Part shown: piece after piece, positions 1-64,000 of the stretch
Numbering within the stretch: the stretch's first letter is position 1
How the letters are laid out: each line of letters opens with the position of its first letter
NCBI RefSeq assembly: GCF_021730615.1
Contig: NZ_JAJLMN010000001.1
Coordinates: forward strand, 1,302,501-1,366,500
Source: Lichenibacterium dinghuense
GTDB lineage: Bacteria > Pseudomonadota > Alphaproteobacteria > Rhizobiales > Beijerinckiaceae
Reading direction: 5' to 3'
Length of the DNA stretch: 64,000 nucleotides
The notes under the pieces: model-generated
What the model was told of the DNA's origin: nothing
What the model saw: only the letters and a program-made list of their open reading frames with translations
The model's database searches: none
Made by a program: the position numbers and the translations under genes

Positions 1-1923
1 CTCGGCGTGGAGCCCCCGATCCAGGTGATCGGCCGTCCGCTCATGGCCCACGACCGCCGCAACGTGTCGGTCCGCTGGCTTTCCGGCGTGGTGCTGACCG
101 GGATCGCGGGCTCGGCCCTGATCGGCACCAACGTGTTCATCGCCATGAACGGGCAGTCCACCGTGGCCCAGGCGCCCGAACTCGTGACCCCGGCGCGCAG
201 CGCCAGGACGGCCGAGACCAAGCTGGTCAAGGGCGACCGGCTGATCCGCTCGGCCGACATCGTGGCCGAGAAGCAGAGCTTCAAGGTGCCGGTGCCGGTG
301 AAGGTCGGCGACAAGCAGATCATCCGCATGCGGGGGTTCACCCACGTCGCCACCACCCTCGCGCTGGCGTCGACCGGCAACGAGGACGACGTGCCGGAGT
401 TCAACCCGCTGAAGCTCATGGCGCAGGACGCCAACCCGGCCGAGGCCCCTCCCCCGGACCCCGGCCCCGCGCTCGCCGACTCCGACGTGTCCTTCACCAC
501 GAAGGACCTCGGCAGCGCCGAGGTGGCCCGGTTCGGCGGCGGGCTGTCGCCCGAGGAGATCCAGGCCCAGGTGGCGGAATCGGCGCGGAGCCTCGCGAGC
601 CCGAACCGGGTGCCGCTGCTCCCGCAGATGCTGCTGATGCGCACCAGCCGCGCGGGCACGCTGCCGGCGAACAGCCTCGACTTCGCCGAACCGGGCCTCC
701 CGGCCGCGCCCTTCTCGTCGATCGAGGTCCACATGGTGGCCGAGAACGTCACGCAGGTGCCGCGCTCGGACGCGAGCCGCGAGCCCAGCGAGCGGCTCGT
801 GGTGTTCCGGCACGGCGACAACCTCGACGACGTGCTGCGCAGCAACGGCGCCACGCGCGACCAGATCCGCTCGATCGAGGCCGCCTTCGCGCCGAAGCGC
901 GGCGAAGCGCCGGTGGCCGACGGCCGGCGCATCCGCCTCCTGTTCTCGCGCCTCGACGACAGCCGCCCGCGCCAGATCGCCCGCCTGTCGGTCTACGCCG
1001 ACGAGGCGCTGGAGACCACGATCGCGCTCGCCGACACGGGCGACTACGTCAAGGTCGCCAACGCCGAGGCGCCGAAGAAGCCGGCCGCGCCGGCGTCGGG
1101 CGACGAGGGCGGCTTCCGCCTCTACGACAGCCTCTACGAGACGGCGCTCAAGCAGGACATGCCGAAGCCGCTCATCGACACGCTGGTGCGGGTCTTCGGC
1201 AACGACGTCGATTTCCAGCGCTCGGTGGCGGGCGGCGACAGCTTCGACGCCTTCTACACGGACGGCGACGACGACGGCGGGCGCTCGGACCTGCTCTACG
1301 CCTCGATCACCGTCCACAACGAGACGTTCCGCTACTACCGCTTCGTCACGCCGGACGACAATGCGGTGGACTTCTACGACGAGAACGGCCGCTCGGTGCG
1401 CAAGTTCCTGATGCGCTCGCCCGTGCCGAACGCGCAGATGACGTCCGGCTTCGGGCTGCGCTTCCACCCGATCCTCGGCTACTCGCGCCCCCACACGGGC
1501 GTCGACTGGGCCGCGCCGATCGGCACGCCGATCCTCGCCGCGGGCTCGGGCACGGTGCTCAAGGCGGAGCACTCGTCCTCCTACGGCAACCACGTCGAGA
1601 TCCAGCACGCCAACGGCTACATCACGACCTATTCCCACATGACGGGCTTCGCGCGCGGCATCGCGGACGGCGTGCGGGTGCGCCAGGGACAGGTCGTGGG
1701 CTACCTCGGCCAGACCGGCCTCGCCACGGGCCCGCACCTCCACTACGAGGTCATCGTCAACGGGCACTTCGTCGATCCCATGCGGGTCAAGCTGGCCCGC
1801 ACCCGCGAGATGGACGGCAAGGTGCTGGCCGACTTCAAGCGCGAGCGCGACCGGATCGACGGGCTGATGGCGGGCGCGCCTAACGCCGTCGCGACGTCGC
1901 CCGAGAAACACGCGGAAAACTGA
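1..1923 (+). CDS. M23 family metallopeptidase, 5' end outside window
   Basis: Peptidoglycan endopeptidase of the LytM/M23 type, probably anchored in the inner membrane and acting in the periplasm. The frame is open from base 1. A GTG at 7 is available, but the first residues read as the inside of a longer cytoplasmic N-terminus, so the true start probably lies upstream. One membrane segment follows (WLSGVVLTGIAGSALIG, around residues 24-48 counted from base 7), then a long low-complexity linker. The C-terminal M23 domain begins near residue 480. Zinc ligands are visible as HTGVD (His near 496) and the HLH of GPHLHYE (near 577). The substrate bond is not readable from sequence. The domain is intact and the stop is at 1921-1923. 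Confidence 0.93.
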   Translation, partial: LGVEPPIQVIGRPLMAHDRRNVSVRWLSGVVLTGIAGSALIGTNVFIAMNGQSTVAQAPELVTPARSARTAETKLVKGDRLIRSADIVAEKQSFKVPVPVKVGDKQIIRMRGFTHVATTLALASTGNEDDVPEFNPLKLMAQDANPAEAPPPDPGPALADSDVSFTTKDLGSAEVARFGGGLSPEEIQAQVAESARSLASPNRVPLLPQMLLMRTSRAGTLPANSLDFAEPGLPAAPFSSIEVHMVAENVTQVPRSDASREPSERLVVFRHGDNLDDVLRSNGATRDQIRSIEAAFAPKRGEAPVADGRRIRLLFSRLDDSRPRQIARLSVYADEALETTIALADTGDYVKVANAEAPKKPAAPASGDEGGFRLYDSLYETALKQDMPKPLIDTLVRVFGNDVDFQRSVAGGDSFDAFYTDGDDDGGRSDLLYASITVHNETFRYYRFVTPDDNAVDFYDENGRSVRKFLMRSPVPNAQMTSGFGLRFHPILGYSRPHTGVDWAAPIGTPILAAGSGTVLKAEHSSSYGNHVEIQHANGYITTYSHMTGFARGIADGVRVRQGQVVGYLGQTGLATGPHLHYEVIVNGHFVDPMRVKLARTREMDGKVLADFKRERDRIDGLMAGAPNAVATSPEKHAEN

Positions 1924-1995
1924 GCGGGGCGGAACCCGCCACCGATGCCCGGACATTGACGTTCTCCAGACTGAACCATCCGGGACGGACGCCCC

Positions 1996-2847
1996 ATGAA
2001 CCTGCGCTACGCCTACAACACTAACGGCACGGGACGGCATCGCCTCGACGACGCGCTCGTGCTGATCGCGGAGGCGGGTTACGACGGCGTCGCGCTGACG
2101 CTCGACCACCACCACTTCGACCCCTTCGCCGAGGATTGGGAGCGGCGCGCCGAGGCGCTGCGGCGGCGCCTCGACGAGCTCGGCCTGGCGTCCGTGGTCG
2201 AGACGGGCGCGCATTTCCTGCTCGACTTCCGGCAGAAGCACGAGCCGACGCTGATCTCGTCCGCCGCGGAGGGCCGCGCCCGCCGGCTCGACTACCTCCG
2301 CCGGGCGACCGACATCGCGGCGATCGTCGGCTCGGAGTCGCTCACCTTCTGGAGCGGCGTCCTCAAGCCCGGCGTCGGGCGCGGCGACGCGACGGCGTGG
2401 CTGCACGAGGGCACGCGGATCGCCGTCGACTACATGCGGAGCCGGGGCGTGGTGCCGGCCTTCGAGCCCGAGCCCGAGATGATGGTGTCCACGGTGGACG
2501 ACTATGCCGCGCTGGCGCGCGCGGTGCCGGAGTTGAAGCTGGCGATGGACCTCGGCCACCTGCTGGTAACCGGCGAGCGCGAGCCGGACGCGGCCGTGGT
2601 GGAGTTCGGGGACCGGCTCGCCACCGTGCATCTCGAGGACATGAAGCGCGGCCGCCACGAGCACCTCGCCTTCGGCACTGGCGACATGGACGTGGGCGCG
2701 GCGCTCGGCGCGCTCCGGGCGGTCGGCTTCGGGGGCCTCGTCTGCGTCGAGCTCAGCCGCGACAGCTTCCGCGCGGACGCGATGATCGGCCAGGCGCGCC
2801 GCGACATCGCCGCCTACGAGCGGCGGCTGATCGGGGCGGCGGCCTGA
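1996..2847 (+). CDS. Sugar phosphate isomerase/epimerase-like TIM barrel protein
   Basis: A 283-residue protein of the xylose isomerase-like TIM barrel family (AP endonuclease 2 superfamily). Typical metal-site acids sit on successive strands: FEPEPEMM near residue 155, MDLGHLL near 185, HLEDMKRG near 215 and a terminal CVELSRDS near 252. No specific substrate can be named; relatives isomerise or epimerise sugars, inososes or hydroxypyruvate. It starts 72 bases after the M23 gene in the same direction. A small unknown gene follows after 15 bases, so these two are probably co-transcribed. Confidence 0.85.
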   Translation: MNLRYAYNTNGTGRHRLDDALVLIAEAGYDGVALTLDHHHFDPFAEDWERRAEALRRRLDELGLASVVETGAHFLLDFRQKHEPTLISSAAEGRARRLDYLRRATDIAAIVGSESLTFWSGVLKPGVGRGDATAWLHEGTRIAVDYMRSRGVVPAFEPEPEMMVSTVDDYAALARAVPELKLAMDLGHLLVTGEREPDAAVVEFGDRLATVHLEDMKRGRHEHLAFGTGDMDVGAALGALRAVGFGGLVCVELSRDSFRADAMIGQARRDIAAYERRLIGAAA

Positions 2848-2862
2848 CGGGGGAGTGCCGCC

Positions 2863-3126
2863 ATGGCGATCGTGTCCTATTCGGCCATCGACGAGATCAC
2901 GCAGGACATCACGGCCAGCATCCCCGGCCCGCAGGACGGCGAGTCGATCTTCGACTACCGGGCGCGGGTGAACCGGCGCCTGATGGAGATCGTCGACGCC
3001 ATCAGCGCCCACAGCCGGCGCGTCGACCGGTTCATCCGCGACCGGTCCGACGAGAAGCTCGACGAGACGGACCAGTTCTACAACGCGGTCCGACAGCGCT
3101 TCATCACGGACGAGTTCGAAGGCTGA
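2863..3126 (+). CDS. Small hypothetical protein, 87 residues
   Basis: Not recognised. A strong GGGGGAG ribosome binding site precedes the ATG, and the gene follows the TIM barrel gene by 15 bases, which supports translation. The product is soluble, acidic and probably helical, with no cysteine, no signal peptide and no membrane segment. The middle (YRARVNRRLMEIVDAISAHS) looks like an amphipathic helix. It may work with the upstream isomerase-like protein, but that rests only on adjacency. Confidence 0.6.
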   Translation: MAIVSYSAIDEITQDITASIPGPQDGESIFDYRARVNRRLMEIVDAISAHSRRVDRFIRDRSDEKLDETDQFYNAVRQRFITDEFEG

Positions 3127-3216
3127 GGGGTCGGCGGCGCGGCCCGCGCCGCGCTTGACCCGGGGGGCGCGAAGCCCGATCTGCGGCGGGACCCGCAACG
3201 ACACGAGGATCCCGCC

Positions 3217-3894
3217 TTGGCCCCCATCGACGGCCCGCGCCTGCCCGCGCGCTCCCGCCACGCCCGCCAGCTCGTCGTGTTCCTCCACGGCTACGGGGCC
3301 GACGGCAACGACCTCATCGAGATCGGGCGGCAGTGGCAGGCCTGGCTGCCCGACGCCGAGTTCGTGGCCCCGCACGCGCCGGAGCGCTGCACCCAGTCCC
3401 CCACCGGGCGCCAATGGTTCCCGCTGACGATGCGCGACCCATCCGAGCGCTGGACCGGGGTCGTCAAGGCGCGCCCGGCGCTCGACGACTTCCTCGACGC
3501 CGAGCTCGCCCGCACGGGGCTCGACGACGCGCGGCTGGCGCTGGTGGGCTTCAGCCAGGGCACCATGATGGCGCTGCACACGGGGCTCCGGCGGCGGCGG
3601 GCGCCGGCCGCGATCCTGGGCTATTCCGGCATGCTGGTCGGCCCCGAGCACCTCGGCGAGGTGACGGCGCGCAGCGCCGCCGGGCGGCCGCCGCCCGTGC
3701 TGCTGGTCCACGGCGACCGCGACAACGTCATCCCGGTCGACGCCCTGTTCGACGCAGCCGAGAGCCTCGGCAAGGCCGAGATCCCGGCGCAGTGGCACCT
3801 GTCCTTCGGCGTCGCCCACGGCATCGACGGCTCGGGGCTGACCCACGGCGGCCAGTTCCTGGCCCAGAGCTTCGGGCGCCCGACGCCGCGCTGA
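3217..3894 (+). CDS. Phospholipase/carboxylesterase family alpha/beta hydrolase
   Basis: A 225-residue serine hydrolase of the phospholipase/carboxylesterase (acyl-protein thioesterase-like) family. Seen directly: oxyanion-loop motif FLHGYGADGND near residue 27, nucleophile elbow GFSQG near residue 112, acid within LLVHGDRDNVIP near residue 165, and the final histidine in GVAHGID near residue 200. The start is a TTG with GAGG upstream; no ATG lies in the right place. It probably hydrolyses short carboxyl esters in the cytoplasm, with the natural substrate unknown. A strong hairpin lies 18 bases after the stop. Confidence 0.88.
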   Translation: MAPIDGPRLPARSRHARQLVVFLHGYGADGNDLIEIGRQWQAWLPDAEFVAPHAPERCTQSPTGRQWFPLTMRDPSERWTGVVKARPALDDFLDAELARTGLDDARLALVGFSQGTMMALHTGLRRRRAPAAILGYSGMLVGPEHLGEVTARSAAGRPPPVLLVHGDRDNVIPVDALFDAAESLGKAEIPAQWHLSFGVAHGIDGSGLTHGGQFLAQSFGRPTPR

Positions 3895-3911
3895 CCTCCC
3901 GCCCGAAACGC

Positions 3912-3939
3912 AGGAAGCCCGGCTCGCGCCGGGCTTCCT
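3912..3939. terminator. Bidirectional hairpin terminator
   Basis: Perfect 12-bp inverted repeat AGGAAGCCCGGC / GCCGGGCTTCCT with a TCGC loop. It sits between two convergent genes (esterase ending at 3894, porin ending at 3962), so it can serve both. There is no long T tract, which is common in GC-rich alphaproteobacteria. Confidence 0.8.
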
Positions 3940-3961
3940 TCCAAGTGACGGTTCTCGTCGA

Positions 3962-5413
3962 TCAGAAGTCGCGCTCGGTGCGCAGGCGCACCTCGAAGGC
4001 GTCCGGGTTCTTGGACACGCCGGCCGGCAGCGCCGTCGCGGCCTGGCCGACGTTGTGGGCCAGCGTCTGGTCGAGGTGGAGGTAGTCGAACTCGAGGCCG
4101 ATCTCGAAGTTCTTCACGGGATCCCACAGGAACTGGTTGCCGATGCGGTACTCGCTGGCGTCGCCGAGGCCGCCGAGCGTCCAGTCGATGTTCTTGGCGC
4201 GGCCGTAGGAGGTCTGCTCGTAGGAGCCGAACAGCACGTCGTGGAAGTTGGGCGAGAAGTAGTGGTTGATGGCGAACATGGCTGAGAAGCCCTCGCCCTT
4301 CTGCAGCGTGTAGGTGCCCGCCGCCGCGCCGACGTTGTGGATCGCGATGGCGTCGCGGTCGATGTGCAGGAAGCCGCCGAGCGCCGGCGAGCTGAAGCCC
4401 TGGTTCATGTAGGTGGCCGAGTCCTGATACAGGTAGGCGCCGTTCTGGTAGGCGCCCTCGACCCACAGGTCGTCGCCGGCGGCGAGCATCGGCAGCTTCA
4501 GATGGATGCCGGCCTGTACCGCGAAGCCGTCGCCGTCGGCATTGGTGAAGCCCGAGCCGGTGGTGCCGAAGGGGCCCGAGGTCGTCTGGATGTCGTGATA
4601 GGCGGCCGACAGCTGGGCCGAGCCCCAGCCCTGGTCGTAGCGCAGCACGCCCACGAGGTCCGGGATGGTTTCGCCGGCGTAGCGAGCCGCCGAGCTCACG
4701 GCGTTCGGGCCGCCGAGGATGTTGCCGACGTTCTGCGGAAGGTTGCGGGCGTTGCGATCCTCGATCGAGAAGGTCGCCGCCAGGCCGCCGCCGACCTGGT
4801 AGGTGTAGGCGAAGACGTTCTGCGCAAGGTCGGAGTTGGCGATACCTTCGTAGTTATAGTTGTCGGCGTAGAAGTCGAAGAACGACTGGACGCGGCCGGC
4901 GGTGATGCCGGCGAACTGGATGAAGCCGCGGCGCACGGCGGCGTTGTTGCCGCCCTGGTTGGCGAAGGTGTTGGCGCCGCCGGACAGGCCGCCGTTGGCG
5001 TAGAGGCCCTGAACGCGGTCGATCTGATACTGAATGTAGGTGCGCAGCGTGCCGTAGGCGGTCTGCGTGCGGGTGTCGACGCCGAGGCGGACGCGGGCCA
5101 GGAAGCCGGTCTCGTCACGGTCGCGCGCGGCGAACACGGTGCCGATGGCGGGAACCGCGCGGCCGGCGGCGCCCGGAACCGGCAGGAACGCGCGCTGATT
5201 GCTGATGAAGTCCGCCTCGATGCGGACCTGGGCGCCGATCGCCAGGCAGGTGTCCGTGCCGGGGATGTAGAAGAAGCCCGAGCCGGTCCAGTCGCAGACG
5301 CGGACGTAGTCGACCGGGGCCGCCTTGGCGACGGGGAGGTCGGCGGCTTGGGCGAGGCTGGCGGCACCGACGAGGGTGGCGCCCCCCAGCAACAGGCTCT
5401 TGGCGAACATCAT
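3962..5413 (-). CDS. Omp2-type outer membrane porin
   Basis: General diffusion porin of the Rhizobiales Omp2/Porin_2 family, 483 residues. The chosen start gives MMFAKSLLLGGATLVGAASLAQA, a clean signal peptide; the frame runs further upstream to 5506 but that extension is charged and unlike a leader. The mature N-terminus carries the family motif DYVRVCDWTGSGFFYIPG followed by DTCLAIGAQVRIEADF, and the protein ends in phenylalanine (RLRTERDF), as needed for outer membrane insertion. The rest alternates short beta strands, expected for a 16-strand barrel. About 400 bases of non-coding DNA lie upstream, consistent with an independently regulated gene. Confidence 0.96.
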   Translation of the reverse strand: MMFAKSLLLGGATLVGAASLAQAADLPVAKAAPVDYVRVCDWTGSGFFYIPGTDTCLAIGAQVRIEADFISNQRAFLPVPGAAGRAVPAIGTVFAARDRDETGFLARVRLGVDTRTQTAYGTLRTYIQYQIDRVQGLYANGGLSGGANTFANQGGNNAAVRRGFIQFAGITAGRVQSFFDFYADNYNYEGIANSDLAQNVFAYTYQVGGGLAATFSIEDRNARNLPQNVGNILGGPNAVSSAARYAGETIPDLVGVLRYDQGWGSAQLSAAYHDIQTTSGPFGTTGSGFTNADGDGFAVQAGIHLKLPMLAAGDDLWVEGAYQNGAYLYQDSATYMNQGFSSPALGGFLHIDRDAIAIHNVGAAAGTYTLQKGEGFSAMFAINHYFSPNFHDVLFGSYEQTSYGRAKNIDWTLGGLGDASEYRIGNQFLWDPVKNFEIGLEFDYLHLDQTLAHNVGQAATALPAGVSKNPDAFEVRLRTERDF

Positions 5414-5821
5414 GGGTCGAGATCCGTCAGTCTGAACTCTGGTCGGCCGCGGCGCGCCAGGGAAGCGCCGCAAAACTGCCTTGGATCGAGACCTAGTCAG
5501 CGTCACTTAGCTGAAAATGAGTTTTATGTATGCGATCCCGTCCGGAGCGGTCCCACCCTCGACTACGGCAGCCTATGTTGCTCAGGGGCAACAGAAAGTT
5601 CCGAACGGAAACACTTCAGACATGGTTCTGCCTCCATGACCACTTTGTGACACAGCACCAACTCAGCTCCTCGACTGCAAAGCCGGGTCAGCTCAGAGTC
5701 GGACGACTTCAATCATTCATCGCCGAATGGGGTCGGAATATTCTACCTTCGGGCACAGCACGGCGTCCGGCCGGGAGTGTTCTCCGGCCGGAGCATCGGT
5801 GCGCGTTCCCGCGTGGGCGGC
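5414..5821. promoter_or_regulatory. Porin upstream region, gene-free and relatively AT-rich
   Basis: About 400 bases without a supported gene. The short frames here lack ribosome binding sites and normal codon use. It contains locally AT-rich DNA around 5505-5535 and a small stem GTTGC-N6-GCAAC near 5577. It most likely holds the porin promoter and leader (minus strand) plus the 3' hairpin of the DJ-1 gene. No defined -35/-10 pair could be assigned with confidence. Confidence 0.4.
5766..5792 (-). terminator. Hairpin downstream of the DJ-1/PfpI gene
   Basis: Perfect 9-bp inverted repeat TCCGGCCGG / CCGGCCGGA with a 9-base loop, 30 bases beyond the stop of the minus-strand gene ending at 5822. 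It has no T tract, so the terminator call is moderate. Confidence 0.5.
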
Positions 5822-6382
5822 TCAGCCTTCCTCCTCGTCGGCATCCTCACCGAACATGGCGATCATCTGCCGGCAGAACTCGGGGAGGTCGTCGGGCTTG
5901 CGCGAGGTGACCAGCAGGCCGTCGCGAACGCAGGCCTCGTCGACCCACTCGCCGCCGGCGTTCTCGATGTCGGTGCGCAGGGACGGCCAGGATGTGAGCT
6001 GCACGCCCTCGACGGCGTCGGCCTCGATCAGCATCCAGGGGCCGTGGCAGATGGCGGCGATCGGCTTGTCGTTGTCGACGAAGTGCTGGACGAACTCCAC
6101 CGCGTCGTCGCTCACGCGCAGCTTGTCGGGGTTGGTGGTGCCGCCCGGCAGCACGAGGGCGTCGAACAGGTCGAAGTCGACCGACAGGTCGCAGTCGACC
6201 GGGACCTTCTCGCCGGGGTTCACGTCCTCGGTCATGGACTGGATGGTGCCGGTCTTGAGCGACACGACCTTCACGTCGGCGCCCGCGGCCCTGAGGGCCT
6301 TCATGGGCTCGAGGATCTCGACCTGCTCGACGCCGTCCGTCGCCAGGATCGCGACCTGCAGACCTTCGAGATCGGTGGACAT
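5822..6382 (-). CDS. DJ-1/PfpI family type 1 glutamine amidotransferase-like protein
   Basis: A 186-residue protein of the DJ-1/PfpI (YhbO/YajL-like) family, usually linked to deglycase, protease or glyoxalase III-like stress protection. The nucleophile elbow AICHGPWML holds the conserved cysteine near residue 110; the acidic residue before it in the family is plausibly in the PGGTTNPD region. The start is supported by GAGGATC just upstream. The C-terminus is acidic (EDADEEEG). It is followed upstream by a DUF427 gene in the same direction with an 86-base gap, so the two may share a transcript. Confidence 0.92.
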   Translation of the reverse strand: MSTDLEGLQVAILATDGVEQVEILEPMKALRAAGADVKVVSLKTGTIQSMTEDVNPGEKVPVDCDLSVDFDLFDALVLPGGTTNPDKLRVSDDAVEFVQHFVDNDKPIAAICHGPWMLIEADAVEGVQLTSWPSLRTDIENAGGEWVDEACVRDGLLVTSRKPDDLPEFCRQMIAMFGEDADEEEG

Positions 6383-6468
6383 GGTGGGATCCTCGCTGTT
6401 GGGCGCGGGGCCTCCCCGCGCGGCGAGCGCCAACGCGCGAGACGCGGCCGGCGATCCGGCGAAAGGCG

Positions 6469-6819
6469 TCAGTCCTGCCGGATCTCGACCTGGTCGGGGT
6501 AGAAGGCGAGGTGGCCCGCGATGGCGGCGGCGGCCGGGATCGGCGCCTCGTAGCTCCACACGGCGTTCTGGGCCTCGCGCCCGTCGGCCTTCAGGGTGAA
6601 GTAGCTCGCCTCGCCCTTGAACGGGCAGTGGGTGTGGCGGGGCGTGGGCTCGAAGGCCGACATGTCGGCGTCCTCGCGGGGCACGTAGATCACGGGGCGC
6701 AGCGCGCCCTCGGCGAGGTCGAGCGCGCGGGCGGTGTCCACCACGGTGCGCCCGGCGAAGACGATCCTGACCCGGCCGGGGTGCGGCGTGACGGCGATGT
6801 GGTGGGGGCTGTCGGGCAT
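6469..6819 (-). CDS. DUF427 domain-containing protein
   Basis: A 116-residue protein made almost entirely of a DUF427 domain, a small beta-rich fold of unknown biochemical role. Diagnostic stretches are RVIYVPRED-like VIYVPREDADM, the HTHCPFKGEASYF segment and the terminal YPDQVEI. GAGGAG lies 9 bases before the ATG. The frame extends upstream, but that part is arginine-rich shadow sequence without the family fold. It shares its direction with the DJ-1 gene. Function is not assigned. Confidence 0.88.
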   Translation of the reverse strand: MPDSPHHIAVTPHPGRVRIVFAGRTVVDTARALDLAEGALRPVIYVPREDADMSAFEPTPRHTHCPFKGEASYFTLKADGREAQNAVWSYEAPIPAAAAIAGHLAFYPDQVEIRQD

Positions 6820-7046
6820 GGGGGCTGGCTCCTCGGCGCCGCGGCTCTGGCCCGGCGCTGCCGGACGAGATAGCGCGGCGGACCGCGGCGGGGAGGCAGG
6901 CTCGCGCGGGCCGCGGGCCCATGCCGGAGCGCGGCGCGGGGCGGCGGCCGAGACCGGGCTGCCGCTCTCCCTCTTCCCGGCCGACCCGCCGTTCACGGTC
7001 GGTCGGGCGGAGGACGAGGACTTCTGGCCGACCCCGGCGCCCTGGC

Positions 7047-7664
7047 TCACGGCGCCGCGGCCTTGTCGATCTCGGCCTCCAGCGCGCCGATGTTGTCGGG
7101 GGTCACGGGGCCGATGAGCTTGTAGGCCAGGGTGCCATCGCCCCTCACCACGAAGGTTTCGGGCACGCCATAGACGCCGAAGTCGATGGCGGTACGGCCC
7201 GTGCGGTCGTCGCCCACCGCCGCGTAGGGGTCGCCCTTCTGCCCGAGGTAGCGGCGGGCGTCCTCGGCCTTGTCCTTGTAGGCGATGCCGTCGATGGGGA
7301 TGCCGAGCTCCTTCATGCGCGGACTCTGCGCCAGCGCCATCAGCACGCCGTGCTCGTCGTGGCATTCGGCGCACCAGGACGCGAAGACGTTGACCAGCGT
7401 GACGTGGCCGGCCTTCAGGGCCGCCGCGTCGAGCCCGACGGGAGCGCCGGCCGGGATTGGGCGCCCGGCGAGCGGCGGGAGCGCGAAGTTCGGCACCGGG
7501 CGGCCGATCAGCGGCGACGGGATGCGGGACGGGTCGCCGGCCCCGAGGCGCAGGAAGAACAGCAGGGCCAGCCCGAGGAAGACCACGAGCGGCAGCGCCA
7601 CGAGGGCGCGGCGGGCCCTCGGCGCCCCGCCCGGCGCGGCTTCGGGCGCCGCTCCGGCGCTCAC
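7047..7664 (-). CDS. ccmG: Thiol:disulfide interchange protein CcmG/DsbE
   Basis: Periplasmic, membrane-tethered thioredoxin-like reductant for apocytochrome c or CcmH during cytochrome c maturation, 205 residues. An N-terminal anchor (ALVALPLVVFLGLALLFFL, residues 20-40) is followed by a TlpA/DsbE thioredoxin fold. The redox site is FASWCAECH near residue 95 and the cis-proline loop is YGVPETF near residue 165. The WCAEC dithiol differs from the more common WC-x-P-C forms. Its start overlaps the ccmD stop (ATGA), indicating translational coupling in a ccmC-ccmD-ccmG operon. Confidence 0.93.
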   Translation of the reverse strand: MSAGAAPEAAPGGAPRARRALVALPLVVFLGLALLFFLRLGAGDPSRIPSPLIGRPVPNFALPPLAGRPIPAGAPVGLDAAALKAGHVTLVNVFASWCAECHDEHGVLMALAQSPRMKELGIPIDGIAYKDKAEDARRYLGQKGDPYAAVGDDRTGRTAIDFGVYGVPETFVVRGDGTLAYKLIGPVTPDNIGALEAEIDKAAAP

Positions 7665-7828
7665 CGCCCACCCCCCGCCCGCGCGCGGCCGGCGCGGGCT
7701 TCGAGCCGCTCCAGCGCGCGACGGAGCGCCCGCCCGTCGAGCAGCACGGCCGCGACCGCGCCCCCGACGACCAGAACCGTCACGGCATAGGCCGCCACGA
7801 TGAAGCCGAGATGCGGCACCGCGGTCAC
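7661..7828 (-). CDS. ccmD: Heme exporter protein CcmD
   Basis: A 55-residue single-span membrane protein between ccmC and ccmG. It begins with a GTG that overlaps the ccmC stop (GTGA) and ends by overlapping the ccmG start (ATGA). It has the CcmD pattern: short N-terminus VTAVPHLGFIVAAY, one hydrophobic helix (residues 8-30), then a basic cytoplasmic tail (RALRRALERLEARAGRARAG). CcmD helps release holo-CcmE from CcmABC. Its shortness and GTG start mean an automatic caller could miss it. Confidence 0.88.
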   Translation of the reverse strand: MTAVPHLGFIVAAYAVTVLVVGGAVAAVLLDGRALRRALERLEARAGRARAGGGR

Positions 7829-8595
7829 GACGGCACCGCCTCGGCCGCGGCGACGGCGACGGCGTGGCGGGACGCCGGATCGCGATCGGCTGCGGCGAGC
7901 AGCATCATGCGGCGGAGGCGGCGGCGCAGGACCTCGTTGCGGATCGCCGCCACGTGCAGCGTCGCGAAGAGCAGCGTGAAGCCGAGCGCCATCACGAGCA
8001 GCGGCACCAGGATCGACCGGTCGACGGTGGAGCCCGTCATGCGGAAGATCGAGCCCTGGTGCAGCGTGTTCCACCAGTCCACGGAGAACTTCACGATGGG
8101 CAGGTTGACCGCGCCGACCAGCGTCAGCACCGACGCGGCGCGGGCGGCGCGGCCCGGCTCCTCGATCGTGTGCCACAGCGCGAGCAGGCCGAGGTAGGTG
8201 ATGAACAGCACCAGCATGGAGGTGAGCCGCGCGTCCCACACCCAGTACGTGCCCCACATGGGCTTGCCCCACAGCGAGCCGGTGACGAGGCACACGAAGG
8301 TGAAGGCCGCGCCGAGCGGCACGGCCGCCTTCTGCGCCGCCTCGGCGAGCGGGTGGCGCCAGACCAGCGTGCCGAGCGCGGAAGCGGTCATCAGGACGTA
8401 GGCCATGCTGGCGATCCAGGCCGCCGGCACGTGCACGAACATGATCTTCACCGTCTCGCCCTGCTGGTAGTCGGCGGGCGACGCGAAGGCGAGGACCAGC
8501 CCGACCGCCAGCGTGAGCGCGGACAGGCCCGCCAGCCAGGGCAGCGCGCGGCCCGACAGCCGCATGAAGGTCGCTGGATTGGCGAGGGCGTACAT
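7825..8595 (-). CDS. ccmC: Heme exporter protein CcmC
   Basis: Inner membrane heme-handling protein that loads heme onto CcmE. It has six hydrophobic segments and the tryptophan-rich WWD signature WGTYWVWDARLTS near residue 120, with conserved histidines in the flanking loops (FVHVPAAW, LHQGSIF). The chosen ATG at 8595 (256 residues) has AAGGGACGGA upstream; an ATG at 8613 would add six residues but lacks a site. It heads a ccmC-ccmD-ccmG cluster. ccmA and ccmB are not adjacent and must lie elsewhere if the system is complete. Confidence 0.95.
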   Translation of the reverse strand: MYALANPATFMRLSGRALPWLAGLSALTLAVGLVLAFASPADYQQGETVKIMFVHVPAAWIASMAYVLMTASALGTLVWRHPLAEAAQKAAVPLGAAFTFVCLVTGSLWGKPMWGTYWVWDARLTSMLVLFITYLGLLALWHTIEEPGRAARAASVLTLVGAVNLPIVKFSVDWWNTLHQGSIFRMTGSTVDRSILVPLLVMALGFTLLFATLHVAAIRNEVLRRRLRRMMLLAAADRDPASRHAVAVAAAEAVPS

Positions 8596-8740
8596 GGATC
8601 CGTCCCTTGGCATCGCGGCGCCGGACGTCGCGCCAGCCCGGCACGTGTTCTAGCGCAAATGCGGCGACATTCCCAAGGCGACGGGGCAGAGCGGCCGCGA
8701 CGTTTCGCGGGGCCGGCGGCTCATCGGCCCGGCCGGGCTC

Positions 8741-10252
8741 TCAAGCCGCCCGCACCTCGGCCGAGGCGCGGGCCCGGCAGCGGTTGCGCCCCTCCGCCTT
8801 GGCCCGATAGAGCGCGACATCGGCGTCGGCCAGCACGTCGCGCGCCGCCCCGCCCGCGGCGGGCCGGGCCGCCGCCACGCCGACGCTGATCGTCACCACC
8901 CCGCCGACGCCCGACGGGTGCGGCAGCGCCAGGCCTTCCACGGCGGCGCGCAGGTCCTCGGCGACCCGGAGGGCGCGCGCTTCGTCGCAGCCGGGGATCG
9001 TCACGGCGAACTCTTCCCCGCCCCAGCGGCCCGCCAGCCCGCCCCGCCGCCGCGCGCCCTCGTCGAGGCGCGCCGCTATGGCCTGGAGCACGAGGTCGCC
9101 CGCCGGATGGCCGAACAGGTCGTTGTAGGCCTTGAACGAGTCGGCATCGACCATCAGCACGGCGAGGGGCTCCCGCGATGCGGCGGCGCGGGCCCACTCC
9201 TCGGGCAGCGCGGCGTCGAAGCGGCGGCGGTTGGCGAGGCCGGTCAGGGCGTCGGTCGAGGCGAGGCGCCGGAGCTCCGCCTCGGCGGCGGCGCGGCGGC
9301 CGAGCTCGCGCGCGAGCGCCAGCGACAGGCCGAGGACGCCGAAGCACAGCAGCGTCAGGAGGCCGGCGATCGCGGCGGCGCGCCGCCACCAGGCGCTGTA
9401 GGGCCCCTCCCCGGCGACCTCGACGGCCTGGATCAGCGGCAGGTCGCCGACCCGGTGGAAGGAGATGACGCGGGGCAGGCCGTCGACCGGCGACGCGCCC
9501 TCGAAGGTGCCGTCGCGCGCCGCCCGCATGCGGTTGAAGCTGTCCCCGCCCCCCGCGAACATCCCCACGTCCCCCTCGTCCAGGGGCGCGCGGGTGATCA
9601 CCGTGCCGTCCGTGCGGAACAGCGTCACGGCGCTGCCGTCCCCGACGTGGAGGCCGGCGTAGAGCTTCGTGAGGTAGGCGACGTCGAGCGTGCCCACGGC
9701 GACGCCGGCGAAGGCGTCGTCGTCGTCGATGCGGCGGCTCAGGGCCACCACCCAGGCATCGCTCACGCGGGACCGGAAGGGCTTCGACACGTACAGGCCC
9801 ACGTCGTCGTTGCCGACGTGGACCCGGAAATAGTCGCGGTCCGCGAAGGACGCGCCGAGCTCGCCGACGTCGACCGACCGGGCGACGAGGCGGCCGTCGC
9901 GGTCGAGCACCATCATCATGCCGAAGCCCGGCGCCCGCATGGCGCCGTCGAACAGCACCGTGTCGCGCAGGCGCGGCGGCAGGGCCTGCACGTCGGGCAC
10001 GTCCCATTGTTCGGCCACGCCCTGCAGCGAGAAGTCGAGCAGCTCGATGTTGCGGTCGACCTCGCCGGCCACCGCCGCCGCGATGCTGTCGCCCGAAGCG
10101 CTCAGCACGCGCCCGACGTCGCGGTGCCACGCCGCCATCACGAAGGTGAAGACGAGGCAGATCGCCAGCAGCACCAGCGCGGTGAGGGCCGGCAGGGCGC
10201 CGCGGCCGGCGCCGGGCGCGAGGTCCGACCGGCGTCGCGTCGCGGCCGTCAT
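8741..10252 (-). CDS. Membrane-bound diguanylate cyclase with periplasmic sensor domain
   Basis: Predicted c-di-GMP synthase, 503 residues. It has two membrane helices (about residues 20-40 and 290-315) flanking a periplasmic dCache/PAS-like sensor region with the typical FADRDYFRVH and VSKPFRS motifs. A cytoplasmic GGDEF domain follows, with the intact catalytic motif GGEEF at residues 411-415. The inhibitory I-site RxxD is not present at the usual spacing before GGEEF, so product inhibition at that site is unlikely. The start has GAAGCGAG upstream; the frame extends to 10354 but that part looks non-coding. It stands alone and its ligand is unknown. Confidence 0.93.
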   Translation of the reverse strand: MTAATRRRSDLAPGAGRGALPALTALVLLAICLVFTFVMAAWHRDVGRVLSASGDSIAAAVAGEVDRNIELLDFSLQGVAEQWDVPDVQALPPRLRDTVLFDGAMRAPGFGMMMVLDRDGRLVARSVDVGELGASFADRDYFRVHVGNDDVGLYVSKPFRSRVSDAWVVALSRRIDDDDAFAGVAVGTLDVAYLTKLYAGLHVGDGSAVTLFRTDGTVITRAPLDEGDVGMFAGGGDSFNRMRAARDGTFEGASPVDGLPRVISFHRVGDLPLIQAVEVAGEGPYSAWWRRAAAIAGLLTLLCFGVLGLSLALARELGRRAAAEAELRRLASTDALTGLANRRRFDAALPEEWARAAASREPLAVLMVDADSFKAYNDLFGHPAGDLVLQAIAARLDEGARRRGGLAGRWGGEEFAVTIPGCDEARALRVAEDLRAAVEGLALPHPSGVGGVVTISVGVAAARPAAGGAARDVLADADVALYRAKAEGRNRCRARASAEVRAA

Positions 10253-10443
10253 CTCGCTTCGGCCCGGCGGCAGCGGACGGGCCGGCGCTCGGGATGCGGC
10301 GTGGCGTTGAGCGGCATGCGGATCGGACCCCGTTGTTCGCCCGGAGGCTCGCACGGACTCGCTACCGTTTCATTGCTTTCGACCCATCATCTCGGGCCGT
10401 TGATCCCTTTTCGCTCAGCAGCCTCCACCGCCTCGCGGCGCCG

Positions 10444-11208
10444 TCACGCCGCGCGGCCGACCATCGTCGCCGTGTCGAGGTCGAAGCTGCCGTCCTCCGA
10501 GATCGCGAAATGCGCCCGCACGGCCGGCGAAGCGCCGTCCTGCAGGGCGCGGATCGCGCCCGCGGTGGCGGGCGGCACAGCCGTACGGGCGATCCAGACC
10601 GGGAACACCATGCGCAGCTTGCGCCGCGTCACGCGCTCGACCGCGAAGCCGGCGCGGCCCAGCATGGCGAGCCATTCCGAAACGGCGTAGTCGCGCACGT
10701 GGGACGCGTCGCGCAGCAGTTCCACGGCCTGGAGGTGCGTGTCGGCGGCGCGGTCGGGCGGCGCCACGGCGTCCATGAACACCGCGAGCCCGCCCGGCTT
10801 CAGGACGCGGCGCGCCTCTCGCAGGCCCGCCTCGACGTCGGCCCAGTGGTGCGCGGTGAAGCGGCACAGCACGGCGTCGAACTCCGCATCCGCGAAGGGC
10901 AGCGCTTCGGCGCCCGCCCGCCGGGTCTCGACGTTGGCGAGGCCGCGCCCGGCCGCGGTGCGGGCCACCGCGTCCAGCATGGCGGGGGTGACGTCGCAGG
11001 CCACGACGGCGCCGACATGCGGCGCGGCGCGGTAGCTGACGTGGCCGCCGCCGCAGCCGAGGTCGAGCGCGCGGCCCAGGCCCGCGCCGCGGATGCAGTC
11101 CTCCATCTCGTCGAGGTCCGCGCCCTGGCTGTGGTCGCGGCTGTCGACGTAGGCCTGGGCGCGGGGCGCGTAATGGTCGGCGGTGAAGCTGTTCTGGGCG
11201 TCGGACAT
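10444..11208 (-). CDS. Class I SAM-dependent methyltransferase
   Basis: A 254-residue methyltransferase_11-type enzyme. The SAM-binding motif I is ALDLGCGGGHVSY near residue 47, followed by an acidic end of strand 2 (VVACDVT), motif EALPFADAEFDAV near 100 and the post-motif RVLKPGGLAVF near 135. The family overlaps with UbiE-like and small-molecule methyltransferases, so the substrate is open. GAGGAGA precedes the ATG. It is divergent from an XRE-type regulator 96 bases away, which may control it. Confidence 0.9.
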   Translation of the reverse strand: MSDAQNSFTADHYAPRAQAYVDSRDHSQGADLDEMEDCIRGAGLGRALDLGCGGGHVSYRAAPHVGAVVACDVTPAMLDAVARTAAGRGLANVETRRAGAEALPFADAEFDAVLCRFTAHHWADVEAGLREARRVLKPGGLAVFMDAVAPPDRAADTHLQAVELLRDASHVRDYAVSEWLAMLGRAGFAVERVTRRKLRMVFPVWIARTAVPPATAGAIRALQDGASPAVRAHFAISEDGSFDLDTATMVGRAA

Positions 11209-11264
11209 TGCGTCGGTCTCCTCGTGAGCGGATGCCGCCCTTCTGCCGGCCCCGGCCGGCCGCT

Positions 11265-11281
11265 ATAAGGCCCGAGCTTAT
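11265..11281. promoter_or_regulatory. Candidate operator in divergent promoter
   Basis: Inverted repeat ATAAG-N7-CTTAT, the only AT-rich dyad in the 96-base space between the methyltransferase and the XRE regulator. The position, 24 bases before the regulator start, suits autoregulation. Inference only. Confidence 0.4.
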
Positions 11282-11304
11282 CCTGTGATCCGCGGTCCCA
11301 CCCT

Positions 11305-12087
11305 ATGCTGCTTCCGGCCGAGCGCCGCCTCCTCCTCGGCCGCTTCGTGCGCTCGCGCCGCGAGGCCCTGCCCCCGACGGCGGGCGGGCGGCGTCGCACC
11401 CCCGGCCTGCGCCGCGAGGAGGTGGCGGAGCGCTGCGGCATCTCCACGGCCTGGTACGCGTGGGTCGAGCAGGGCCGCGACATCGCCCTGTCGCCGGGCG
11501 CGCTCGGCCGGCTCGCGGGCGCGCTCGGCCTCACGGCCGCCGAGCGCGCCTACCTGTTCGAGCTCGCGCTGCAGCGCGACCCTTTTCCCGAGGCGCCGGG
11601 GCCCGACGCCGTGCCCCCGGCGCTCGAAGCGGCCGTCGCGGCGGTGGGTCCGCCCGCCTACCTGCTCGACCGGCTGTGGCGCGCCCGCGCCTGGAACGAG
11701 GCGGCGGCGCGGCTGTTCTCGCCCTGGCTCGGCGGGGACGACCCCTCCCTGCTCGCCTTCGTGTTCCGCGATCCGGCGGCGCGCGCCTTCATCGTCGACT
11801 GGGAGGAGCGGGCGCGCCGCGTCATCGCGGAGTTCCGCGCCGACACGGCGCGGGCGCCCGACGACCCGGCGCTCGTGGCTCTGGTGGCGGGCCTGCGCGA
11901 GGGGAGCGCCGACTTCGCGCGCCTGTGGGACGGCCACGCGGTGGCGGCCCGCGACGGCGGCGAGCGGCGCTTCCGTCACCCGGAGGACGGGATCCTCCGC
12001 TATGAGCAGGTGACCCTGCTCCCCGCCGCCCACCCGGACCACAAGCTCGTGATGCTGCTCCCCCGCCCCGAACGGCCGCCCGCGTGA
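11305..12087 (+). CDS. XRE-family regulator with MmyB-like ligand-binding domain
   Basis: A 260-residue transcriptional regulator. The N-terminus is a helix-turn-helix of the type RTPGLRREEVAERCGISTAWYAWVEQG (residues 31-57), diagnostic for the MmyB-like group. The C-terminal domain (from about 100) includes LDRLWRARAWNEAAARLF and the LWDGHAV/RRFRHPEDG block, matching the PAS-like MmyB ligand-binding domain, which binds small hydrophobic molecules. It is divergent from a methyltransferase and ends overlapping the CCA-adding enzyme start (GTGA). No clear ribosome binding site precedes the ATG. Confidence 0.93.
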   Translation: MLLPAERRLLLGRFVRSRREALPPTAGGRRRTPGLRREEVAERCGISTAWYAWVEQGRDIALSPGALGRLAGALGLTAAERAYLFELALQRDPFPEAPGPDAVPPALEAAVAAVGPPAYLLDRLWRARAWNEAAARLFSPWLGGDDPSLLAFVFRDPAARAFIVDWEERARRVIAEFRADTARAPDDPALVALVAGLREGSADFARLWDGHAVAARDGGERRFRHPEDGILRYEQVTLLPAAHPDHKLVMLLPRPERPPA

Positions 12088-13316
12088 CGGCGCGCTCCCT
12101 CCGCCTCACCGCCGACGGCCGGCTCGACGGCGCCCCGCTCCTCGACGACCCGCGCCTCGCCCGCGTGCTCGACCTGCTCGACCGCGACGGCGAGGAAGCG
12201 CGCGTGGTGGGCGGCGCCGTGCGCAACGCCCTGCTCGGCCTGCCGCCCGGCGACATCGACGTGGCCACGACGGCCCTGCCCGCCGCCGTGATGGCCCGCG
12301 CCAAGGCGGCCAGGGTCCGCGCGATCCCGACCGGCATCGAGCACGGCACCGTGACGCTGGTGTCGGGCGGGCTCCCGGTGGAGGTGACGACGCTGCGCGA
12401 GGACGTCGAGACCGACGGCCGCCACGCCGTGGTGCGCTTCGGGCGCGACTTCGAGCGCGACGCCGAGCGGCGCGACTTCACCGTCAACGCCCTGTCGCTC
12501 GGGCGCGACGGCCGCATCCACGACACGACGGGCGGCGTCGCCGACCTCGCGGCCGGGCGGCTGCGCTTCATCGGCGACGCCGCGACGCGCATCCGCGAGG
12601 ACTACCTGCGCATCCTGCGCTTCTTCCGCTTCCACGCGACCTACGGGGTGGGGCCGCTCGACGCCCAGGGCCTCGCCGCCGCGGTGGCGGGGCGGGACGG
12701 GCTCGACCGGCTGAGCCGCGAGCGCGTGCGGGGCGAGGTGATGAAGCTCCTGGCCTCGCCCGGCGCCGCGGGCGTGCTGGCGACGCTCGACGCCGAGGGC
12801 CTGCTCGCCCGCATCCTCGGCGGCGACGCCGACGTGGCGCGGATGGCGCGGCTCGCCGACCCCGACCCCGTGCTGCGCCTCCACGCGCTGGCGGTGCGCG
12901 GCGGCGCGGACGTCGAGCGGCTGCGCGACGGGCTGAAGCTCAGCAACGCCGAGCGCGACCGCATGCAGGCGGCGCTGACGGTCCTCGCGTCGGGCGCGCC
13001 GCCGGGAAGCGACGCGCCCTCCGTCGGCGCCGTGCGCGCGCTGCTGTTCGACCACGGCCGGGAAGCGACGCGCGACGCGCTGCGCCTCGCGGCCGCGGGG
13101 CCTGACGCTCGCGGCGACTGGGCCGCGGCGCTGGCCGCCGCCGAGGGCGAAATCCCGGCGACGCCCTTCTCGGGCAAGGACGTCGTGGCGCGCGGCCTCA
13201 AGGGCCCGGCAGTCGGTGAAGCGCTGGCGCGGTTCCGAGCCGCCTATCGCGACGCCGGCTTCCCGGAGGACGCCGCGGCGCGCGAGGCGCTGCTCGGGGC
13301 CAGCCTCGCGCCGTGA
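12084..13316 (+). CDS. cca: CCA tRNA nucleotidyltransferase
   Basis: Adds or repairs the 3' CCA end of tRNAs using CTP and ATP, 410 residues. The class II nucleotidyltransferase head shows VVGGAVRNALLG and the catalytic PPGDIDVATT (acidic pair near residues 54-56). The RRDFTVNAL motif lies near residue 130 and the template helix region follows with DYLRILRFFRFHATYG near 175. The GTG start overlaps the preceding stop by four bases (GTGA), so translation is probably coupled to the XRE regulator, an unusual partner. Some tRNA genes in this window (tRNA-Val) lack an encoded CCA and would need this enzyme. Confidence 0.95.
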   Translation: MTARSLRLTADGRLDGAPLLDDPRLARVLDLLDRDGEEARVVGGAVRNALLGLPPGDIDVATTALPAAVMARAKAARVRAIPTGIEHGTVTLVSGGLPVEVTTLREDVETDGRHAVVRFGRDFERDAERRDFTVNALSLGRDGRIHDTTGGVADLAAGRLRFIGDAATRIREDYLRILRFFRFHATYGVGPLDAQGLAAAVAGRDGLDRLSRERVRGEVMKLLASPGAAGVLATLDAEGLLARILGGDADVARMARLADPDPVLRLHALAVRGGADVERLRDGLKLSNAERDRMQAALTVLASGAPPGSDAPSVGAVRALLFDHGREATRDALRLAAAGPDARGDWAAALAAAEGEIPATPFSGKDVVARGLKGPAVGEALARFRAAYRDAGFPEDAAAREALLGASLAP

Positions 13317-13328
13317 GGCCTCGCTCCC

Positions 13329-14225
13329 CTACCCCGCCGTCCACAGCGCCGGCACGTAGTCGTAGCCGGTCCCGCCCTTGATGACGTAGCCCGTGGCCGG
13401 GAACGGCGCGTGGAAGAAGGACAGCCGCAGGTGATCGGCGGCCGCGCGGTCGAGCAGGCGGCGGCGGGTCGCCACGGCCCGGTCGGGCTCGACGTCGAAC
13501 ATGGCCTGCCATTCGGGATGGCGGGCGAAGACCAGCGGGTTGTTGGTGATGTCGGCGACGAACAGCGTCGCGGCGTCGCCCGACGCGACCTCGATCGCCG
13601 CCATGCCGGGCGTGTGGCCGCCGGCGTCGACCGCGGTGAAGCCGGGCAGGATCTCGGCGCCGGAGGCGAAGCGGCGCAGGCGGTCGCCGAGGGGCGCGAA
13701 GACGCGGCGGGTCGCGTCGGCGTTGGCCTTCAGGGCGTCGGGCAGCCGGGCGCCGTCGCCGTCGCCGAGCCAGAAGTCCCACTCGGCCTCGGGCACCAGC
13801 ACCTCGGCGTCCGGGAAGGCCGGCGTGCCGTCGCCCGCGAGCAGGCCGCCGATGTGGTCCGGGTGGAAGTGGCTGACGATCACCGCCGTCACGTCCGCGG
13901 GCCCGAGGCCGGCGGCGAGGAGGTTGGCGCCGAGTCGACCCGCGCCGGGCCGCGCGCCCTCGCCGAGCCCGGTGTCGATCAGCACGGTGCCGCGCCCGGT
14001 CTCGATCGCCAGCGCGTTGAAGGTCAGCGTCAGCTTGTCCCGCGCCATGCCGCAGGCCGCGAAGGCTTCGCCGACCTCGCCCGGCGAAGCGTTGCGGACG
14101 AAGCCCGGCGGGCGGTCCCGCACGATCACGCCGTCGTGCAGCGCGACGGCGGTGAGATCGCCGACATCGAAGCGGTAGAAGCCCGGCGCCTGCGCGCCGG
14201 CCCCGGATGCGCCCGCCTCGCCCAT
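13329..14225 (-). CDS. Metallo-beta-lactamase fold hydrolase
   Basis: A 298-residue MBL-fold metallo-hydrolase. The zinc motif HFHPDHIGG (HxHxDH) is near residue 123; a further histidine lies in VDAGGHTPGM near 205 and the metal-bridging aspartate in TLFVADITNN near 225. The overall pattern, with N-terminal DLTAVALHDG and C-terminal LSFFHAPFPATGYV, resembles the quorum-quenching-lactonase-like/AidC-like MBL group, but the substrate cannot be fixed from sequence. It converges with cca and is divergent from the D-tartrate dehydratase gene, with about 130 bases between the two starts. Confidence 0.87.
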   Translation of the reverse strand: MGEAGASGAGAQAPGFYRFDVGDLTAVALHDGVIVRDRPPGFVRNASPGEVGEAFAACGMARDKLTLTFNALAIETGRGTVLIDTGLGEGARPGAGRLGANLLAAGLGPADVTAVIVSHFHPDHIGGLLAGDGTPAFPDAEVLVPEAEWDFWLGDGDGARLPDALKANADATRRVFAPLGDRLRRFASGAEILPGFTAVDAGGHTPGMAAIEVASGDAATLFVADITNNPLVFARHPEWQAMFDVEPDRAVATRRRLLDRAAADHLRLSFFHAPFPATGYVIKGGTGYDYVPALWTAG

Positions 14226-14356
14226 GTGCTCCTCCCCGTCGATCGCGGCGCGACCCTGCGCCGCCGGGAAGGCCCGATCAAGGCGGGCGGCCCTTGACGC
14301 GCCCCGGCGCCTCGGCGCTGGGATGGCGGCCGGGGGCGGGACGACGGAGGGAACGC

Positions 14357-15514
14357 ATGCGCATCATCGACGTCCGCGAGCGGACGCTGCCGATCGCCTC
14401 CGCGATCAGCAACGCCTACATCGACTTCTCCAAGATGACGCTGTCGCTGGTCGCCGTGGTCACGGACGCGGTGCGCGACGGCCGCCGCGTGGTCGGCTAC
14501 GGCTTCAACTCCAACGGCCGCTACGGCCAGGGCGGCCTCATCCGCGAGCGCTTCGCCCCGCGCCTCCTCGCGGCCGACCCGGCGAGCCTGCTCGACGCGG
14601 CGGGCCGCCTCGACCCCGACCGCGCCTGGGCGGCGATGATGAGGAACGAGAAGCCGGGCGGCCACGGCGAGCGCTCGGTCGCGGTGGGCACGCTCGACAT
14701 GGCGATCTGGGACGCGGTGGCGAAGGCGGAGGGCGTGCCGCTGTTCCGCCTGCTCGCGAGCCGAGCCGGGCGCGAGGCGGACCCGCGCGTCTTCGTCTAC
14801 GCGGCCGGCGGCTACTACTATCCCGGCAAGGGCGTCGATGGGCTCCGCGCCGAGATGCGCTCCTACCTCGACCGCGGCTACACGGTCGTGAAGATGAAGA
14901 TCGGCAACGGCATCGCCGAGGACCGGCCCCGCATCGAGGGCGCGCTGAAGGAGATCGGGGGGCAGGCCCGGCTCGCCGTCGACGCCAACGGCCGCCTCGG
15001 GCTGGAGGAGGCCGTCGCCTACGCCCGGATGCTGCGCGACTACCCGCTGTTCTGGTACGAGGAGGCGGGCGACCCGCTCGACTACGCGCTGCAGGCGGCG
15101 CTGGCCGAGCACTATCCCGGCCCGATGGCGACGGGCGAGAACCTGTTCTCGCACCAGGACGCCCGCAACCTGCTGCGCCACGGCGGGATGCGCCCGGACC
15201 GCGACTGGCTGCAGTTCGACTGCGCCCTGTCCTACGGGCTGTGCGAATACCGGCGCACGCTCGACTGCGTCGCCGCGGCGGGCTGGTCGCCGTCGCGCTG
15301 CATCCCGCACGGCGGCCACCAGATGTCGCTCGCCATCGCGGCCGGCCTCGGGCTCGGCGGCAACGAAAGCTACCCCGACCTGTTCCAGCCCTTCGGCGGC
15401 TTCCCGGACGGCGTGCGGGTGGAGGACGGCCACGTGACCCTGCCGGACCTGCCCGGCATCGGCTTCGAGGGCAAGGCCGACCTGATCAGGGTGATGCGCG
15501 ACCTCGCGGGGTGA
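14357..15514 (+). CDS. tarD: D(-)-tartrate dehydratase, enolase superfamily
   Basis: Predicted to dehydrate D-tartrate to oxaloacetate, 385 residues. The sequence closely follows the structurally studied Bradyrhizobium D-tartrate dehydratase as I recall it, including NAYIDFSKMTLSLVAVV and GFNSNGRYGQGGLIRERF. Active-site residues line up: Lys in KMK (179/181), magnesium ligands Asp209 (VDANG), Glu235 (YEEAGDP) and Glu261 (TGENLF), and His318 (CIPHGGHQ). The start has GGAGG seven bases upstream. No tartrate transporter is adjacent; an MBL hydrolase is divergent. Confidence 0.95.
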   Translation: MRIIDVRERTLPIASAISNAYIDFSKMTLSLVAVVTDAVRDGRRVVGYGFNSNGRYGQGGLIRERFAPRLLAADPASLLDAAGRLDPDRAWAAMMRNEKPGGHGERSVAVGTLDMAIWDAVAKAEGVPLFRLLASRAGREADPRVFVYAAGGYYYPGKGVDGLRAEMRSYLDRGYTVVKMKIGNGIAEDRPRIEGALKEIGGQARLAVDANGRLGLEEAVAYARMLRDYPLFWYEEAGDPLDYALQAALAEHYPGPMATGENLFSHQDARNLLRHGGMRPDRDWLQFDCALSYGLCEYRRTLDCVAAAGWSPSRCIPHGGHQMSLAIAAGLGLGGNESYPDLFQPFGGFPDGVRVEDGHVTLPDLPGIGFEGKADLIRVMRDLAG

Positions 15515-15521
15515 CGGCCGC

Positions 15522-15803
15522 TCAGAACCGGCGGAACCCGCCGGGCCGGCCGCCGAAGCGCCGGAAGCCGAACGGGGCGAAGCGGGGCGGCGGCGGGGCG
15601 AAGCCGAACCGGCGGAAGGGCCGGAAGCCCGCGCCCGAGCGGTAGCGCCAGAACGGCCGCGCGAAGCAGCGGTACGGGCCGCAGAAGGCCTGCACGGGTT
15701 CGACCGCGGCGCCGGCCCGCATCGCGGCGGGCACGGGCAGGGCCGCGGCGCTGCCCGCGGAGGCGAGGGCGCCGGCGAGGACCAGGATCCACAAAACCCT
15801 CAT
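15522..15803 (-). CDS. Small secreted Arg/Phe/Gly-rich protein
   Basis: A 93-residue predicted exported protein of unknown function. The signal peptide is MRVLWILVLAGALASAGSAAA. The mature part holds one cysteine pair (AFCGPYRCFARPFW) and a strongly basic aromatic tail with repeated RRF/FGFRRFGG units, ending in FRRF. GGAGG lies about eleven bases before the ATG. Similar small basic proteins are common and uncharacterised in Rhizobiales. It converges with tarD, the stops being seven bases apart. Confidence 0.65.
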   Translation of the reverse strand: MRVLWILVLAGALASAGSAAALPVPAAMRAGAAVEPVQAFCGPYRCFARPFWRYRSGAGFRPFRRFGFAPPPPRFAPFGFRRFGGRPGGFRRF

Positions 15804-15997
15804 CGCCCCCGCCTCCCCGCCCGCCGCCGAACCACGCCCGGCGACGTTACATGAAATGTCTTGCGCCGGGCTGCATCCGCGGCGCGCGTGCGACGTTGCC
15901 GTCTCGGAGCACGGGCCATTTCCCGGCAGCCGGCGGCCCATCCCTCATTTCGGGATCAGGCGGACCTGAGAAGCTCGGCGCCGAGACAGGGAGGACG

Positions 15998-16243
15998 ATG
16001 ATGAGAGCGAGACTGATCGCTGCCGCGCTGATGGTGCTGGCCGGGGCCGACGCGGCCTCCGCCAAGATGATGTCGGAGAAGGAGCGCATGCGGGCCCAGG
16101 CCGAGCACCTCTGCTACAACGACGTCCAGACGCTGTGCAACGCTGACATCCCGGACGAGACCAAGATCGCGGCCTGCATGAAGGTGCACCGCGCCCGGCT
16201 CAGCCCCGGCTGCCGCAAGGTGTTCGACGCCGGCCTGAAGTGA
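15998..16243 (+). CDS. Secreted cysteine-rich small protein, first of a tandem pair
   Basis: An 81-residue predicted periplasmic protein. The signal peptide ([22 protein letters not shown]) precedes one domain with the spacing C-YNDVQTL-C-N...PDETKIAA-C-MKVHRARLSPG-C. That pattern resembles the cysteine-rich repeat of Golgi GLG1-type proteins, also found in short bacterial proteins. GGGAGG is upstream; spacing slightly favours the second ATG at 16001. The next gene at 16376 is a paralogue. Function unknown; a metal- or disulfide-stabilised helical domain is plausible. Confidence 0.75.
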   Translation: MMRARLIAAALMVLAGADAASAKMMSEKERMRAQAEHLCYNDVQTLCNADIPDETKIAACMKVHRARLSPGCRKVFDAGLK

Positions 16244-16375
16244 CCGGCTGTTGCACCGTCGCCACGGCGCGGCAGAATCCCGGCGGGCGGGGAACGGCGC
16301 CCGCCCGGCCCCATTGACGCACCGGCATCCGGCCCGCGGCCCGATCGCCGCCCCGCCAGCTCCGAGGACAAAGCC

Positions 16376-16624
16376 ATGAACGCCCGCACCCTCATCGCCG
16401 CAGCCCTGCTCGCGTCGAGCGCGCTCCCCGCCCTCGCGGCGAAGCTCCCCTCCGACGCCATGCGGCTGCGCCAGGAGGCCGAGCACGTCTGCTACGGCGA
16501 CGTGGAGAAGCTGTGCAACGACGCCATCCCGGACGAGGACAAGATCAAGGCCTGCATGCAGGTCCACCACGCCCAGCTCTCCCCGGCCTGCGCCAAGATC
16601 TACGATTCCGGCATCGACGGCTGA
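16376..16624 (+). CDS. Secreted cysteine-rich small protein, second of a tandem pair
   Basis: An 82-residue paralogue of the gene at 15998, in the same direction 132 bases downstream. The signal peptide is MNARTLIAAALLASSALPALA. The mature domain keeps the motif AEHVCYGDVEKLCNDAIPDE and the four cysteines at the same spacing (C-x7-C ... AC-M-VHHAQLSP-AC). Conserved residues shared by both copies are AEHxCY, DV, LCN, IPDE, KI, ACM, VH, LSP. The pair is best explained by local duplication. Function unknown. Confidence 0.75.
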   Translation: MNARTLIAAALLASSALPALAAKLPSDAMRLRQEAEHVCYGDVEKLCNDAIPDEDKIKACMQVHHAQLSPACAKIYDSGIDG

Positions 16625-16640
16625 TCGGGAGGCGCCGGCC

Positions 16641-16949
16641 ATGCCGCAGTTCCTCGTCACGGCCCGCGACGGCAGCGACCCCGACGCGCCCGCCCGGCGC
16701 GCGGCCGCCCGTCCGGCGCACCTCGCCGGCCTCGCCGGGCTCGCGGCGTTCGGCGGCAGCATGATCGTCGGCGGCGCGATGCTGGACGATGCGGGCACGC
16801 CGCGGGGCTCCACCATGGTGGTCGAGTTCCCGGACCGCGCCGCCGTGGACGCCTGGATCGCCGCCGACCCCTACACGGCCGGCGGCGTATGGCGCGACGT
16901 CGAGGTCGTGGGCTTCCGCGTCGCCGTGGAGCGCGGCGCCGGGGGCTGA
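16641..16949 (+). CDS. YciI family protein
   Basis: A 102-residue protein of the YciI-like ferredoxin-fold family: start MPQFLVTARDG, middle RPAHLAGLAGL, GGSMIVGGAMLDD and the typical WIAADPYTAGGVWRDVEV block. Members are small dimeric enzymes or ligand binders of mostly unknown role. The histidine in RPAHL is the usual conserved site residue. GGGAGG precedes the ATG. It lies 16 bases after the second cysteine-rich gene and may share its transcript. Confidence 0.88.
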   Translation: MPQFLVTARDGSDPDAPARRAAARPAHLAGLAGLAAFGGSMIVGGAMLDDAGTPRGSTMVVEFPDRAAVDAWIAADPYTAGGVWRDVEVVGFRVAVERGAGG

Positions 16950-16953
16950 TCCG

Positions 16954-17655
16954 TCAGGACAGCAGCCCGGCCAGGACGTTGATCGTGAGCGCCAGGATCA
17001 CCGTGTTGAAGGTGAAGGCCACGAGCCCGTGCACGGTGCCGATGCGGCGCATGCGCTTCGAGGTGAACTCCACATCGGCGGTCTGCGACGCGACGCCGAT
17101 CACCACGGCGAAGTGGATGAAGTCCCAGTAGTCGGGCGCGTCGTCGTCCGGGAAGCGCAGCCCGCCCTGCTGCAGCGTGGCCGGATCGCCGTCGTCGTCC
17201 GGCGCGTAATATTCGTGGGCGTAGTGCAGCGCGAAGATGAGCTGCGTGACGAACCACGAGGCCGACACGCTGACGAAGGCCAGGGCCACGCGCAGGACCT
17301 CGTCGAGTCCCCGCGCGCCCTTGGCGAAGGACAGCTCCACCGCCACCGCGGCGAGCGATGCCGCCGACAGGGCCAGCACCAGGCCGAGGATGATGCCCTG
17401 GCCCTCGTCCTGCCGCGCCGCGGCGTCCCGGATGAAGGGCGCGCCGCGCCGCGCCACGTGCCGCAGCGTCGTCGCAACATAGGCGATGCAGCCGACGTCC
17501 CAGCCCAGGATGCCCCGCGTCGGCCCGTCGAGGCCGGAGGGGACCAGCGCGAGGACGCCCCAGACCGCGAGGCTCGACGCGAAGCAGGCGAGGAGGCGCG
17601 GGCGCGAGCGGAACGGGCCGAGGTAGCGGAGGGGCGAACGGCGGGGAGCGGCCAT
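16954..17655 (-). CDS. DUF1345 membrane protein
   Basis: A 233-residue inner membrane protein of the DUF1345 family. About five hydrophobic segments are visible (for example LLACFASSLAVWGVLALV, GIILGLVLALSAASLAAVAV, VALAFVSVSASWFVTQLIFAL). The family motif FALHYAHEYYAP lies near residue 145 and DYWDFIHFAVVIGVASQTADV near 180. Biochemical function is unknown. It is convergent with the YciI gene, with stops five bases apart, and has no partner in its own direction. Confidence 0.88.
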   Translation of the reverse strand: MAAPRRSPLRYLGPFRSRPRLLACFASSLAVWGVLALVPSGLDGPTRGILGWDVGCIAYVATTLRHVARRGAPFIRDAAARQDEGQGIILGLVLALSAASLAAVAVELSFAKGARGLDEVLRVALAFVSVSASWFVTQLIFALHYAHEYYAPDDDGDPATLQQGGLRFPDDDAPDYWDFIHFAVVIGVASQTADVEFTSKRMRRIGTVHGLVAFTFNTVILALTINVLAGLLS

Positions 17656-17846
17656 GGTCGACGCTCATGGCCCGGCGCCGGGGCCGGCGCAACGTCGCAC
17701 GGGACATTTGAACCGGCGCCCCCTCTCCGTCGCCGGCCGGAGCGCCCGCGACCGGCAGCGCGATTCTGTCATTTGCGTGTCTCCTTTACGCCGTCGCAAC
17801 CCGTTTGAGATCAGTTGACCCGCGTCCATGGGCCGCGGGAGCCGCA

Positions 17847-18671
17847 ATGCAACTCAGTCGAGACGAAGTCTTTCGCATCTTCAACGTGCGTGATCGGGGT
17901 GGTGATCGCAGGCCTTTGATGTTCGCCCATGGTTTCGGCTGCGATCAAAGCATGTGGGATGCGGTCGCTCCGGCGTTCGAAGACGAGTACAGGGTCGTCC
18001 TGTTCGACCACGTCGGCGCGGGCGCGTCCGATCCGAGCGCCTATGACCGGGTCCGGCATTCCGACCTCGCCGGCTATGCCGCGGACGTCAACGCCATCTG
18101 CGACGCGCTCGATCTCCGAAACGTCACCTTCGTCGGGCATTCGGTGAGCGCGACGATCGGCGTCCTGGCCGCGATCCGGCGGCCCGGGCGCTTCTCCGAT
18201 CTGGTGCTGATCGGGCCGTCCCCGTGCTACCTCAACGACGGCGACTACCGCGGCGGCTTCGACCGGTCGACGCTCGACGAGCTGCTCGACGTCATGGACA
18301 GCAACTTCCTGGGCTGGTCCAGCGCGATCGCCCCAACCATCATGGGCAACGCCGACCGGCCGGAGCTCGGGACCCGCCTGGCCGAGAGCTTCTGCCGCGC
18401 CGACCCGGTCATCGTCAGGCAGTTCGCCCGCGTCACCTTCTTCTCGGACAACCGGGCCGACCTGCCCGGATCGCGGACGCCCGCCCTCATCCTGCAGTGC
18501 GCCGACGACGTCATCGCGCCCGATTCCGTCGGCGCCTACATGCACGAACACCTGCCCAACAGCCGGCTCCTCCGCCTCAAGGCCAGCGGCCACTGCCCCC
18601 ACGTGAGCGACCCCGACGAGGTGATCGCCGTCATGAAGGGCCATCTCCGGGACGTGGCGGCCCACCCATGA
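17847..18671 (+). CDS. RsbQ-like alpha/beta hydrolase
   Basis: A 274-residue hydrolase of the RsbQ type. The catalytic triad is readable at almost the same numbers as Bacillus RsbQ (Ser96/Asp219/His247 in the known protein): Ser99 in VGHSVSA, Asp221 in CADDVIAP and His249 in GHCPHVSDPD. The N-terminus FNVRDRGG...FAHGFGCDQSMWD also fits. In Bacillus, RsbQ is required for the PAS-phosphatase RsbP to sense energy stress. Here the stop overlaps (ATGA) the start of a PAS-PAS-GGDEF-EAL gene, so the hydrolase probably serves that sensor. GGGAG precedes the chosen ATG. Confidence 0.92.
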   Translation: MQLSRDEVFRIFNVRDRGGDRRPLMFAHGFGCDQSMWDAVAPAFEDEYRVVLFDHVGAGASDPSAYDRVRHSDLAGYAADVNAICDALDLRNVTFVGHSVSATIGVLAAIRRPGRFSDLVLIGPSPCYLNDGDYRGGFDRSTLDELLDVMDSNFLGWSSAIAPTIMGNADRPELGTRLAESFCRADPVIVRQFARVTFFSDNRADLPGSRTPALILQCADDVIAPDSVGAYMHEHLPNSRLLRLKASGHCPHVSDPDEVIAVMKGHLRDVAAHP

Positions 18672-20833
18672 CCATGGCCGTGCTTCCGATCCCGGACCCG
18701 GCCTGCATCGAGCGCCTGTTCTTCCAGGACGCGCCCTGCGGCCTCTTCCTCACCGACGAGGCGGGCGTCATCCGCGCCGTCAGCGACACCATGCTGGCCT
18801 GGATGGAGCGGACGCGGGACGAGGTCGTCGGCCGGCTCCGCTTCCAGGACACGTTGACGGCCGCCGGCCGGATCTACGCGGAGACGCACCTGCTGCCGAT
18901 GCTGCGGAAGCGGCGCGGCTTCCAGGAGATCGCGATGACGCTGCGCAGCCCGAGCGGCATCGAGCGCTCCGTCCTCGTCACGGCCGCCGGCCGGGGCGGG
19001 AGCGACGGATCGGACGCGGCGGCCTTCGTGGTCTACGGCGCCGAGCATCGGCGCCTCTACGAGCGCGAGCTGGCCGCCATGCGGGCCGCCGCCCAGACCC
19101 GCATTTGCTGGCTGCGCCAGGTGGAGACCATGGCCGGGATCGGCGCGTGGACGCTGGACCTGTCCACGCGCCGCCTCACCTGGTCGGATCAGATGTTCGC
19201 GCTGCACGACTGGCCGGTCGGCGACGCTCCCGACCTCGACGGGCTGCTGGCCCTGCTCGACGGTCCCTGGCGCGACAGGCTCGCGTCGGACATCCGGCAC
19301 ACGGTCGAGACGGCGAGCCCGCTGGACGTCGAGGTCGAGATGGTGACGGCCCGCGGGCGTCGGCGCGTGGTCCACGCCGTGGCCGAGCTGGAGAAGGAAG
19401 GCGGGAAGCCCTGCCGCCTCGTCGGCGTCCTGCAGGACGTCACGGAACGGCACGAAGACCAGAAGCGCCTGTGGCGCGGCGCCCACATCGACGACCTGTC
19501 CGGCGCCGCCAACCGGAGCTGGTTCCAGCGGGAGCAGGTCGAGGCGCTCGTCCGGGCCAAGCGCGACAGGGCCGCGTTGACGCTGCTCCTGCTCGACCTC
19601 GACGGGTTCAAGGAGGTGAACGACACGCTCGGCCATCAGGCCGGGGATCAGGTCATCCGGACGGTCGCGCAGCGCATCCGCGATCTCCTGCCGGCCGAGG
19701 CCTTCTTCGCGCGGCTCGGCGGGGATGAGTTCGCGATCCTGCTGCCGTCCTCCACGGGCGACGGAGCCGGCGTCGAGCGCCTCGCCGGGGAGATCCAGGA
19801 CCGGGTGCGGGCGCCGATCCCTCACGAGATGCACCGCGCCAGCGTGACGGTGTCGATCGGCGCCGCGAGCTTCCCGGCCGACGCGGAGCAGCCGACCGAC
19901 CTGTTCAAATGCGCCGACATGGCGCTCTACAAGGTCAAGCGCTCCGGGCGCGGGGCGCTCGGCCGGTTCAGTTCCGAACTCCATTCCGTCTTCGACGCGC
20001 GCCGCGCCGCGATCGAGAAGGTGCGATGCGCCGCCCGCGACGGCCGGATCGTCCCGTTCTACCAGCCCAAGGTCAGGCTCGCGGATCGGACGTCCTGCGG
20101 CCACGAGGCGCTGGTCCGCATCACGAACCCGGACGGCACCGTCAGCGGCCCCGCCGACTTCGCCCAGGCCTTCGACGACGCCGAGGCCGCGAGGACCATG
20201 GACGGGCGAGTGCTGGAGGGCGTGGTCCGCGATCTCGCGCGCTGGCGCGCGGCGGGCCTGAGCCCCGGGCCGATCAGCCTCAACGTCTCGGAAGCGAGCC
20301 TGCAGGGCGGGTATGTGGACCGCCTGCTGGCGCTCCTCGCCGAGGCCGATCTGCCGGCCTCCGCGATCGAGGTCGAGATCGTGGAAACGGTGCTGCTCGG
20401 GACGGACTCGAGGACGACGGAGCCGCTGTTCGCCAAACTGCACCGGGCCGGGATCTCGATCGCCCTGGACGATTTCGGCACCGGCTTCGCCTCGCTGTCG
20501 CACCTGCGCGACCTGCCCATCGACACCCTGAAGCTCGACAAATCCTTCGTGCTCGGCCTCGCCGCGAAGCCGCAAAACCGCGCCATCGTCCGCTCGGTCG
20601 TGGACCTGGCCCACAACCTGTGCCTCAGCGTCGTGGCGGAGGGGATCGAGACGGAGGAGGCCTGCGCGTTCCTCCGAGCCACGGGCTGCGACGCCGGCCA
20701 GGGATTCCTGTTCGGCGCCGCCCTGCCGTTCAACGACATGTTCGCAGGCCCATGCGACGCTGCCGGCCTCGGCGGGGTGGAGGGCGCCCCGCGGAGCGGG
20801 AGCGCCGAGCCGGCGAGGCCGGCCTCGGTCTGA
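18668..20833 (+). CDS. PAS-PAS-GGDEF-EAL c-di-GMP turnover protein
   Basis: A 721-residue soluble signalling protein. The first PAS domain lies at about residues 8-130 (FQDAPCGLFLTDEAGVIRAV) and a second PAS/PAC at about 150-275 (GIGAWTLDLSTRRLTWSDQMF, VGVLQDVTER). The GGDEF domain has an intact GGDEF at 351-355. The EAL domain retains YQPKV, EALVR (Glu480), the asparagine of SLNVSEASL, DDFGTGF (601-602), KLDKSF and EGIETEE, so both activities are possible. No membrane segment is visible. The start overlaps the RsbQ-like gene by four bases. Regulation by a hydrolase-derived ligand binding a PAS domain is inferred from RsbQ-RsbP. Confidence 0.95.
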   Translation: MTMAVLPIPDPACIERLFFQDAPCGLFLTDEAGVIRAVSDTMLAWMERTRDEVVGRLRFQDTLTAAGRIYAETHLLPMLRKRRGFQEIAMTLRSPSGIERSVLVTAAGRGGSDGSDAAAFVVYGAEHRRLYERELAAMRAAAQTRICWLRQVETMAGIGAWTLDLSTRRLTWSDQMFALHDWPVGDAPDLDGLLALLDGPWRDRLASDIRHTVETASPLDVEVEMVTARGRRRVVHAVAELEKEGGKPCRLVGVLQDVTERHEDQKRLWRGAHIDDLSGAANRSWFQREQVEALVRAKRDRAALTLLLLDLDGFKEVNDTLGHQAGDQVIRTVAQRIRDLLPAEAFFARLGGDEFAILLPSSTGDGAGVERLAGEIQDRVRAPIPHEMHRASVTVSIGAASFPADAEQPTDLFKCADMALYKVKRSGRGALGRFSSELHSVFDARRAAIEKVRCAARDGRIVPFYQPKVRLADRTSCGHEALVRITNPDGTVSGPADFAQAFDDAEAARTMDGRVLEGVVRDLARWRAAGLSPGPISLNVSEASLQGGYVDRLLALLAEADLPASAIEVEIVETVLLGTDSRTTEPLFAKLHRAGISIALDDFGTGFASLSHLRDLPIDTLKLDKSFVLGLAAKPQNRAIVRSVVDLAHNLCLSVVAEGIETEEACAFLRATGCDAGQGFLFGAALPFNDMFAGPCDAAGLGGVEGAPRSGSAEPARPASV

Positions 20834-20866
20834 CGCGATCCGTGGGATGGACGGACCGGCGGTCCG

Positions 20867-21670
20867 CTATCCCGCGATCCTCGGCTCCGCGCGGCTCGGC
20901 CCCGGCAGCGCGGCGTCGCCGCTGCCGTCCTTCAGCGCCACGCCGGTGAGCGACAGCGCGAGGGCCTGGTCGGCCAGCCAGGCGATCGTGTGCGCGGCGG
21001 CCTCCGGCGCGAGCCCGCACGGGCGGATGTTGGACACGCAGTTGCGGGCCTCGTCGGTGAGGCCGACCCGCGGGCCGAAGGTGAGGTAGGCGCCGAGGCT
21101 GTCGGCCGCCGACAGGCCCGGCCGCTCGCCGATCAGCACCACGACGAGCCGGACGCCGAGGATCGCGCCGACCTCGTCGCCGAGCGCCACGCGCCCCTGC
21201 CGCGCCAGCACGACGGGGGCGAGGCGGCGCGGCGCCAGCCGCGGCAGCAGCGCGCCGAGCAGCGGCAGGGCGTTGGCGTCGACCGCGGAGGCCGACAGCC
21301 CGTCCGCCACCACGACGCAGACCTCGGCGTCCGACGCACCGATGCCCCCGAGCAGCGCCCGGCTGCGGGCCGACAGGCGGCGGCCGAAGTCGGGGCGGCG
21401 CAGGTAGGTGGCGCGGTCGGGCGCGGCGCTCTCGACCTCGACGGCCTCGCGCCCGAGCGCCCGGAGCCCCGCCCGCAGCGCGTCGAGGTCCGCCGCCGCG
21501 TGGACGGCGTCGCGCGCCCGCGCGTGGGCGAGGCCGAGCTTGAGCATCTCGCGGGTGGGCAGCGACGCCCCGGAGCGGCCGAGCGCGAGCCGCGCCGGCG
21601 TGAGGGCGGCGAGCTCGCCCCAAGGATCGGGCGTGACGGGCGCGGGCGGCCGGGCGGCCGGCGCGCTCAC
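20867..21670 (-). CDS. eutC: Ethanolamine ammonia-lyase small subunit
   Basis: Light chain of adenosylcobalamin-dependent ethanolamine ammonia-lyase, 267 residues. Family landmarks are [23 protein letters not shown] near residue 28, [11 protein letters not shown] near 90, [12 protein letters not shown] near 120, and [24 protein letters not shown] with RNCVSNIRP near 180-215. EutC contributes part of the cobalamin pocket. Its ATG overlaps the eutB stop, giving coupled translation and an equimolar complex. The enzyme splits ethanolamine into acetaldehyde and ammonia. Confidence 0.97.
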
Positions 21671-23049
21671 GCGGCCTCCGGTCGGGCGAGCAGGGGGTGC
21701 GAGCCCGTGGGCGCCCGGAGCCGCCCGTCCGGCCCGGTGATGCCCATGCGCAGCAGCCAGGCCTCGAACTCCGGCGCGCGCTTCACGCCCAGCGCGTCGC
21801 GCAGGTAGAGCTGGTCGTGGAAGGACGTCGACTGGTAGTTCAGCATCACGTCATCGGCTCCCGGCACGCCCATGATGTAGGTGACGCCAGCGGCGGCCAG
21901 CAGCGTCATCAGCGCGTCCATGTCGTCCGCGTCGGCCTCGGCGTGGTTGGTGTAGCAGACGTCGCAGCCCATCGGCAGGCCCATCAGCTTGCCGCAGAAG
22001 TGGTCCTCCAGCCCGGCGCGGGTGATCTGCTTGCCGTCGTAGAGGTATTCGGGCCCGATGAAGCCCACCACCGTGTTGACGAGCAGCGGGTCGAAGGCGC
22101 GCGCCACCGCGTAGGCGCGGGCCTCGAGGGTCTGCTGGTCGACCCCGTGATGCGCCCCGGCCGACAGGGCCGAGCCCTGGCCGGTCTCGAAATACATCAC
22201 GTTCCGCCCGACCGTGCCGCGCTTGAGGCTCAGCCCGGCCTCGTGCGCTTCGCGCAGCAGCCCGAGCGTCACGCCGAACGAGGCGTTGGCGGCCTCGGTG
22301 CCGGCGATCGACTGGAACACGAGGTCGACCGGCGCGCCGGCCTCGATCAGCCCGATCGTGGTGGTGGCGTGGGTCAGCACGCAGCTCTGGGTCGGGATGG
22401 CGTGGCGCGCGATCACGTCGTCGAGGAGGTGGCACAGGCGCGCCAGCACGGCGGGCGCGTCGGAGGCCGGGTTGATGCCGATCACGGCGTCGCCGCAGCC
22501 GTAGAGCAGACCCTCCGCCACCGCGGCCGCGATCCCGTCCGGGTCGTCGGTCGGGTGGTTCGGCTGCAGCCGCACCGCCATGGTGCCGGGCAGCCCGATC
22601 GTGTTGCGGAAGCGCGTGACGACCCCGCACTTCTTCGCCGCCAGGATGAGGTCCTGGTTGCGCATGAGCTTGGACACCGCCGCCGCCATCTCGGGCGTCA
22701 CCCCCGGCGCGACCCGCGCCAGCATGGCCGGGCTCGCGAGGTCGGACAGGAGCCAGTCGCGGAAGTCTCCCACCGTGAGGTGGGAGACCGGCGCGAAGGC
22801 GGCCTCGTCGTGTGTGTCGACGATGAGCCGGGTGACGTCGTCCTCCTCGTAGGGGATCACCGGCCGCGCCAGGAAGGTCCTGAGCGGCAGGTCGGCGAGG
22901 CAGTGGCGCGCCGCCAGCCCCTCCTCGGCCGAGCCCGCCGCGATGCCGGCCAGCAGGTCGCCCGAGCGGAGCGGCGTCGCCTTGGCCATCAGGTCCTTGA
23001 GGTCGGCGAAGGCCCAGGTGGTCCGGCCGACCGCGTGGGAATAGGCCAT
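21667..23049 (-). CDS. eutB: Ethanolamine ammonia-lyase large subunit
   Basis: Catalytic TIM-barrel subunit, 460 residues, close to the usual length. Recognisable segments are [23 protein letters not shown] near residue 150, [12 protein letters not shown] near 185, [14 protein letters not shown] near 225, [15 protein letters not shown] near 250 and [17 protein letters not shown] near 365. Together with EutC it needs adenosylcobalamin. No microcompartment shell, ethanolamine transporter, EutA reactivase or acetaldehyde dehydrogenase gene is next to it, so this is the minimal eutBC form typical of proteobacteria without a metabolosome. No B12-box-like leader was seen upstream. Confidence 0.97.
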
Positions 23050-23190
23050 CCGGTGTCTCCCCGTGCATCGAGGGGGAGTGTTTCACATCTGGCCGGCCGG
23101 CGTCGAGGGAGGGCCGAGGCCGCGCTCCATGACGACCCTGCGCTCTTCGCCCGGTGTCGGCTGCCGTGACCCGCCTGACGGCGAAGCAGG

Positions 23191-23625
23191 TCACTTGAAC
23201 GCGCTCGGCAGCCCTTCGCGCTCCTTCTGCGCCGTCGGGCGGTAGTCGTAGGTCGGGTAGAACTCGGTGCGGTAGGCGCCCCAGGCCGTGCGCTCCAGGG
23301 CGCGGTTGACCTCGCGCAGCCGCTCCGCCGGGAAGCGCAGCGTCACCACCTGGCCGACGCCCATCAGCACCTGCCAGGACAGGACCTCGACGCCGGGCGG
23401 CGGGAAGCTCTCGGTGAAGCCCTGCCGCTTCAGGCGCGCGTTGATCTCGTCGAGCGTCTGCGATTCGTCGTGGCGGAGGAACACCGTCAGCGTCGTCATG
23501 CCCCTGTCGGCGGCCGCGGGCGGGGCGGGCGGGGGCACGGCGGAAACCTCCTGGGCCGCGGCCGGGGCGGCCAGGAGCAGGCCGATCAGCAGGGCGGTGG
23601 CGCCGCGGCGTTTGTCGAACATCAT
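23191..23625 (-). CDS. Secreted hypothetical protein
   Basis: A 144-residue exported protein, not recognised. The signal peptide MMFDKRRGATALLIGLLLAAPAAA is followed by a proline/alanine spacer. A small alpha/beta domain follows with TTLTVFLRHDESQTLDEINARL (residues 44-65), GVEVLSWQVLMGVGQVVTLRF and a YPTYDYRPTAQKERE tail. The layout, a beta strand, helix, strand, with a predicted VVTLRFPAERLREVNRAL helix, suggests a ferredoxin-like fold. AAAGGA precedes the ATG. It is divergent from the ABC importer, but a link is only positional. Confidence 0.65.
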   Translation of the reverse strand: MMFDKRRGATALLIGLLLAAPAAAQEVSAVPPPAPPAAADRGMTTLTVFLRHDESQTLDEINARLKRQGFTESFPPPGVEVLSWQVLMGVGQVVTLRFPAERLREVNRALERTAWGAYRTEFYPTYDYRPTAQKEREGLPSAFK

Positions 23626-23767
23626 GGGTCCTTTCGGGACGATCGGGGCCCGGGCGGGGGCCGCAGTCTCGGGCGGGCGCCGTCGCGGGACTGTCAGAAA
23701 CCCGTGCTAGCGCGGGCCGTCGTCCCGTGGCAGCCTCGCCGCGCGGCACCCGCACGCATGGGGTTAG

Positions 23768-24871
23768 ATGATGAAGACTGCTTCCAGGTTCCTGGCCTCG
23801 CTGTCGGTGCTGGCCGTCGCGGCGGCGTCGCCGGCCTTCGCCCAGTCGTCGGACGACCTCGTCAAGGCCGCCAAGGCCGAGGGCCAGCTCTCCGTCATCG
23901 CCCTGCCCCACGACTGGTGCGGCTACGGCGGCATGATCGACGGCTTCAAGGCCAAATACGGCCTGACCCTGAACGAGCTGAACCCGGACGCCGGCTCGGG
24001 CGACGAGGTCGAGGCCATCCGCGCCAACAAGGGCAACAAGGGCCCGCAGGCCCCCGACGTGATCGACGTCGGCCTGTCCTTCGGCCCGACGGCCGCGGCC
24101 GAGGGGCTGCTGATGCCCTACAAGGTGCCGACCTGGGACTCGATCCCGGCCGACGACAAGGCCGCGGACGGCGCCTGGTACGGCGACTATTACGGCGTGC
24201 TCGCCTTCGAGGTGAACAAGGACATCGTCAAGACGGCGCCGGCCGACTGGCCGGACCTGCTCGGGCCCGACCTCAAGAACAGCGTGGCCCTGGCGGGCGA
24301 CCCGCGCGTCGCCAACCAGGCGATCCTGGCGGTCTACGCCGCCGGCCTGTCGAAGTCGGGCGGCGACGCCGCCAAGGCGGCCCAGGCCGGGCTCGACTTC
24401 TTCGCCACCCTGAACAAGGACGGCAACTTCGTGCCCACCATCGGCAAGGTGGCGTCGCTGGCGCAGGGCGCGACCCCCGTGATCGTGCGCTGGGACTACA
24501 ACGCGCTGGCCGACCGCGACACGCTGAAGGGCAATCCGGAGGTGGACGTCGTGGTGCCGAAGACCGGCGTGGTGGCGGGCGTCTACGTGCAGGCTATCTC
24601 GGCCTACGCACCCCACCCCAACGCCGCCAAGCTGTGGATGGACTACGTTTATTCCGACGAGGGCCAGCTCAACTACCTCAAGGGCTACTGCCACCCGATC
24701 CGCTATCAGGCGCTCGTGGCGGCCAACAAGGTGCCGGCCGACCTCATGAAGAAGCTGCCGCCCGCCGAGGCCTACGCCCACGCGGTGTTTCCGACGCTGG
24801 ACCAGCAGAACAGCGCCAAGGCGACGATCTCGACGGGTTGGGACAAGACCGTCGGCGCCAACGTGAAGTGA
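23768..24871 (+). CDS. ABC transporter periplasmic substrate-binding protein
   Basis: A 367-residue type II periplasmic binding protein, family 1 extracellular solute-binding. The signal peptide is MMKTASRFLASLSVLAVAAASPAFA. Following motifs are DDLVKAAKAEGQLSV, LPHDWCGYGGMIDGFKAKYG, GDEVEAIRANKGN and the C-terminal lobe AYAPHPNAAKLWMDYVYSDEGQ. This group includes binding proteins for ferric iron, polyamines and 2-aminoethylphosphonate; the substrate here is open, and the two tyrosines of a ferric site are not obvious. It is first in a four-gene operon with two permeases and an ATPase. Confidence 0.93.
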   Translation: MMKTASRFLASLSVLAVAAASPAFAQSSDDLVKAAKAEGQLSVIALPHDWCGYGGMIDGFKAKYGLTLNELNPDAGSGDEVEAIRANKGNKGPQAPDVIDVGLSFGPTAAAEGLLMPYKVPTWDSIPADDKAADGAWYGDYYGVLAFEVNKDIVKTAPADWPDLLGPDLKNSVALAGDPRVANQAILAVYAAGLSKSGGDAAKAAQAGLDFFATLNKDGNFVPTIGKVASLAQGATPVIVRWDYNALADRDTLKGNPEVDVVVPKTGVVAGVYVQAISAYAPHPNAAKLWMDYVYSDEGQLNYLKGYCHPIRYQALVAANKVPADLMKKLPPAEAYAHAVFPTLDQQNSAKATISTGWDKTVGANVK

Positions 24872-24942
24872 TCTGAGCCGACCTGTGAAACGCGGGGACG
24901 GGTGAGCCGCCCGTCCCCGCCCCCAACCCGAGACGAGGCACG

Positions 24943-25839
24943 ATGGCCCAGGTCGACGCGGTCGCGATGGCGACGCCGGCTCCCCCGGCGCGGGCGCCGA
25001 TGTCGGCCGCCTGGCTCGGCGTCGTGCCGTTCTTCTCCTTCGCGGCGCTGTTCCTGCTTCTGCCCACCGCCTACCTCGTGGTCGGCGCCTTCCAGGACGC
25101 CGAGGGGCACTTCACGCTCGCCAACCTCGCGGGCCTGTGGGAGCCCGGCATCCGCAGCGCCTACCTGATCAGCCTGGAGGTCAGCGCCGCCTCGGCCCTG
25201 CTCGGCGCCATCGGCGGCTTCGCCCTCGCCTGGGCGGTGGTGCTGGGCGGTCTGCCGCGCTGGATCCGCCCCGTGCTGATGACCTTCTCGGGCGTCGCCT
25301 CGAACTTCGCCGGCCTGCCGCTGGCCTTCGCCTTCATCGCCACGCTGGGCCGCACCGGCCTCGTCACGACGCTGCTGCAGAGCCTGTTCGGCTTCAGCCT
25401 CTACCGGACGGGCTTCAACATCCTGAGCTTCTCGGGGCTGACGCTGACCTACCTCTACTTCCAGATCCCCCTGATGGTGCTGATCCTCACCCCGGCGCTC
25501 GACGGGCTGAAGCGCGAGTGGGGCGAGGCGGCCAGCATCCTCGGCGCCTCCACCTTCACGTACTGGCGCCTGGTGGTCATCCCTATCCTGTGGCCGAGCC
25601 TGCTCGGCACGACGCTCCTGCTCTTCGCCAACTCCTTCGGCGCCATCGCGACCGCCTACGGGCTGACGGGCTCGACCCTGAACCTCGTCACCATCCTGCT
25701 CTACGCCCAGATCCGCGGCGACGTGCTGCACGACCCGCACCTCGGCTACGCGCTCGCGCTCGGCATGGTGGCGATCACCGGCGCTTCCAACGCTCTCTAC
25801 ATCTACCTCCGCGCGCGCTCCGAGCGGTGGCTGCGTTGA
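24943..25839 (+). CDS. ABC transporter permease, first subunit
   Basis: A 298-residue inner membrane permease of the binding-protein-dependent family with about six membrane helices. The EAA loop that contacts the ATPase is visible as KREWGEAASILGASTFTYWRLVVIPIL near residue 190. It lies 71 bases downstream of the binding protein gene, and its stop overlaps a possible TTG start of the second permease. It forms a heterodimeric pore with that protein. Confidence 0.93.
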   Translation: MAQVDAVAMATPAPPARAPMSAAWLGVVPFFSFAALFLLLPTAYLVVGAFQDAEGHFTLANLAGLWEPGIRSAYLISLEVSAASALLGAIGGFALAWAVVLGGLPRWIRPVLMTFSGVASNFAGLPLAFAFIATLGRTGLVTTLLQSLFGFSLYRTGFNILSFSGLTLTYLYFQIPLMVLILTPALDGLKREWGEAASILGASTFTYWRLVVIPILWPSLLGTTLLLFANSFGAIATAYGLTGSTLNLVTILLYAQIRGDVLHDPHLGYALALGMVAITGASNALYIYLRARSERWLR

Positions 25840-25853
25840 TCGGCTCCCGCACC

Positions 25854-26639
25854 ATGGGCCACAGGATCGCGGCCTGGGCCGCCTTCGCGGTCGGCGTCCT
25901 CTACTTCCTCGTGCCGCTGGTCGGCACGGTGGAGTTCTCGCTGCGCATCCGCCGCGGCGGCTACAGCCTCGGCGCCTACAGCAACGTGCTGAGCGACCCC
26001 GCCTTCTGGTCGACCTTCGGCTTCTCGGCCGCGGCCGCCGTGGCGACGATCCTGGTCGGCACGCTGCTGGTGGTGCCCACCGCCTATTGGATCAGGCTGA
26101 AGCTGCCGCGCCTGCGGCCGGTCGTCGAGTTCATCACCCTCATGCCGCTCGTCGTGCCCGCCATCGTGCTCGTGTTCGGCTACCTGCGCCTCTACAACTC
26201 GTCGTCCTGGCTGCCGCTGACGGGGCAGACCTGGAGCACGGACGTGCTGCTCGTCTTCGGCTACGTCGTGCTGGCGCTGCCCTACCTCTACCGCGCGGTC
26301 GACACGGGCCTGCGCTCCATCGATCTGCGCAGCCTGACCGAGGCGGCCGAGAGCCTGGGCGCGCGGCGCGCGACGATCCTGTTCCGCGTGATCCTGCCCA
26401 ACGTCCGCGCCGCCGTGCTGAGCGGCGCCTTCCTGACCTTCGCCATCGTGATCGGCGAGTTCACGCTGGCGAGCCTGCTCGACCGGCCGGCCTTCGGGCC
26501 GTATCTGCAGAACGTCGGCGCCAACAAGGCCTACGAGCCCTCGGCCCTGGCCTTCATCGCCTTCGCGGTCACCTGGGCCTGCATGGGGCTGATCCAGCTC
26601 TTCGCCCGCGATCCCGCCGCCCGGTCCGTGAGGGTGTGA
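25854..26639 (+). CDS. ABC transporter permease, second subunit
   Basis: A 261-residue inner membrane permease with six hydrophobic helices and an EAA loop TEAAESLGARRATILFRVILPNVR near residue 165. The ATG at 25854 has no clear ribosome binding site. A TTG at 25836 overlaps the previous stop (TTGA), has GGTGG five bases upstream and would add six residues, so it is a realistic alternative. The ATPase gene begins two bases after this stop. Confidence 0.9.
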   Translation: MGHRIAAWAAFAVGVLYFLVPLVGTVEFSLRIRRGGYSLGAYSNVLSDPAFWSTFGFSAAAAVATILVGTLLVVPTAYWIRLKLPRLRPVVEFITLMPLVVPAIVLVFGYLRLYNSSSWLPLTGQTWSTDVLLVFGYVVLALPYLYRAVDTGLRSIDLRSLTEAAESLGARRATILFRVILPNVRAAVLSGAFLTFAIVIGEFTLASLLDRPAFGPYLQNVGANKAYEPSALAFIAFAVTWACMGLIQLFARDPAARSVRV

Positions 26640-26641
26640 CC

Positions 26642-27703
26642 ATGAGCTTCCTGTCGATCGACCGCCTGACCAAGAGCTACGGCGACCATCAGGTGGTGCA
26701 GCGCTTCGACCTCGACGTGGCGCCCGGCGAGTTCATCACCTTCCTCGGCCCCTCGGGCTGCGGCAAGACCACGACGCTGCGCATGATCGCCGGCTTCGAG
26801 AGCGCGAGTTCGGGCACGATCCGCATCGCGGGGCGCGACGTCACGCACCTGCCGCCGAGCGCGCGGGGCGTCGGCATGGTGTTCCAGAACTACGCGCTGT
26901 TCCCCAACATGACGGTGGCGGGCAACGTCGCCTTCGGGCTCAAGGTCGCCAAGGCGTCCGCCGCGGAGACGCGCGAGCGCGTCGCCGCCATGCTGGACGT
27001 CGTGAAGCTCGGCGCCCTCGCCGACCGCTACCCCTACCAGATCTCCGGCGGCCAGCAGCAGCGCGTGGCGCTGGCCCGCGCGCTCGCCACCCGGCCGAAG
27101 CTGCTGCTGCTCGACGAGCCTTTGAGCGCGCTCGACGCCAAGGTGCGCGTCGCGCTGCGCGACGAGCTCAAGGCCCTTCAGCGGGACCTCGGCATCACCA
27201 CGGTGTTCGTCACCCACGACCAGGAGGAGGCCCTGTCCATGTCGGACAGGATCGTGGTCATGAGCGAGGGCCGCGTCGAGCAGCTCGGCACGCCGTTCGA
27301 GATCTACAACCGGCCGCGCACGCGCTTCGTGGCCTCCTTCATCGGCACGCTGAACGTGCTGAAGGCGCGCGTCGTCGACGCGGGGGCCGGCGCGATCCGC
27401 ATCGACGGGCAGGAGGCCCGCGTCGGCCGTCAGATCGCGGCCGCGGAGGGCGCCGACTGCACGCTGGCGCTGCGGCCCGAGGCCGTGTCGCTGCAGGACC
27501 CGGGCCACGGCTGCAACCGCCTCGGCGGCACAGTGGAGGACGTGGCCTTCCTCGGCGCTGTGGTGCGGATCAAGGTGGGGCTGGGCCAGGACCGCATCGT
27601 GCTCGACCGCTTCAACAGCCCCGGCCTGCCGCCGCCGAGCCCGGGCGAGCGCGTGACGCTGCATTTCTCGCCCGACGACCTCGTGCCGCTCGACAGCGCT
27701 TAG
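26642..27703 (+). CDS. ABC transporter ATP-binding protein
   Basis: A 353-residue importer ATPase of the PotA/FbpC/CysA-like group. It has Walker A GPSGCGKTTT near residue 36, Q-loop VFQNYALFPNM, signature SGGQQQRVALARAL near 137, Walker B LLLLDEPLSALD near 157 and the switch histidine VTHDQEEALS near 192. A C-terminal TOBE-type beta domain follows (about 240-353, LRPEAVSLQ). It is the last gene of the binding protein-permease-permease-ATPase operon. Confidence 0.96.
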   Translation: MSFLSIDRLTKSYGDHQVVQRFDLDVAPGEFITFLGPSGCGKTTTLRMIAGFESASSGTIRIAGRDVTHLPPSARGVGMVFQNYALFPNMTVAGNVAFGLKVAKASAAETRERVAAMLDVVKLGALADRYPYQISGGQQQRVALARALATRPKLLLLDEPLSALDAKVRVALRDELKALQRDLGITTVFVTHDQEEALSMSDRIVVMSEGRVEQLGTPFEIYNRPRTRFVASFIGTLNVLKARVVDAGAGAIRIDGQEARVGRQIAAAEGADCTLALRPEAVSLQDPGHGCNRLGGTVEDVAFLGAVVRIKVGLGQDRIVLDRFNSPGLPPPSPGERVTLHFSPDDLVPLDSA

Positions 27704-27789
27704 CGCCCACCCGCCGCGCCGCCGGCCCCCTTGCACCCCGCGCCGCCGCGCGGCAGGGTCGCCCCACACTCCACGGATACCGGACCGCC

Positions 27790-28221
27790 ATGCCGCTCCT
27801 CAGCCTCGACCACGCCCGCACCATCCTCGACGCCGCGCTGAAGGCCGGCACGGAGCACGGCTTCAAGCCGCTCGCCGTGGTGGTGCTCGACGCGCGGGGG
27901 GCGCTCAAGGCCTTCGCGGCGCAGGACGGCACCAGCCTCAAGCGCGGCGAGATCGCCCGCGGCAAGGCCGACGGCGCGCTCGCCATGGGCATCGGCTCGC
28001 GCGCGGTCGCCAAGATGGCGGCCGAGCGCCCGACCTTCGTAGCGGCGGCGACCCACGCGGTCGGCGGCTCGCTCGTCCCGGCGCCGGGCGGCGTGCTGAT
28101 CCTCGACGGGGGCGAGGTGGTGGGCGCCGTCGGCGTGTCCGGCGACCTCAGCGACAACGACGAGATCTGCGCGGTCGCCGGCATCGAAGCCGCCGGGCTC
28201 AAGGCCGAGACGGGCGCTTGA
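27790..28221 (+). CDS. GlcG/HbpS family heme-binding-like protein
   Basis: A 143-residue protein of the GlcG/HbpS family: N-terminal LDHARTILDAALKAG, PLAVVVLDARGALKAFAAQDGTS, then GKADGALAMGIGSRA and GGVLILDGGEVVGAVGVSGDL followed by DNDEICAVAGIEAAG. HbpS of Streptomyces binds heme and signals oxidative stress; GlcG sits in glycolate operons with unknown function. It has no signal peptide. It lies 86 bases after the ABC importer in the same direction, so it could belong to that unit. A hairpin follows at once. Confidence 0.9.
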   Translation: MPLLSLDHARTILDAALKAGTEHGFKPLAVVVLDARGALKAFAAQDGTSLKRGEIARGKADGALAMGIGSRAVAKMAAERPTFVAAATHAVGGSLVPAPGGVLILDGGEVVGAVGVSGDLSDNDEICAVAGIEAAGLKAETGA

Positions 28222-28249
28222 GGCGAAATCCAAAGCCAGGCTTTCGCCT
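28221..28249 (+). terminator. Hairpin after the GlcG/HbpS gene
   Basis: Perfect 8-bp inverted repeat AGGCGAAA / TTTCGCCT with a 13-base loop, beginning at the last base of the stop codon. It has no T tract, but the place directly after the last gene of the run supports a terminator or mRNA-stabilising stem. Confidence 0.55.
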
Positions 28250-28298
28250 GTAGAGATCTCCGCCGCATCTGACCCGAGATGAGGACATCCTAAAATTT

Positions 28299-28352
28299 CA
28301 GCAATCATCCGATTATTGAGCGGGGATTGCTGAACCGCATCGGAGAGCGGTT
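28299..28352 (+). promoter_or_regulatory. Two consecutive stems in the leader of a small secreted protein
   Basis: The first stem is CAGCAATC / GATTGCTG (28299-28306 with 28325-28332). It is followed without gap by AACCGC / GCGGTT (28333-28338 with 28347-28352), ending in TGTTTG. The region is AT-rich compared with its surroundings and ends 34 bases before the ATG at 28387. The arrangement resembles an attenuator-like leader, but could also be a terminator and promoter boundary. Confidence 0.4.
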
Positions 28353-28386
28353 TGTTTGAGGACCAGAACATATTCGGGAGGTCCTC

Positions 28387-28617
28387 ATGCGTGTACTCTT
28401 GAGCGCAGCGTTCGTTGCTGCGTCCCTGTCGGCGATCGTGATCGCGCCGATGCCGGCCTCGGCGGATTCGGCGATCGAGGAGCTTCGGAAAACGGAGGTC
28501 CAGACGGCTGAGCCGCCGGCCGTCGACCCTGCGCCGACGGCCGGCACCACGCAGCCGCGCGTGTCGCATCGGAGCAACCATCACCACGGGACGCGGCGCA
28601 TCGACCGCGACGACTGA
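28387..28617 (+). CDS. Small secreted hypothetical protein
   Basis: A 76-residue predicted exported protein, not recognised. The signal peptide is MRVLLSAAFVAASLSAIVIAPMPASA, and GGGAGG stands before the ATG. The mature part is about 50 residues, disordered-looking, with acidic then Pro/Thr-rich sequence, a HRSNHHHG histidine cluster and an RRIDRDD end. The cluster could bind metal, but nothing else supports that. It has its own structured leader. Confidence 0.65.
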   Translation: MRVLLSAAFVAASLSAIVIAPMPASADSAIEELRKTEVQTAEPPAVDPAPTAGTTQPRVSHRSNHHHGTRRIDRDD

Positions 28618-28749
28618 TCCGGGATCCGGCCGGATGCCTTGACGGCAGCCCAGGCGGCGCTCGAGCGAGGCCGGCATCCGCGTCGCGGAGCGATCGAGCG
28701 GATGCCGCATCACGCCATGCTCGCCGCCGCCGAGCCGGGCGAGACCGGA

Positions 28750-29643
28750 TCAGGCCAGCCCGTGGTCCCTGAACCAGCTCTGCGCCTTGCCCCAGGCGTC
28801 GCGCGCGGCGTCGGGTCGGTAGCTCGGGCGGTAGTCGGCGAAGAAGCCGTGCGGCGCGTCGGGGTAGACGACGATCTCGGATCTCGTGCCCTTCAACTCG
28901 GCCTGCATGGCCGTGATCAGGTCCGGCGGGATGTTGTCGTCGTGGCCGCCGTAGAGGCCCAGCACCGGCACGGTCACGTCGTGGCCGAAGTCGAGCGGGT
29001 TCTGCGGCTTTATCGCGGTCGGCGGCGAGGCCTTGCCGCCGAGGATGCCGTAGAAGGCCACGGCCGCCTTCAGCTTCGGGTCGTGGCGGGCGTAGAGCCA
29101 GATCATGCGGCCGCCCCAGCAGAAGCCGGTGGCGCCGACCCGCGTGGGATCGCCCCTGCCGCCGTTCGTCGTGGCATAGGCCACCGTGGCGTCGAGGTCG
29201 CCCATCGCCTGTGCGTCCGGCACCTTGGGCACGATGTCGGTGACGATGGTTCTCACGTCGGCGTGGGCGGGGTCGCCCTGGCGGGCGAACAGCTCCGGCG
29301 CCACCGCGAGGTAGCCGAGCTTCGCGTAACGGCGGCAGATGTCCTTGATGTATTCGTGGACGCCGAAGATCTCCTCGATCACCACCATGACCGGGAACGG
29401 CCCCGCCCCCTCCGGCATGGCGCGATAGGCGGGGATCTGCCCGTCGGCGGTGGGGATCTTGACCTCGCCGGCCACGAGCCCGTCCGCCGGCGTGGTGATG
29501 ACCTGCGCCATCACGGGGTCGGCCGCCAGCGCGAAGCCGGTGCCGAGCGCGGCGACCAGGAAGGTGCGGCGGTCGGCGGTCGGGACCTCGCCGGGCCGCG
29601 GAAGCTGGTCGGGGTGCTGGGGTTGGGTGTTGCGGAACATCAT
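28750..29643 (-). CDS. Dienelactone hydrolase family protein, exported
   Basis: A 297-residue alpha/beta hydrolase of the dienelactone hydrolase family with an N-terminal twin-arginine-like leader (ADRRTFLVAALGTGFALAA near residues 24-45). The catalytic cysteine is in GFCWGGRM near residue 175, the acid in GGHDDNIPP near 235 and histidine in DAPHGFF near 270; the substrate-site glutamate is in VIEEIFGVHEY. Known members open cyclic lactones, but exported relatives have unknown substrates. The start is at ATG 29643, with GAGGA upstream; an ATG at 29664 has no site. Confidence 0.92.
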   Translation of the reverse strand: MMFRNTQPQHPDQLPRPGEVPTADRRTFLVAALGTGFALAADPVMAQVITTPADGLVAGEVKIPTADGQIPAYRAMPEGAGPFPVMVVIEEIFGVHEYIKDICRRYAKLGYLAVAPELFARQGDPAHADVRTIVTDIVPKVPDAQAMGDLDATVAYATTNGGRGDPTRVGATGFCWGGRMIWLYARHDPKLKAAVAFYGILGGKASPPTAIKPQNPLDFGHDVTVPVLGLYGGHDDNIPPDLITAMQAELKGTRSEIVVYPDAPHGFFADYRPSYRPDAARDAWGKAQSWFRDHGLA

Positions 29644-29705
29644 GGGCGTGGTCCTCAGAGGCACCTTGGGTCGAACGACTTCCCATCCGCTCGAAGAGCC
29701 AAGCC

Positions 29706-30215
29706 TCAGCGTGGTGGGCAGAGAAGCAGAGTCAGAAACATCTTTTTCTGCGGCGCGGGTAGGTTTCTGAACGCCGCGAGCCCGCTTCGACTCTGCGCGA
29801 TCGCAGCCCGAGCATTCGACATCCTGTAACGCGCGCCCACATCGTAGTCGGCGCGGTGACGCTCCTCCTGCAAAGCGGCGAACGTGCCCGCGAAGATGAG
29901 GAAATCTCGCCCGAAGAAACCCGTCGGCGCGAACGGAGCATATTTCGCTGGCGGCGCCCTCTTTGACAGTGTGAGGCAGAGCTCCTTGATGGCGCGATGG
30001 TCGACGCTGCGATGGACCAGAGCGTAGCGAAGCGTGTTCTGATGAAATGCTCCGACCACCTCGTCGGCGAGGGCTGTCAACGTCGCGTGGAACAGAGCAT
30101 AGTAGGCGCTCGATACCGCACGGCGGAGGTCGACTTGCCGAGGCGGGCCGGCGAGCGGTGCTGCGACCAGCCTTTCCGCCTGCTCAAGCAGGTGGTCCGG
30201 GTTGAGAATCGGCAT
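29706..30215 (-). CDS. HEPN domain protein, putative toxin-like RNase
   Basis: A 169-residue helical protein of the HEPN superfamily. The hallmark first helix pair is RRAVSSAYYALFHATLTALAD (residues 31-51). An R-x4-H motif appears as RYALVH (63-68), the pattern used for RNA cleavage in HEPN toxins. The late segment EERHRADYDVGARY (118-130) is also typical of these proteins. The start at 30215 lies inside the upstream gene's 3' end, an overlap of 32 bases, so the two are coupled. Base composition here is less GC-rich than the neighbouring housekeeping genes, consistent with acquisition. Toxin function is inferred. Confidence 0.75.
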   Translation of the reverse strand: MPILNPDHLLEQAERLVAAPLAGPPRQVDLRRAVSSAYYALFHATLTALADEVVGAFHQNTLRYALVHRSVDHRAIKELCLTLSKRAPPAKYAPFAPTGFFGRDFLIFAGTFAALQEERHRADYDVGARYRMSNARAAIAQSRSGLAAFRNLPAPQKKMFLTLLLCPPR

Positions 30216-30489
30216 CCGCTGCGAGTTCGCTCTCGTTTGTGAAATCGACAAACGGAAACCTGTCGTCTCCGACCGCCTGCAGCGCTTGGCGCAGGTCCAC
30301 GATGACGTTCGCCATCTCATCGCCGCTCAGGCTCGCGTCGTCGCCCACCAGCACGACCGTCACCCGAAGGCCTTCCAGACCGTCCGCGTCAACATCCGGT
30401 GCGGTCGCAATGCTCGCGATATCGTGCCCCGGCAAGGATGTGGTGGCAACCTTGCCGACGAGCCTGTCGAGATCGAGCTGTATTCCCAT
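30184..30489 (-). CDS. HEPN-associated small protein, possible antitoxin-like partner
   Basis: A 101-residue acidic protein encoded directly upstream of, and overlapping, the HEPN gene. It lacks the GS-x10-D-x-D signature of MNT nucleotidyltransferases that usually accompany HEPN toxins. Visible features are VTVVLVGDDASLSGDEMANVIVDLRQAL (a beta strand then helix) and DRFPFVDFTNES. No known antitoxin family was recognised. The order (small acidic gene first, HEPN second) matches antitoxin-toxin operons. Confidence 0.65.
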   Translation of the reverse strand: MGIQLDLDRLVGKVATTSLPGHDIASIATAPDVDADGLEGLRVTVVLVGDDASLSGDEMANVIVDLRQALQAVGDDRFPFVDFTNESELAADADSQPGPPA

Positions 30490-30576
30490 AGCTTCAGGCT
30501 AACAGCTCCGTGAATCGGGGCAAGATCCTCTGAAGCGACGCGGCGATGGAACTGTTCAGATCGAAATCGATACCGT

Positions 30577-31101
30577 TCAGCCCGCGCTCCGCCACGCCCA
30601 CGGCCGCCTCGGGTCGGCCGGCTGCTCCGAGCCACCGTGGCCGGGCTGGTAGAAGTCCGTCATCACGGGCGCCTTGCCGCCCTCCAGCGCGCGCAGCGTC
30701 GGCCCGTCCTCGATCAGGAAGGCGTCGAAGCCGCAGCGCCGCATGAGTTGGAGTTGGTCCCACAGCACGTCGCCGACGGCGCGGATCTCGCCCTTGAAGC
30801 CGTGCTGGCCGCGCAGGATCGACGCCTTGGAGAAGGCGCGGCCGTCGCCGAACTTCGGGAAGGACAGGGCCACGAGGCTCAGCCGGTCGAGGTCGGGCAG
30901 GATCGCGTCCACCATCTCGCCCGCGTCGAGCTTCACGCCGACCGGCGCGTTGCTGCCGCGCCGGCCTTCGGCCCCGAGGGCCGACCACTGCTTGAGCGAC
31001 ATCACGGTCGGCCCTGTGTTCGGTCCTTGGCCCGGCTGCTCGCCCTCGGGCAGGCTGTGCCACGGGTCGTCGACGAAGGCCCCGTCCTTGTAGAGTCGCA
31101 T
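30577..31101 (-). CDS. DUF934 domain-containing protein, sulfite reduction cluster
   Basis: A 174-residue protein of the DUF934 family, found almost only beside cysI/cysH in alpha- and betaproteobacteria. Landmarks are VGVKLDAGEMVDAILPDL, LVALSFPKFGDGRAFSKASILR and GEIRAVGDVLWDQLQLMRRCGFDAF. It is probably an accessory to sulfite or APS reduction; the biochemistry is not established. Its ATG overlaps the cysH stop by one base (TGATG). It is the last gene of the DUF2849-cysI-cysH-DUF934 operon. Confidence 0.92.
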   Translation of the reverse strand: MRLYKDGAFVDDPWHSLPEGEQPGQGPNTGPTVMSLKQWSALGAEGRRGSNAPVGVKLDAGEMVDAILPDLDRLSLVALSFPKFGDGRAFSKASILRGQHGFKGEIRAVGDVLWDQLQLMRRCGFDAFLIEDGPTLRALEGGKAPVMTDFYQPGHGGSEQPADPRRPWAWRSAG

Positions 31102-31835
31102 CAGATGTCCTGTCCGGCCGAAAGGATGCCGAGGTGGATGCCGCATTCCGTCTTGCCCTTGCCGCGCCAGCGGCCGGCGCGGGCGTCCTCGCCGGGCTTC
31201 ACCGGCGACGTGCAGGGGATGCAGCCGATCGAGGGATAGCCCTTCGCCACCATGCGGTGGCGGGGCAACGCGTGCCGGTCGAGGTAGCGCAGGAGGTCGG
31301 ACGCGTCCCAACCCGCCAGCGGGTTGATCTTCACCCGCTCGCCCTCGGCCTCGAACAGCGGCAGGGCGGCGCGGGTGGAGCTTTGGAACCGCTTCCGGCC
31401 GGTGATCCAGGCGTCGTAGCCCTCGATGGCGTGGGCCAGCGGCTTCACCTTGCGGATGTCGCAGCAGCGGTCGGGGTCGCTCGACCACAGGAAGCCCTCG
31501 GGGTCGAGCGCGGCGAGGTCCTCCTCGGAGGGCTGCACGGCCCGCACGTCGGTGAGGCCGAGCAGGTTCACCAACTCGTCGCGGTAGTCCAGCGTCTCGG
31601 GGAACAGGAAGCCCGTGTCCACGAAGACCACCGGCGTCGCCTTCTCGACCTGCGCCACCATGTGGAGCAGCACGGCCGAGTCGGCGCCGAAGCTCGACAC
31701 CAGCGCGATGCGGCCCGGAAACAGGTCCTGGATGGCCAGGCGCAGCAGCGCGCCGGACCCCATGGCCGCGAAACGAGCGCCCAGCCGCGATGCCGCGACC
31801 TGGTCGCCGAACAACGTCACGTCATGAGCGCTCAT
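31101..31835 (-). CDS. cysH: Adenylyl-sulfate (APS) reductase, assimilatory
   Basis: Reduces adenylyl sulfate to sulfite in assimilation, 244 residues. The PP-loop pattern is VSSFGADSAVLLHM near residue 47. Four cysteines for a [4Fe-4S] cluster are present, DRCCDIRK near 123 and IGCIPCT near 207, followed by the catalytic ECGIH at the C-terminus. The two CC pairs indicate the APS-using iron-sulfur type rather than the cluster-free PAPS type. It starts five bases after the cysI stop. Confidence 0.95.
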   Translation of the reverse strand: MSAHDVTLFGDQVAASRLGARFAAMGSGALLRLAIQDLFPGRIALVSSFGADSAVLLHMVAQVEKATPVVFVDTGFLFPETLDYRDELVNLLGLTDVRAVQPSEEDLAALDPEGFLWSSDPDRCCDIRKVKPLAHAIEGYDAWITGRKRFQSSTRAALPLFEAEGERVKINPLAGWDASDLLRYLDRHALPRHRMVAKGYPSIGCIPCTSPVKPGEDARAGRWRGKGKTECGIHLGILSAGQDI

Positions 31836-31840
31836 CGGGT

Positions 31841-33511
31841 TCAGATCTCCCGGCCGGCGTCGCGCTCGTAAAGCGCCTTCTTGAACGGGGCCATGCCGAC
31901 GCGGCGGTAGGCGGCGAGGAAGCCCTCGTCGGCCCCCTCGCGCAGACCGAGGTAGGTGTCGACCACGGTCTCGATGGCGTCGACGACGTCGTCGGTCGAG
32001 AAGCCCGGCCCGGTGAGGTCGCCCAGCGAGGCGGTCTCGTCGCCCGAGCCGCCGAGCGTGATCTGGTAGGTTTCCTCGCCCTTCCGGTCGAGGCCGAGGA
32101 TGCCGATGTGGCCGACGTGGTGGTGGCCGCAGGCGTTGATGCAGCCCGAGATCTTGATCTTGAGCTCGCCGATGTCCTTGGCCCGCGCCCCGTCGCCGAA
32201 GCGCTCCGAGATGCGCTGCGCCACGGGGATCGAGCGCGCGGTCGCCAGCGCGCAGTAATCCAGGCCCGGGCACGCGATGATGTCTGTCACGAGGCCGGCG
32301 TTGGGGGTCGCGAGCTTGGCGGCGTCGAGCGCGTCGTAGAGCGCCGGCAGGTCGTCGAGCGCGACGTCGGTCAGCACGAGGTTCTGCTCGTGGCTCACGC
32401 GCACCTCGCCGAAGGAGTAGCGGTCGGCGAGGTCGGCCACCGCGTCCATCTGCTCCGCCGAGGCGTCGCCGGGGATGCCGCCGATGGGCTTCAGCGAGAT
32501 CGTCACGATGCCGTAGCCGGGCTCGCGGTGCTCCGCCACGTTGACGTCCACGAAGGCGGCGAAGCGCGGGTCCGCGGCGCGGCGCGCCGCCACCGCGTCC
32601 GAAGCGGCCGGGCGCTGCGCGTGGGCCGGGGGCGCGAAATAGGCGCGGATGCGCTCCACGTCGTCGGCCGGCAGCGTCAGGCCCTTCGGGCCCTTGGCGA
32701 ACTCGGCCTCCACGGCCTCGCGCATCGGCTCGGCGCCCTTCTCGTGCACCAGGATCTTGATGCGCGCCTTGTACTTGTTGTCGCGGCGCCCTTCGAGGTT
32801 GTAGACGCGCACGATCGCGTCCACGTAGGCGAGTAGGTCCGCCTCTGGCAGGAAGTCGCGGATGGGATGACCGATCATCGGCGTGCGGCCGAGCCCGCCG
32901 CCCACGTAGACCTTGAAGCCCAGCGCGCCCGCGGCGTCCTTCACGACCTGGAGCCCGATGTCGTGGGCCTGGATCACGGCGCGGTCGCGCGTCGAGCCCG
33001 TCACCGCGATCTTGAACTTGCGCGGCAGGAACGAATACTCGGGGTGGAGCGAGGACCACTGCCGAAGGATCTCGGCATAGGGGCGCGGGTCCGCGACCTC
33101 GTCGGCGGCGGCGCCGGCGAAGTGGTCGGCCGTGACGTTGCGGATGCAGTTGCCCGAGGTCTGGATGGCGTGCATCTCGACGGTCGCGAGCTCGGCCAGG
33201 ATGTCCGGGCAGTCCTGCAGCGCCGGCCAGTTGTACTGGATGTTCTGGCGCGTGGTGAAATGCCCGTAGCCGCGGTCATAGCGGCGCGCGATGTGGGCCA
33301 GCATCCGCATCTGCTTCGAGCGCAGCGAGCCGTAGGGGATCGCGACGCGCAGCATGTAGGCGTGGAGCTGCAGGTACACGCCGTTCATCAGGCGGTGCAG
33401 CTTGAACTGGTCCTCGGTCAGCTCGCCCGCGAGGCGGCGCCCGGTCTGGTCGCGGAACTGCGCGACCCGCTCCGCCACGAACTGGGCGTCGAACTCGTCA
33501 TACCGATACAT
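31841..33511 (-). CDS. cysI: Sulfite reductase, siroheme protein (nitrite/sulfite reductase family)
   Basis: A 556-residue siroheme and [4Fe-4S] reductase, predicted to reduce sulfite to sulfide from its place in the operon. Two ferredoxin-like half domains and two catalytic domains are visible. Substrate/siroheme-binding stretches are TTRQNIQYNW and TSGNCIRNVT, and the cluster cysteines lie in ACPGLDYC and KISGCINACGHH. The start at 33511 (MYRYDEFDAQFVAERV) fits the family; the frame extends upstream into non-homologous sequence. It overlaps DUF2849 by 14 bases. Confidence 0.95.
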   Translation of the reverse strand: MYRYDEFDAQFVAERVAQFRDQTGRRLAGELTEDQFKLHRLMNGVYLQLHAYMLRVAIPYGSLRSKQMRMLAHIARRYDRGYGHFTTRQNIQYNWPALQDCPDILAELATVEMHAIQTSGNCIRNVTADHFAGAAADEVADPRPYAEILRQWSSLHPEYSFLPRKFKIAVTGSTRDRAVIQAHDIGLQVVKDAAGALGFKVYVGGGLGRTPMIGHPIRDFLPEADLLAYVDAIVRVYNLEGRRDNKYKARIKILVHEKGAEPMREAVEAEFAKGPKGLTLPADDVERIRAYFAPPAHAQRPAASDAVAARRAADPRFAAFVDVNVAEHREPGYGIVTISLKPIGGIPGDASAEQMDAVADLADRYSFGEVRVSHEQNLVLTDVALDDLPALYDALDAAKLATPNAGLVTDIIACPGLDYCALATARSIPVAQRISERFGDGARAKDIGELKIKISGCINACGHHHVGHIGILGLDRKGEETYQITLGGSGDETASLGDLTGPGFSTDDVVDAIETVVDTYLGLREGADEGFLAAYRRVGMAPFKKALYERDAGREI

Positions 33512-33830
33512 CGTCGTCCTCCTGCACCGCGGCCGGGGTCGATCCGGGCTTGGTGAACGCGGGAAGAATGGTGGGGCCGCGGGCACGGATCGCCTCGCGG
33601 AGCTTGGTGGGCACGACCGAGCCGCCGGCCGTCGACACGTCGACCGCGTAGACGTCGACGACCAGGCTCGCCGCCTCGGCGGCGCGGCCGAGCTCCAGCC
33701 CCGCCGCGCTCTCGGCCTTGCCGGAATAGAGGGCGGCCCGGTCCAGCCGCTCGCTCCAGCCGCCGCCGGCGTCGAGGAACACGACCGCCCCGTCGGCGAG
33801 GCGACTGGCGGTGACGATCTGGGCCATCAT
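33498..33830 (-). CDS. DUF2849 domain-containing protein
   Basis: A 110-residue protein of the DUF2849 family, found as the first small gene of cysI operons in alphaproteobacteria. The N-terminus MMAQIVTASRLADGAVVFLD and the later AYAVDV-like VVDVYAVDV and KLREAIRARGP segments fit. It is probably a small beta-rich accessory. Two ATG codons stand in tandem (33830 and 33827). Siroheme synthase cysG, often just upstream in relatives, is not present here. Confidence 0.88.
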   Translation of the reverse strand: MMAQIVTASRLADGAVVFLDAGGGWSERLDRAALYSGKAESAAGLELGRAAEAASLVVDVYAVDVSTAGGSVVPTKLREAIRARGPTILPAFTKPGSTPAAVQEDDDVSV

Positions 33831-33914
33831 GGGCGAACTCGCTCGCGGTGTCGTTCCGGGCGAGCCGTGTCGCACGCCGCCCCGGTGGCTGCAACGGCCG
33901 ATGCCGCCGGTTCC

Positions 33915-33985
33915 GAAGCGGATATAGAATTCCCCACTGAAAATACGAGAATTATGAAATAGGACATGACAGATTTGTGTTTTTG
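33915..33985 (-). promoter_or_regulatory. AT-rich promoter region of the sulfite operon
   Basis: Between the DUF2849 start and tRNA-Val, about 350 bases hold no gene. Within it, 33915-33985 is strikingly AT-rich for this genome and contains TATATCC-like and TTCATAATTCTCG stretches on the minus strand, 85-155 bases before the first gene. It probably carries the promoter and activator sites of the cys operon. No exact regulator box can be assigned. Confidence 0.4.
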
Positions 33986-34177
33986 CGGCCGGGCGGCCAT
34001 CTGAGCAGCGGGCCGGCGCGACGCTCCGCACCTTGCGGGGTTGTAGGGTCCATGCTCATCTCACCTTGTCAGCGGTGCGGGAGCCGGCTATTCCGGGGGC
34101 CGCCACCGCCGATCAGGAGCCGAGACCGGCCCCGATCAAGAGCGGAAGGTCTGAGAAGCGTGGCATCCCAGAGCGTC

Positions 34178-34250
34178 GGGCGGTTAGCTCAGTCGGTAGA
34201 GCGTCTCGTTTACACCGAGAATGTCGGCGGTTCGAGCCCGTCACCGCCCA
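34178..34250 (+). tRNA. tRNA-Val (anticodon TAC)
   Basis: A complete cloverleaf: acceptor GGGCGGT pairs with ACCGCCC, D arm GCTC-N-GAGC, anticodon stem TCTCG/CGAGA with loop TTTACAC giving TAC, and T arm with GTTCGAGCC. The discriminator is A at 34250. The next bases are CCG, so the CCA end is not encoded. Confidence 0.95.
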
Positions 34251-34270
34251 CCGCGCCCCGCGCGCGCCGG

Positions 34271-34987
34271 ATGTCCGCCCTCATCGCCAGGATCGGCCTC
34301 GCCGTCTCGGTGGCGCTGTCCGCCACCGCGGCCGTCCTGCCGGGCGGCGTCGCCCTGGCGGCCGAGCCGATGTCCTTCGAACTCCTCACCATCGCCGGGC
34401 CGGCGCCCTGCGCCAAACGCCGCTGCTCGAACGCCGAGATCAAGGCGGACGTGATCAGCGCCCAGGGCGAGATCACCAACGACACGGCGGCGAGCTTCCT
34501 GTCCTTCGTGCAGGCGCACGGCGGCGATCCGGACTTCCGGCCGCTGGTGCTGCTCAGCTCGCCCGGCGGCACGGTGGTGGGGGCGATGAAGCTCGGCCTC
34601 GTGCTGCGCCAGGTCGGCGCCACCGTGCTGGTCGCCCGGGCCCGCGCCGTGGACGGGTCGGACGACCTCCACGTCATGTCGAGTTCCTGCATGTCGGCCT
34701 GCGTCTACGCCTTCTTCGGCGGCAAGCGGCGCATCATCCCGCCGTCGAGCCACCTCGGCATCCACCAGATGGCGATCTACAGCCACAGCTTCTTCGGCCT
34801 GGGCGACGACACGGTGCGATCCAAGGGCACGCCCGAACTCGTGAGTGCGCTCAGCGCATACACCAAGATGATGGGCGTCAACCCCGAGGCCATCGCGGAA
34901 GCCGAGCAGGTCGACCCGACCTCCATCCACATCCTCACCCCGAAGGAGATCGCCCGCTGGCGCGTGGGCACGCCGCGCCTGCACTGA
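34271..34987 (+). CDS. ClpP-like periplasmic protein (COG3904 type)
   Basis: A 238-residue predicted exported protein with a ClpP/crotonase fold. The signal peptide is MSALIARIGLAVSVALSATAAVLPGGVALA. Core motifs are VLLSSPGGTVVGAMKLGLVLRQ near residue 95 (glycine-rich oxyanion strand), SSSCMSACVYAFFGGKRR near 140 (serine/cysteine elbow) and LGIHQMAIYS near 165 (histidine). These resemble the periplasmic COG3904 group; protease activity is unproven. The start lies 20 bases after tRNA-Val and shows no Shine-Dalgarno sequence. Confidence 0.82.
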   Translation: MSALIARIGLAVSVALSATAAVLPGGVALAAEPMSFELLTIAGPAPCAKRRCSNAEIKADVISAQGEITNDTAASFLSFVQAHGGDPDFRPLVLLSSPGGTVVGAMKLGLVLRQVGATVLVARARAVDGSDDLHVMSSSCMSACVYAFFGGKRRIIPPSSHLGIHQMAIYSHSFFGLGDDTVRSKGTPELVSALSAYTKMMGVNPEAIAEAEQVDPTSIHILTPKEIARWRVGTPRLH

Positions 34988-35168
34988 GCCGGCGCGGACC
35001 GCCGATCCCTCGCGGGAGGGGCGGCTCGTCCGCTCCCGTCCCGGCGGGCGCCGCGCCGCGCCTCACAAAATCCGCCCCTCGCCACCGGCGCGCTTGACAC
35101 CCTCGGGGGCCCCCCGTAGACACGCCTCACCGAGCGAGACCGCTGCGACGACACGCAGCGCGGTTCGC

Positions 35169-35245
<77 letters not shown>

Positions 35246-35290
35246 GTTCGGTCAGATGATATGACTTGCGTTCCGGCCTCGCCGGTCCGC

Positions 35291-35367
<77 letters not shown>

Positions 35368-35453
35368 CGCCGTCCTGGCCCCTCATATTTCCTATCTGAT
35401 GTTCAGTTTTGCCCGTGGGTCGCGGATATCCCTGACCTGCGCCGCCTCGCCCT

Positions 35454-36071
35454 TCAGCGGGTTCGCGATCGTCCGATGCCGATCAGTGCGATCGCGGCCA
35501 CGAGGCCGCCCAGCGCGGCGATCGAGGTCAGGGCCGGATGCAGGGCTGCCGTGGTGGCGAGCGCGCTCTCGCCCGGGTAAGGCGCCGAGGCGCGGCGCGC
35601 CAGCAGGTGCTCGTAGAGCCGCGTGAAGGCGCGGTCGATCGCGCGGGTCTCGACGATCGTGCGGTCGAGAAGCTTGGCCGCCTCGGCGTGCCCGAGCGCC
35701 CGTGCTTCGCTGCGCAGCGTGCCGTATCGCGCGATGTAGAAATGCGCCGCCACCTGTCCGTAGGCGATGTTGACGAGGTCGCGCTCGGCCGCGCCCGGGT
35801 GCCTCGCCACCTCCGCCTCGTTGGTGTCGCAGATGCCCTGCATGCCGGCGTCGTGCCGGGCGTAGGGCGTGGCGCCGACCAGCGCGAAGACGCGCTCCAG
35901 CCGCTCCGCCTGGACGAGGTTCTGCTTCGAGCCTGCCCGCAACATCCGCCTCAGCTTGGGCAGGGCGGATGTTTCGCAATTGCGCGCCGCCTGCGCGGCC
36001 CCCTGCCGGTGTGCGCCGTAGAGGAGGCGCAGTCCGTCCTCGAAGAGTTGCCGGTCTGCCGCCATCGCCAT
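35454..36071 (-). CDS. DUF892 (YciE/YciF-like) ferritin-like protein with C-terminal membrane segment
   Basis: A 205-residue protein of the DUF892 family, ferritin-like four-helix proteins often tied to stress. Helix motifs are LFEDGLRLLYGAHRQGAAQAA (residues 9-29), LRAGSKQNLVQAERLERVFALVG (44-66), AYGQVAAHFYIARYGTLRSEARALG (104-127) and TRLYEHLLARR. Unlike typical members it ends in a hydrophobic stretch (ALTSIAALGGLVAAIALIGIG), suggesting membrane attachment. AGGGAAG precedes the ATG. It sits alone between intact tRNA-Asp genes and a broken tRNA-Asp copy, in the opposite direction to them. Confidence 0.82.
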   Translation of the reverse strand: MAMAADRQLFEDGLRLLYGAHRQGAAQAARNCETSALPKLRRMLRAGSKQNLVQAERLERVFALVGATPYARHDAGMQGICDTNEAEVARHPGAAERDLVNIAYGQVAAHFYIARYGTLRSEARALGHAEAAKLLDRTIVETRAIDRAFTRLYEHLLARRASAPYPGESALATTAALHPALTSIAALGGLVAAIALIGIGRSRTR

Positions 36072-36284
36072 GTCTTCCCTGTGCCCGTCGGACGGGGGGC
36101 AACATTCGCGACGGGCGCTTGTTGCGGTGAGGGGACGACGCCGCGTCGCCGACTCGGCCCGCTGCGGCTCGCCAGCGCCGGTCGGTCGTCGAGATCGACG
36201 GGCTCCACGGCATCCAGCGCGCCGGGCCAGGCCGGCTTCCGTTCGGGGGGCGAAGCAGTCCGCAGGGGATCAGGTCCGTCGATC

Positions 36285-36322
36285 AGAGCGCCGGCCTGTC
36301 ATGCCGGAGATCGCGGGATCGC
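36285..36322 (+). pseudogene. Remnant of a tRNA-Asp gene
   Basis: 34 of the first 37 bases match the second tRNA-Asp gene, from the end of the D arm through the anticodon stem-loop (CCTGTCA) to the start of the T arm. The three differences are C to T, G to A and T to A. Neither the acceptor stem nor a 5' D stem can be found, so it cannot make a tRNA. It has the same orientation as the intact genes, 0.9 kb away. Confidence 0.8.
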
Positions 36323-36395
36323 GCCCTTCGATCGCGGAACACGTGTCCCGCAGTCGACTTTTCTCCGTCGAGCGGCGCCGTGGGCGGGGGCGAGC

Positions 36396-37025
36396 ATGAC
36401 AGGTCACGATGAGGCGCTGTCGGCCGAGGAGCTGAAAACGCTGGAAGGCCTGCTGGCCAGGCTCGACGGCCGCGGCGCGGAGCTTCCCTGGCCGCTGTTC
36501 CGCTTCGTCAACGAGGTCGTGGCGACCGTCAACGTGGACCTCCTGGTCCAGGACGCGGCGGGACGCGTGCTGCTCGCCTGGCGCGACGACCCGTTCGGCC
36601 GCGGCTGGCACGTGCCCGGCAGCATCATCCGCCACAGGGAGGAGGTCGGCCACCGACTCGAAGCCTGCGCGCGCGACGAGTTCGGCTGCGACGTCGCCGT
36701 GGCGGACCGGGCGATGGCGATCGTCCAGATCTTCGACGACCGGGGCCATTCCGTCTCGCTCTGCCATCGCGCGACGCTGCGGGGCGTGCCCGGCCGGCGG
36801 CTCGTCACCGGCGATCGGGCACCCGAAGCCGGCGACCTGCGCTGGTTCGAAGCGCCGCCGGCCGACCTCTACCCCAGCCACCTCGTCTATCGCGACGTGC
36901 TGGAGGCCGCCGGCCGCGGCGAGCTCGACGGCGGCGCGCCGCTCTTCACCCAGCATGTCGGGCGGCGCGACGCGGCGCGGGACGCCCCGGAAGGCTCGAT
37001 CAGCTCCGACGCCGCGCTCGCGTGA
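36396..37025 (+). CDS. NUDIX hydrolase, GDP-mannose mannosyl hydrolase-like
   Basis: A 209-residue NUDIX-fold protein. VNVDLLVQDAAGRVLLAWRDDPFGRGWHVPGS is the usual N-terminal strand region. The Nudix helix reads PGSIIRHREEVGHRLEACARDEFG, which departs from the canonical G-x5-E-x7-REUxEExGU pattern and resembles GDP-mannose mannosyl hydrolases, where the helix is degenerate. A long N-terminal helix (SAEELKTLEGLLARLDG) and a C-terminal helix (PSHLVYRDVLEAAGRGEL) flank it. The ATG follows GGGGGCGAG. A GDP-mannose substrate is inferred. Confidence 0.8.
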   Translation: MTGHDEALSAEELKTLEGLLARLDGRGAELPWPLFRFVNEVVATVNVDLLVQDAAGRVLLAWRDDPFGRGWHVPGSIIRHREEVGHRLEACARDEFGCDVAVADRAMAIVQIFDDRGHSVSLCHRATLRGVPGRRLVTGDRAPEAGDLRWFEAPPADLYPSHLVYRDVLEAAGRGELDGGAPLFTQHVGRRDAARDAPEGSISSDAALA

Positions 37026-37140
37026 CCCCGGCCCGGCGCGGGCGTCGCCCCTCCCCTTCCGACGTGGGACAGAGCCATGCGCCGGCGCGGCTACCGGCCG
37101 GTGGCCCTCTGGTCCATATCGGGGCTGCGCCTTCGGGCAC

Positions 37141-37206
37141 CGCCCTTCTTGGGCGTTTCCTCCCTAGACTTGGGCCGCTCGCCGCGAGGCGCAGCGGCTC
37201 TTTTTT
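37141..37206 (+). terminator. Rho-independent terminator, preceded by a small stem
   Basis: The main hairpin pairs GCCGCTCGCC (37174-37183) with GGCG-C-AGCGGC (37188-37198), with one bulge, and is followed by CTC and six T (37201-37206). A smaller stem CGCCC/GGGCG with loop TTCTT lies just before it (37141-37155). It ends transcription 180 bases after the NUDIX gene, or ends an unannotated small RNA in that space. Confidence 0.75.
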
Positions 37207-37297
37207 CGTCGGCGGGCGGCCTTCGGTTCGGCGTCCGCCCCCTCGCCAGCGCCCGCCTCGGACCGACAGCGAAAAGCCCTGACCTCGTGCCACCTCC

Positions 37298-37343
37298 CCT
37301 CATCCTGAGCCGGGCGCGGAGCGCCCGTGTCGAAGGATGAAGG
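37298..37343. repeat. REP-like palindromic repeat
   Basis: Outer arms CCTCATCCT and AGGATGAAGG flank an inner perfect palindrome CGGGCGC-GGA-GCGCCCG. Palindromes of the form CCTCATCCT...AGGATGAGG are scattered in intergenic DNA of many Rhizobiales. It lies between the NUDIX terminator and the convergent GFA gene. Confidence 0.65.
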
Positions 37344-37369
37344 CGGTCGAGGAGATTGGGGCTCCGTCC

Positions 37370-37798
37370 TCAGTCCGGGCGGTCGGGATGCTGCAGGCTG
37401 GCGAGGGCCGGGCCGTCCTGGAGGTCGACGGGCCGGAGGTCCTCCAACGCGTCGAGCCAGGGCGGCTTCCGCTCGGGGCTGAAGCAGAATTCGAGGTCCA
37501 CCGCGCCCGGATCGTCGAGGCTGTAGATCGTCAGGCTGACGTCCGTCCCCCGCGTGTCGCGGTAGCTCAGCGGCGTGCCGCAGGCGGAACAGAACCCGCG
37601 CTCGACCGCCTCCGAACTCGCGAAGGTGGCCGGCGGGGCGGACCAGCTCACCCGCGCGGCGGGGAAGCGCACGAAAGCCATGAAGGGCGCGCCGCCCGCC
37701 TTCTGGCACATGCGGCAGTAGCACACGCTTGAGCGGTCGCGCGGGCCCTCGGCGCTGTAGCGCATCCTGCCGCACTGGCACCCACCCGTGAAAGCCAT
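37370..37798 (-). CDS. GFA family (glutathione-dependent formaldehyde-activating-like) protein
   Basis: A 142-residue zinc protein of the GFA/CENP-V family. Structural zinc cysteines are in GGCQCGRM (near residue 6) and YCRMCQKAGGAPF (near 28), and further ones in FCSACGTPLSYR (near 75). Members include glutathione S-(hydroxymethyl) adduct enzymes, but most, including this one, have unknown substrates. It starts 41 bases beyond the stop of the downstream-oriented nitrate reductase subunit and may be transcribed with it. Confidence 0.9.
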   Translation of the reverse strand: MAFTGGCQCGRMRYSAEGPRDRSSVCYCRMCQKAGGAPFMAFVRFPAARVSWSAPPATFASSEAVERGFCSACGTPLSYRDTRGTDVSLTIYSLDDPGAVDLEFCFSPERKPPWLDALEDLRPVDLQDGPALASLQHPDRPD

Positions 37799-37839
37799 GG
37801 CGTGCCCCGCGCCGGAGCCGCGGCCGCGCGCGCTCCGCC

Positions 37840-39552
37840 CTACTCGGCAGCCGTCATGTAGAGCTCGTTCCACACTTTGGCAGCCTCGTCCCTCGGCAGG
37901 CCGACGAGGTCGATGCGGTCGTGCCCCACGAGCTTCACCGCGGGGACGTTGTAGCGCACCGCCACCTCGGCGATGCGCAGCAGCTGCGCGGGCGTGCAGT
38001 GGCCGTCCTCCGTGTCCGGCATCATCGAGAAGGTGCCGTCCTCGAGGATGCGCGCCTGCACGTGGCCGTCGAGCCGCGACGGCTCCTCGGCCGCGAGCGC
38101 GGCGGCGGGCGCCGGCGCCTGCTCGAGGAAATAGGTCGTCAGCGCGTCGACCTGCCCCTTGCAGGAGCCGCAGCCCATGCCGGCGCGGGTCGCCGTCATC
38201 ACGGCCCTGAGGTCGCGGTTGCCGGCCGCCACGCAGGCCCCGATCGCGCCCTTGGTGACGCCGTTGCAGTTGCACACCTGCATCTCGGCCGGCATCTCCT
38301 CCAGCGACACTGCCTGGGGCGGGGCGCCGATGTCGAACAGCAGCGCCAGCCGCTCCTCGGGCAGCGGTGCGTCGCGGTCGAAGGCCTGCATCAGGTAGGC
38401 GGCCTTGGAGATGTCGCCCATCAGGATGCCGCCGACGAGCCGGCCGTTCCGCACGATCAGCTTCTTGTAGGTGCCGCGCTTCGGCTCGGCGAACTGCACC
38501 ACCTCGTCGCCGTCGTCGTGCGGCTCGGTGATGCCCATGGACGCGAGCTCGACGCCCATCACCTTGAGTTTCGTCGCGAGCTTGGAGCCGTGGTAGGCGG
38601 CCCGCTCGTCGCGGCCGGTGACGTGCTCGGCGAAGACCTTGGCCTGGTCCCACAGCGGCGCCACGAGGCCGTAGACCTTGCCGCGGTGCTGGGCGCATTC
38701 GCCCACCGCGTAGACCGAGCGGTCGTCGATCGACTGCATGTGGTCGTTGACCACGATCGCGCGCTCCACCGTCAGCCCGGCGCGCAGACCGATCTCCGAG
38801 TTGGGGCGCACGCCGGCCGCCACCACCACCATGTCGCAGTCGAGCGTCGTGCCGTCCTTGAAGGCGAGGCCGGTGACGCGGTCCTCGCCCAGCACCTCGG
38901 TGGTGGCCTTGCCGGTGTGGACGTGCAGGCCGAAGCCCTCCATGGCCCGGCGCAGCATGCCGCCGCCCGTGGCGTCGAGCTGCAGCTCCAGGAGGTGCCC
39001 GGCGAGGTGCACGACGTGCGACTCGCATCCGAGGTCGCCGAGCGCCCGCGCGGCTTCGAGGCCGAGCAGCCCGCCGCCGATCGTCACCGCCTTGCGGGCC
39101 GCCTTGGCGGCCTCGGCGATGCCCACGCAGTCCGCGAAGGTGCGGTAGGCGAAGACGCCCGGCTTGAGCGTGCCGTCGGACGCGAACGCGCCCTTGAAGG
39201 GCGGCACGAAGGCCTTCGAGCCGGTGGCGATCAGCAGGACGTCGTAGGATTCGACGCGCCCGCCCGCGGAGCGGACCGCCTTGGCGGCGCGGTCGATCTC
39301 CACCACGCGGTCGCCCTTGTGCAGGACGATGCCGTTCTCTGCATACCAATCGGGCGTGTTGATCAGGATGTCATCGAGCGTCTTCGTGCCACCGAGGATG
39401 CCGGACAGCATGATGCGGTTGTAGTTGCCGTGCGGCTCGTCGCCGAACATCACGACGTCGAACTGGTCCGCGCCGCCGCGCTTGAGGATCTCCTCGACCG
39501 CGCGGGCCCCGGCCATGCCGTTGCCGATCACCACCAGCTTGCGTTTGCTCAT
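37840..39552 (-). CDS. FAD/[2Fe-2S] oxidoreductase subunit of assimilatory nitrate reductase, NirB N-terminal-like
   Basis: A 570-residue flavoprotein, predicted to pass electrons from NAD(P)H to the NasA molybdoenzyme. It has an FAD-binding N-terminus VVIGNGMAGARAVEE, second dinucleotide fold AVTIGGGLLGLEAARALG near residue 150 and FAD motif VYAVGECAQHRG near 285. A BFD-like [2Fe-2S] domain shows CNCNGVTKG and GCGSCKGQV (about 425-465). The last 80 residues (CTPAQLLRIAEVAVRYNVPAVKLVGHDRIDLVGL) match only the first ferredoxin-like part of a nitrite/sulfite reductase; the siroheme domain of full NirB is absent. NasB/NasC-like naming is therefore more apt than NirB. Confidence 0.88.
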   Translation of the reverse strand: MSKRKLVVIGNGMAGARAVEEILKRGGADQFDVVMFGDEPHGNYNRIMLSGILGGTKTLDDILINTPDWYAENGIVLHKGDRVVEIDRAAKAVRSAGGRVESYDVLLIATGSKAFVPPFKGAFASDGTLKPGVFAYRTFADCVGIAEAAKAARKAVTIGGGLLGLEAARALGDLGCESHVVHLAGHLLELQLDATGGGMLRRAMEGFGLHVHTGKATTEVLGEDRVTGLAFKDGTTLDCDMVVVAAGVRPNSEIGLRAGLTVERAIVVNDHMQSIDDRSVYAVGECAQHRGKVYGLVAPLWDQAKVFAEHVTGRDERAAYHGSKLATKLKVMGVELASMGITEPHDDGDEVVQFAEPKRGTYKKLIVRNGRLVGGILMGDISKAAYLMQAFDRDAPLPEERLALLFDIGAPPQAVSLEEMPAEMQVCNCNGVTKGAIGACVAAGNRDLRAVMTATRAGMGCGSCKGQVDALTTYFLEQAPAPAAALAAEEPSRLDGHVQARILEDGTFSMMPDTEDGHCTPAQLLRIAEVAVRYNVPAVKLVGHDRIDLVGLPRDEAAKVWNELYMTAAE

Positions 39553-39675
39553 GTCGAGGTCGCGATCCTGCCTGCGGGTTTGGCGGACAAGCTCGCGAGA
39601 TCCGTGCCACGCGGGGACGTGTCCGCGCATGGCTGGGTTTCCGGACCGCCCCACCCGTCATCGGACGGCTGCGAT

Positions 39676-39798
39676 CGTCATCGCGAGCGGAGCGACGCGA
39701 TCCAGCCCCCGCGTTCCAAAAGGGCCGCTCCCGGGTCGAACTGCCTCGCGGCGCGGCGCCCGACAGTCCTGGATCGCGTCGCTACGCTCGCGATGACG
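39676..39798. repeat. Long inverted repeat, 30-base arms
   Basis: Arms 39676-39705 and 39769-39798 are reverse complements with one mismatch in 30. Each begins or ends with CGTCATCGCGAGCG or its complement, and the spacer is 63 bases. This is the common GTCATCGCGAGC...GCGATGACG intergenic palindrome of Rhizobiales. Together with flanking DNA it fills the 330 bases between the FAD subunit and the small nas gene; no gene is seen there. Confidence 0.75.
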
Positions 39799-39882
39799 GC
39801 GGAGAACGCGGGCGGCGTCGAACTGATCCGAAGGTGTCGTGCCGGGACCTCGCCGAAGGCCGACGGCCTTTGGAAGCCGAAG

Positions 39883-40230
39883 TCACACCTCCATCAGCCC
39901 GAGGTCGAGCACGATGTGGCCCTCCGCGCCTTCGGGCGCCGACACCAGCACCTCCACGAGCGTGTCGGGCTCCAGGTCCTCCAGCACGGCGAGCGGCACG
40001 TGGACCGCCGCCCCGGCGCCGACGGGGAAGAGCCGCATCACCCGGCCGTCGCGCGTCACCGTCAGGCAGGCGAGCGCCGCGGCGGAGTTGCCGGCGCGCA
40101 GGTAGATCACCTGGGCGCGCCGGTCGGGCGGCACGCGGTAGCTCACGCCCGCGGCGAGCGGCGCCGGATGCTCCAGCCCCGCCCCCACGAAGGGGAACAC
40201 GCCCGTGATGGTCCTGGGTCGCGACTGCAT
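39883..40230 (-). CDS. Conserved small protein between nasA and its FAD subunit
   Basis: A 115-residue protein, family not recognised. It looks all-beta: PLAAGVSYRVPPDRRAQVIYLRAGN, ALACLTVTRDGRVMRLFPVGAGAAVHVPLAVLEDLEPDTLVEVLVSAPEG, with hydrophobic strands separated by glycine turns. No cysteine cluster or signal peptide is present apart from one free cysteine. It starts 14 bases after the nasA stop, so it belongs to the nas operon and may be an assembly or stability factor for the molybdoenzyme. That role is inference from position. Confidence 0.7.
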   Translation of the reverse strand: MQSRPRTITGVFPFVGAGLEHPAPLAAGVSYRVPPDRRAQVIYLRAGNSAAALACLTVTRDGRVMRLFPVGAGAAVHVPLAVLEDLEPDTLVEVLVSAPEGAEGHIVLDLGLMEV

Positions 40231-40244
40231 GGCGCTGGTTCCGG

Positions 40245-42383
<2,139 letters not shown>

Positions 42384-42571
42384 CGAAGCTCTGGGACTCG
42401 GCTCGCGGGCGCCGCGGCGGCTCAGGGCCGGGCGCGCGCGGCGCCGCGGCGGCCGGCGGCGCGGCAGGAGAGCGGGGCGGCGGTCCTGGCCATGGCGGCG
42501 GCCCTCCTGAGAACGGGTGGGCGCGGAGGCCCTCGCGGCTCACGGAAGCAACCGCCATGCCATGGCGCCGC

Positions 42572-42630
42572 CCGGGATCGCGCCGCGGCGCACCATCCCG
42601 GACGGCGCGCGATCCGGGCAGCCTGCCCGG
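42572..42630 (-). promoter_or_regulatory. Two adjacent stable stems upstream of nasA
   Basis: On the minus strand the first stem is CCGGGCA/TGCCCGG (42614-42630). Twelve bases later a long stem with outer CCGGGAT/ATCCCGG and inner GCGCC/GGCGC follows (42572-42601). They stand about 190-245 bases before the nasA start, in a 316-base gene-free space shared with divergent xseA. Nas leaders controlled by NasT carry paired hairpins, but the loops here are not the six-base type, so this is only a candidate. Confidence 0.35.
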
Positions 42631-42699
42631 CGATGCGGCATCCGGGCCCGCGGGCCGGCCGGGCGACAGGCGCCCGCGGGCCGTGGTAGGCTCGGCGCC

Positions 42700-44430
42700 A
42701 TGGCCATGAGACCTTCGGCTCGCACGAGCCCGCGCGGCAGGGCCGCGACCGCCTCGATCTTCGACGCGCCCGCCTCGGCACCGAACGACGAGGCGGAGGG
42801 CTCGCGCCTGTCCAACACGCCCGAGGTCAGCGTGACCGAGCTGTCGGGCGCGCTGAAGCGCACCGTCGAGGAGCGCTTCGGCCACGTGCGGGTGCGGGGC
42901 GAGGTGTCGAACTACCGCGGCCCCCACTCCTCCGGCCACGCCTATTTCTCGCTGAAGGACGAGGGCGCCCGCATCGACGCCGTCGTGTGGCGCCACAGCT
43001 TCGCGCGCATGCGGGTGAAGCCGGAAGAGGGCATGGAGGTCGTCGCCACCGGCAAGATCACCACCTTCCCGGGCAAGTCCGCCTACCAGATCGTCATCGA
43101 GTCGCTGGAGCCGGCCGGCGTCGGCGCCCTCATGGCCATGGTGGAGGAGCGCCGCCGGCGCTTCGCGGCGGAAGGGCTGTTCGAGCCGGCGCGCAAGCGC
43201 GCCCTGCCGTTCCTGCCCGCCGTGGTGGGCGTCGTCACCTCGCCGACCGGCGCCGTGATCCGCGACATCCTCCACCGCATCACCGACCGCTTCCCGCGCC
43301 GCGTGATCCTGTGGCCCGTGCGGGTGCAGGGCGAGGGCAGCGCCGAGGAGGTGGCCCGCGCCATCCGGGGCTTCGACGCGCTCCCGCCCGGCGGACGGCT
43401 GCCGCGGCCGGACGTGCTGATCGTGGCGCGCGGCGGCGGCTCGCTCGAGGACCTGTGGGGCTTCAACGACGAGGTGGTGATCCGCGCCGCCGCGGAATGC
43501 CGCATCCCGCTGGTGTCCGCCGTCGGCCACGAGACCGACTGGACGCTGCTCGACCACGTGGCCGACCTCCGTGCGCCAACCCCCACCGGCGCCGCCGAGC
43601 TCTGCGTGCCGGTGCGGGCCGAGCTCGCCGTGGGGCTCGACCGGCTCGGCGCCCGCCACGGCGCCGCGATGCTGCGGCGGGTGGAGGGCGCGCGCGACGC
43701 GCTGCGCTCGGCCGCCCGCGCCCTGCCGGACGGCGCGGAGCTCCTGGCGCTGCCGCGCCAGCGGCTCGACCGCGCCGCGACCGCCCTGCCCTCCGCGCTG
43801 CGCCGCGGCGCCGACGCGCGCCGCCTCGCCGTGGCGCGGGTCGGCACCCGCCTCGCCGCCCAGTCGCCCGGCGCGCGCCTCGCGCGGGCGGCCGAGCGCC
43901 TGAGCGGCCTCGACGCGCGGCTCGGCCGCTCGGCCGCCGTGCTGGCCGACCGCCGCCGCGGGCGGCTCGACGCCGCCGCGGCGCGGCTCGGCGCGGCGCT
44001 GGTGAGCCGCGCCGCCCTGGCCCGCCAGCAGAACGCGGCGGCGCGCCAGCGGCTCGACGCCCTGGCGGCCCGGCTGAAGCCCGCCGCCGCGCGGGCCAAC
44101 GACCGGCGGCGCGAGCGCGTCGAGCGCCTGGCGCAGCTCCTCGGCACGTTGGGCTACAGGTCGGTGCTGGGCCGCGGCTACGCCCTCGTGCGCGACGCCG
44201 CCGGCCAGCCGCTGCGCTCCGCCGCCGGGGTCGCGCCCGGCGCCCGGCTCGGGCTGGAGTTCGCGGACGGCGTCCTCGCCGTCGAGGCGCTGGGCGGCCC
44301 CGCGGGGGGCACCCCGCCGACCGTACCGGACGCGCCGAAGCGGAAACCCGCGGCGCCCCGCGCCCCGCGCCCGCCCGCCAGGACGGCCCGGAGCGCGAAG
44401 GCGCCCGTGAGCCAGGGCGACCTGTTCTGA
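42700..44430 (+). CDS. xseA: Exodeoxyribonuclease VII large subunit
   Basis: Large subunit of the single-strand DNA exonuclease ExoVII, 576 residues. The N-terminal OB-fold domain is about residues 40-135 ([44 protein letters not shown]). The catalytic region has [40 protein letters not shown] and [28 protein letters not shown]. The coiled-coil region that binds XseB is unusually rich in Arg and Ala, and a basic Pro/Ala tail ends SQGDLF, making the protein about 120 residues longer than E. coli XseA. The ATG at 42700 is preceded by GGTAGG. Confidence 0.95.
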
Positions 44431-44532
44431 TCCGACGCCCGCGCCGGGTTTGACCTCGACGGCTTTCGCCGCCAGGGTTGCGCCGCGCGGCCGTCCACCC
44501 CCTCGTGGCGTCGCCCGATCCCGCGGAACCCC

Positions 44533-44841
44533 ATGGACCTGCCCGTCTCCCTGCAGCGCGCGCTCCAGCGCCTCAACGGCGCCATCGACGCGCTCGACGC
44601 CGCCGCGGAGCGCCGCGCCGAGGCGGACGCCGCCCGCGCCGACGCCGAGGTCGAGTATGCCGTGATGCAGGACGACCGCTCGCGCCTCGCCGTCGAGCTC
44701 GACGCCGCGCTGGCGAGGGCCCGCGCGCTCGACCGCGTGGCCGGCGAGGTGGCGGCGCGGGTCGACCGCGCCGGCGCCACCGTGCGGGGCATCCTGGCCG
44801 AGCTCGACCCGACGGGCTCGCGCCCGCTCGGCCCGATCTGA
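44533..44841 (+). CDS. DUF4164 coiled-coil protein
   Basis: A 102-residue protein of the DUF4164 family, nearly all one coiled coil: LQRALQRLNGAIDALDAAAERRAEADAARADAEVEYAVMQDDRSRLAVELDAALARARALDRVAGEVAARVDRA. In Rhizobiales this gene regularly precedes zapA, and here it does so by seven bases, suggesting a related role in cell division. No enzyme motif is seen. It has no close ribosome binding site; GGAACCCC is the nearest purine stretch. Confidence 0.88.
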   Translation: MDLPVSLQRALQRLNGAIDALDAAAERRAEADAARADAEVEYAVMQDDRSRLAVELDAALARARALDRVAGEVAARVDRAGATVRGILAELDPTGSRPLGPI

Positions 44842-44848
44842 GGCCGCC

Positions 44849-45220
44849 GTGGCCCAGGTCAACGTCAGGATCGGCGGCCGCGTCTACCGCATGGCCTGCG
44901 CGGACGGCGAGGAGGAGCACCTGGCGGGGCTCGCGGCCCGGCTCGACGGCAAGATCGGCGAGCTGCGCGGCAGCTTCGGCGAGATCGGCGACACGCGCAT
45001 CACCGTGATGGCGGCCCTGACGATCGCGGACCAGCTCGGGGAAGCCGAGCGCCACATCGCCGCGCTGGAGGGCGAGAACGACCGCCTGCGGGCCGAGCAG
45101 GCCGGTGCCGACGCGCGCATCGACGCCCTCGCCGAGGCGGCCGCCGGCGCGATCGGCGAGGCCGCGGCCCGCATCGACCGCGTCGCCCACGCGCTCGACG
45201 CGGGGACGGCGCGCGGCTGA
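44849..45220 (+). CDS. zapA: Cell division protein ZapA
   Basis: A 123-residue FtsZ-ring-associated protein. The N-terminal ZapA domain reads AQVNVRIGGRVYRMACADGEEEHLAGLAARLDGKIGEL, followed by MAALTIADQL and a coiled coil (GEAERHIAALEGENDRLRAEQ). ZapA crosslinks FtsZ filaments. The start is a GTG directly before the conserved AQVNV. In many relatives 6S RNA follows zapA; only 85 bases of non-coding DNA exist here. Confidence 0.93.
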   Translation: MAQVNVRIGGRVYRMACADGEEEHLAGLAARLDGKIGELRGSFGEIGDTRITVMAALTIADQLGEAERHIAALEGENDRLRAEQAGADARIDALAEAAAGAIGEAAARIDRVAHALDAGTARG

Positions 45221-45246
45221 TACGGCATCCGGCCGATGTGCCGTAT
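45220..45246 (+). terminator. Hairpin after zapA
   Basis: Perfect 8-bp inverted repeat ATACGGCA / TGCCGTAT with an 11-base loop, starting at the last base of the zapA stop codon. A second stem, CGACATCCG / CGGATGTCG (45276-45284 with 45303-45311), lies further on. Confidence 0.6.
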
Positions 45247-45395
45247 CGCCAGCCCGCGCGGCGCATGAGCGAAGCCGACATCCGCATCCCGAAGGGATTC
45301 AACGGATGTCGTATGAGAGCCGCGACCCCGCTCCGCCTACCGGTCCGCCGCGCGATGACTTAGGATGGCGGACCGCTTCCGCACCGGGTCCGCCG

Positions 45396-45587
45396 ATGTC
45401 CGCCGCCGCCGCCAACAGCCTGATCCTGGTCGCGATCGGGCTCGTCTTCGCCGTGCTGATGGCCGGGCTGGTCAACATGGTGCGCGGCGGCAGTTCCAAC
45501 ACGTCGCAGCGGCTGATGCGCTGGCGCGTGGGGCTCCAGTTCGTGGCCATCCTGGTGGTCATGGCCGTGCTGTATCTCAGGGGGTAG
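45396..45587 (+). CDS. HIG1 domain (twin transmembrane) protein
   Basis: A 63-residue inner membrane protein with two helices (ANSLILVAIGLVFAVLMAGLV and VGLQFVAILVVMAVLYL) joined by NMVRGGSSNTSQRLMRWR, the HIG1_N pattern known from respiratory supercomplex factors. The chosen ATG matches the length of relatives. An ATG at 45306, with AAGGGA upstream, would add 30 residues, but those codons include TTA and many A/T third positions unlike the rest of the gene. It is followed after six bases by the adenosyltransferase, a usual Rhizobiales neighbour. Confidence 0.85.
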   Translation: MSAAAANSLILVAIGLVFAVLMAGLVNMVRGGSSNTSQRLMRWRVGLQFVAILVVMAVLYLRG

Positions 45588-45593
45588 AACGCC

Positions 45594-46175
45594 GTGGTGG
45601 TCCTCAATCGCATCTACACGCGCACCGGCGACGACGGGACGACGGCGCTGGGCTCGGGCGAGCGCCGCCGCAAGTCGGACGTGCGGATCGCGGCCTACGG
45701 CACGGTGGACGAGTGCAACGCCGCCATCGGCATGGCGCGCCTCCACGCGGCGGCCGAGTCGCCGAAGCTCGACGCCATGCTGGGGCGCATCCAGAACGAC
45801 CTGTTCGACCTCGGCGCCGACCTCGCGACCCCGCCGGCCGAGGGCGAGGCGGAGGGCTCCCGCCTGCGCATGGTGCAGGCCCAGGTGGACCGGCTGGAGC
45901 GCGAGATCGACGAGCTCAACGCCGACCTGTCGCCGCTGCGCTCCTTCGTGCTGCCCGGCGGCACGCCGGCCGCCGCCCACCTCCACCTCGCCCGCACGGT
46001 GTGCCGGCGCGCCGAGCGGCTGATGGTGGACCTCAAGGTCGGCCACGGCGAGGCCGTCAGCGCCGCGGCGGTCGGCTACGCCAACCGCCTGTCGGACTTC
46101 CTGTTCGTGGCCTCGCGCCACTGCAACCACCTCAAGGACGGCGACGTGCTGTGGGTGCCGGGGAAGAACCGGTAG
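45594..46175 (+). CDS. Cob(I)yrinic acid a,c-diamide adenosyltransferase, PduO type
   Basis: Makes adenosylcobalamin from cob(I)alamin and ATP, 193 residues. The N-terminal ATP loop is YTRTGDDGTTALGSGERRRKSD (residues 8-29), followed by YGTVDECNAAIGMA near 38, FVLPGGTPAAAHLHLARTVCRRAERL near 118 and YANRLSDFLFVASRH near 160. The start is a GTG giving MVVLNRIYTRTGD, as in homologues. Its product is the cofactor of EutBC, encoded in this window. Confidence 0.96.
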   Translation: MVVLNRIYTRTGDDGTTALGSGERRRKSDVRIAAYGTVDECNAAIGMARLHAAAESPKLDAMLGRIQNDLFDLGADLATPPAEGEAEGSRLRMVQAQVDRLEREIDELNADLSPLRSFVLPGGTPAAAHLHLARTVCRRAERLMVDLKVGHGEAVSAAAVGYANRLSDFLFVASRHCNHLKDGDVLWVPGKNR

Positions 46176-46196
46176 GGGCGCGGGCTCGAGGGCCGC

Positions 46197-47558
46197 TCAT
46201 CCCTTGCGGGCCGCCTTGGCGGCGGCCCGCTCGGCGCGCAGCAGCTTCGCCCGGCCGTCCTTCGTGGTCTGCCGGGCGCGGCCGATCGCCAGCGCGTCCT
46301 CCGGCACGTCCTCGGTGACGGCGGAGCCCGACGCCACGTAGGCGCCGCGCCCGACCGTGACGGGCGCCACCAGCGACGAGTTCGAGCCGATGAAGGCCCC
46401 CTCGCCGATCACGGTGCGGAACTTGCCGTAGCCGTCGTAGTTGCAGGTCACCGTGCCGGCGCCGATGTTGGCCTCCGCGCCCACGCTGGCGTCGCCGATG
46501 TAGGTGAGGTGGCTCACCTTGGCGCCGTCGCCGATGTCGGCGCTCTTCACCTCGACGAAGTTGCCGACCTTGGCGGCGCGCCCGAGCGCCGCCCCCGGCC
46601 GCAGCCGCGCGTAGGGCCCGACGTCGGCGTTCGGGCCCACCCGCGCGCCTTCGAGGTGCGAGAAGCTGTGGATGACCGCGCCGTCCTCGACCCGCACGCC
46701 GGGCCCGAAGACCACGTGCGGCTCGACCACGACGTCGCGCCCGAAGCGCGTGTCGTGGCTGAGGAACACCGTGCCCGGCGCCTGCAGCGTCGTGCCGCCG
46801 CGCATCGCGGCGAGCCGCAGCCGCGCCTGCACGGCGGCCTCGGCGCTCGCGAGCTGCGCGCGGTCGTTGACCCCCATGGCGTCGGCCTCCGGGCAGGAGA
46901 TCGCGGCACAGCGCCGCCCGTCGGCCAGCGCCAGCTCCACGGCCGCGGTGAGGTAATATTCCTTCTGGGCGTTGTCGCAGCCGACGCGCCCGAGCAGGTC
47001 GAGCGCGGTGCGGCCGTCGAGCGCCATCGGCCCGGCGAAGCAGAGCCTCACGGCGCGCTCGGCTTCCGTCGCGTCCTTGTGCTCGCGGATGGCGACGAGC
47101 GCGCCGTCCTCCGTCAGCAGCCGGCCGTAGCCGGTCGGGTCGGCGGCCTCGAAGCCGAGCGCCACGAGGCCGGCCCCCGCGGCCAGCGCGGCCCGCATGT
47201 CGGCGAGCGCCGCGGGCGCCACCAGCGGCACGTCGGCGAACAGCACCAGAAGGTCGTCGTAGCCGCGCGCGATGGCGTCGCGCGCCGCCAGGACCGCGTG
47301 GGCGGTGCCGAGCCGCTCCGCCTGCACGGCGATCTCGGCCCCCGGGAAGGCGCGCCGCGCTTCGGCCGCGACGTCGTCCCGCCCCGGGCCGACCACCACG
47401 ACGACGGCCTCGGCCCCGGCCTCCGCCACGATGCCGAGCACGTGGCCCAGCATGCTGCGCCCGGCCAGGCGGTGCAGGACCTTGGGCGTGTCGGAGCGCA
47501 TGCGCGTCCCCTCGCCCGCCGCCAGCACCACGGCGAGGCACCGTCTCGATCCGCTCAT
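46197..47558 (-). CDS. glmU: Bifunctional GlmU: GlcN-1-P acetyltransferase / GlcNAc-1-P uridylyltransferase
   Basis: Makes UDP-GlcNAc for peptidoglycan and lipopolysaccharide, 453 residues. The uridylyltransferase half begins [22 protein letters not shown] and contains ADVPLV and [10 protein letters not shown]. The C-terminal left-handed beta helix shows hexapeptide repeats from about residue 250 and the acetyltransferase site [31 protein letters not shown] near 385. The start at 47558 ([17 protein letters not shown]) fits homologues; an ATG at 47591 would add eleven residues. It is convergent with the adenosyltransferase gene. Confidence 0.97.
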
Positions 47559-47849
47559 CCCGTCCGAACTCCCGCGCGTCCGCCTTCCCATCGACGCGCC
47601 GCCTTAACAGGAGATTGCGGCGAAGGCCCATCCGGCCCGCGGCGGCGGTGCAGCGCGTGCAAAAATCGCCTCGCCGCACGTCGGATATGGGCTATACGAG
47701 GCGATGCGGCCGGCGGCGCCCGGACCGGGCTCCCGCGGGGATGAGTGCTTCGCTTCGAGCGACGATGCCCGGCGCGGCGGAGCGCTCATCCCCGCGGAGA
47801 CCTGCACCGGGCGGCGCCCGCCCTTCCGTGTTCTCGTTCCAGATGGCCG

Positions 47850-49409
47850 ATGCTGCTTCGCCGGGATCTCTTGAAATGGGCCGCCACCGGGCTCGGCGCC
47901 GGCCTGACCCCGGCGGCCGCCGACGCGCCCCCGGCCCCCGCCGGGGCGCCGGCCCCGGCGCCGCAGGGCTCGGCGCCGCCGGCCGCCACCTTCGACCTGT
48001 CGGCCGTCGTCGACAAGGCCCGCGCCCTCGCCAAGAAGAGCTATGAGGCGCCCGCGGTGCCGCTGCCGGGCGCCTTCTCGAACCTGACCTACGACCAATA
48101 TGTGTCGATCCGCCCCAAGGCCGGCACGGCGCTGTGGGCCGGCGACAACGTCGGCTTCGCCATCGAGCCGCTGCACCGCGGCTTCCTGTTCACGGCCCCG
48201 ATGGCGATCAACGTGGTCGAGAACGGCGCCGTGCGGCGCCTCGCCTACGCCGCGAGCGGCTTCGACTTCGGCAAGGTGCAGCCCCCGGCCGACCTCGGCG
48301 ACATCGGCTTCTCGGGCTTCCGCGTGCTGCACGCGCGCAGCGGCAGGGGCCTCGTCGATTCGGCGATCTTCCAGGGCGCGTCCTTCTTCCGGGCGCTGGC
48401 CAACGGGCAGAACTTCGGCGTGACCGCCCGCGCCCTGATGATCCGCACCGCGGACCCCAAGGGCGAGGAGTTCCCCGCCATCCGCGAGGTGTGGATCGAG
48501 AAGCCGAGCCTCGCCACCGACGCGCTGGTGATCAGCGCGCTCGTCGATTCGGAGAGCATGACGGGCGCCTTCCGCTTCACGCTGCGGCCCGGCGAGATCA
48601 CCATCATCGACACGGAATGCACGCTGTTCTCGCGCAGCCCGGCCGACTTCTACGGCCTCGGCGGCATGACCGGCATGTTCCTGTTCGGCCCGACGAGCCG
48701 CCATGCGGCCGACGACGTGCGCCTCGGCGCCTACGACGTGTCCGGCCTGCAGGTGCTCAACGGCAACGGCGAATGGCTGTGGCGGCCGGTGTCGAACCCC
48801 TCGACCCTGCAGGTGTCGGTCTTCGTCGACGCCAACCCCAAGGGCTTCGGCCTGCTGCAGCGCCAGCGCGACTTCTCGCAGCTCCAGGACGACGAGCAGC
48901 ACTGGGAGCTGCGCCCTTCGCTCTGGATCGAGCCCATCACCGACTGGGGCGAGGGCAGCGTCGAGCTCGTCGAGATCCCGACCGAGTCGGAGAACAACGA
49001 CAACATCATCTGCTTCTGGCGGCCGAAGGCGGTGCTCGACCCCGCCGGCGAGGCCTCCTTCTCCTACCGCCAGTTCTGGTGCTGGACCCCGCCCGACCGG
49101 CCGCCGCTCGCCACCGTGAGCGACACGCGCGTCGGCCGGATCGGCAACACCAAGAAGCGGCGCTTCGTCGTGGAGTTCACCAGCGACGTCTTCGTCGACC
49201 CCGTCGCGAGCCACGACGTGAAGCCCATGCTGACCGTGTCGGCCGGCACGGTGGGGACCGTGAAGACCTTCGTGTCGCGCGAGCGCAAGACGTTCCGCGT
49301 GCTCTTCGATGTGGATTTCGGCGGCGACGCCCTGTCCGAGCTCCGGCTCGTGCTGGAGAACGGCGGCAAGCCGGTGAGCGAGACATGGCTGTACCGATGG
49401 ACCGCGTGA
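47850..49409 (+). CDS. opgG: Glucans biosynthesis protein OpgG/OpgD (MdoG family)
   Basis: Periplasmic protein that shapes the backbone or branching of osmoregulated periplasmic glucans, 519 residues. The N-terminus MLLRRDLLKWAATGLGAGLTPAAADA resembles a twin-arginine leader, as in OpgD. The MdoG domain starts near residue 50 with FDLSAVVDKARALAKKSYE, then YDQYVSIRPK, FLFTAPMAINVVENG, and later DFYGLGGMTGMFLFGP and the C-terminal Ig-like part ending ETWLYRW. Its 3' end overlaps opgH, so the two are coupled. Confidence 0.92.
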   Translation: MLLRRDLLKWAATGLGAGLTPAAADAPPAPAGAPAPAPQGSAPPAATFDLSAVVDKARALAKKSYEAPAVPLPGAFSNLTYDQYVSIRPKAGTALWAGDNVGFAIEPLHRGFLFTAPMAINVVENGAVRRLAYAASGFDFGKVQPPADLGDIGFSGFRVLHARSGRGLVDSAIFQGASFFRALANGQNFGVTARALMIRTADPKGEEFPAIREVWIEKPSLATDALVISALVDSESMTGAFRFTLRPGEITIIDTECTLFSRSPADFYGLGGMTGMFLFGPTSRHAADDVRLGAYDVSGLQVLNGNGEWLWRPVSNPSTLQVSVFVDANPKGFGLLQRQRDFSQLQDDEQHWELRPSLWIEPITDWGEGSVELVEIPTESENNDNIICFWRPKAVLDPAGEASFSYRQFWCWTPPDRPPLATVSDTRVGRIGNTKKRRFVVEFTSDVFVDPVASHDVKPMLTVSAGTVGTVKTFVSRERKTFRVLFDVDFGGDALSELRLVLENGGKPVSETWLYRWTA

Positions 49410-51604
49410 CCTTCGATGAGCCGGCCGCGGGCGAATCCCGCGCGGTGATCGACCTAGACTCCATCCTGGCCATGCCGGCCATGCCGGACGAGAGCCCGAT
49501 CCTCATGCCCACGCAGTCGCTGCGCCGCCACGACCGCGCGGGCCTGCGCGGCTGGGCCAACCCCCTGCACCGCTCGGTGCCGTGGCTGGCCCGGATCGTC
49601 GTGTTCGGCGGCGGCGCGGCGCTGCTCGGCTTCGGCATCGAGGAGATGTGGCGCGTCATCGACGTCGGCGAGGTGACGCTGCTGAAGTGGATCCTGCTGG
49701 CGCTCTTCGTCGCCAACTTCTCCTGGATCGCGCTGTCCTTCGCGAGCAGCGTCGTGGGCTTCGCCTGGCTTCTGTTCTTCGCCCCGAAGCGCCCGGCCCT
49801 GCCGGCCGCGCTGTCGGCCAGGACCGCCGTGGTGATGCCGATCTACAACGAGGCGCCGAGCCGCATCTTCGGCGCCCTGCAGGCCATGGCGGAGGACGTC
49901 GCCGCGACGGGGCTCGGCGACCACTTCGACTGGTTCTTCCTGTCCGACACGACCGACCCCGACGTGTGGGTGGCGGAGGAGCGCGCGCTGGTCGCCCTGC
50001 GGGACCGCCTGCGCGGCAAGGCGCGCGTGTTCTACCGGCACCGGCCCAAGAACACGAACCGCAAGGCCGGCAACATCGCCGACTTCGTCACCCGCTGGGG
50101 CGGCAGCTACCCGCACATGCTGGTGCTCGACGCCGACAGCCTGATGACGGCGCATTCCATCGTGAACCTCGCCGCCGCCATGGAGGCCGACCCCGACGCC
50201 GGCATCGTGCAGACGCTGCCCCTCATCATCAACCGCAACACGCTGTTCGCGCGGCTGCAGCAGTTCGCGGCGCGCATCCACGGGCCGGTGATCGCGGCCG
50301 GCCTCGCCGTGTGGTCGGGGCGCGACGGCAACTATTGGGGCCACAACGCCATCATCCGGACGCGGGCCTTCGCGGACCATTGCGGCCTGCCGCACCTAGG
50401 CGGCCGCCCACCGCTCGGCGGCCACATCCTCAGCCACGACTTCGTCGAGGCGGCGCTGATCCGGCGCGCCGGCTGGGCCGTCTACATGCTGCCGGTGCTC
50501 GGCGGCTCCTACGAGGAAAGCCCGCCCTCGCTCATCGACCTCGCGGCGCGCGACCGGCGCTGGTGCCAGGGCAACCTGCAGCACATGCGGGTGATGTGGG
50601 CGCACGGCTTCCACCTCGCGTCGCGTCAGCACTTCGCCACCGGCATCATGGGCTACCTCGCGTCCCCGCTGTGGATGGCGCAGCTCCTCGTCGGCATCGT
50701 GCTGGTGCTGCAATCGGCCTACATCCGCCCCGAATACTTCACGCAGGACTTCTCGCTGTTCCCGGCCTGGCCGCGGTTCGACGCGCAGCGCGCGCTCGAC
50801 CTGTTCGGCATCACCATGGCGGTGCTGCTGGCGCCGAAGGGCTTCGGGCTGCTGATCGCGCTCGGGCAGCGCGACGCGCGGCGGGGCAGCGGCGGCGCGG
50901 TCGGGCTCGTGCTGTCGACGGTGGTCGAGATCGTGATGTCGTCGCTGCTCGCGCCGGTGATGATGCTGATCCAGTCGGGCTCGGTGATGCAGATCCTGCT
51001 CGGCCGCGACACGGGCTGGAACCCGCAGCGGCGCGACGACGGCTCGATCCCGCTCGGCGACATCGTGCGCCGCCACCGCTCGCACGTGATCCTGGGCTTC
51101 ATCACGCTGGTGGCGGGCTTCCTGATCTCGCCCTCGCTGGTGGCCTGGATGTCGCCCACCATCGCGGGCCTGATCCTGGCGATCCCGCTGTCCTGGGCCA
51201 GCGGCCAGCGCTCGATCGGGCTGTTCCTGAAGCGGATGGGCCTCCTGCGCACGCCCGAGGAGACGAGCCCGCCCGAGATCGCGCGCCGGGCCAACGTGCT
51301 GGCGGGCGAGCTCGCGCAGGCCGGCTACGACGTGACGGACGGCATCTCGGCGCTGCACGCGAGCCGCGAACTGCGCGTGCTGCACGAGGCCTACCTGCCC
51401 ACCCCCGAGCCGAAGAAGCGCGGCGCCATCGACCACGACGCCGTGATGGCCCGCGCCAAGCTCGCCGAAGCCGAGACGGTGGAGGAGGCGGAATCCTGGC
51501 TGAACCGCAAGGAGCGCACCGCGGTGCTCAACGACCGCGAGCTGATCGACCGCGTGGCGCGCCTGCCCTCCGCAGACATGCGGGCCGCCGCGGCGGCGGA
51601 GTAG
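49385..51604 (+). CDS. opgH: Glucans biosynthesis glucosyltransferase OpgH (MdoH)
   Basis: Inner membrane family 2 glycosyltransferase that polymerises glucose from UDP-glucose for periplasmic glucans, 739 residues. Two N-terminal helices are followed by the catalytic domain: VVMPIYNEAPSRIF near residue 142, FFLSDTTDPDVW near 180, LVLDADSLMTA near 245, and the acceptor motif RDRRWCQGN near 390. Several C-terminal helices follow (LLVGIVLVLQSAY, IVMSSLLAPVMMLI, VILGFITLVAGFLI). The start overlaps opgG by 25 bases; an ATG at 49397 is possible. Confidence 0.95.
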   Translation: MAVPMDRVTFDEPAAGESRAVIDLDSILAMPAMPDESPILMPTQSLRRHDRAGLRGWANPLHRSVPWLARIVVFGGGAALLGFGIEEMWRVIDVGEVTLLKWILLALFVANFSWIALSFASSVVGFAWLLFFAPKRPALPAALSARTAVVMPIYNEAPSRIFGALQAMAEDVAATGLGDHFDWFFLSDTTDPDVWVAEERALVALRDRLRGKARVFYRHRPKNTNRKAGNIADFVTRWGGSYPHMLVLDADSLMTAHSIVNLAAAMEADPDAGIVQTLPLIINRNTLFARLQQFAARIHGPVIAAGLAVWSGRDGNYWGHNAIIRTRAFADHCGLPHLGGRPPLGGHILSHDFVEAALIRRAGWAVYMLPVLGGSYEESPPSLIDLAARDRRWCQGNLQHMRVMWAHGFHLASRQHFATGIMGYLASPLWMAQLLVGIVLVLQSAYIRPEYFTQDFSLFPAWPRFDAQRALDLFGITMAVLLAPKGFGLLIALGQRDARRGSGGAVGLVLSTVVEIVMSSLLAPVMMLIQSGSVMQILLGRDTGWNPQRRDDGSIPLGDIVRRHRSHVILGFITLVAGFLISPSLVAWMSPTIAGLILAIPLSWASGQRSIGLFLKRMGLLRTPEETSPPEIARRANVLAGELAQAGYDVTDGISALHASRELRVLHEAYLPTPEPKKRGAIDHDAVMARAKLAEAETVEEAESWLNRKERTAVLNDRELIDRVARLPSADMRAAAAAE

Positions 51605-51741
51605 CGCACGCCGCGGCCGATCGGATCGGCCGCAGCGGGACCTCCGGCTCGGCAGGGCCCCGAGTTCGGCGACCCTCGACTTCCGCCGCGAAGCTGCGTT
51701 GAATGGGTCGCCGCGTCGCGGCGCCCATCGGAGGGCCGCTC

Positions 51742-51891
51742 TTGAGTCGCCTCGACGAAGCAGAACGCCGCTGGCGGCTCGCCGATGTCGAGCCGACGAA
51801 GCGCGCCATCGCTGCCGCCCTGGCCCGCCCTTCCGCGGGCGCCATCCGGCATCGCCCGCCGCGCGGGCCCGATGCGGGCGAGCAGCCGTGA
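51742..51891 (+). CDS. Possible 49-residue leader ORF coupled to the AhpD-like gene
   Basis: A short reading frame starting with TTG, seven bases after a perfect GGAGGG. It ends in TGATG, its stop sharing one base with the start of the next gene. The predicted product is basic (SRLDEAERRWRLADVEPTKRA...), without known domain. Strong initiation signal and coupled stop support translation; the peptide itself may matter less than the coupling. It may equally be a chance frame, given the GC content. Confidence 0.45.
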   Translation: MSRLDEAERRWRLADVEPTKRAIAAALARPSAGAIRHRPPRGPDAGEQP

Positions 51892-52475
51892 TGCCGGAAG
51901 CCCCGATGCGTTTCCCCGTGCCCGCCCTCGCCGACCTGCCCGAGGACCTCCGCGAGCGCCTCCTCGCCGTGCAGGAGAAGTCGGGCTTCGTGCCCAATGT
52001 GTTCCTGCTGCTGGCGCGCCGGCCGGACGAGTTCCGCGCCTTCCTGCTCTACCACGACCTGCTGATGGACCGGCCCGGCGTCCTGACCAAGGCCGAGCGC
52101 GAGATGATCGTGGTGGCGACCAGCGCCGCCAACCGCTGCCTCTACTGCGTGGTGGCCCACGGCGCGATCCTGCGCGTCCGGGCGAAGGACCCGAGGATCG
52201 CGGACCGGGTCGCGGTGGACCACCGCAAGGCGGGGCTGACCGCGCGCCAGGTCGCCATGCTGGATTTCGCGCTCAAGGTCGCGGGCGAGGCCCAGGCGAT
52301 CGGCGAGGGCGACTATGCGGCGCTGGAGCGGCACGGCCTCAGCCGCGAGGACGGCTGGGACATCGCGGCCATCGCGGGCTTCTTCGCCATGTCGAACCGG
52401 CTGGCGGGGGCGGGCGACCTCCGGCCGAACGACGAGTTCTTCGCGCTGGGGCGGGAGCCGGCCCGGCCGACCTGA
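51891..52475 (+). CDS. Peroxidase-related enzyme, AhpD/CMD family
   Basis: A 194-residue alkylhydroperoxidase-like (carboxymuconolactone decarboxylase fold) protein. The redox motif CLYCVVAHGAIL (C-x2-C-x3-H) lies near residue 83. The flanks EREMIVVATSAANR and ARQVAMLDFALKVAGEAQAIGEGD are those of the uncharacterised peroxidase-related enzyme family. Substrate and electron donor are unknown. The start is set by overlap with the short upstream frame (TGATG). Confidence 0.9.
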   Translation: MPEAPMRFPVPALADLPEDLRERLLAVQEKSGFVPNVFLLLARRPDEFRAFLLYHDLLMDRPGVLTKAEREMIVVATSAANRCLYCVVAHGAILRVRAKDPRIADRVAVDHRKAGLTARQVAMLDFALKVAGEAQAIGEGDYAALERHGLSREDGWDIAAIAGFFAMSNRLAGAGDLRPNDEFFALGREPARPT

Positions 52476-52700
52476 GGCGCAGCGGGCGCCGGGCGGCCCC
52501 GCCTTCGACGCGGCCCGTCGGCGGCGTTCGTCGCCTGGGGAATGCACGGCCGCTGGACTCGGCGGACGGTCCTTGCGGCCGGGATCGGCGGCGCGCGGGT
52601 CGCGGTCTGCCCTTCCGGACCCAGGAGTTGACCGGCGGCTCGCTCCTCCGCGCCGCCGCGGGACGCTGCGCCCCTATGCCCGGCGGGCGGGCTCGGCCGC

Positions 52701-53687
52701 TCAGGCCGCCGCCCGCTCCCGCCGCGCCGCGCGCAGCCGCTGGAAGTCCTCGCCCGCGTGGTGCGACGAGCGGGTGAGCGGTGAGGCTGACACCACGAGG
52801 AAGCCCTTCGCGGTCGCCACCGTCTCGTAGGCCTTGAACGCGTCCGGCGTGACGAAGCTCTTCACGGGGTGATGCTTCTTCGTCGGCTGGAGGTACTGGC
52901 CGATGGTGAGGAAGTCGATGTCGGCCGAGCGCATGTCGTCCATCACCTGCAGCACCTCGGTGCGCTCCTCGCCGAGCCCGACCATGATGCCGGACTTGGT
53001 GAAGATCGAGGGATCGAGGTCCTTCACGCGCTGGAGCAGCCGCAGCGAGTGGAAGTAGCGGGCGCCGGGCCGCACGGACAGGTACAGCGACGGCACGGTC
53101 TCGAGATTGTGGTTGAACACGTCGGGCCGCGCCTCGACTACCACCTCCAGCGCGCCGGGCTTGCGCAGGAAATCGGGCGTCAGCACCTCGATCGTGGTGC
53201 CTGGGGCGAGGCGGCGGATGGCGCGGATCACCTGGGCGAAGTGCTCGGCGCCGCCGTCGGCGAGGTCGTCGCGGTCGACCGAGGTGATCACCACGTGGGC
53301 GAGGCCGAGCTTGGCCACGGCCTCGCCGATGTGCTCGGGCTCGTGCGGATCGAGGGCGCCGGGCAGGCCGGTGCGGACGTTGCAGAACGCGCAGGCGCGC
53401 GTGCAGGTGTCGCCCATGATCATGAAGGTGGCGTGCTTCTTGGTCCAGCACTCGCCGATGTTGGGGCAGCCCGCCTCCTCGCAGACCGTGACGAGCCCGT
53501 GCTCCTTCACGATGCCGTGGGTGGCCTGATAGCCCGCCGAGCCCGGCGCCTTGACGCGGATCCAGTCCGGCTTCTTCAGCATCGGCTGGTCGGGTCGATG
53601 CGCCTTCTCGGGGTGGCGCGGCGCTTCCGCGGGACGCGGGGCGGCCTTGGACCGGGGGTCGCTGTTGAGCAGGTCGAGCACCAGCAT
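52701..53687 (-). CDS. lipA: Lipoyl synthase
   Basis: Radical SAM enzyme inserting sulfur into octanoyl groups on lipoyl domains, 328 residues. Two iron-sulfur clusters are evident: the auxiliary [12 protein letters not shown] near residue 68 and the radical [11 protein letters not shown] near 94. [19 protein letters not shown] and [16 protein letters not shown] follow, and the terminal serine ligand lies in the SSHHAGE region. GGAGGAAATCC precedes the ATG. It lies downstream of pdhABC-lpd in the same direction, so the cofactor-making enzyme sits beside its targets. Confidence 0.97.
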
Positions 53688-53771
53688 GGATTTCCTCCTG
53701 CCCCTCACTTAAGCGATGGCGCGCGCCGCCACCACCACGATGACGGTTTCCGATCGTCGCGCTGCGCTGCG

Positions 53772-53930
53772 CCCTTCTCCCCTCGCGGGAGAAGGTGGCC
53801 GGCCGAAGGCCGGTCGGATGAGGGGGTATGGCTCCGCGCTCGACGATGACCCCGGGGACGGAGAGCGCCGCGCTCGTTCCCCTCAACCGTCAGGCTCAGC
53901 CCGACACCTTCTCCCGCGAAGGGAGAAGGG
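53772..53930. repeat. Inverted repeat of the CCCTTCTCCC...GGGAGAAGG type
   Basis: Arms 53772-53797 and 53905-53930 are reverse complements with one mismatch in 26. Each arm is itself nearly palindromic around TCGCGGGA. The core TCCCCTCGCGGGAGAAGG occurs again at 61133-61150. The element fills the gap between lipA and lpd, about 250 bases, and no gene is seen there. Confidence 0.7.
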
Positions 53931-53939
53931 GAGCGCGGC

Positions 53940-55382
53940 TTACGCGTGCACCACGCGGTTCTGCGAATCCAGCACGGCCTCGTGCATGGTTTCGGAGAGG
54001 GTCGGGTGCGGGAAGACCGTGTGCATCAGGTCCTCTTCGGTGGTCTCGAGGTTCATCGCCACCACGAAGCCCTGGATCAGCTCCGTCACCTCCGCGCCGA
54101 CCATGTGGGCGCCGAGGAGCTGGCCGGTGTCGGCGTCGAAGATGGTCTTCACCATGCCCTCGGGCTCGCCGAGCGCGATGGCCTTGCCGTTGCCGATGAA
54201 CTTGAAACGGCCGACCTTGAGCTTGTGGCCGGCCTCCTTGGCCTTCGCTTCCGTCAGCCCCACCGAGGCGATCTGCGGCTGGCAGTAGGTGCAGCCCGGG
54301 ATCATCGTGCGGTCGAGCGCGTGGGTGTGCATCCCCTTGATCGTCTCGACGCAGATCACGCCCTCGTGCTCGGCCTTGTGGGCCAGCATGGGGGGGCCCG
54401 CGATGTCGCCGATGGCGTAGATGCCGGCCACGTTGGTGCGGCCGTGGCCGTCCGTCGCCACCGTGTTGCGCTCCATCTTCACGCCGAGCGCTTCGAGCCC
54501 GATGTTCTCGGTGTTGCCGACGACGCCCACGGCCGAGATCAGCCGGTCCGCCGTGATCTCGCTCTTGCCACCCTTGCCGTCGTCGATCGTGGCGGTGATC
54601 GAGTCCTCGCCCTTCTTCACGCCCGTCACCTTGGCGCCGGTCAGGATCTTGATGCCCATCTTCTCGAAGCGCGCGCGCGCGAAGGCGGCGATCTCCGGGT
54701 CTTCGACGGGCAGGATCTGCGGCAACACCTCGACGATCGTCACCTCGGCGCCCATGGCGCGGTAGAAGTAGGCGAACTCGACCCCGATGGCGCCCGAGCC
54801 CATGACGAGCAGCGACTTCGGGAACGCCTTCGGCACCATGGCCTCGTAGTAGGTCCAGATCAGCTTGCCGTCCGGCTCCAGACCGGGGAGGGCGCGGGGC
54901 CGCGCGCCCGTCGCCACGATGATGTGCGGGGCCGTGTAGGTGCCGGCCGCCTTGGCGCCCTTCGGAGGCGGCACGGGCTTGCCGCCAAGCGCCGACTTCG
55001 TGGCCGGCTTCACCTCGACGGTGCCGACCTTGGGGATGGTGGCCTCGCCCCAGATGACGTCGACCTTGTTCTTCTTCAGCAGGAAGCCGACGCCGCCCGA
55101 GAGCTGAGCCGACACGCCGCGCGAGCGCCCGACGACCTTCTCCAGGTCGAAGCTCGCGCCCGGCGCCTTCAGCCCGTAGGCCTCGGCGTGCTGGAACTGG
55201 TGGTAGATCTCGGCCGAGCGCAGCAGCGCCTTGGTGGGGATGCAGCCCCAGTTGAGGCAGATGCCGCCGAGGTGCTCGCGGTCGATCACGGCCGTCTTGA
55301 AGCCGAGCTGCGCGGCCCGGATGGCCGTGACGTAGCCGCCCGGGCCGGCCCCGACCACGATGATGTCGTATGCGTCAGCCAT
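53940..55382 (-). CDS. lpdA: Dihydrolipoyl dehydrogenase (E3)
   Basis: A 480-residue flavoprotein that reoxidises dihydrolipoyl groups with NAD. The FAD motif is VVGAGPGGYVTAIRAAQLG (residues 9-27). The redox disulfide is CLNWGCIPTKAL near residue 42; the NAD fold is LLVMGSGAIGVEFAYFY near 198; and the active histidine region near the C-terminus is THALDR/TVFPHPTLSETMHEAV with the HPT-E pair. It follows pdhC by about 115 bases and serves the pyruvate dehydrogenase complex. Confidence 0.97.
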   Translation of the reverse strand: MADAYDIIVVGAGPGGYVTAIRAAQLGFKTAVIDREHLGGICLNWGCIPTKALLRSAEIYHQFQHAEAYGLKAPGASFDLEKVVGRSRGVSAQLSGGVGFLLKKNKVDVIWGEATIPKVGTVEVKPATKSALGGKPVPPPKGAKAAGTYTAPHIIVATGARPRALPGLEPDGKLIWTYYEAMVPKAFPKSLLVMGSGAIGVEFAYFYRAMGAEVTIVEVLPQILPVEDPEIAAFARARFEKMGIKILTGAKVTGVKKGEDSITATIDDGKGGKSEITADRLISAVGVVGNTENIGLEALGVKMERNTVATDGHGRTNVAGIYAIGDIAGPPMLAHKAEHEGVICVETIKGMHTHALDRTMIPGCTYCQPQIASVGLTEAKAKEAGHKLKVGRFKFIGNGKAIALGEPEGMVKTIFDADTGQLLGAHMVGAEVTELIQGFVVAMNLETTEEDLMHTVFPHPTLSETMHEAVLDSQNRVVHA

Positions 55383-55496
55383 GGCGTTTCACTCCGGTCC
55401 TTCGGCGGCGCTCGTCGTTGATGCAGGCATGGGACCGCGAGGGCGCGCCCTGCCCCCGCCTCCCGGCGTGTCGGTGGCGTCCGCGGCGCAGTGCCG

Positions 55497-56915
55497 TCAG
55501 ACCAGCATGCTCATCGGATGCTCGATGTAGTCCTTGAAGGCGCTCATCAGCTCGGCGCCGAGCGCGCCGTCGACCGCGCGGTGGTCGGTCGACAGCGTCA
55601 CGGTCATCACGGTCGCGACCTTCGGCTCGCCGTTCTTCACCACGACGCGCTTCTCGCCGGCGCCGACCGCCAGGATCGTCGCGTGGGGCGGGTTGACGAT
55701 GGCCTGGAAGTTCTTGACGCCGAACATGCCGAGATTCGACACGGCGCTGGTGCCGCCCTCGAACTCCTCGGGCTTCAGCTTCCGCGCCTTGGCGCGCGAC
55801 GCCATGTCCTTCACCTCGTTGGAGATGGTCGACAGCGTCTTGGTCTCGGCGTGGCGCACGATGGGCGTGATGAGGCCGCCGGGGATCGACACCGCCACGC
55901 CGATGTCGGCGTGCTTGTGCTTGAGCATGGCGGCCTCGGTCCAGGACACGTTGGCCTCGGGCACGCGCTTCAGCGCCAGCGCCAGCGCCTTGATGATGAA
56001 GTCGTTGACCGACAGCTTGAAGGCCGGCTTGCCGTCCTTGTCCTTGCCGGCGGAGCCGTTGACCTGCTCGCGCAGCGCCATCAGGGCGTCGAGCTCGCAG
56101 TCGGCCGACAGGTAGAAGTGCGGGATCGTCTGCTTGGCCTCGGACAGGCGGCGCGCGATCGTCTTGCGCATGCGGTCGTGCGGCACTTCCTCGAAGGAGC
56201 CGGCCGGGAACATGCCCTTGACCATGTCGTCGGCCGCGGGCGCGGGCTTGGCCGGCGCGGGCGCCTTGGCGGCAGGAGCGGGCGCCGCAGCGGCCTTTGG
56301 CGGGTTGGCGATGGCCGAGCGCACGTCGCGCTCGACGATGCGGCCGTGCGGGCCCGAGCCCTTCACCGCGGCGATGTCGAGCCCGGCGTCCTTGGCGACG
56401 CGGCGCGCCAGCGGCGAGGCGAAGACGCGGCCCGCCCCGTCGGCGGCCGGCGCCGCGGCGCCGTTGCTCTGCGGCGCGGGGGCCGCTCCGCCCGCGGCCG
56501 GCTTGGCGTCGACGTGCTCCAGCTTCGGGGCGCGCTCGTACTGGTGGCCCTCCGGCACGGTCAGCTCGCCGGCCGGCGCCGCCTGGGGCGGCGGGACCGA
56601 TCCGCCGGCGGCCGGCGCGGCAGCCGCTGCGGGCGCCTTGCCGCCGCCCGACGCCACCGCGGCGGCGTCCTCGCCGTCGGCCGCGATCAGCCCGATCAGC
56701 TCGTTGACGGGCACGTCGGCGGTGCCCTCCGGCACCACGATCTTCGCCAGCACGCCCTCGTCGACCGCTTCCACCTCCATGGTGGCCTTGTCGGTCTCGA
56801 TCTCGGCGATGACGTCGCCGGACTTGATGGCGTCGCCCTCCTTCTTCAGCCACTTGGCGAGGTTGCCCTTCTCCATCGTGGGGGACAGGGCCGGCATCAG
56901 GATGTTGGTGGGCAT
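55497..56915 (-). CDS. pdhC: Pyruvate dehydrogenase E2, dihydrolipoyllysine acetyltransferase
   Basis: A 472-residue E2 core protein. One lipoyl domain (residues 1-78) carries the lipoylation site [10 protein letters not shown]; then Ala/Pro linkers, the E3/E1 binding domain SPLARRVAKDAGLD near residue 168, and the catalytic acetyltransferase domain with the STDHRAVDGALGAE motif (His-x3-Asp) near 440. The start [18 protein letters not shown] fits the family; the frame upstream to 57026 is arginine-rich and not homologous. It lies 107 bases from pdhB. Confidence 0.97.
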   Translation of the reverse strand: MPTNILMPALSPTMEKGNLAKWLKKEGDAIKSGDVIAEIETDKATMEVEAVDEGVLAKIVVPEGTADVPVNELIGLIAADGEDAAAVASGGGKAPAAAAAPAAGGSVPPPQAAPAGELTVPEGHQYERAPKLEHVDAKPAAGGAAPAPQSNGAAAPAADGAGRVFASPLARRVAKDAGLDIAAVKGSGPHGRIVERDVRSAIANPPKAAAAPAPAAKAPAPAKPAPAADDMVKGMFPAGSFEEVPHDRMRKTIARRLSEAKQTIPHFYLSADCELDALMALREQVNGSAGKDKDGKPAFKLSVNDFIIKALALALKRVPEANVSWTEAAMLKHKHADIGVAVSIPGGLITPIVRHAETKTLSTISNEVKDMASRAKARKLKPEEFEGGTSAVSNLGMFGVKNFQAIVNPPHATILAVGAGEKRVVVKNGEPKVATVMTVTLSTDHRAVDGALGAELMSAFKDYIEHPMSMLV

Positions 56916-57022
56916 GGACGCCTCGAAGGGGGGCCGGAGCAGCCGGGCTGCCGAAGATCGGAGGGAGCGGCAGGCGCGGACGAGCCTGCCGAGGGCCCGG
57001 CGGAGCGCGCCGGGCGTGAAGC

Positions 57023-58471
57023 TCACCGGTAGGTGACGGCTTTGACGGCCGCGACCACCTCGCCGACGTTGGGCAGCGCCAGCTTCTCAAGGTTGGCGGC
57101 GTAGGGCATCGGCACGTCCTTGCCGGTCACGCGCACCACCGGGGCGTCGAGGTCGTCGAAGGCGAGCTCCATCAGCTTGGCCATGATCTCGGCGCCGACG
57201 CCCGACTGGGCCCACCCCTCCTCCACGGTGACGCAGCGATTGGTCTTCTTGACCGACTTCACCACGGTTTCGATGTCCATCGGGCGGATCGTGCGCAGGT
57301 CGATCACCTCGGCCTCGATGCCCTCCTTGGCGAGCTCGTCGGCGGCCTTGAGCGCGTAGGTCATGCCGATCGACCAGGACACGATCGTGACGTCCTTGCC
57401 GCTCCGGGCCACCTTGGCCTTGCCGATCGGGATCGTGAAGTCGTCGCCCTCGGGCACCTCGAAGCTCTGCCCGTAGAGGATCTCGTTCTCCAGGAACACG
57501 ACCGGGTTCGGGTCGCGGATGGCGCTCTTCAGCAGGCCCTTGGCGTCCGCCGCCGTGTAGGGCGCCACCACCTTGAGGCCGGGCACGGAGGAATACCAGG
57601 CCGTATAGTCCTGGCTGTGCTGCGCGCCGACGCGGGCCGCCGCGCCGTTGGGGCCGCGGAACACGATGGGCGAGCCCATCTGCCCGCCCGACATGTAGAG
57701 CGTCTTGGCCGCCGAGTTGATGATGTGGTCGATCGCCTGCATGGCGAAGTTGAAGGTCATGAACTCGACGATGGGCTTCAGGCCCGACATCGAGGCGCCG
57801 ACGCAGATGCCGGCGAAGCCGTGCTCGGTGATGGGCGTGTCGATGACGCGCCTGGCGCCGAACTCCTGCAGGAGCCCCTGCGTGACCTTGTAGGCGCCCT
57901 GGTATTCGGCGACCTCCTCGCCCATCACGAAGACCTTAGGCTCGCGCCGCATCTCCTCCGCCATGGCGTCGCGGAGCGCTTCTCGCACCGTCATGGTCAC
58001 GGTCTTGGTGCCGGCCGGGATCTCCGGCGAGTCGGCCTCGGGCGCGCCGCCCTTCAGCGCGTGGCTGGCCCCGTCGGCCGTCGGGCCGGGGCCCGGCTGG
58101 CCGGGCGCCTTGGGCTTGCCTTCGAGGTCCGGCGCGCCGGGCTTCGCGCCCTCGGGTGTGCCGCCCGCCGCCGGCGCGGACGCCGCCTCGGCCTTGGGGG
58201 CCGCCGCCGGGGCCGCGTCGGCCGACTCGCCCTCGGCCACGATCACGCCGATGGGGGTGTTGACCGCCACGTTGTCGGTGCCCTCCTCCACCAGGATCTT
58301 GGCCAGCGTGCCCTCGTCGACCGCCTCCACCTCCATGGTGGCCTTGTCGGTCTCGATCTCGGCGATGATGTCGCCGGACTTGATGGGATCGCCGACCTTC
58401 TTGATCCACTTGGCGAGCTTGCCCTGCTCCATCGTCGGGGACAGGGCGGGCATCAATACGTTGGTGGCCAT
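57023..58471 (-). CDS. pdhB: Pyruvate dehydrogenase E1 beta subunit with N-terminal lipoyl domain
   Basis: A 482-residue E1-beta. An extra lipoyl domain at residues 1-78 again carries [15 protein letters not shown], then an Ala/Pro/Gly linker, then the transketolase-like E1-beta region (about 155-482): [57 protein letters not shown] and the C-terminal [15 protein letters not shown]. Lipoyl-E1-beta fusions are characteristic of alphaproteobacteria. It binds the adjacent E1-alpha. Confidence 0.97.
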
Positions 58472-58531
58472 GTTTCTTCCCTAGAGTCCGGCTTGTCGGA
58501 GCCCGGCTTCGCGCGCGGTCCGGCGTGTCGT

Positions 58532-59566
58532 TCAGAGCGTGATGTCGGTCCACAGCTCCGACGGGTCGGGCTCGGGGTCGGACTGGGCGAAGTCGGCGGC
58601 CTCGGCCACCACGGCGCGGATCTTGGCGTCCACCGCCTTGAGGTCGTCCTCGGTGGTGCCGTGGTCCTTCACGAGGCGCGCCCGGACCTGCTCGATCGGG
58701 TCCTGCTGGTCGCGCATCTTCTGCACCTCCTCGCGGGTCCGGTACTTCGCCGGGTCCGACATGGAGTGGCCGCGGTAGCGGTAGGTCTGCATCTCCAGGA
58801 TGATCGGGCCCTTGCCGGAGCGGCAGTGCTCGGCCGCCTCCTCGCCCGCCGCCTTGACGGCGCGCACGTCCATGCCGTCGACCTGGATGCCGGGGATCGC
58901 GAAGCTCACGCCGCGCTTGGAGAAGTCGGTCTGCGCCGAGGAGCGCGTCACCGAGGTGCCCATGGCGTAGCGGTTGTTCTCGATCACGTAGATCACGGGG
59001 AGCTTCCACAGCTCCGCCATGTTGAAGCTCTCGTAGACCTGGCCCTGGTTGGCCGCGCCGTCGCCGAAATAGGCCATGGCGACCGTGCCGTCCTCGTCGT
59101 ACTTGCTGGCAAAGGCGAGGCCGGTGCCGAGCGACACCTGCGCGCCCACGATGCCGTGGCCGCCGTAGAAGTTCTTCTCCTTGGAGAACATGTGCATGGA
59201 GCCGCCCTTGCCGCGGCTGTAGCCGCCCCGGCGCCCCGTCAGCTCCGCCATCACGCCCTTGGGGTCCATGCCGCAGGCCAGCATGTGGCCGTGGTCGCGG
59301 TAACCGGTGATGACCTTGTCCTTCGGGGTGGTGGCCATCTTCATGCCCACCACCACGGCCTCCTGGCCGATGTACAGGTGGCAGAAGCCGCCGATCAGGC
59401 CCATGCCGTACATCTGGCCGGCCTTCTCCTCGAAGCGGCGGATCAGCAGCATGTCGTAGTAGCTGTCCAACTCCTCCTGCTTGGTGAAGGCCGCGAAATG
59501 GTTGCGCTGCCCCGACGTGTCGTGGGCTTCATCCCCGGCGCGGGACAGTTCTGCGGCTTCGGCCAT
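58532..59566 (-). CDS. pdhA: Pyruvate dehydrogenase E1 alpha subunit
   Basis: A 344-residue thiamine diphosphate subunit of pyruvate dehydrogenase. Motifs: GYRDHGHMLACGMDPKGVMAELTGR, GGSMHMFSKEKNFYGGHGIVGAQ, the thiamine diphosphate/Mg motif FGDGAANQGQVYESFNMAELWKLPVIYVIENN, and the phosphorylation-loop-like YRYRGHSMSDPAKYR. AAGGAGCGCCC directly precedes the chosen ATG at 59566, deciding the start over the upstream ATG at 59626. It is first in pdhA-pdhB-pdhC-lpd. Confidence 0.97.
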   Translation of the reverse strand: MAEAAELSRAGDEAHDTSGQRNHFAAFTKQEELDSYYDMLLIRRFEEKAGQMYGMGLIGGFCHLYIGQEAVVVGMKMATTPKDKVITGYRDHGHMLACGMDPKGVMAELTGRRGGYSRGKGGSMHMFSKEKNFYGGHGIVGAQVSLGTGLAFASKYDEDGTVAMAYFGDGAANQGQVYESFNMAELWKLPVIYVIENNRYAMGTSVTRSSAQTDFSKRGVSFAIPGIQVDGMDVRAVKAAGEEAAEHCRSGKGPIILEMQTYRYRGHSMSDPAKYRTREEVQKMRDQQDPIEQVRARLVKDHGTTEDDLKAVDAKIRAVVAEAADFAQSDPEPDPSELWTDITL

Positions 59567-59721
59567 GGGCGCTCCTTCATGCGACAGCGGCGCCGTCGAG
59601 GGCGCCGTCGGCAACATTCGGGGCATAAGCTAGCGGAGCCCGCCGCCGAAGGCGAGGGGTGAAAGGCGCTCTCGACGGCTCATCAAGCCGCTGTTTTGCA
59701 TGACCAATCTGCGCATTCTGC

Positions 59722-59738
59722 ATGCTGCGTCGCAGCAT
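59722..59738 (-). promoter_or_regulatory. Candidate operator upstream of pdhA
   Basis: Near-perfect palindrome ATGCTGCG-T-CGCAGCAT, 156 bases before pdhA, in a locally AT-rich stretch with further GCATTC copies (59713-59718 and 59735-59740). It could bind a dimeric regulator of the pdh operon. The binding factor is unknown. Confidence 0.4.
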
Positions 59739-59792
59739 TCGGTGTTGCGGCGCCGTTGTATGCAGAAATGCCGCGGCCGGCGCGCGTCCCGC

Positions 59793-60119
59793 TCAGCGCT
59801 TGCGGTTGGCGTCGGTGAAGATGACGAGGTCGCGCGGGTCGACGTAGCCGAGCTTCAAGCGGATCTGCTCGGACGCGAGGTCGCGGTCCACCGTGTCGCT
59901 GTGCATCAGCGTGACGCGGTGCAGCCAGCCGGCCCGCTCGGCCTTGAGGCGGTCGAGGTCGCCCCGCAGTTGCGCGATCTCGGCCTTGTATTCCTCCTTG
60001 GCCTTGATCCCGCGCGCGCCGTGGATCGCGGTCTGGACGAAATAGGCCGACATCGCCCCCGACACGGCGTAGAGGAGCAGCGGCGTGAGGATGGCGCGGA
60101 GGCGGGTGCGGACGACCAT
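59793..60119 (-). CDS. FtsB/DivIC-like septum formation initiator
   Basis: A 108-residue bitopic membrane protein of the septum initiator family. One N-terminal helix (LTPLLLYAVSGAMSAYFV, residues 9-26) is followed by a coiled coil KAKEEYKAEIAQLRGDLDRLKAERAGWLHRV and the family end SDTVDRDLASEQIRLKLGYVDPRDLVIF. It works in the FtsQLB-type divisome complex. In relatives it also stands upstream of pdhA. The start at 60119 (MVVRTRLRAI) has AGGGTGACG upstream. Confidence 0.92.
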   Translation of the reverse strand: MVVRTRLRAILTPLLLYAVSGAMSAYFVQTAIHGARGIKAKEEYKAEIAQLRGDLDRLKAERAGWLHRVTLMHSDTVDRDLASEQIRLKLGYVDPRDLVIFTDANRKR

Positions 60120-60232
60120 GGCGTCACCCTGCACGGGCGGTGTTGACGCCCCGTTAAGGCTGTCGCCGATGGCCGGCGCGGGACCGAAGGCCGGCTCGGG
60201 CGTTGACGGCGCGGACAACACGGAGCCGCGCC

Positions 60233-61129
60233 ATGCCCGACCTCGCCGACCTGTTCCCCGGCTTCGCGCCCCGCACCGCGTCCACCGACGCCGGCCGCGT
60301 CTTCGCGCGGGTCGGCGGCGAGGGCCCGCCGCTCGTGCTCGTCCACGGGTTTCCCGAGACGGCGGCGCAGTGGCACCGCGTCGCGCCGAAGCTCGCGGAG
60401 CGCTTCACCGTGGTGGTGCCGGACCTGCGCGGCTACGGCTGGTCGTCCGTGCCGGCGAGCCGGAACGGCGAGGGCTACACCAAGCGCGCCATGGGGGCCG
60501 ACGTGGTGGCACTGATGGCCGACCTCGGCCACGCGCGCTTCCGGTTCGTCGGCCACGACCGCGGGGCCCGCGTCGGCTACCGCCTGGCGCTCGACCAGCC
60601 CGGGCGCATCGAGCGCCTCGCGCTGCTCGACATCGTGCCGACCGCCGAGGTGTGGCGCTCGCGCGAGAGCGATCCGGAGGTGTCGCCGCACTGGCCCTGG
60701 CTGGCGCGCCCCGAGCCGCAGCCCGAGACGGAGATCGGCGCCGACCCGATCGCCTATTACGAGGGCCTGATGCGGAGGTGGACCGGCACGAAGGACCTGT
60801 CGCCCTTCGCACCCGAGGCGCTGGACCATTACCGCGCCGGCTGGAACGAGCCGTCCCGCATCCACGCCATGTGCGAGGACTACCGCGCCGGCGCCGCGCA
60901 GGACGTGGAGCACGACCGCGCCGACGAGGCCGCGGGCCGCACGATCGACTGCCCCGTGCTGGTGGTGGCGAGCCGGCGCTACCTCGTCAGGCCGGGCAAG
61001 CCGAAGCCGGTCGACGTGTGGCGCGCGGGCTTCGCGCCGGACGCGCGGGGCGTCGAGACCGACACGGGCCACTTCATGGCCGAGGAGGATCCCGAAGCGA
61101 CGCTGGCGGCGCTGCTGGCGTTCCTGTGA
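60233..61129 (+). CDS. Alpha/beta hydrolase of the fluoroacetate (haloacetate) dehalogenase family
   Basis: A 298-residue hydrolase predicted to cleave carbon-halogen bonds in haloacetates. All catalytic and halide-pocket residues recalled for Rhodopseudomonas fluoroacetate dehalogenase are present at matching positions: nucleophile Asp109, Arg110 and Arg113 in GHDRGARVGYR, Asp133 in LLDIVPT, His153-Trp154 in SPHWPW, Tyr217 in MCEDYRAG and His280 in DTGHFMAEEDPE. N-terminal VHGFPETAAQWHRVAP is typical. The natural substrate is not proven; epoxide hydrolases share the fold but not this pocket. It is transcribed divergently from ftsB. Confidence 0.92.
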   Translation: MPDLADLFPGFAPRTASTDAGRVFARVGGEGPPLVLVHGFPETAAQWHRVAPKLAERFTVVVPDLRGYGWSSVPASRNGEGYTKRAMGADVVALMADLGHARFRFVGHDRGARVGYRLALDQPGRIERLALLDIVPTAEVWRSRESDPEVSPHWPWLARPEPQPETEIGADPIAYYEGLMRRWTGTKDLSPFAPEALDHYRAGWNEPSRIHAMCEDYRAGAAQDVEHDRADEAAGRTIDCPVLVVASRRYLVRPGKPKPVDVWRAGFAPDARGVETDTGHFMAEEDPEATLAALLAFL

Positions 61130-61131
61130 TC

Positions 61132-61152
61132 CTCCCCTCGCGGGAGAAGGGG
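61132..61152. repeat. Short copy of the CTCCCCTCGCGGGAGAAGG repeat core
   Basis: A 21-base copy of the arm core seen at 53778-53795, placed between two convergent genes whose stops are 31 bases apart. The TCCC...GGGA stem could act as a bidirectional terminator. Confidence 0.6.
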
Positions 61153-61159
61153 TAAGCCG

Positions 61160-61894
61160 TCACGGCGTCAGCAGGCGGCTCAGCGTGTCGCGGGTGCCGG
61201 GGTCCATGGCGCCATCGATTCGCGCGGGGCGGTGGCGGCGCTGGAAGGCCTCCACCACGGCGCGGCTCGCGGCGTCGTGCACCCCCGTGGCCGCGATCCC
61301 GTAGCCGAGGCGCGCGAGGTCGGCCTGGACGGCGCGCACCTCCTCGGGGTCGAGCGGCAGGCCCGTCGACAGGTCGTCGGAGGGCTCGACGCGCACCACG
61401 ACGCCGGCCGCGGCCAGGCGGTCCCACGGGAAAAGCTCGCCGGGGTCCCGCTTGCGGCCGGGCGCGAGGTCGGAATGGGCGAGCACGCGGGCGGGCACGA
61501 TGCCGTGCCGGTGCATCACGTCGCGGCACAGCGCGACAACGGCCTCGATCTGCGCGGCCGGGAAGGGCGGCAGGCCGAAGTCGTGGCCGCCGTTGACGAT
61601 CTCGATCCCCACCGAGGCGGAGTTGAGGTCGCCCGCGCCGGCCCACGATCCCGCCCCCGCGTGCCAGGCGCGGCGCGCTTCGGGCACGAGTTGCAGCACC
61701 GTGCCGTCCTCCTCGACGACGTAGTGGCACGAGACCTCGGAGGCGGGGTCGCACAGCCGGCGGACCGCGGAGGGGCCGTCCGCCATGCCGGTGTAGTGCA
61801 GCACGATCGCGTCCGGCCGGCCGTGGCCTCGCCGCTCGCCGTGGTTGGGCGAGGGGCGGACGGCCGCGGCGAGGCGGCTGTCCGGCGTCGGCAC
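61160..61894 (-). CDS. N-acetylmuramoyl-L-alanine amidase, AmpD-like, with peptidoglycan-binding domain
   Basis: A 244-residue amidase_2 protein. The zinc/catalytic residues are visible in AIVLHYTGM (His near 33), the CHYVVEEDG segment and LAHSDLAPGRKRDPG (His and acidic/lysine end near 140). A C-terminal peptidoglycan-binding_1 domain is at about 180-244 (VRAVQADLARLGYGI, VVEAFQRRHRP). It lacks a signal peptide, so a cytoplasmic muropeptide recycling role fits, as for AmpD. The GTG start at 61894, five bases after the lipoprotein stop, gives PSPNHGERRG near the front as in homologues; an ATG at 61948 is less likely. Confidence 0.92.
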   Translation of the reverse strand: MPTPDSRLAAAVRPSPNHGERRGHGRPDAIVLHYTGMADGPSAVRRLCDPASEVSCHYVVEEDGTVLQLVPEARRAWHAGAGSWAGAGDLNSASVGIEIVNGGHDFGLPPFPAAQIEAVVALCRDVMHRHGIVPARVLAHSDLAPGRKRDPGELFPWDRLAAAGVVVRVEPSDDLSTGLPLDPEEVRAVQADLARLGYGIAATGVHDAASRAVVEAFQRRHRPARIDGAMDPGTRDTLSRLLTP

Positions 61895-61899
61895 GCGGC

Positions 61900-62265
61900 T
61901 CAGTAGTTGGAGGGCGGCACGGCGCGGTAGCCGGCGAGCCTGAGGCACACCGGGTTGCCGTATTCGTCGTAGCCCATCTTGGCGCAGGCGCGAGGGGGCG
62001 GCTCGTAGGCGACGGGCGGGGGCGGATAGCCGTAGCGCGGGGTCGAGGCCGCGCCCAGCACCGCGCCGGTGCCGGCGCCCACCGCCGCACCGGCCAGCGC
62101 GCCGACGGGCCGGCCGGTGGCGAGGCCGCCGATCAGCGCGCCGGTGGCGCCGCCCAGCACGGCGCCGCGGCCGGCGTTGTATTCCTCGGGCGTCTGCGCC
62201 GCGCAGCCGGCGAGCGCCAGCGCGCCCAGCATGGCGGCGCCGGCCGCCGCGGATCTCTTCCTCAT
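61900..62265 (-). CDS. Lipoprotein with glycine-zipper domain
   Basis: A 121-residue predicted lipoprotein. The signal has lipobox LALAGC near residue 21. A glycine-zipper membrane-associated stretch follows (RGAVLGGATGALIGGLATG and GALAGAAVGAGTGAVLGAA), then a proline/tyrosine-rich C-terminus with one cysteine pair (RACAKMGYDEYGNPVCLRL). AAGGGAGTGGGT precedes the ATG at 62265. It is placed directly upstream of the amidase in one operon, suggesting a cell envelope role. Confidence 0.85.
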   Translation of the reverse strand: MRKRSAAAGAAMLGALALAGCAAQTPEEYNAGRGAVLGGATGALIGGLATGRPVGALAGAAVGAGTGAVLGAASTPRYGYPPPPVAYEPPPRACAKMGYDEYGNPVCLRLAGYRAVPPSNY

Positions 62266-62286
62266 ACCCACTCCCTTCGGCCGCAC

Positions 62287-62634
62287 GCCGTACCTGCCCG
62301 GCCCCGAACCCGATCCGACGCGCGAGCCTGGCGCCGGCGAAGTGAACGCCGGCCTAACGATGAATCCCGACCGCCCCTGGACGGGGGCTGCCGGGGCTCA
62401 TTCCGGAGCAAAGCGGGCTTTTCTGCGGAAGGCGGGCGCGACCGGCAGTGTCGATCCGGTCCCGGCGCGCCGTTCCACCCTCCCCTGTGTCGAAAACCAC
62501 ACAGCGGACAAAAAACGACTTCCCACGGCGCGCCTTCATCGACCTTCAACACATCGCTGACCGGCCGGGCCCGGATTTCGACGCATTTGGGCGGCGGTCT
62601 GCCGGCTTCGACCAACCCATGTGGAGGAAGCGGC
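62287..62634. other. Gene-free divergent intergenic region
   Basis: About 350 bases between the lipoprotein and the divergent transglycosylase. The frames found here have no ribosome binding site and poor codon use. A short AT-richer stretch (GTGTCGAAAACCACACAG...ACAAAAAACGAC, around 62490-62520) is the most promoter-like part. Nothing else is seen. Confidence 0.4.
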
Positions 62635-63453
62635 TTGCTCTCGATGTCGCGCGCTGTTCTCGCGACCGGCGCCCTGCTGGTCTCCGCCTCGCTGGCATCG
62701 GCCGACGGCCAGGCCCATTTCTCGCCCCTCCTGCAGGACACGCCGACCCCTCCGATCGCCGCGGCCCCCGCACCGGCCCCCGTCGCCGAGCAGGCCCCCG
62801 CGGGCCGGACCCGGTCCGGCCGCCGCCGCACCCGCATCGCCCGCGAGCGCGAGCGCCGGGTGGCGCGGGCCGCAGCGGCGCTCAACCGCAGCGTCGACCC
62901 GTTCGGCGGCATCCGGCACCTCACCATCGGGTCGACCCCGGCGCCGCTGCCGCCGTCGCACGAGGGCGACGTGGGCAGCGCCGTCGCGACGCTGGAAACG
63001 CCGCCGCCCGGCAACCGCGAGGCCGCGGCGCCGACCCCCGGCACCTCCGCGGCGACCTTCGAGGGCGCCCGCGAGGCGGCTTCGCATTCGCTGGCGGAGC
63101 TGCTCGCCAAGCACGCCTTCGCCGAGGGCGTGCCGGTGGCGCTGGCCAAGGCGGTGGTGCGGATCGAGAGCGGCGGCAACGCCCGCGCGTCGAACCACGG
63201 CGCGCTGGGCCTCATGCAGATCAAGTGGGCCACGGCCCGCGCGGTGGGGTTCAGCGGCCCGGCGGTGGGGCTGCTCGTCGCCGACACGAACCTGCGCTAC
63301 GGCATGAAGGTGCTGGCGCAGGCCTACCGCGACGCCCACGGCGACGTCTGCGGCGCGCTGATGCGCTACCAGTCGGGCCACCTCGCCCGCCATCCGAACG
63401 CCGCCAACCGCGCCTATTGCGCCCATGCCCGCTCGCTGATGGCGCGGGACTGA
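62635..63453 (+). CDS. Lytic transglycosylase (SLT domain) protein
   Basis: A 272-residue exported murein transglycosylase. The start is a TTG at 62635 with GGAGGA eight bases upstream, giving [23 protein letters not shown]; the ATG at 62644 is too far from that site. A basic, proline-rich spacer of about 130 residues precedes the SLT domain (from about residue 165): [22 protein letters not shown] with the catalytic glutamate, [20 protein letters not shown], and [12 protein letters not shown]. It cuts glycan strands between MurNAc and GlcNAc. Confidence 0.92.
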
Positions 63454-63461
63454 CGGGACCC

Positions 63462-64000
63462 ATGGCCGACTGGGACCCCGCCCTCTACACGCGCTTCGAG
63501 GGCGAGCGCACCCGCCCCGCGGCGGACCTGCTCGGCCGCGTCGACCTCGGCGCCCCGCGGCTCGCCTACGACCTCGGCTGCGGCCCCGGCAACTCGACCG
63601 AGCTGATCGTGCGCCGCTTCCCCGACGCCGAGGTGGTCGGCCTCGACACCTCCGCGGCCATGCTGGACAGCGCGCGGCGGCGCCTGCCGGCGCTCCGCTT
63701 CGAGGCGGCCGACGCCGCGACCTGGGTGCCCGGGCGCGCGCCGGACCTGATCTTCGCCAACGCCGTGCTGCAATGGCTGCCGGGCCACGCGGACCTGCTG
63801 CCGCGCCTGTTCGGCCTCCTGGCGCCCGGCGGCGTGCTCGCCGTGCAGATGCCCGACAACCTCGCCGAGCCCTCGCACCGGCTGATGCGCGAGGTCGCGG
63901 CCGCGGGCCCCTGGGCCGCCGCGATCGGCGACCCGGCCGTGGCGGGGCGGCTCGGCCGCATGCTGAGCGTCGACGCCTACTACGACGCGCTGGCGCCGCT
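63462..64000 (+). CDS. tam: Trans-aconitate 2-methyltransferase, 3' end outside window
   Basis: SAM-dependent methyltransferase, cut by the right edge after about 179 codons. The start [27 protein letters not shown], motif [16 protein letters not shown], motif [19 protein letters not shown], and [13 protein letters not shown] are diagnostic of trans-aconitate 2-methyltransferases, which neutralise an inhibitor of aconitase. No stop is reached before base 64000. The ATG is eight bases after the transglycosylase stop. Confidence 0.93.

Follow-up and report, generated by a model that had tools for sequence, protein, structure and literature searches.

In Lichenibacterium dinghuense, an RsbQ-type alpha/beta hydrolase is encoded directly upstream of a 721-residue PAS-PAS-GGDEF-EAL protein, and the sequences of the two genes leave little doubt that they form an RsbQ-PAS module. 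Within this module, the hydrolase probably controls c-di-GMP turnover by the downstream protein. The RsbQ-PAS module was defined in 2011 by Nadezhdin, Brody and Price, who described phosphatases, kinases and cyclases as its outputs; their paper reports 45 pairs of an RsbQ and an RsbP-type PAS, three of the cyclases carrying an extra phosphodiesterase domain (PMC3183031). One protein described there, A1SX34 of Psychromonas ingrahamii, joins a cyclase and a phosphodiesterase in tandem via a heterologous PAS (PMC3183031). A1SX34 resembles the 721-residue protein in having an RsbQ homologue encoded just upstream, an N-terminal RsbP-type PAS, a further PAS and a cyclase followed by a phosphodiesterase; it differs in sequence, the likeness being one of published layout description (PMC3183031). 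The module and the PAS-PAS-GGDEF-EAL layout were hence already published in 2011, and the pair described here is a further example. The features of the locus are given below in coordinates of the window, that is, the whole stretch of 64,000 nucleotides that was analyzed (positions 1,302,501 to 1,366,500 of contig NZ_JAJLMN010000001.1).

17847 to 18671, plus strand: RsbQ-type alpha/beta hydrolase gene, 274 amino acids (open reading frame, best PDB match, Pfam)
18141 to 18143, plus strand: catalytic Ser99 (RsbQ S96), by alignment to RsbQ; all 103 other hydrolases in the alignment have Ser
18507 to 18509, plus strand: catalytic Asp221 (RsbQ D219), by alignment to RsbQ; all 103 other hydrolases in the alignment have Asp
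18591 to 18593, plus strand: catalytic His249 (RsbQ H247), by alignment to RsbQ; all 103 other hydrolases in the alignment have His
18668 to 18671, plus strand: ATGA stop-start overlap of the hydrolase and PAS-protein genes, read from the sequence
18668 to 20833, plus strand: PAS-PAS-GGDEF-EAL protein gene, 721 amino acids (open reading frame, Pfam)
18728 to 19039, plus strand: RsbP-type PAS1, residues 21-124 (Pfam PAS_9, AlphaFold block, class residues)
18866 to 18898, plus strand: PAS1 F-alpha region, residues 67-77, with Tyr70 (F55) and His74 (Y59) as equivalents of the RsbQ contacts; numbering transferred by spacing, roles in RsbP from PMC3183031
19040 to 19168, plus strand: predicted helix after PAS1, residues 125-167 (AlphaFold, with block pLDDT dropping from 86 to 53), starting RRLYEREL in place of the DIT motif
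19175 to 19456, plus strand: probable PAS2, residues 170-263, ending in DVTER (Pfam, weak)
19481 to 19951, plus strand: GGDEF domain, residues 272-428 (Pfam E 6.5e-41), GGDEF motif intact, no I-site
20021 to 20716, plus strand: EAL domain, residues 452-683 (Pfam E 3.3e-61), catalytic motifs intact; matches PA0575, MorA, PA0861 and DosP

The limits of the pair given in the initial annotation, a start at 17847 and an end at 20833, proved exact, and the ATGA overlap that it had described lies at 18668-18671. The neighbors, a DUF1345 gene upstream (16954-17655) and EutC/EutB downstream (20867-23049), belong to unrelated Pfam families and lie on the opposite strand, so that the hydrolase and PAS-protein genes look like a self-contained operon. 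Scans of 17600-20950 for promoters and terminators were negative (0.1 and 0.7 in shuffled sequence).

Regarding the hydrolase, sequence comparison with the PDB gives Bacillus subtilis RsbQ as its best match among solved structures (1wom, E 1.8e-97), followed by an Oleispira protein (3qvm, E 2.7e-74) and, further down, by plant HTL/KAI2/D14 proteins and their relatives (E about 1e-59 to 1e-43). The plant KAI2 and D14 receptors, hydrolases homologous to the one encoded here, signal by contact to plant F-box partners and not to a PAS protein. Pfam assigns the hydrolase to Abhydrolase_1 (E 8.6e-23), and no NCBIfam family reached its curated cut-off among the matches listed (25 of 32 families). In RsbQ, the catalytic triad is numbered S96/D219/H247 and the pocket and gate residues are F27, V97, F136 and F196 (PMC3183031). 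With these numbers and an offset derived by hand from the 1wom alignment, the triad falls on Ser99, Asp221 and His249, the very residues proposed at the outset for an RsbQ-like enzyme, and the four pocket and gate residues are all present, as F30, V100, F138 and F198. The triad, V100 and F198 are invariant across the 103 further hydrolases compared, of which 101 keep F138, while the position of F30 is occupied by Phe in 84 and by Tyr in 16. The genome holds no second copy of this hydrolase, the next best of 13 matches reaching 7.3e-11 versus 8.7e-188.

The protein encoded directly downstream carries PAS1 at its N-terminus. Pfam recognizes this domain as PAS_9 (E 1.4e-6, residues 23-111), and it forms a firm block (pLDDT 89-96 over residues 21-110) in an AlphaFold model of the 721-residue protein built from 28 sequences (mean pLDDT 74.2, pTM 0.47). 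According to the available part of the 2011 report, RsbQ-linked PAS domains are without the DIT motif and are set apart by nine residues: C10, L13, L48, Q53, F55, C56, Y59, E72 and P86 (PMC3183031). With the numbering transferred from RsbP by spacing, PAS1 is identical to the class at three of the nine (C10, L48 and E72) and has Arg, Tyr and His at Q53, F55 and Y59, where it fits the class because these residues are the commonest there in 101 relatives (Arg in 67, Tyr in 48 and His in 81). It is off-class at L13 (Phe, with Leu in 63 of the 101), at P86 (Ser, with Pro in 83) and at C56 (Ala, with Tyr, His, Trp or Phe in 95). P62, a conserved position outside the nine, is also Pro in PAS1. When used as a query against its own genome (E 0.01), PAS1 retrieved this locus alone and no second copy. 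Across relatives, PAS1 varies more than the hydrolase does, the next nearest relative after the same-genus locus L108 being 39% identical for PAS1 and 66% for the hydrolase.

The segment that follows PAS1 is shared well beyond this protein. None of 102 downstream proteins, the pair's own included, contains D[IVL]T[ED] within residues 81-135, and R..YE..L occurs in the first 170 residues of 73 of them, with 0 matches in their remaining 32,630 residues. This last count leans toward the motif, since the profile of the partner search was seeded with residues 11-140, the RRLYEREL helix included; of the uncut loci free of frame oddities, however, just two failed the PAS search. The alignment of the 102 sequences has six nearly invariant columns, three of which are the R, E and L of the post-PAS helix. 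Such a pattern would fit a shared contact or coupling element located at the start of the linker and independent of the type of output.

Two PAS domains had been proposed; PAS1 is the part that stands firm, whereas PAS2 is probable on weaker grounds. PAS2 is recognized in the whole-protein Pfam scan (PAS_4, 6e-6, residues 199-263, 26.9 bits versus a cut-off of 23.1), falls below the cut-offs when its region is scanned alone (PAS_3, 23.2 of 25.6 bits; PAS_4, 21.1 of 23.1 bits) and has low confidence in AlphaFold models, a single-sequence model with a mean pLDDT of 47 displaying a PAS-like order of strands and helices. The GGDEF and EAL motifs announced as intact are so, by Pfam and by motif reading, and a motif check of the GGDEF domain found no inhibitory RxxD I-site; for the roles of the catalytic and inhibitory residues and the position of the I-site, we assume what is generally held of these domains. 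These motifs are largely kept in four relatives of the same layout (L108, L124, L125 and L049), the exceptions being EVL for EAL in L049 and a stop before the last motif in L124. L108 retains the whole PAS-PAS-GGDEF-EAL layout at 66% identity. The nearest solved relatives of the protein are GGDEF-EAL proteins, among them PA0575, MorA, PA0861 (PAS-GGDEF-EAL), which we take to be RbdA, and DosP. Escherichia coli DosP has the same PAS-PAS-GGDEF-EAL layout as the 721-residue protein; its first PAS domain binds heme, through which oxygen is sensed, and we know of no RsbQ partner for it. A search for strongly hydrophobic segments found none in the 721-residue protein, the top 19-residue Kyte-Doolittle mean being 1.5, at residue 639 within the EAL domain. 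The genome contains 33 GGDEF matches, some of them partial.

Compared with RsbQ-RsbP of B. subtilis, the pair is alike in hydrolase family, triad, gate residues, gene order and, with the departures noted above, PAS class, and unlike in its output, which is GGDEF-EAL and not a PPM phosphatase, and in its probable extra PAS. The domains, an RsbQ-type hydrolase, an RsbP-type PAS and GGDEF-EAL, thereby bear out the suggestion that the RsbP phosphatase output has been swapped here for c-di-GMP domains.

The pairing of hydrolase and PAS is genuine and widely conserved. Its absence from related genomes had been named beforehand as the finding that would speak against a functional link; looked for in 106 related loci, an RsbP-type PAS gene lies directly downstream of the hydrolase gene in 101. 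These 106 loci, consisting of the best 80 of 272 candidates and of 26 regions from searches of 41, 298 and 385 genomes (overlapping sets), were picked by closeness of the hydrolase, and the counts cover close relatives of that protein; the loci are not all independent, because a few rows are near copies and some of the 26 regions may come from genomes close to those of the 80. Partners were sought with a profile built from residues 11-140, in same-strand frames starting at most about 600 bases after the hydrolase stop. The five misses are two Pontibacter loci without an RsbP-type PAS (L056 and L081), one locus that encodes hydrolase and PAS in a single open reading frame (L083) and two loci truncated by contig ends (L132 and L133). 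The hydrolase of L126, which belongs to the 101, is broken. Without L126 and with the L. dinghuense pair, there are again 101 pairs; 98 of these have a start codon for the second gene between -20 and +30 bases from the hydrolase stop, and 24 offer one in frame at the -4 overlap. Over 101 pairs, hydrolase and PAS distances are correlated (r 0.84, the maximum of 999 permutations being 0.23), which may reflect only shared species history. At E 1e-60, the module is sporadic, being present in 20 of 298 genomes in the family search and in 6 of 385 in the class search, own genome counted. Within the genus, the pair is present in two of six sampled genomes and therefore has no core function there.

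Two possible gene fusions were set aside. L083 carries a hydrolase, a PAS, a kinase and a receiver in one open reading frame (domains read by eye), and we consider it a probable frame change, because its hydrolase ends unlike the related ones and the sequence comes from a MAG; L066 is long merely through an upstream open frame, as judged by eye.

The outputs attached to this module are diverse. In the 102 downstream proteins, Pfam (E 0.001) finds a SpoIIE-type phosphatase in 41, HisKA in 41, GGDEF in 10, EAL in five, Pkinase in one and an HWE kinase in one. In five loci (L021, L038, L046, L071 and L075), the frame ends with the PAS or shortly behind it, L038 being without a Pfam match and L071 having a marginal HisKA (0.0023). 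Two further loci (L084 and L126), inspected by eye, carry a frame that resembles GGDEF or EAL behind a break. The Pkinase output, a Ser/Thr kinase, belongs to Nannocystis bainbridge (L006) and is outside the three classes of the 2011 census, as far as its available part goes (PMC3183031). Among the 19 other loci of the organism's own family (L108-L126), 15 group with kinases, three are GGDEF-EAL (L108, L124 and L125) and L126 is broken. A quick tree of 104 hydrolases (L126, L132 and L133 left out), to which we assigned six output labels ourselves, requires 16 label changes versus a shuffled mean of 46.9, and we conclude that outputs cluster on the tree yet have been exchanged. For the GGDEF label, the tree gives six changes, of which strongly supported branches force one, and long branches are flagged; we hence claim no number of independent origins of the c-di-GMP output.

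Two models were put forward in 2011, in which the hydrolase either delivers a product to the PAS domain or is itself the sensor and acts by contact (PMC3183031). We favor, by modest preference, a hydrolase acting by contact as sensor and receptor over product delivery into PAS1, given that its pocket residues hardly change from one relative to another, in contrast to PAS1, and that the helix behind PAS1 is conserved; these patterns tip the balance but do not decide it. The active site of the hydrolase would accommodate a small hydrophobic ligand; the hydrolase would touch PAS1 at its F-alpha helix as well as the R..YE..L helix that follows, and this contact would alter the geometry of the dimer and change net c-di-GMP synthesis or hydrolysis. 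In RsbP, the F55A substitution in the PAS domain disrupts RsbQ binding and gives a null phenotype (PMC3183031), and a published AlphaFold2 model of two RsbP and two RsbQ chains places RsbQ between the PAS domains and the linkers (PMC12143880, available part). As to the direction of the output, the sequence allows both, and a net phosphodiesterase, with the GGDEF domain as a GTP-binding regulator, seems a little more likely than a net cyclase.

Product delivery, the choice of the initial annotation and Model 1 of the 2011 report, supposes that PAS1 is the true sensor and responds to a product that the hydrolase forms from a substrate and passes on to it (PMC3183031); we regard it as possible, if unlikely. 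A triad unchanged in 103 of 103 relatives speaks for this model, as do RsbQ triad substitutions, which give a null phenotype, but no ligand of the RsbP PAS was known as of 2011 in the available part of that report (PMC3183031). A PAS domain that varies more than its hydrolase (39% versus 66% identity, as above) also tells against it. DosP, similar in layout, senses oxygen by a heme PAS, which favors product delivery, whereas the KAI2 and D14 structures that the hydrolase also matches belong to proteins acting by partner contact. Another reading makes the hydrolase a metabolic esterase merely co-transcribed with a PAS protein that senses something else. The two Pontibacter hydrolases without a downstream RsbP-type PAS would agree with it, but 101 of 106 loci, in several phyla, place the hydrolase next to a PAS of this one class, whether the output is a phosphatase, a histidine kinase, GGDEF or a Ser/Thr kinase, which makes the esterase reading highly improbable. 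The GGDEF-EAL pair could also be catalytically silent and serve as a c-di-GMP receptor or in protein contact, in the manner of LapD, to whose GGDEF-EAL pair it has a structural likeness; LapD lacks intact catalytic motifs, and since those checked here are intact in both domains, we consider such a role improbable.

Carried further, the contact model would make the hydrolase a bacterial counterpart of KAI2/D14, in which slow hydrolysis of a lactone-like signal, or occupancy by it, changes the grip on PAS1 and the R..YE..L helix and by this alone switches the making and breaking of c-di-GMP, the same grip driving phosphatases, histidine kinases, cyclases and the Ser/Thr kinase of Nannocystis. 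We offer this as a speculative proposal. A literature search linking RsbQ, KAI2, bacteria and PAS domain found nothing. The titles and abstract beginnings listed by the literature searches name no signal for RsbQ-RsbP, and none was known in 2011 (PMC3183031); in the same listings, we likewise found no experimental study of a c-di-GMP member of the module.

As a genomic discovery, the pair is ordinary, module and layout having been in print since 2011 (PMC3183031). To the 2011 census, the present analysis adds further loci, signs from the hydrolase tree that outputs have been exchanged, and a Ser/Thr kinase as output in a single case, that of Nannocystis. Since a c-di-GMP output is a direct enzymatic readout, the pair could be a convenient system in which to search for the ligand and to tell the two published models apart.

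Among the RsbQ-type hydrolase loci examined in relatives, the one in Nannocystis bainbridge (L006) encodes directly downstream a partner with a Ser/Thr kinase output, which lies outside the three output classes (phosphatase, kinase and cyclase) of the 2011 census (Nadezhdin, Brody and Price, PMC3183031).

L006:6793-8589, plus strand: fusion of a PAS with a Ser/Thr protein kinase of the Hanks type (Pfam Pkinase, 2.1e-38)

At five further loci (L021, L038, L046, L071 and L075), the PAS protein downstream of the hydrolase has a frame ending at or soon after the PAS, with a marginal HisKA match in L071; these are either truncated genes or stand-alone PAS partners. In Pontibacter (L056 and L081), no RsbP-type PAS was found within ~600 bases downstream of the RsbQ-type hydrolase.

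A broken copy of the module is present in the family of the window (L126, genome G275), the hydrolase being interrupted by an in-frame stop and the PAS-PAS frame stopping early; the separate frame that comes next is EAL-like towards its end. The window itself carries a further GGDEF domain, one of 33 GGDEF matches in the Lichenibacterium dinghuense genome.

Window 8780-9262, minus strand: GGDEF domain (155.7 bits)

Across phosphatase, kinase and cyclase outputs, an R..YE..L motif directly follows the PAS in 73 of the 102 partner proteins, a count biased towards the motif, as the profile with which the partners were sought started from a stretch of the window protein (residues 11-140) that contains it.

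Window 19049-19072: R..YE..L of the window partner, after its first PAS

This motif, in the predicted helix that follows the PAS, is a candidate general coupling or RsbQ-contact element.
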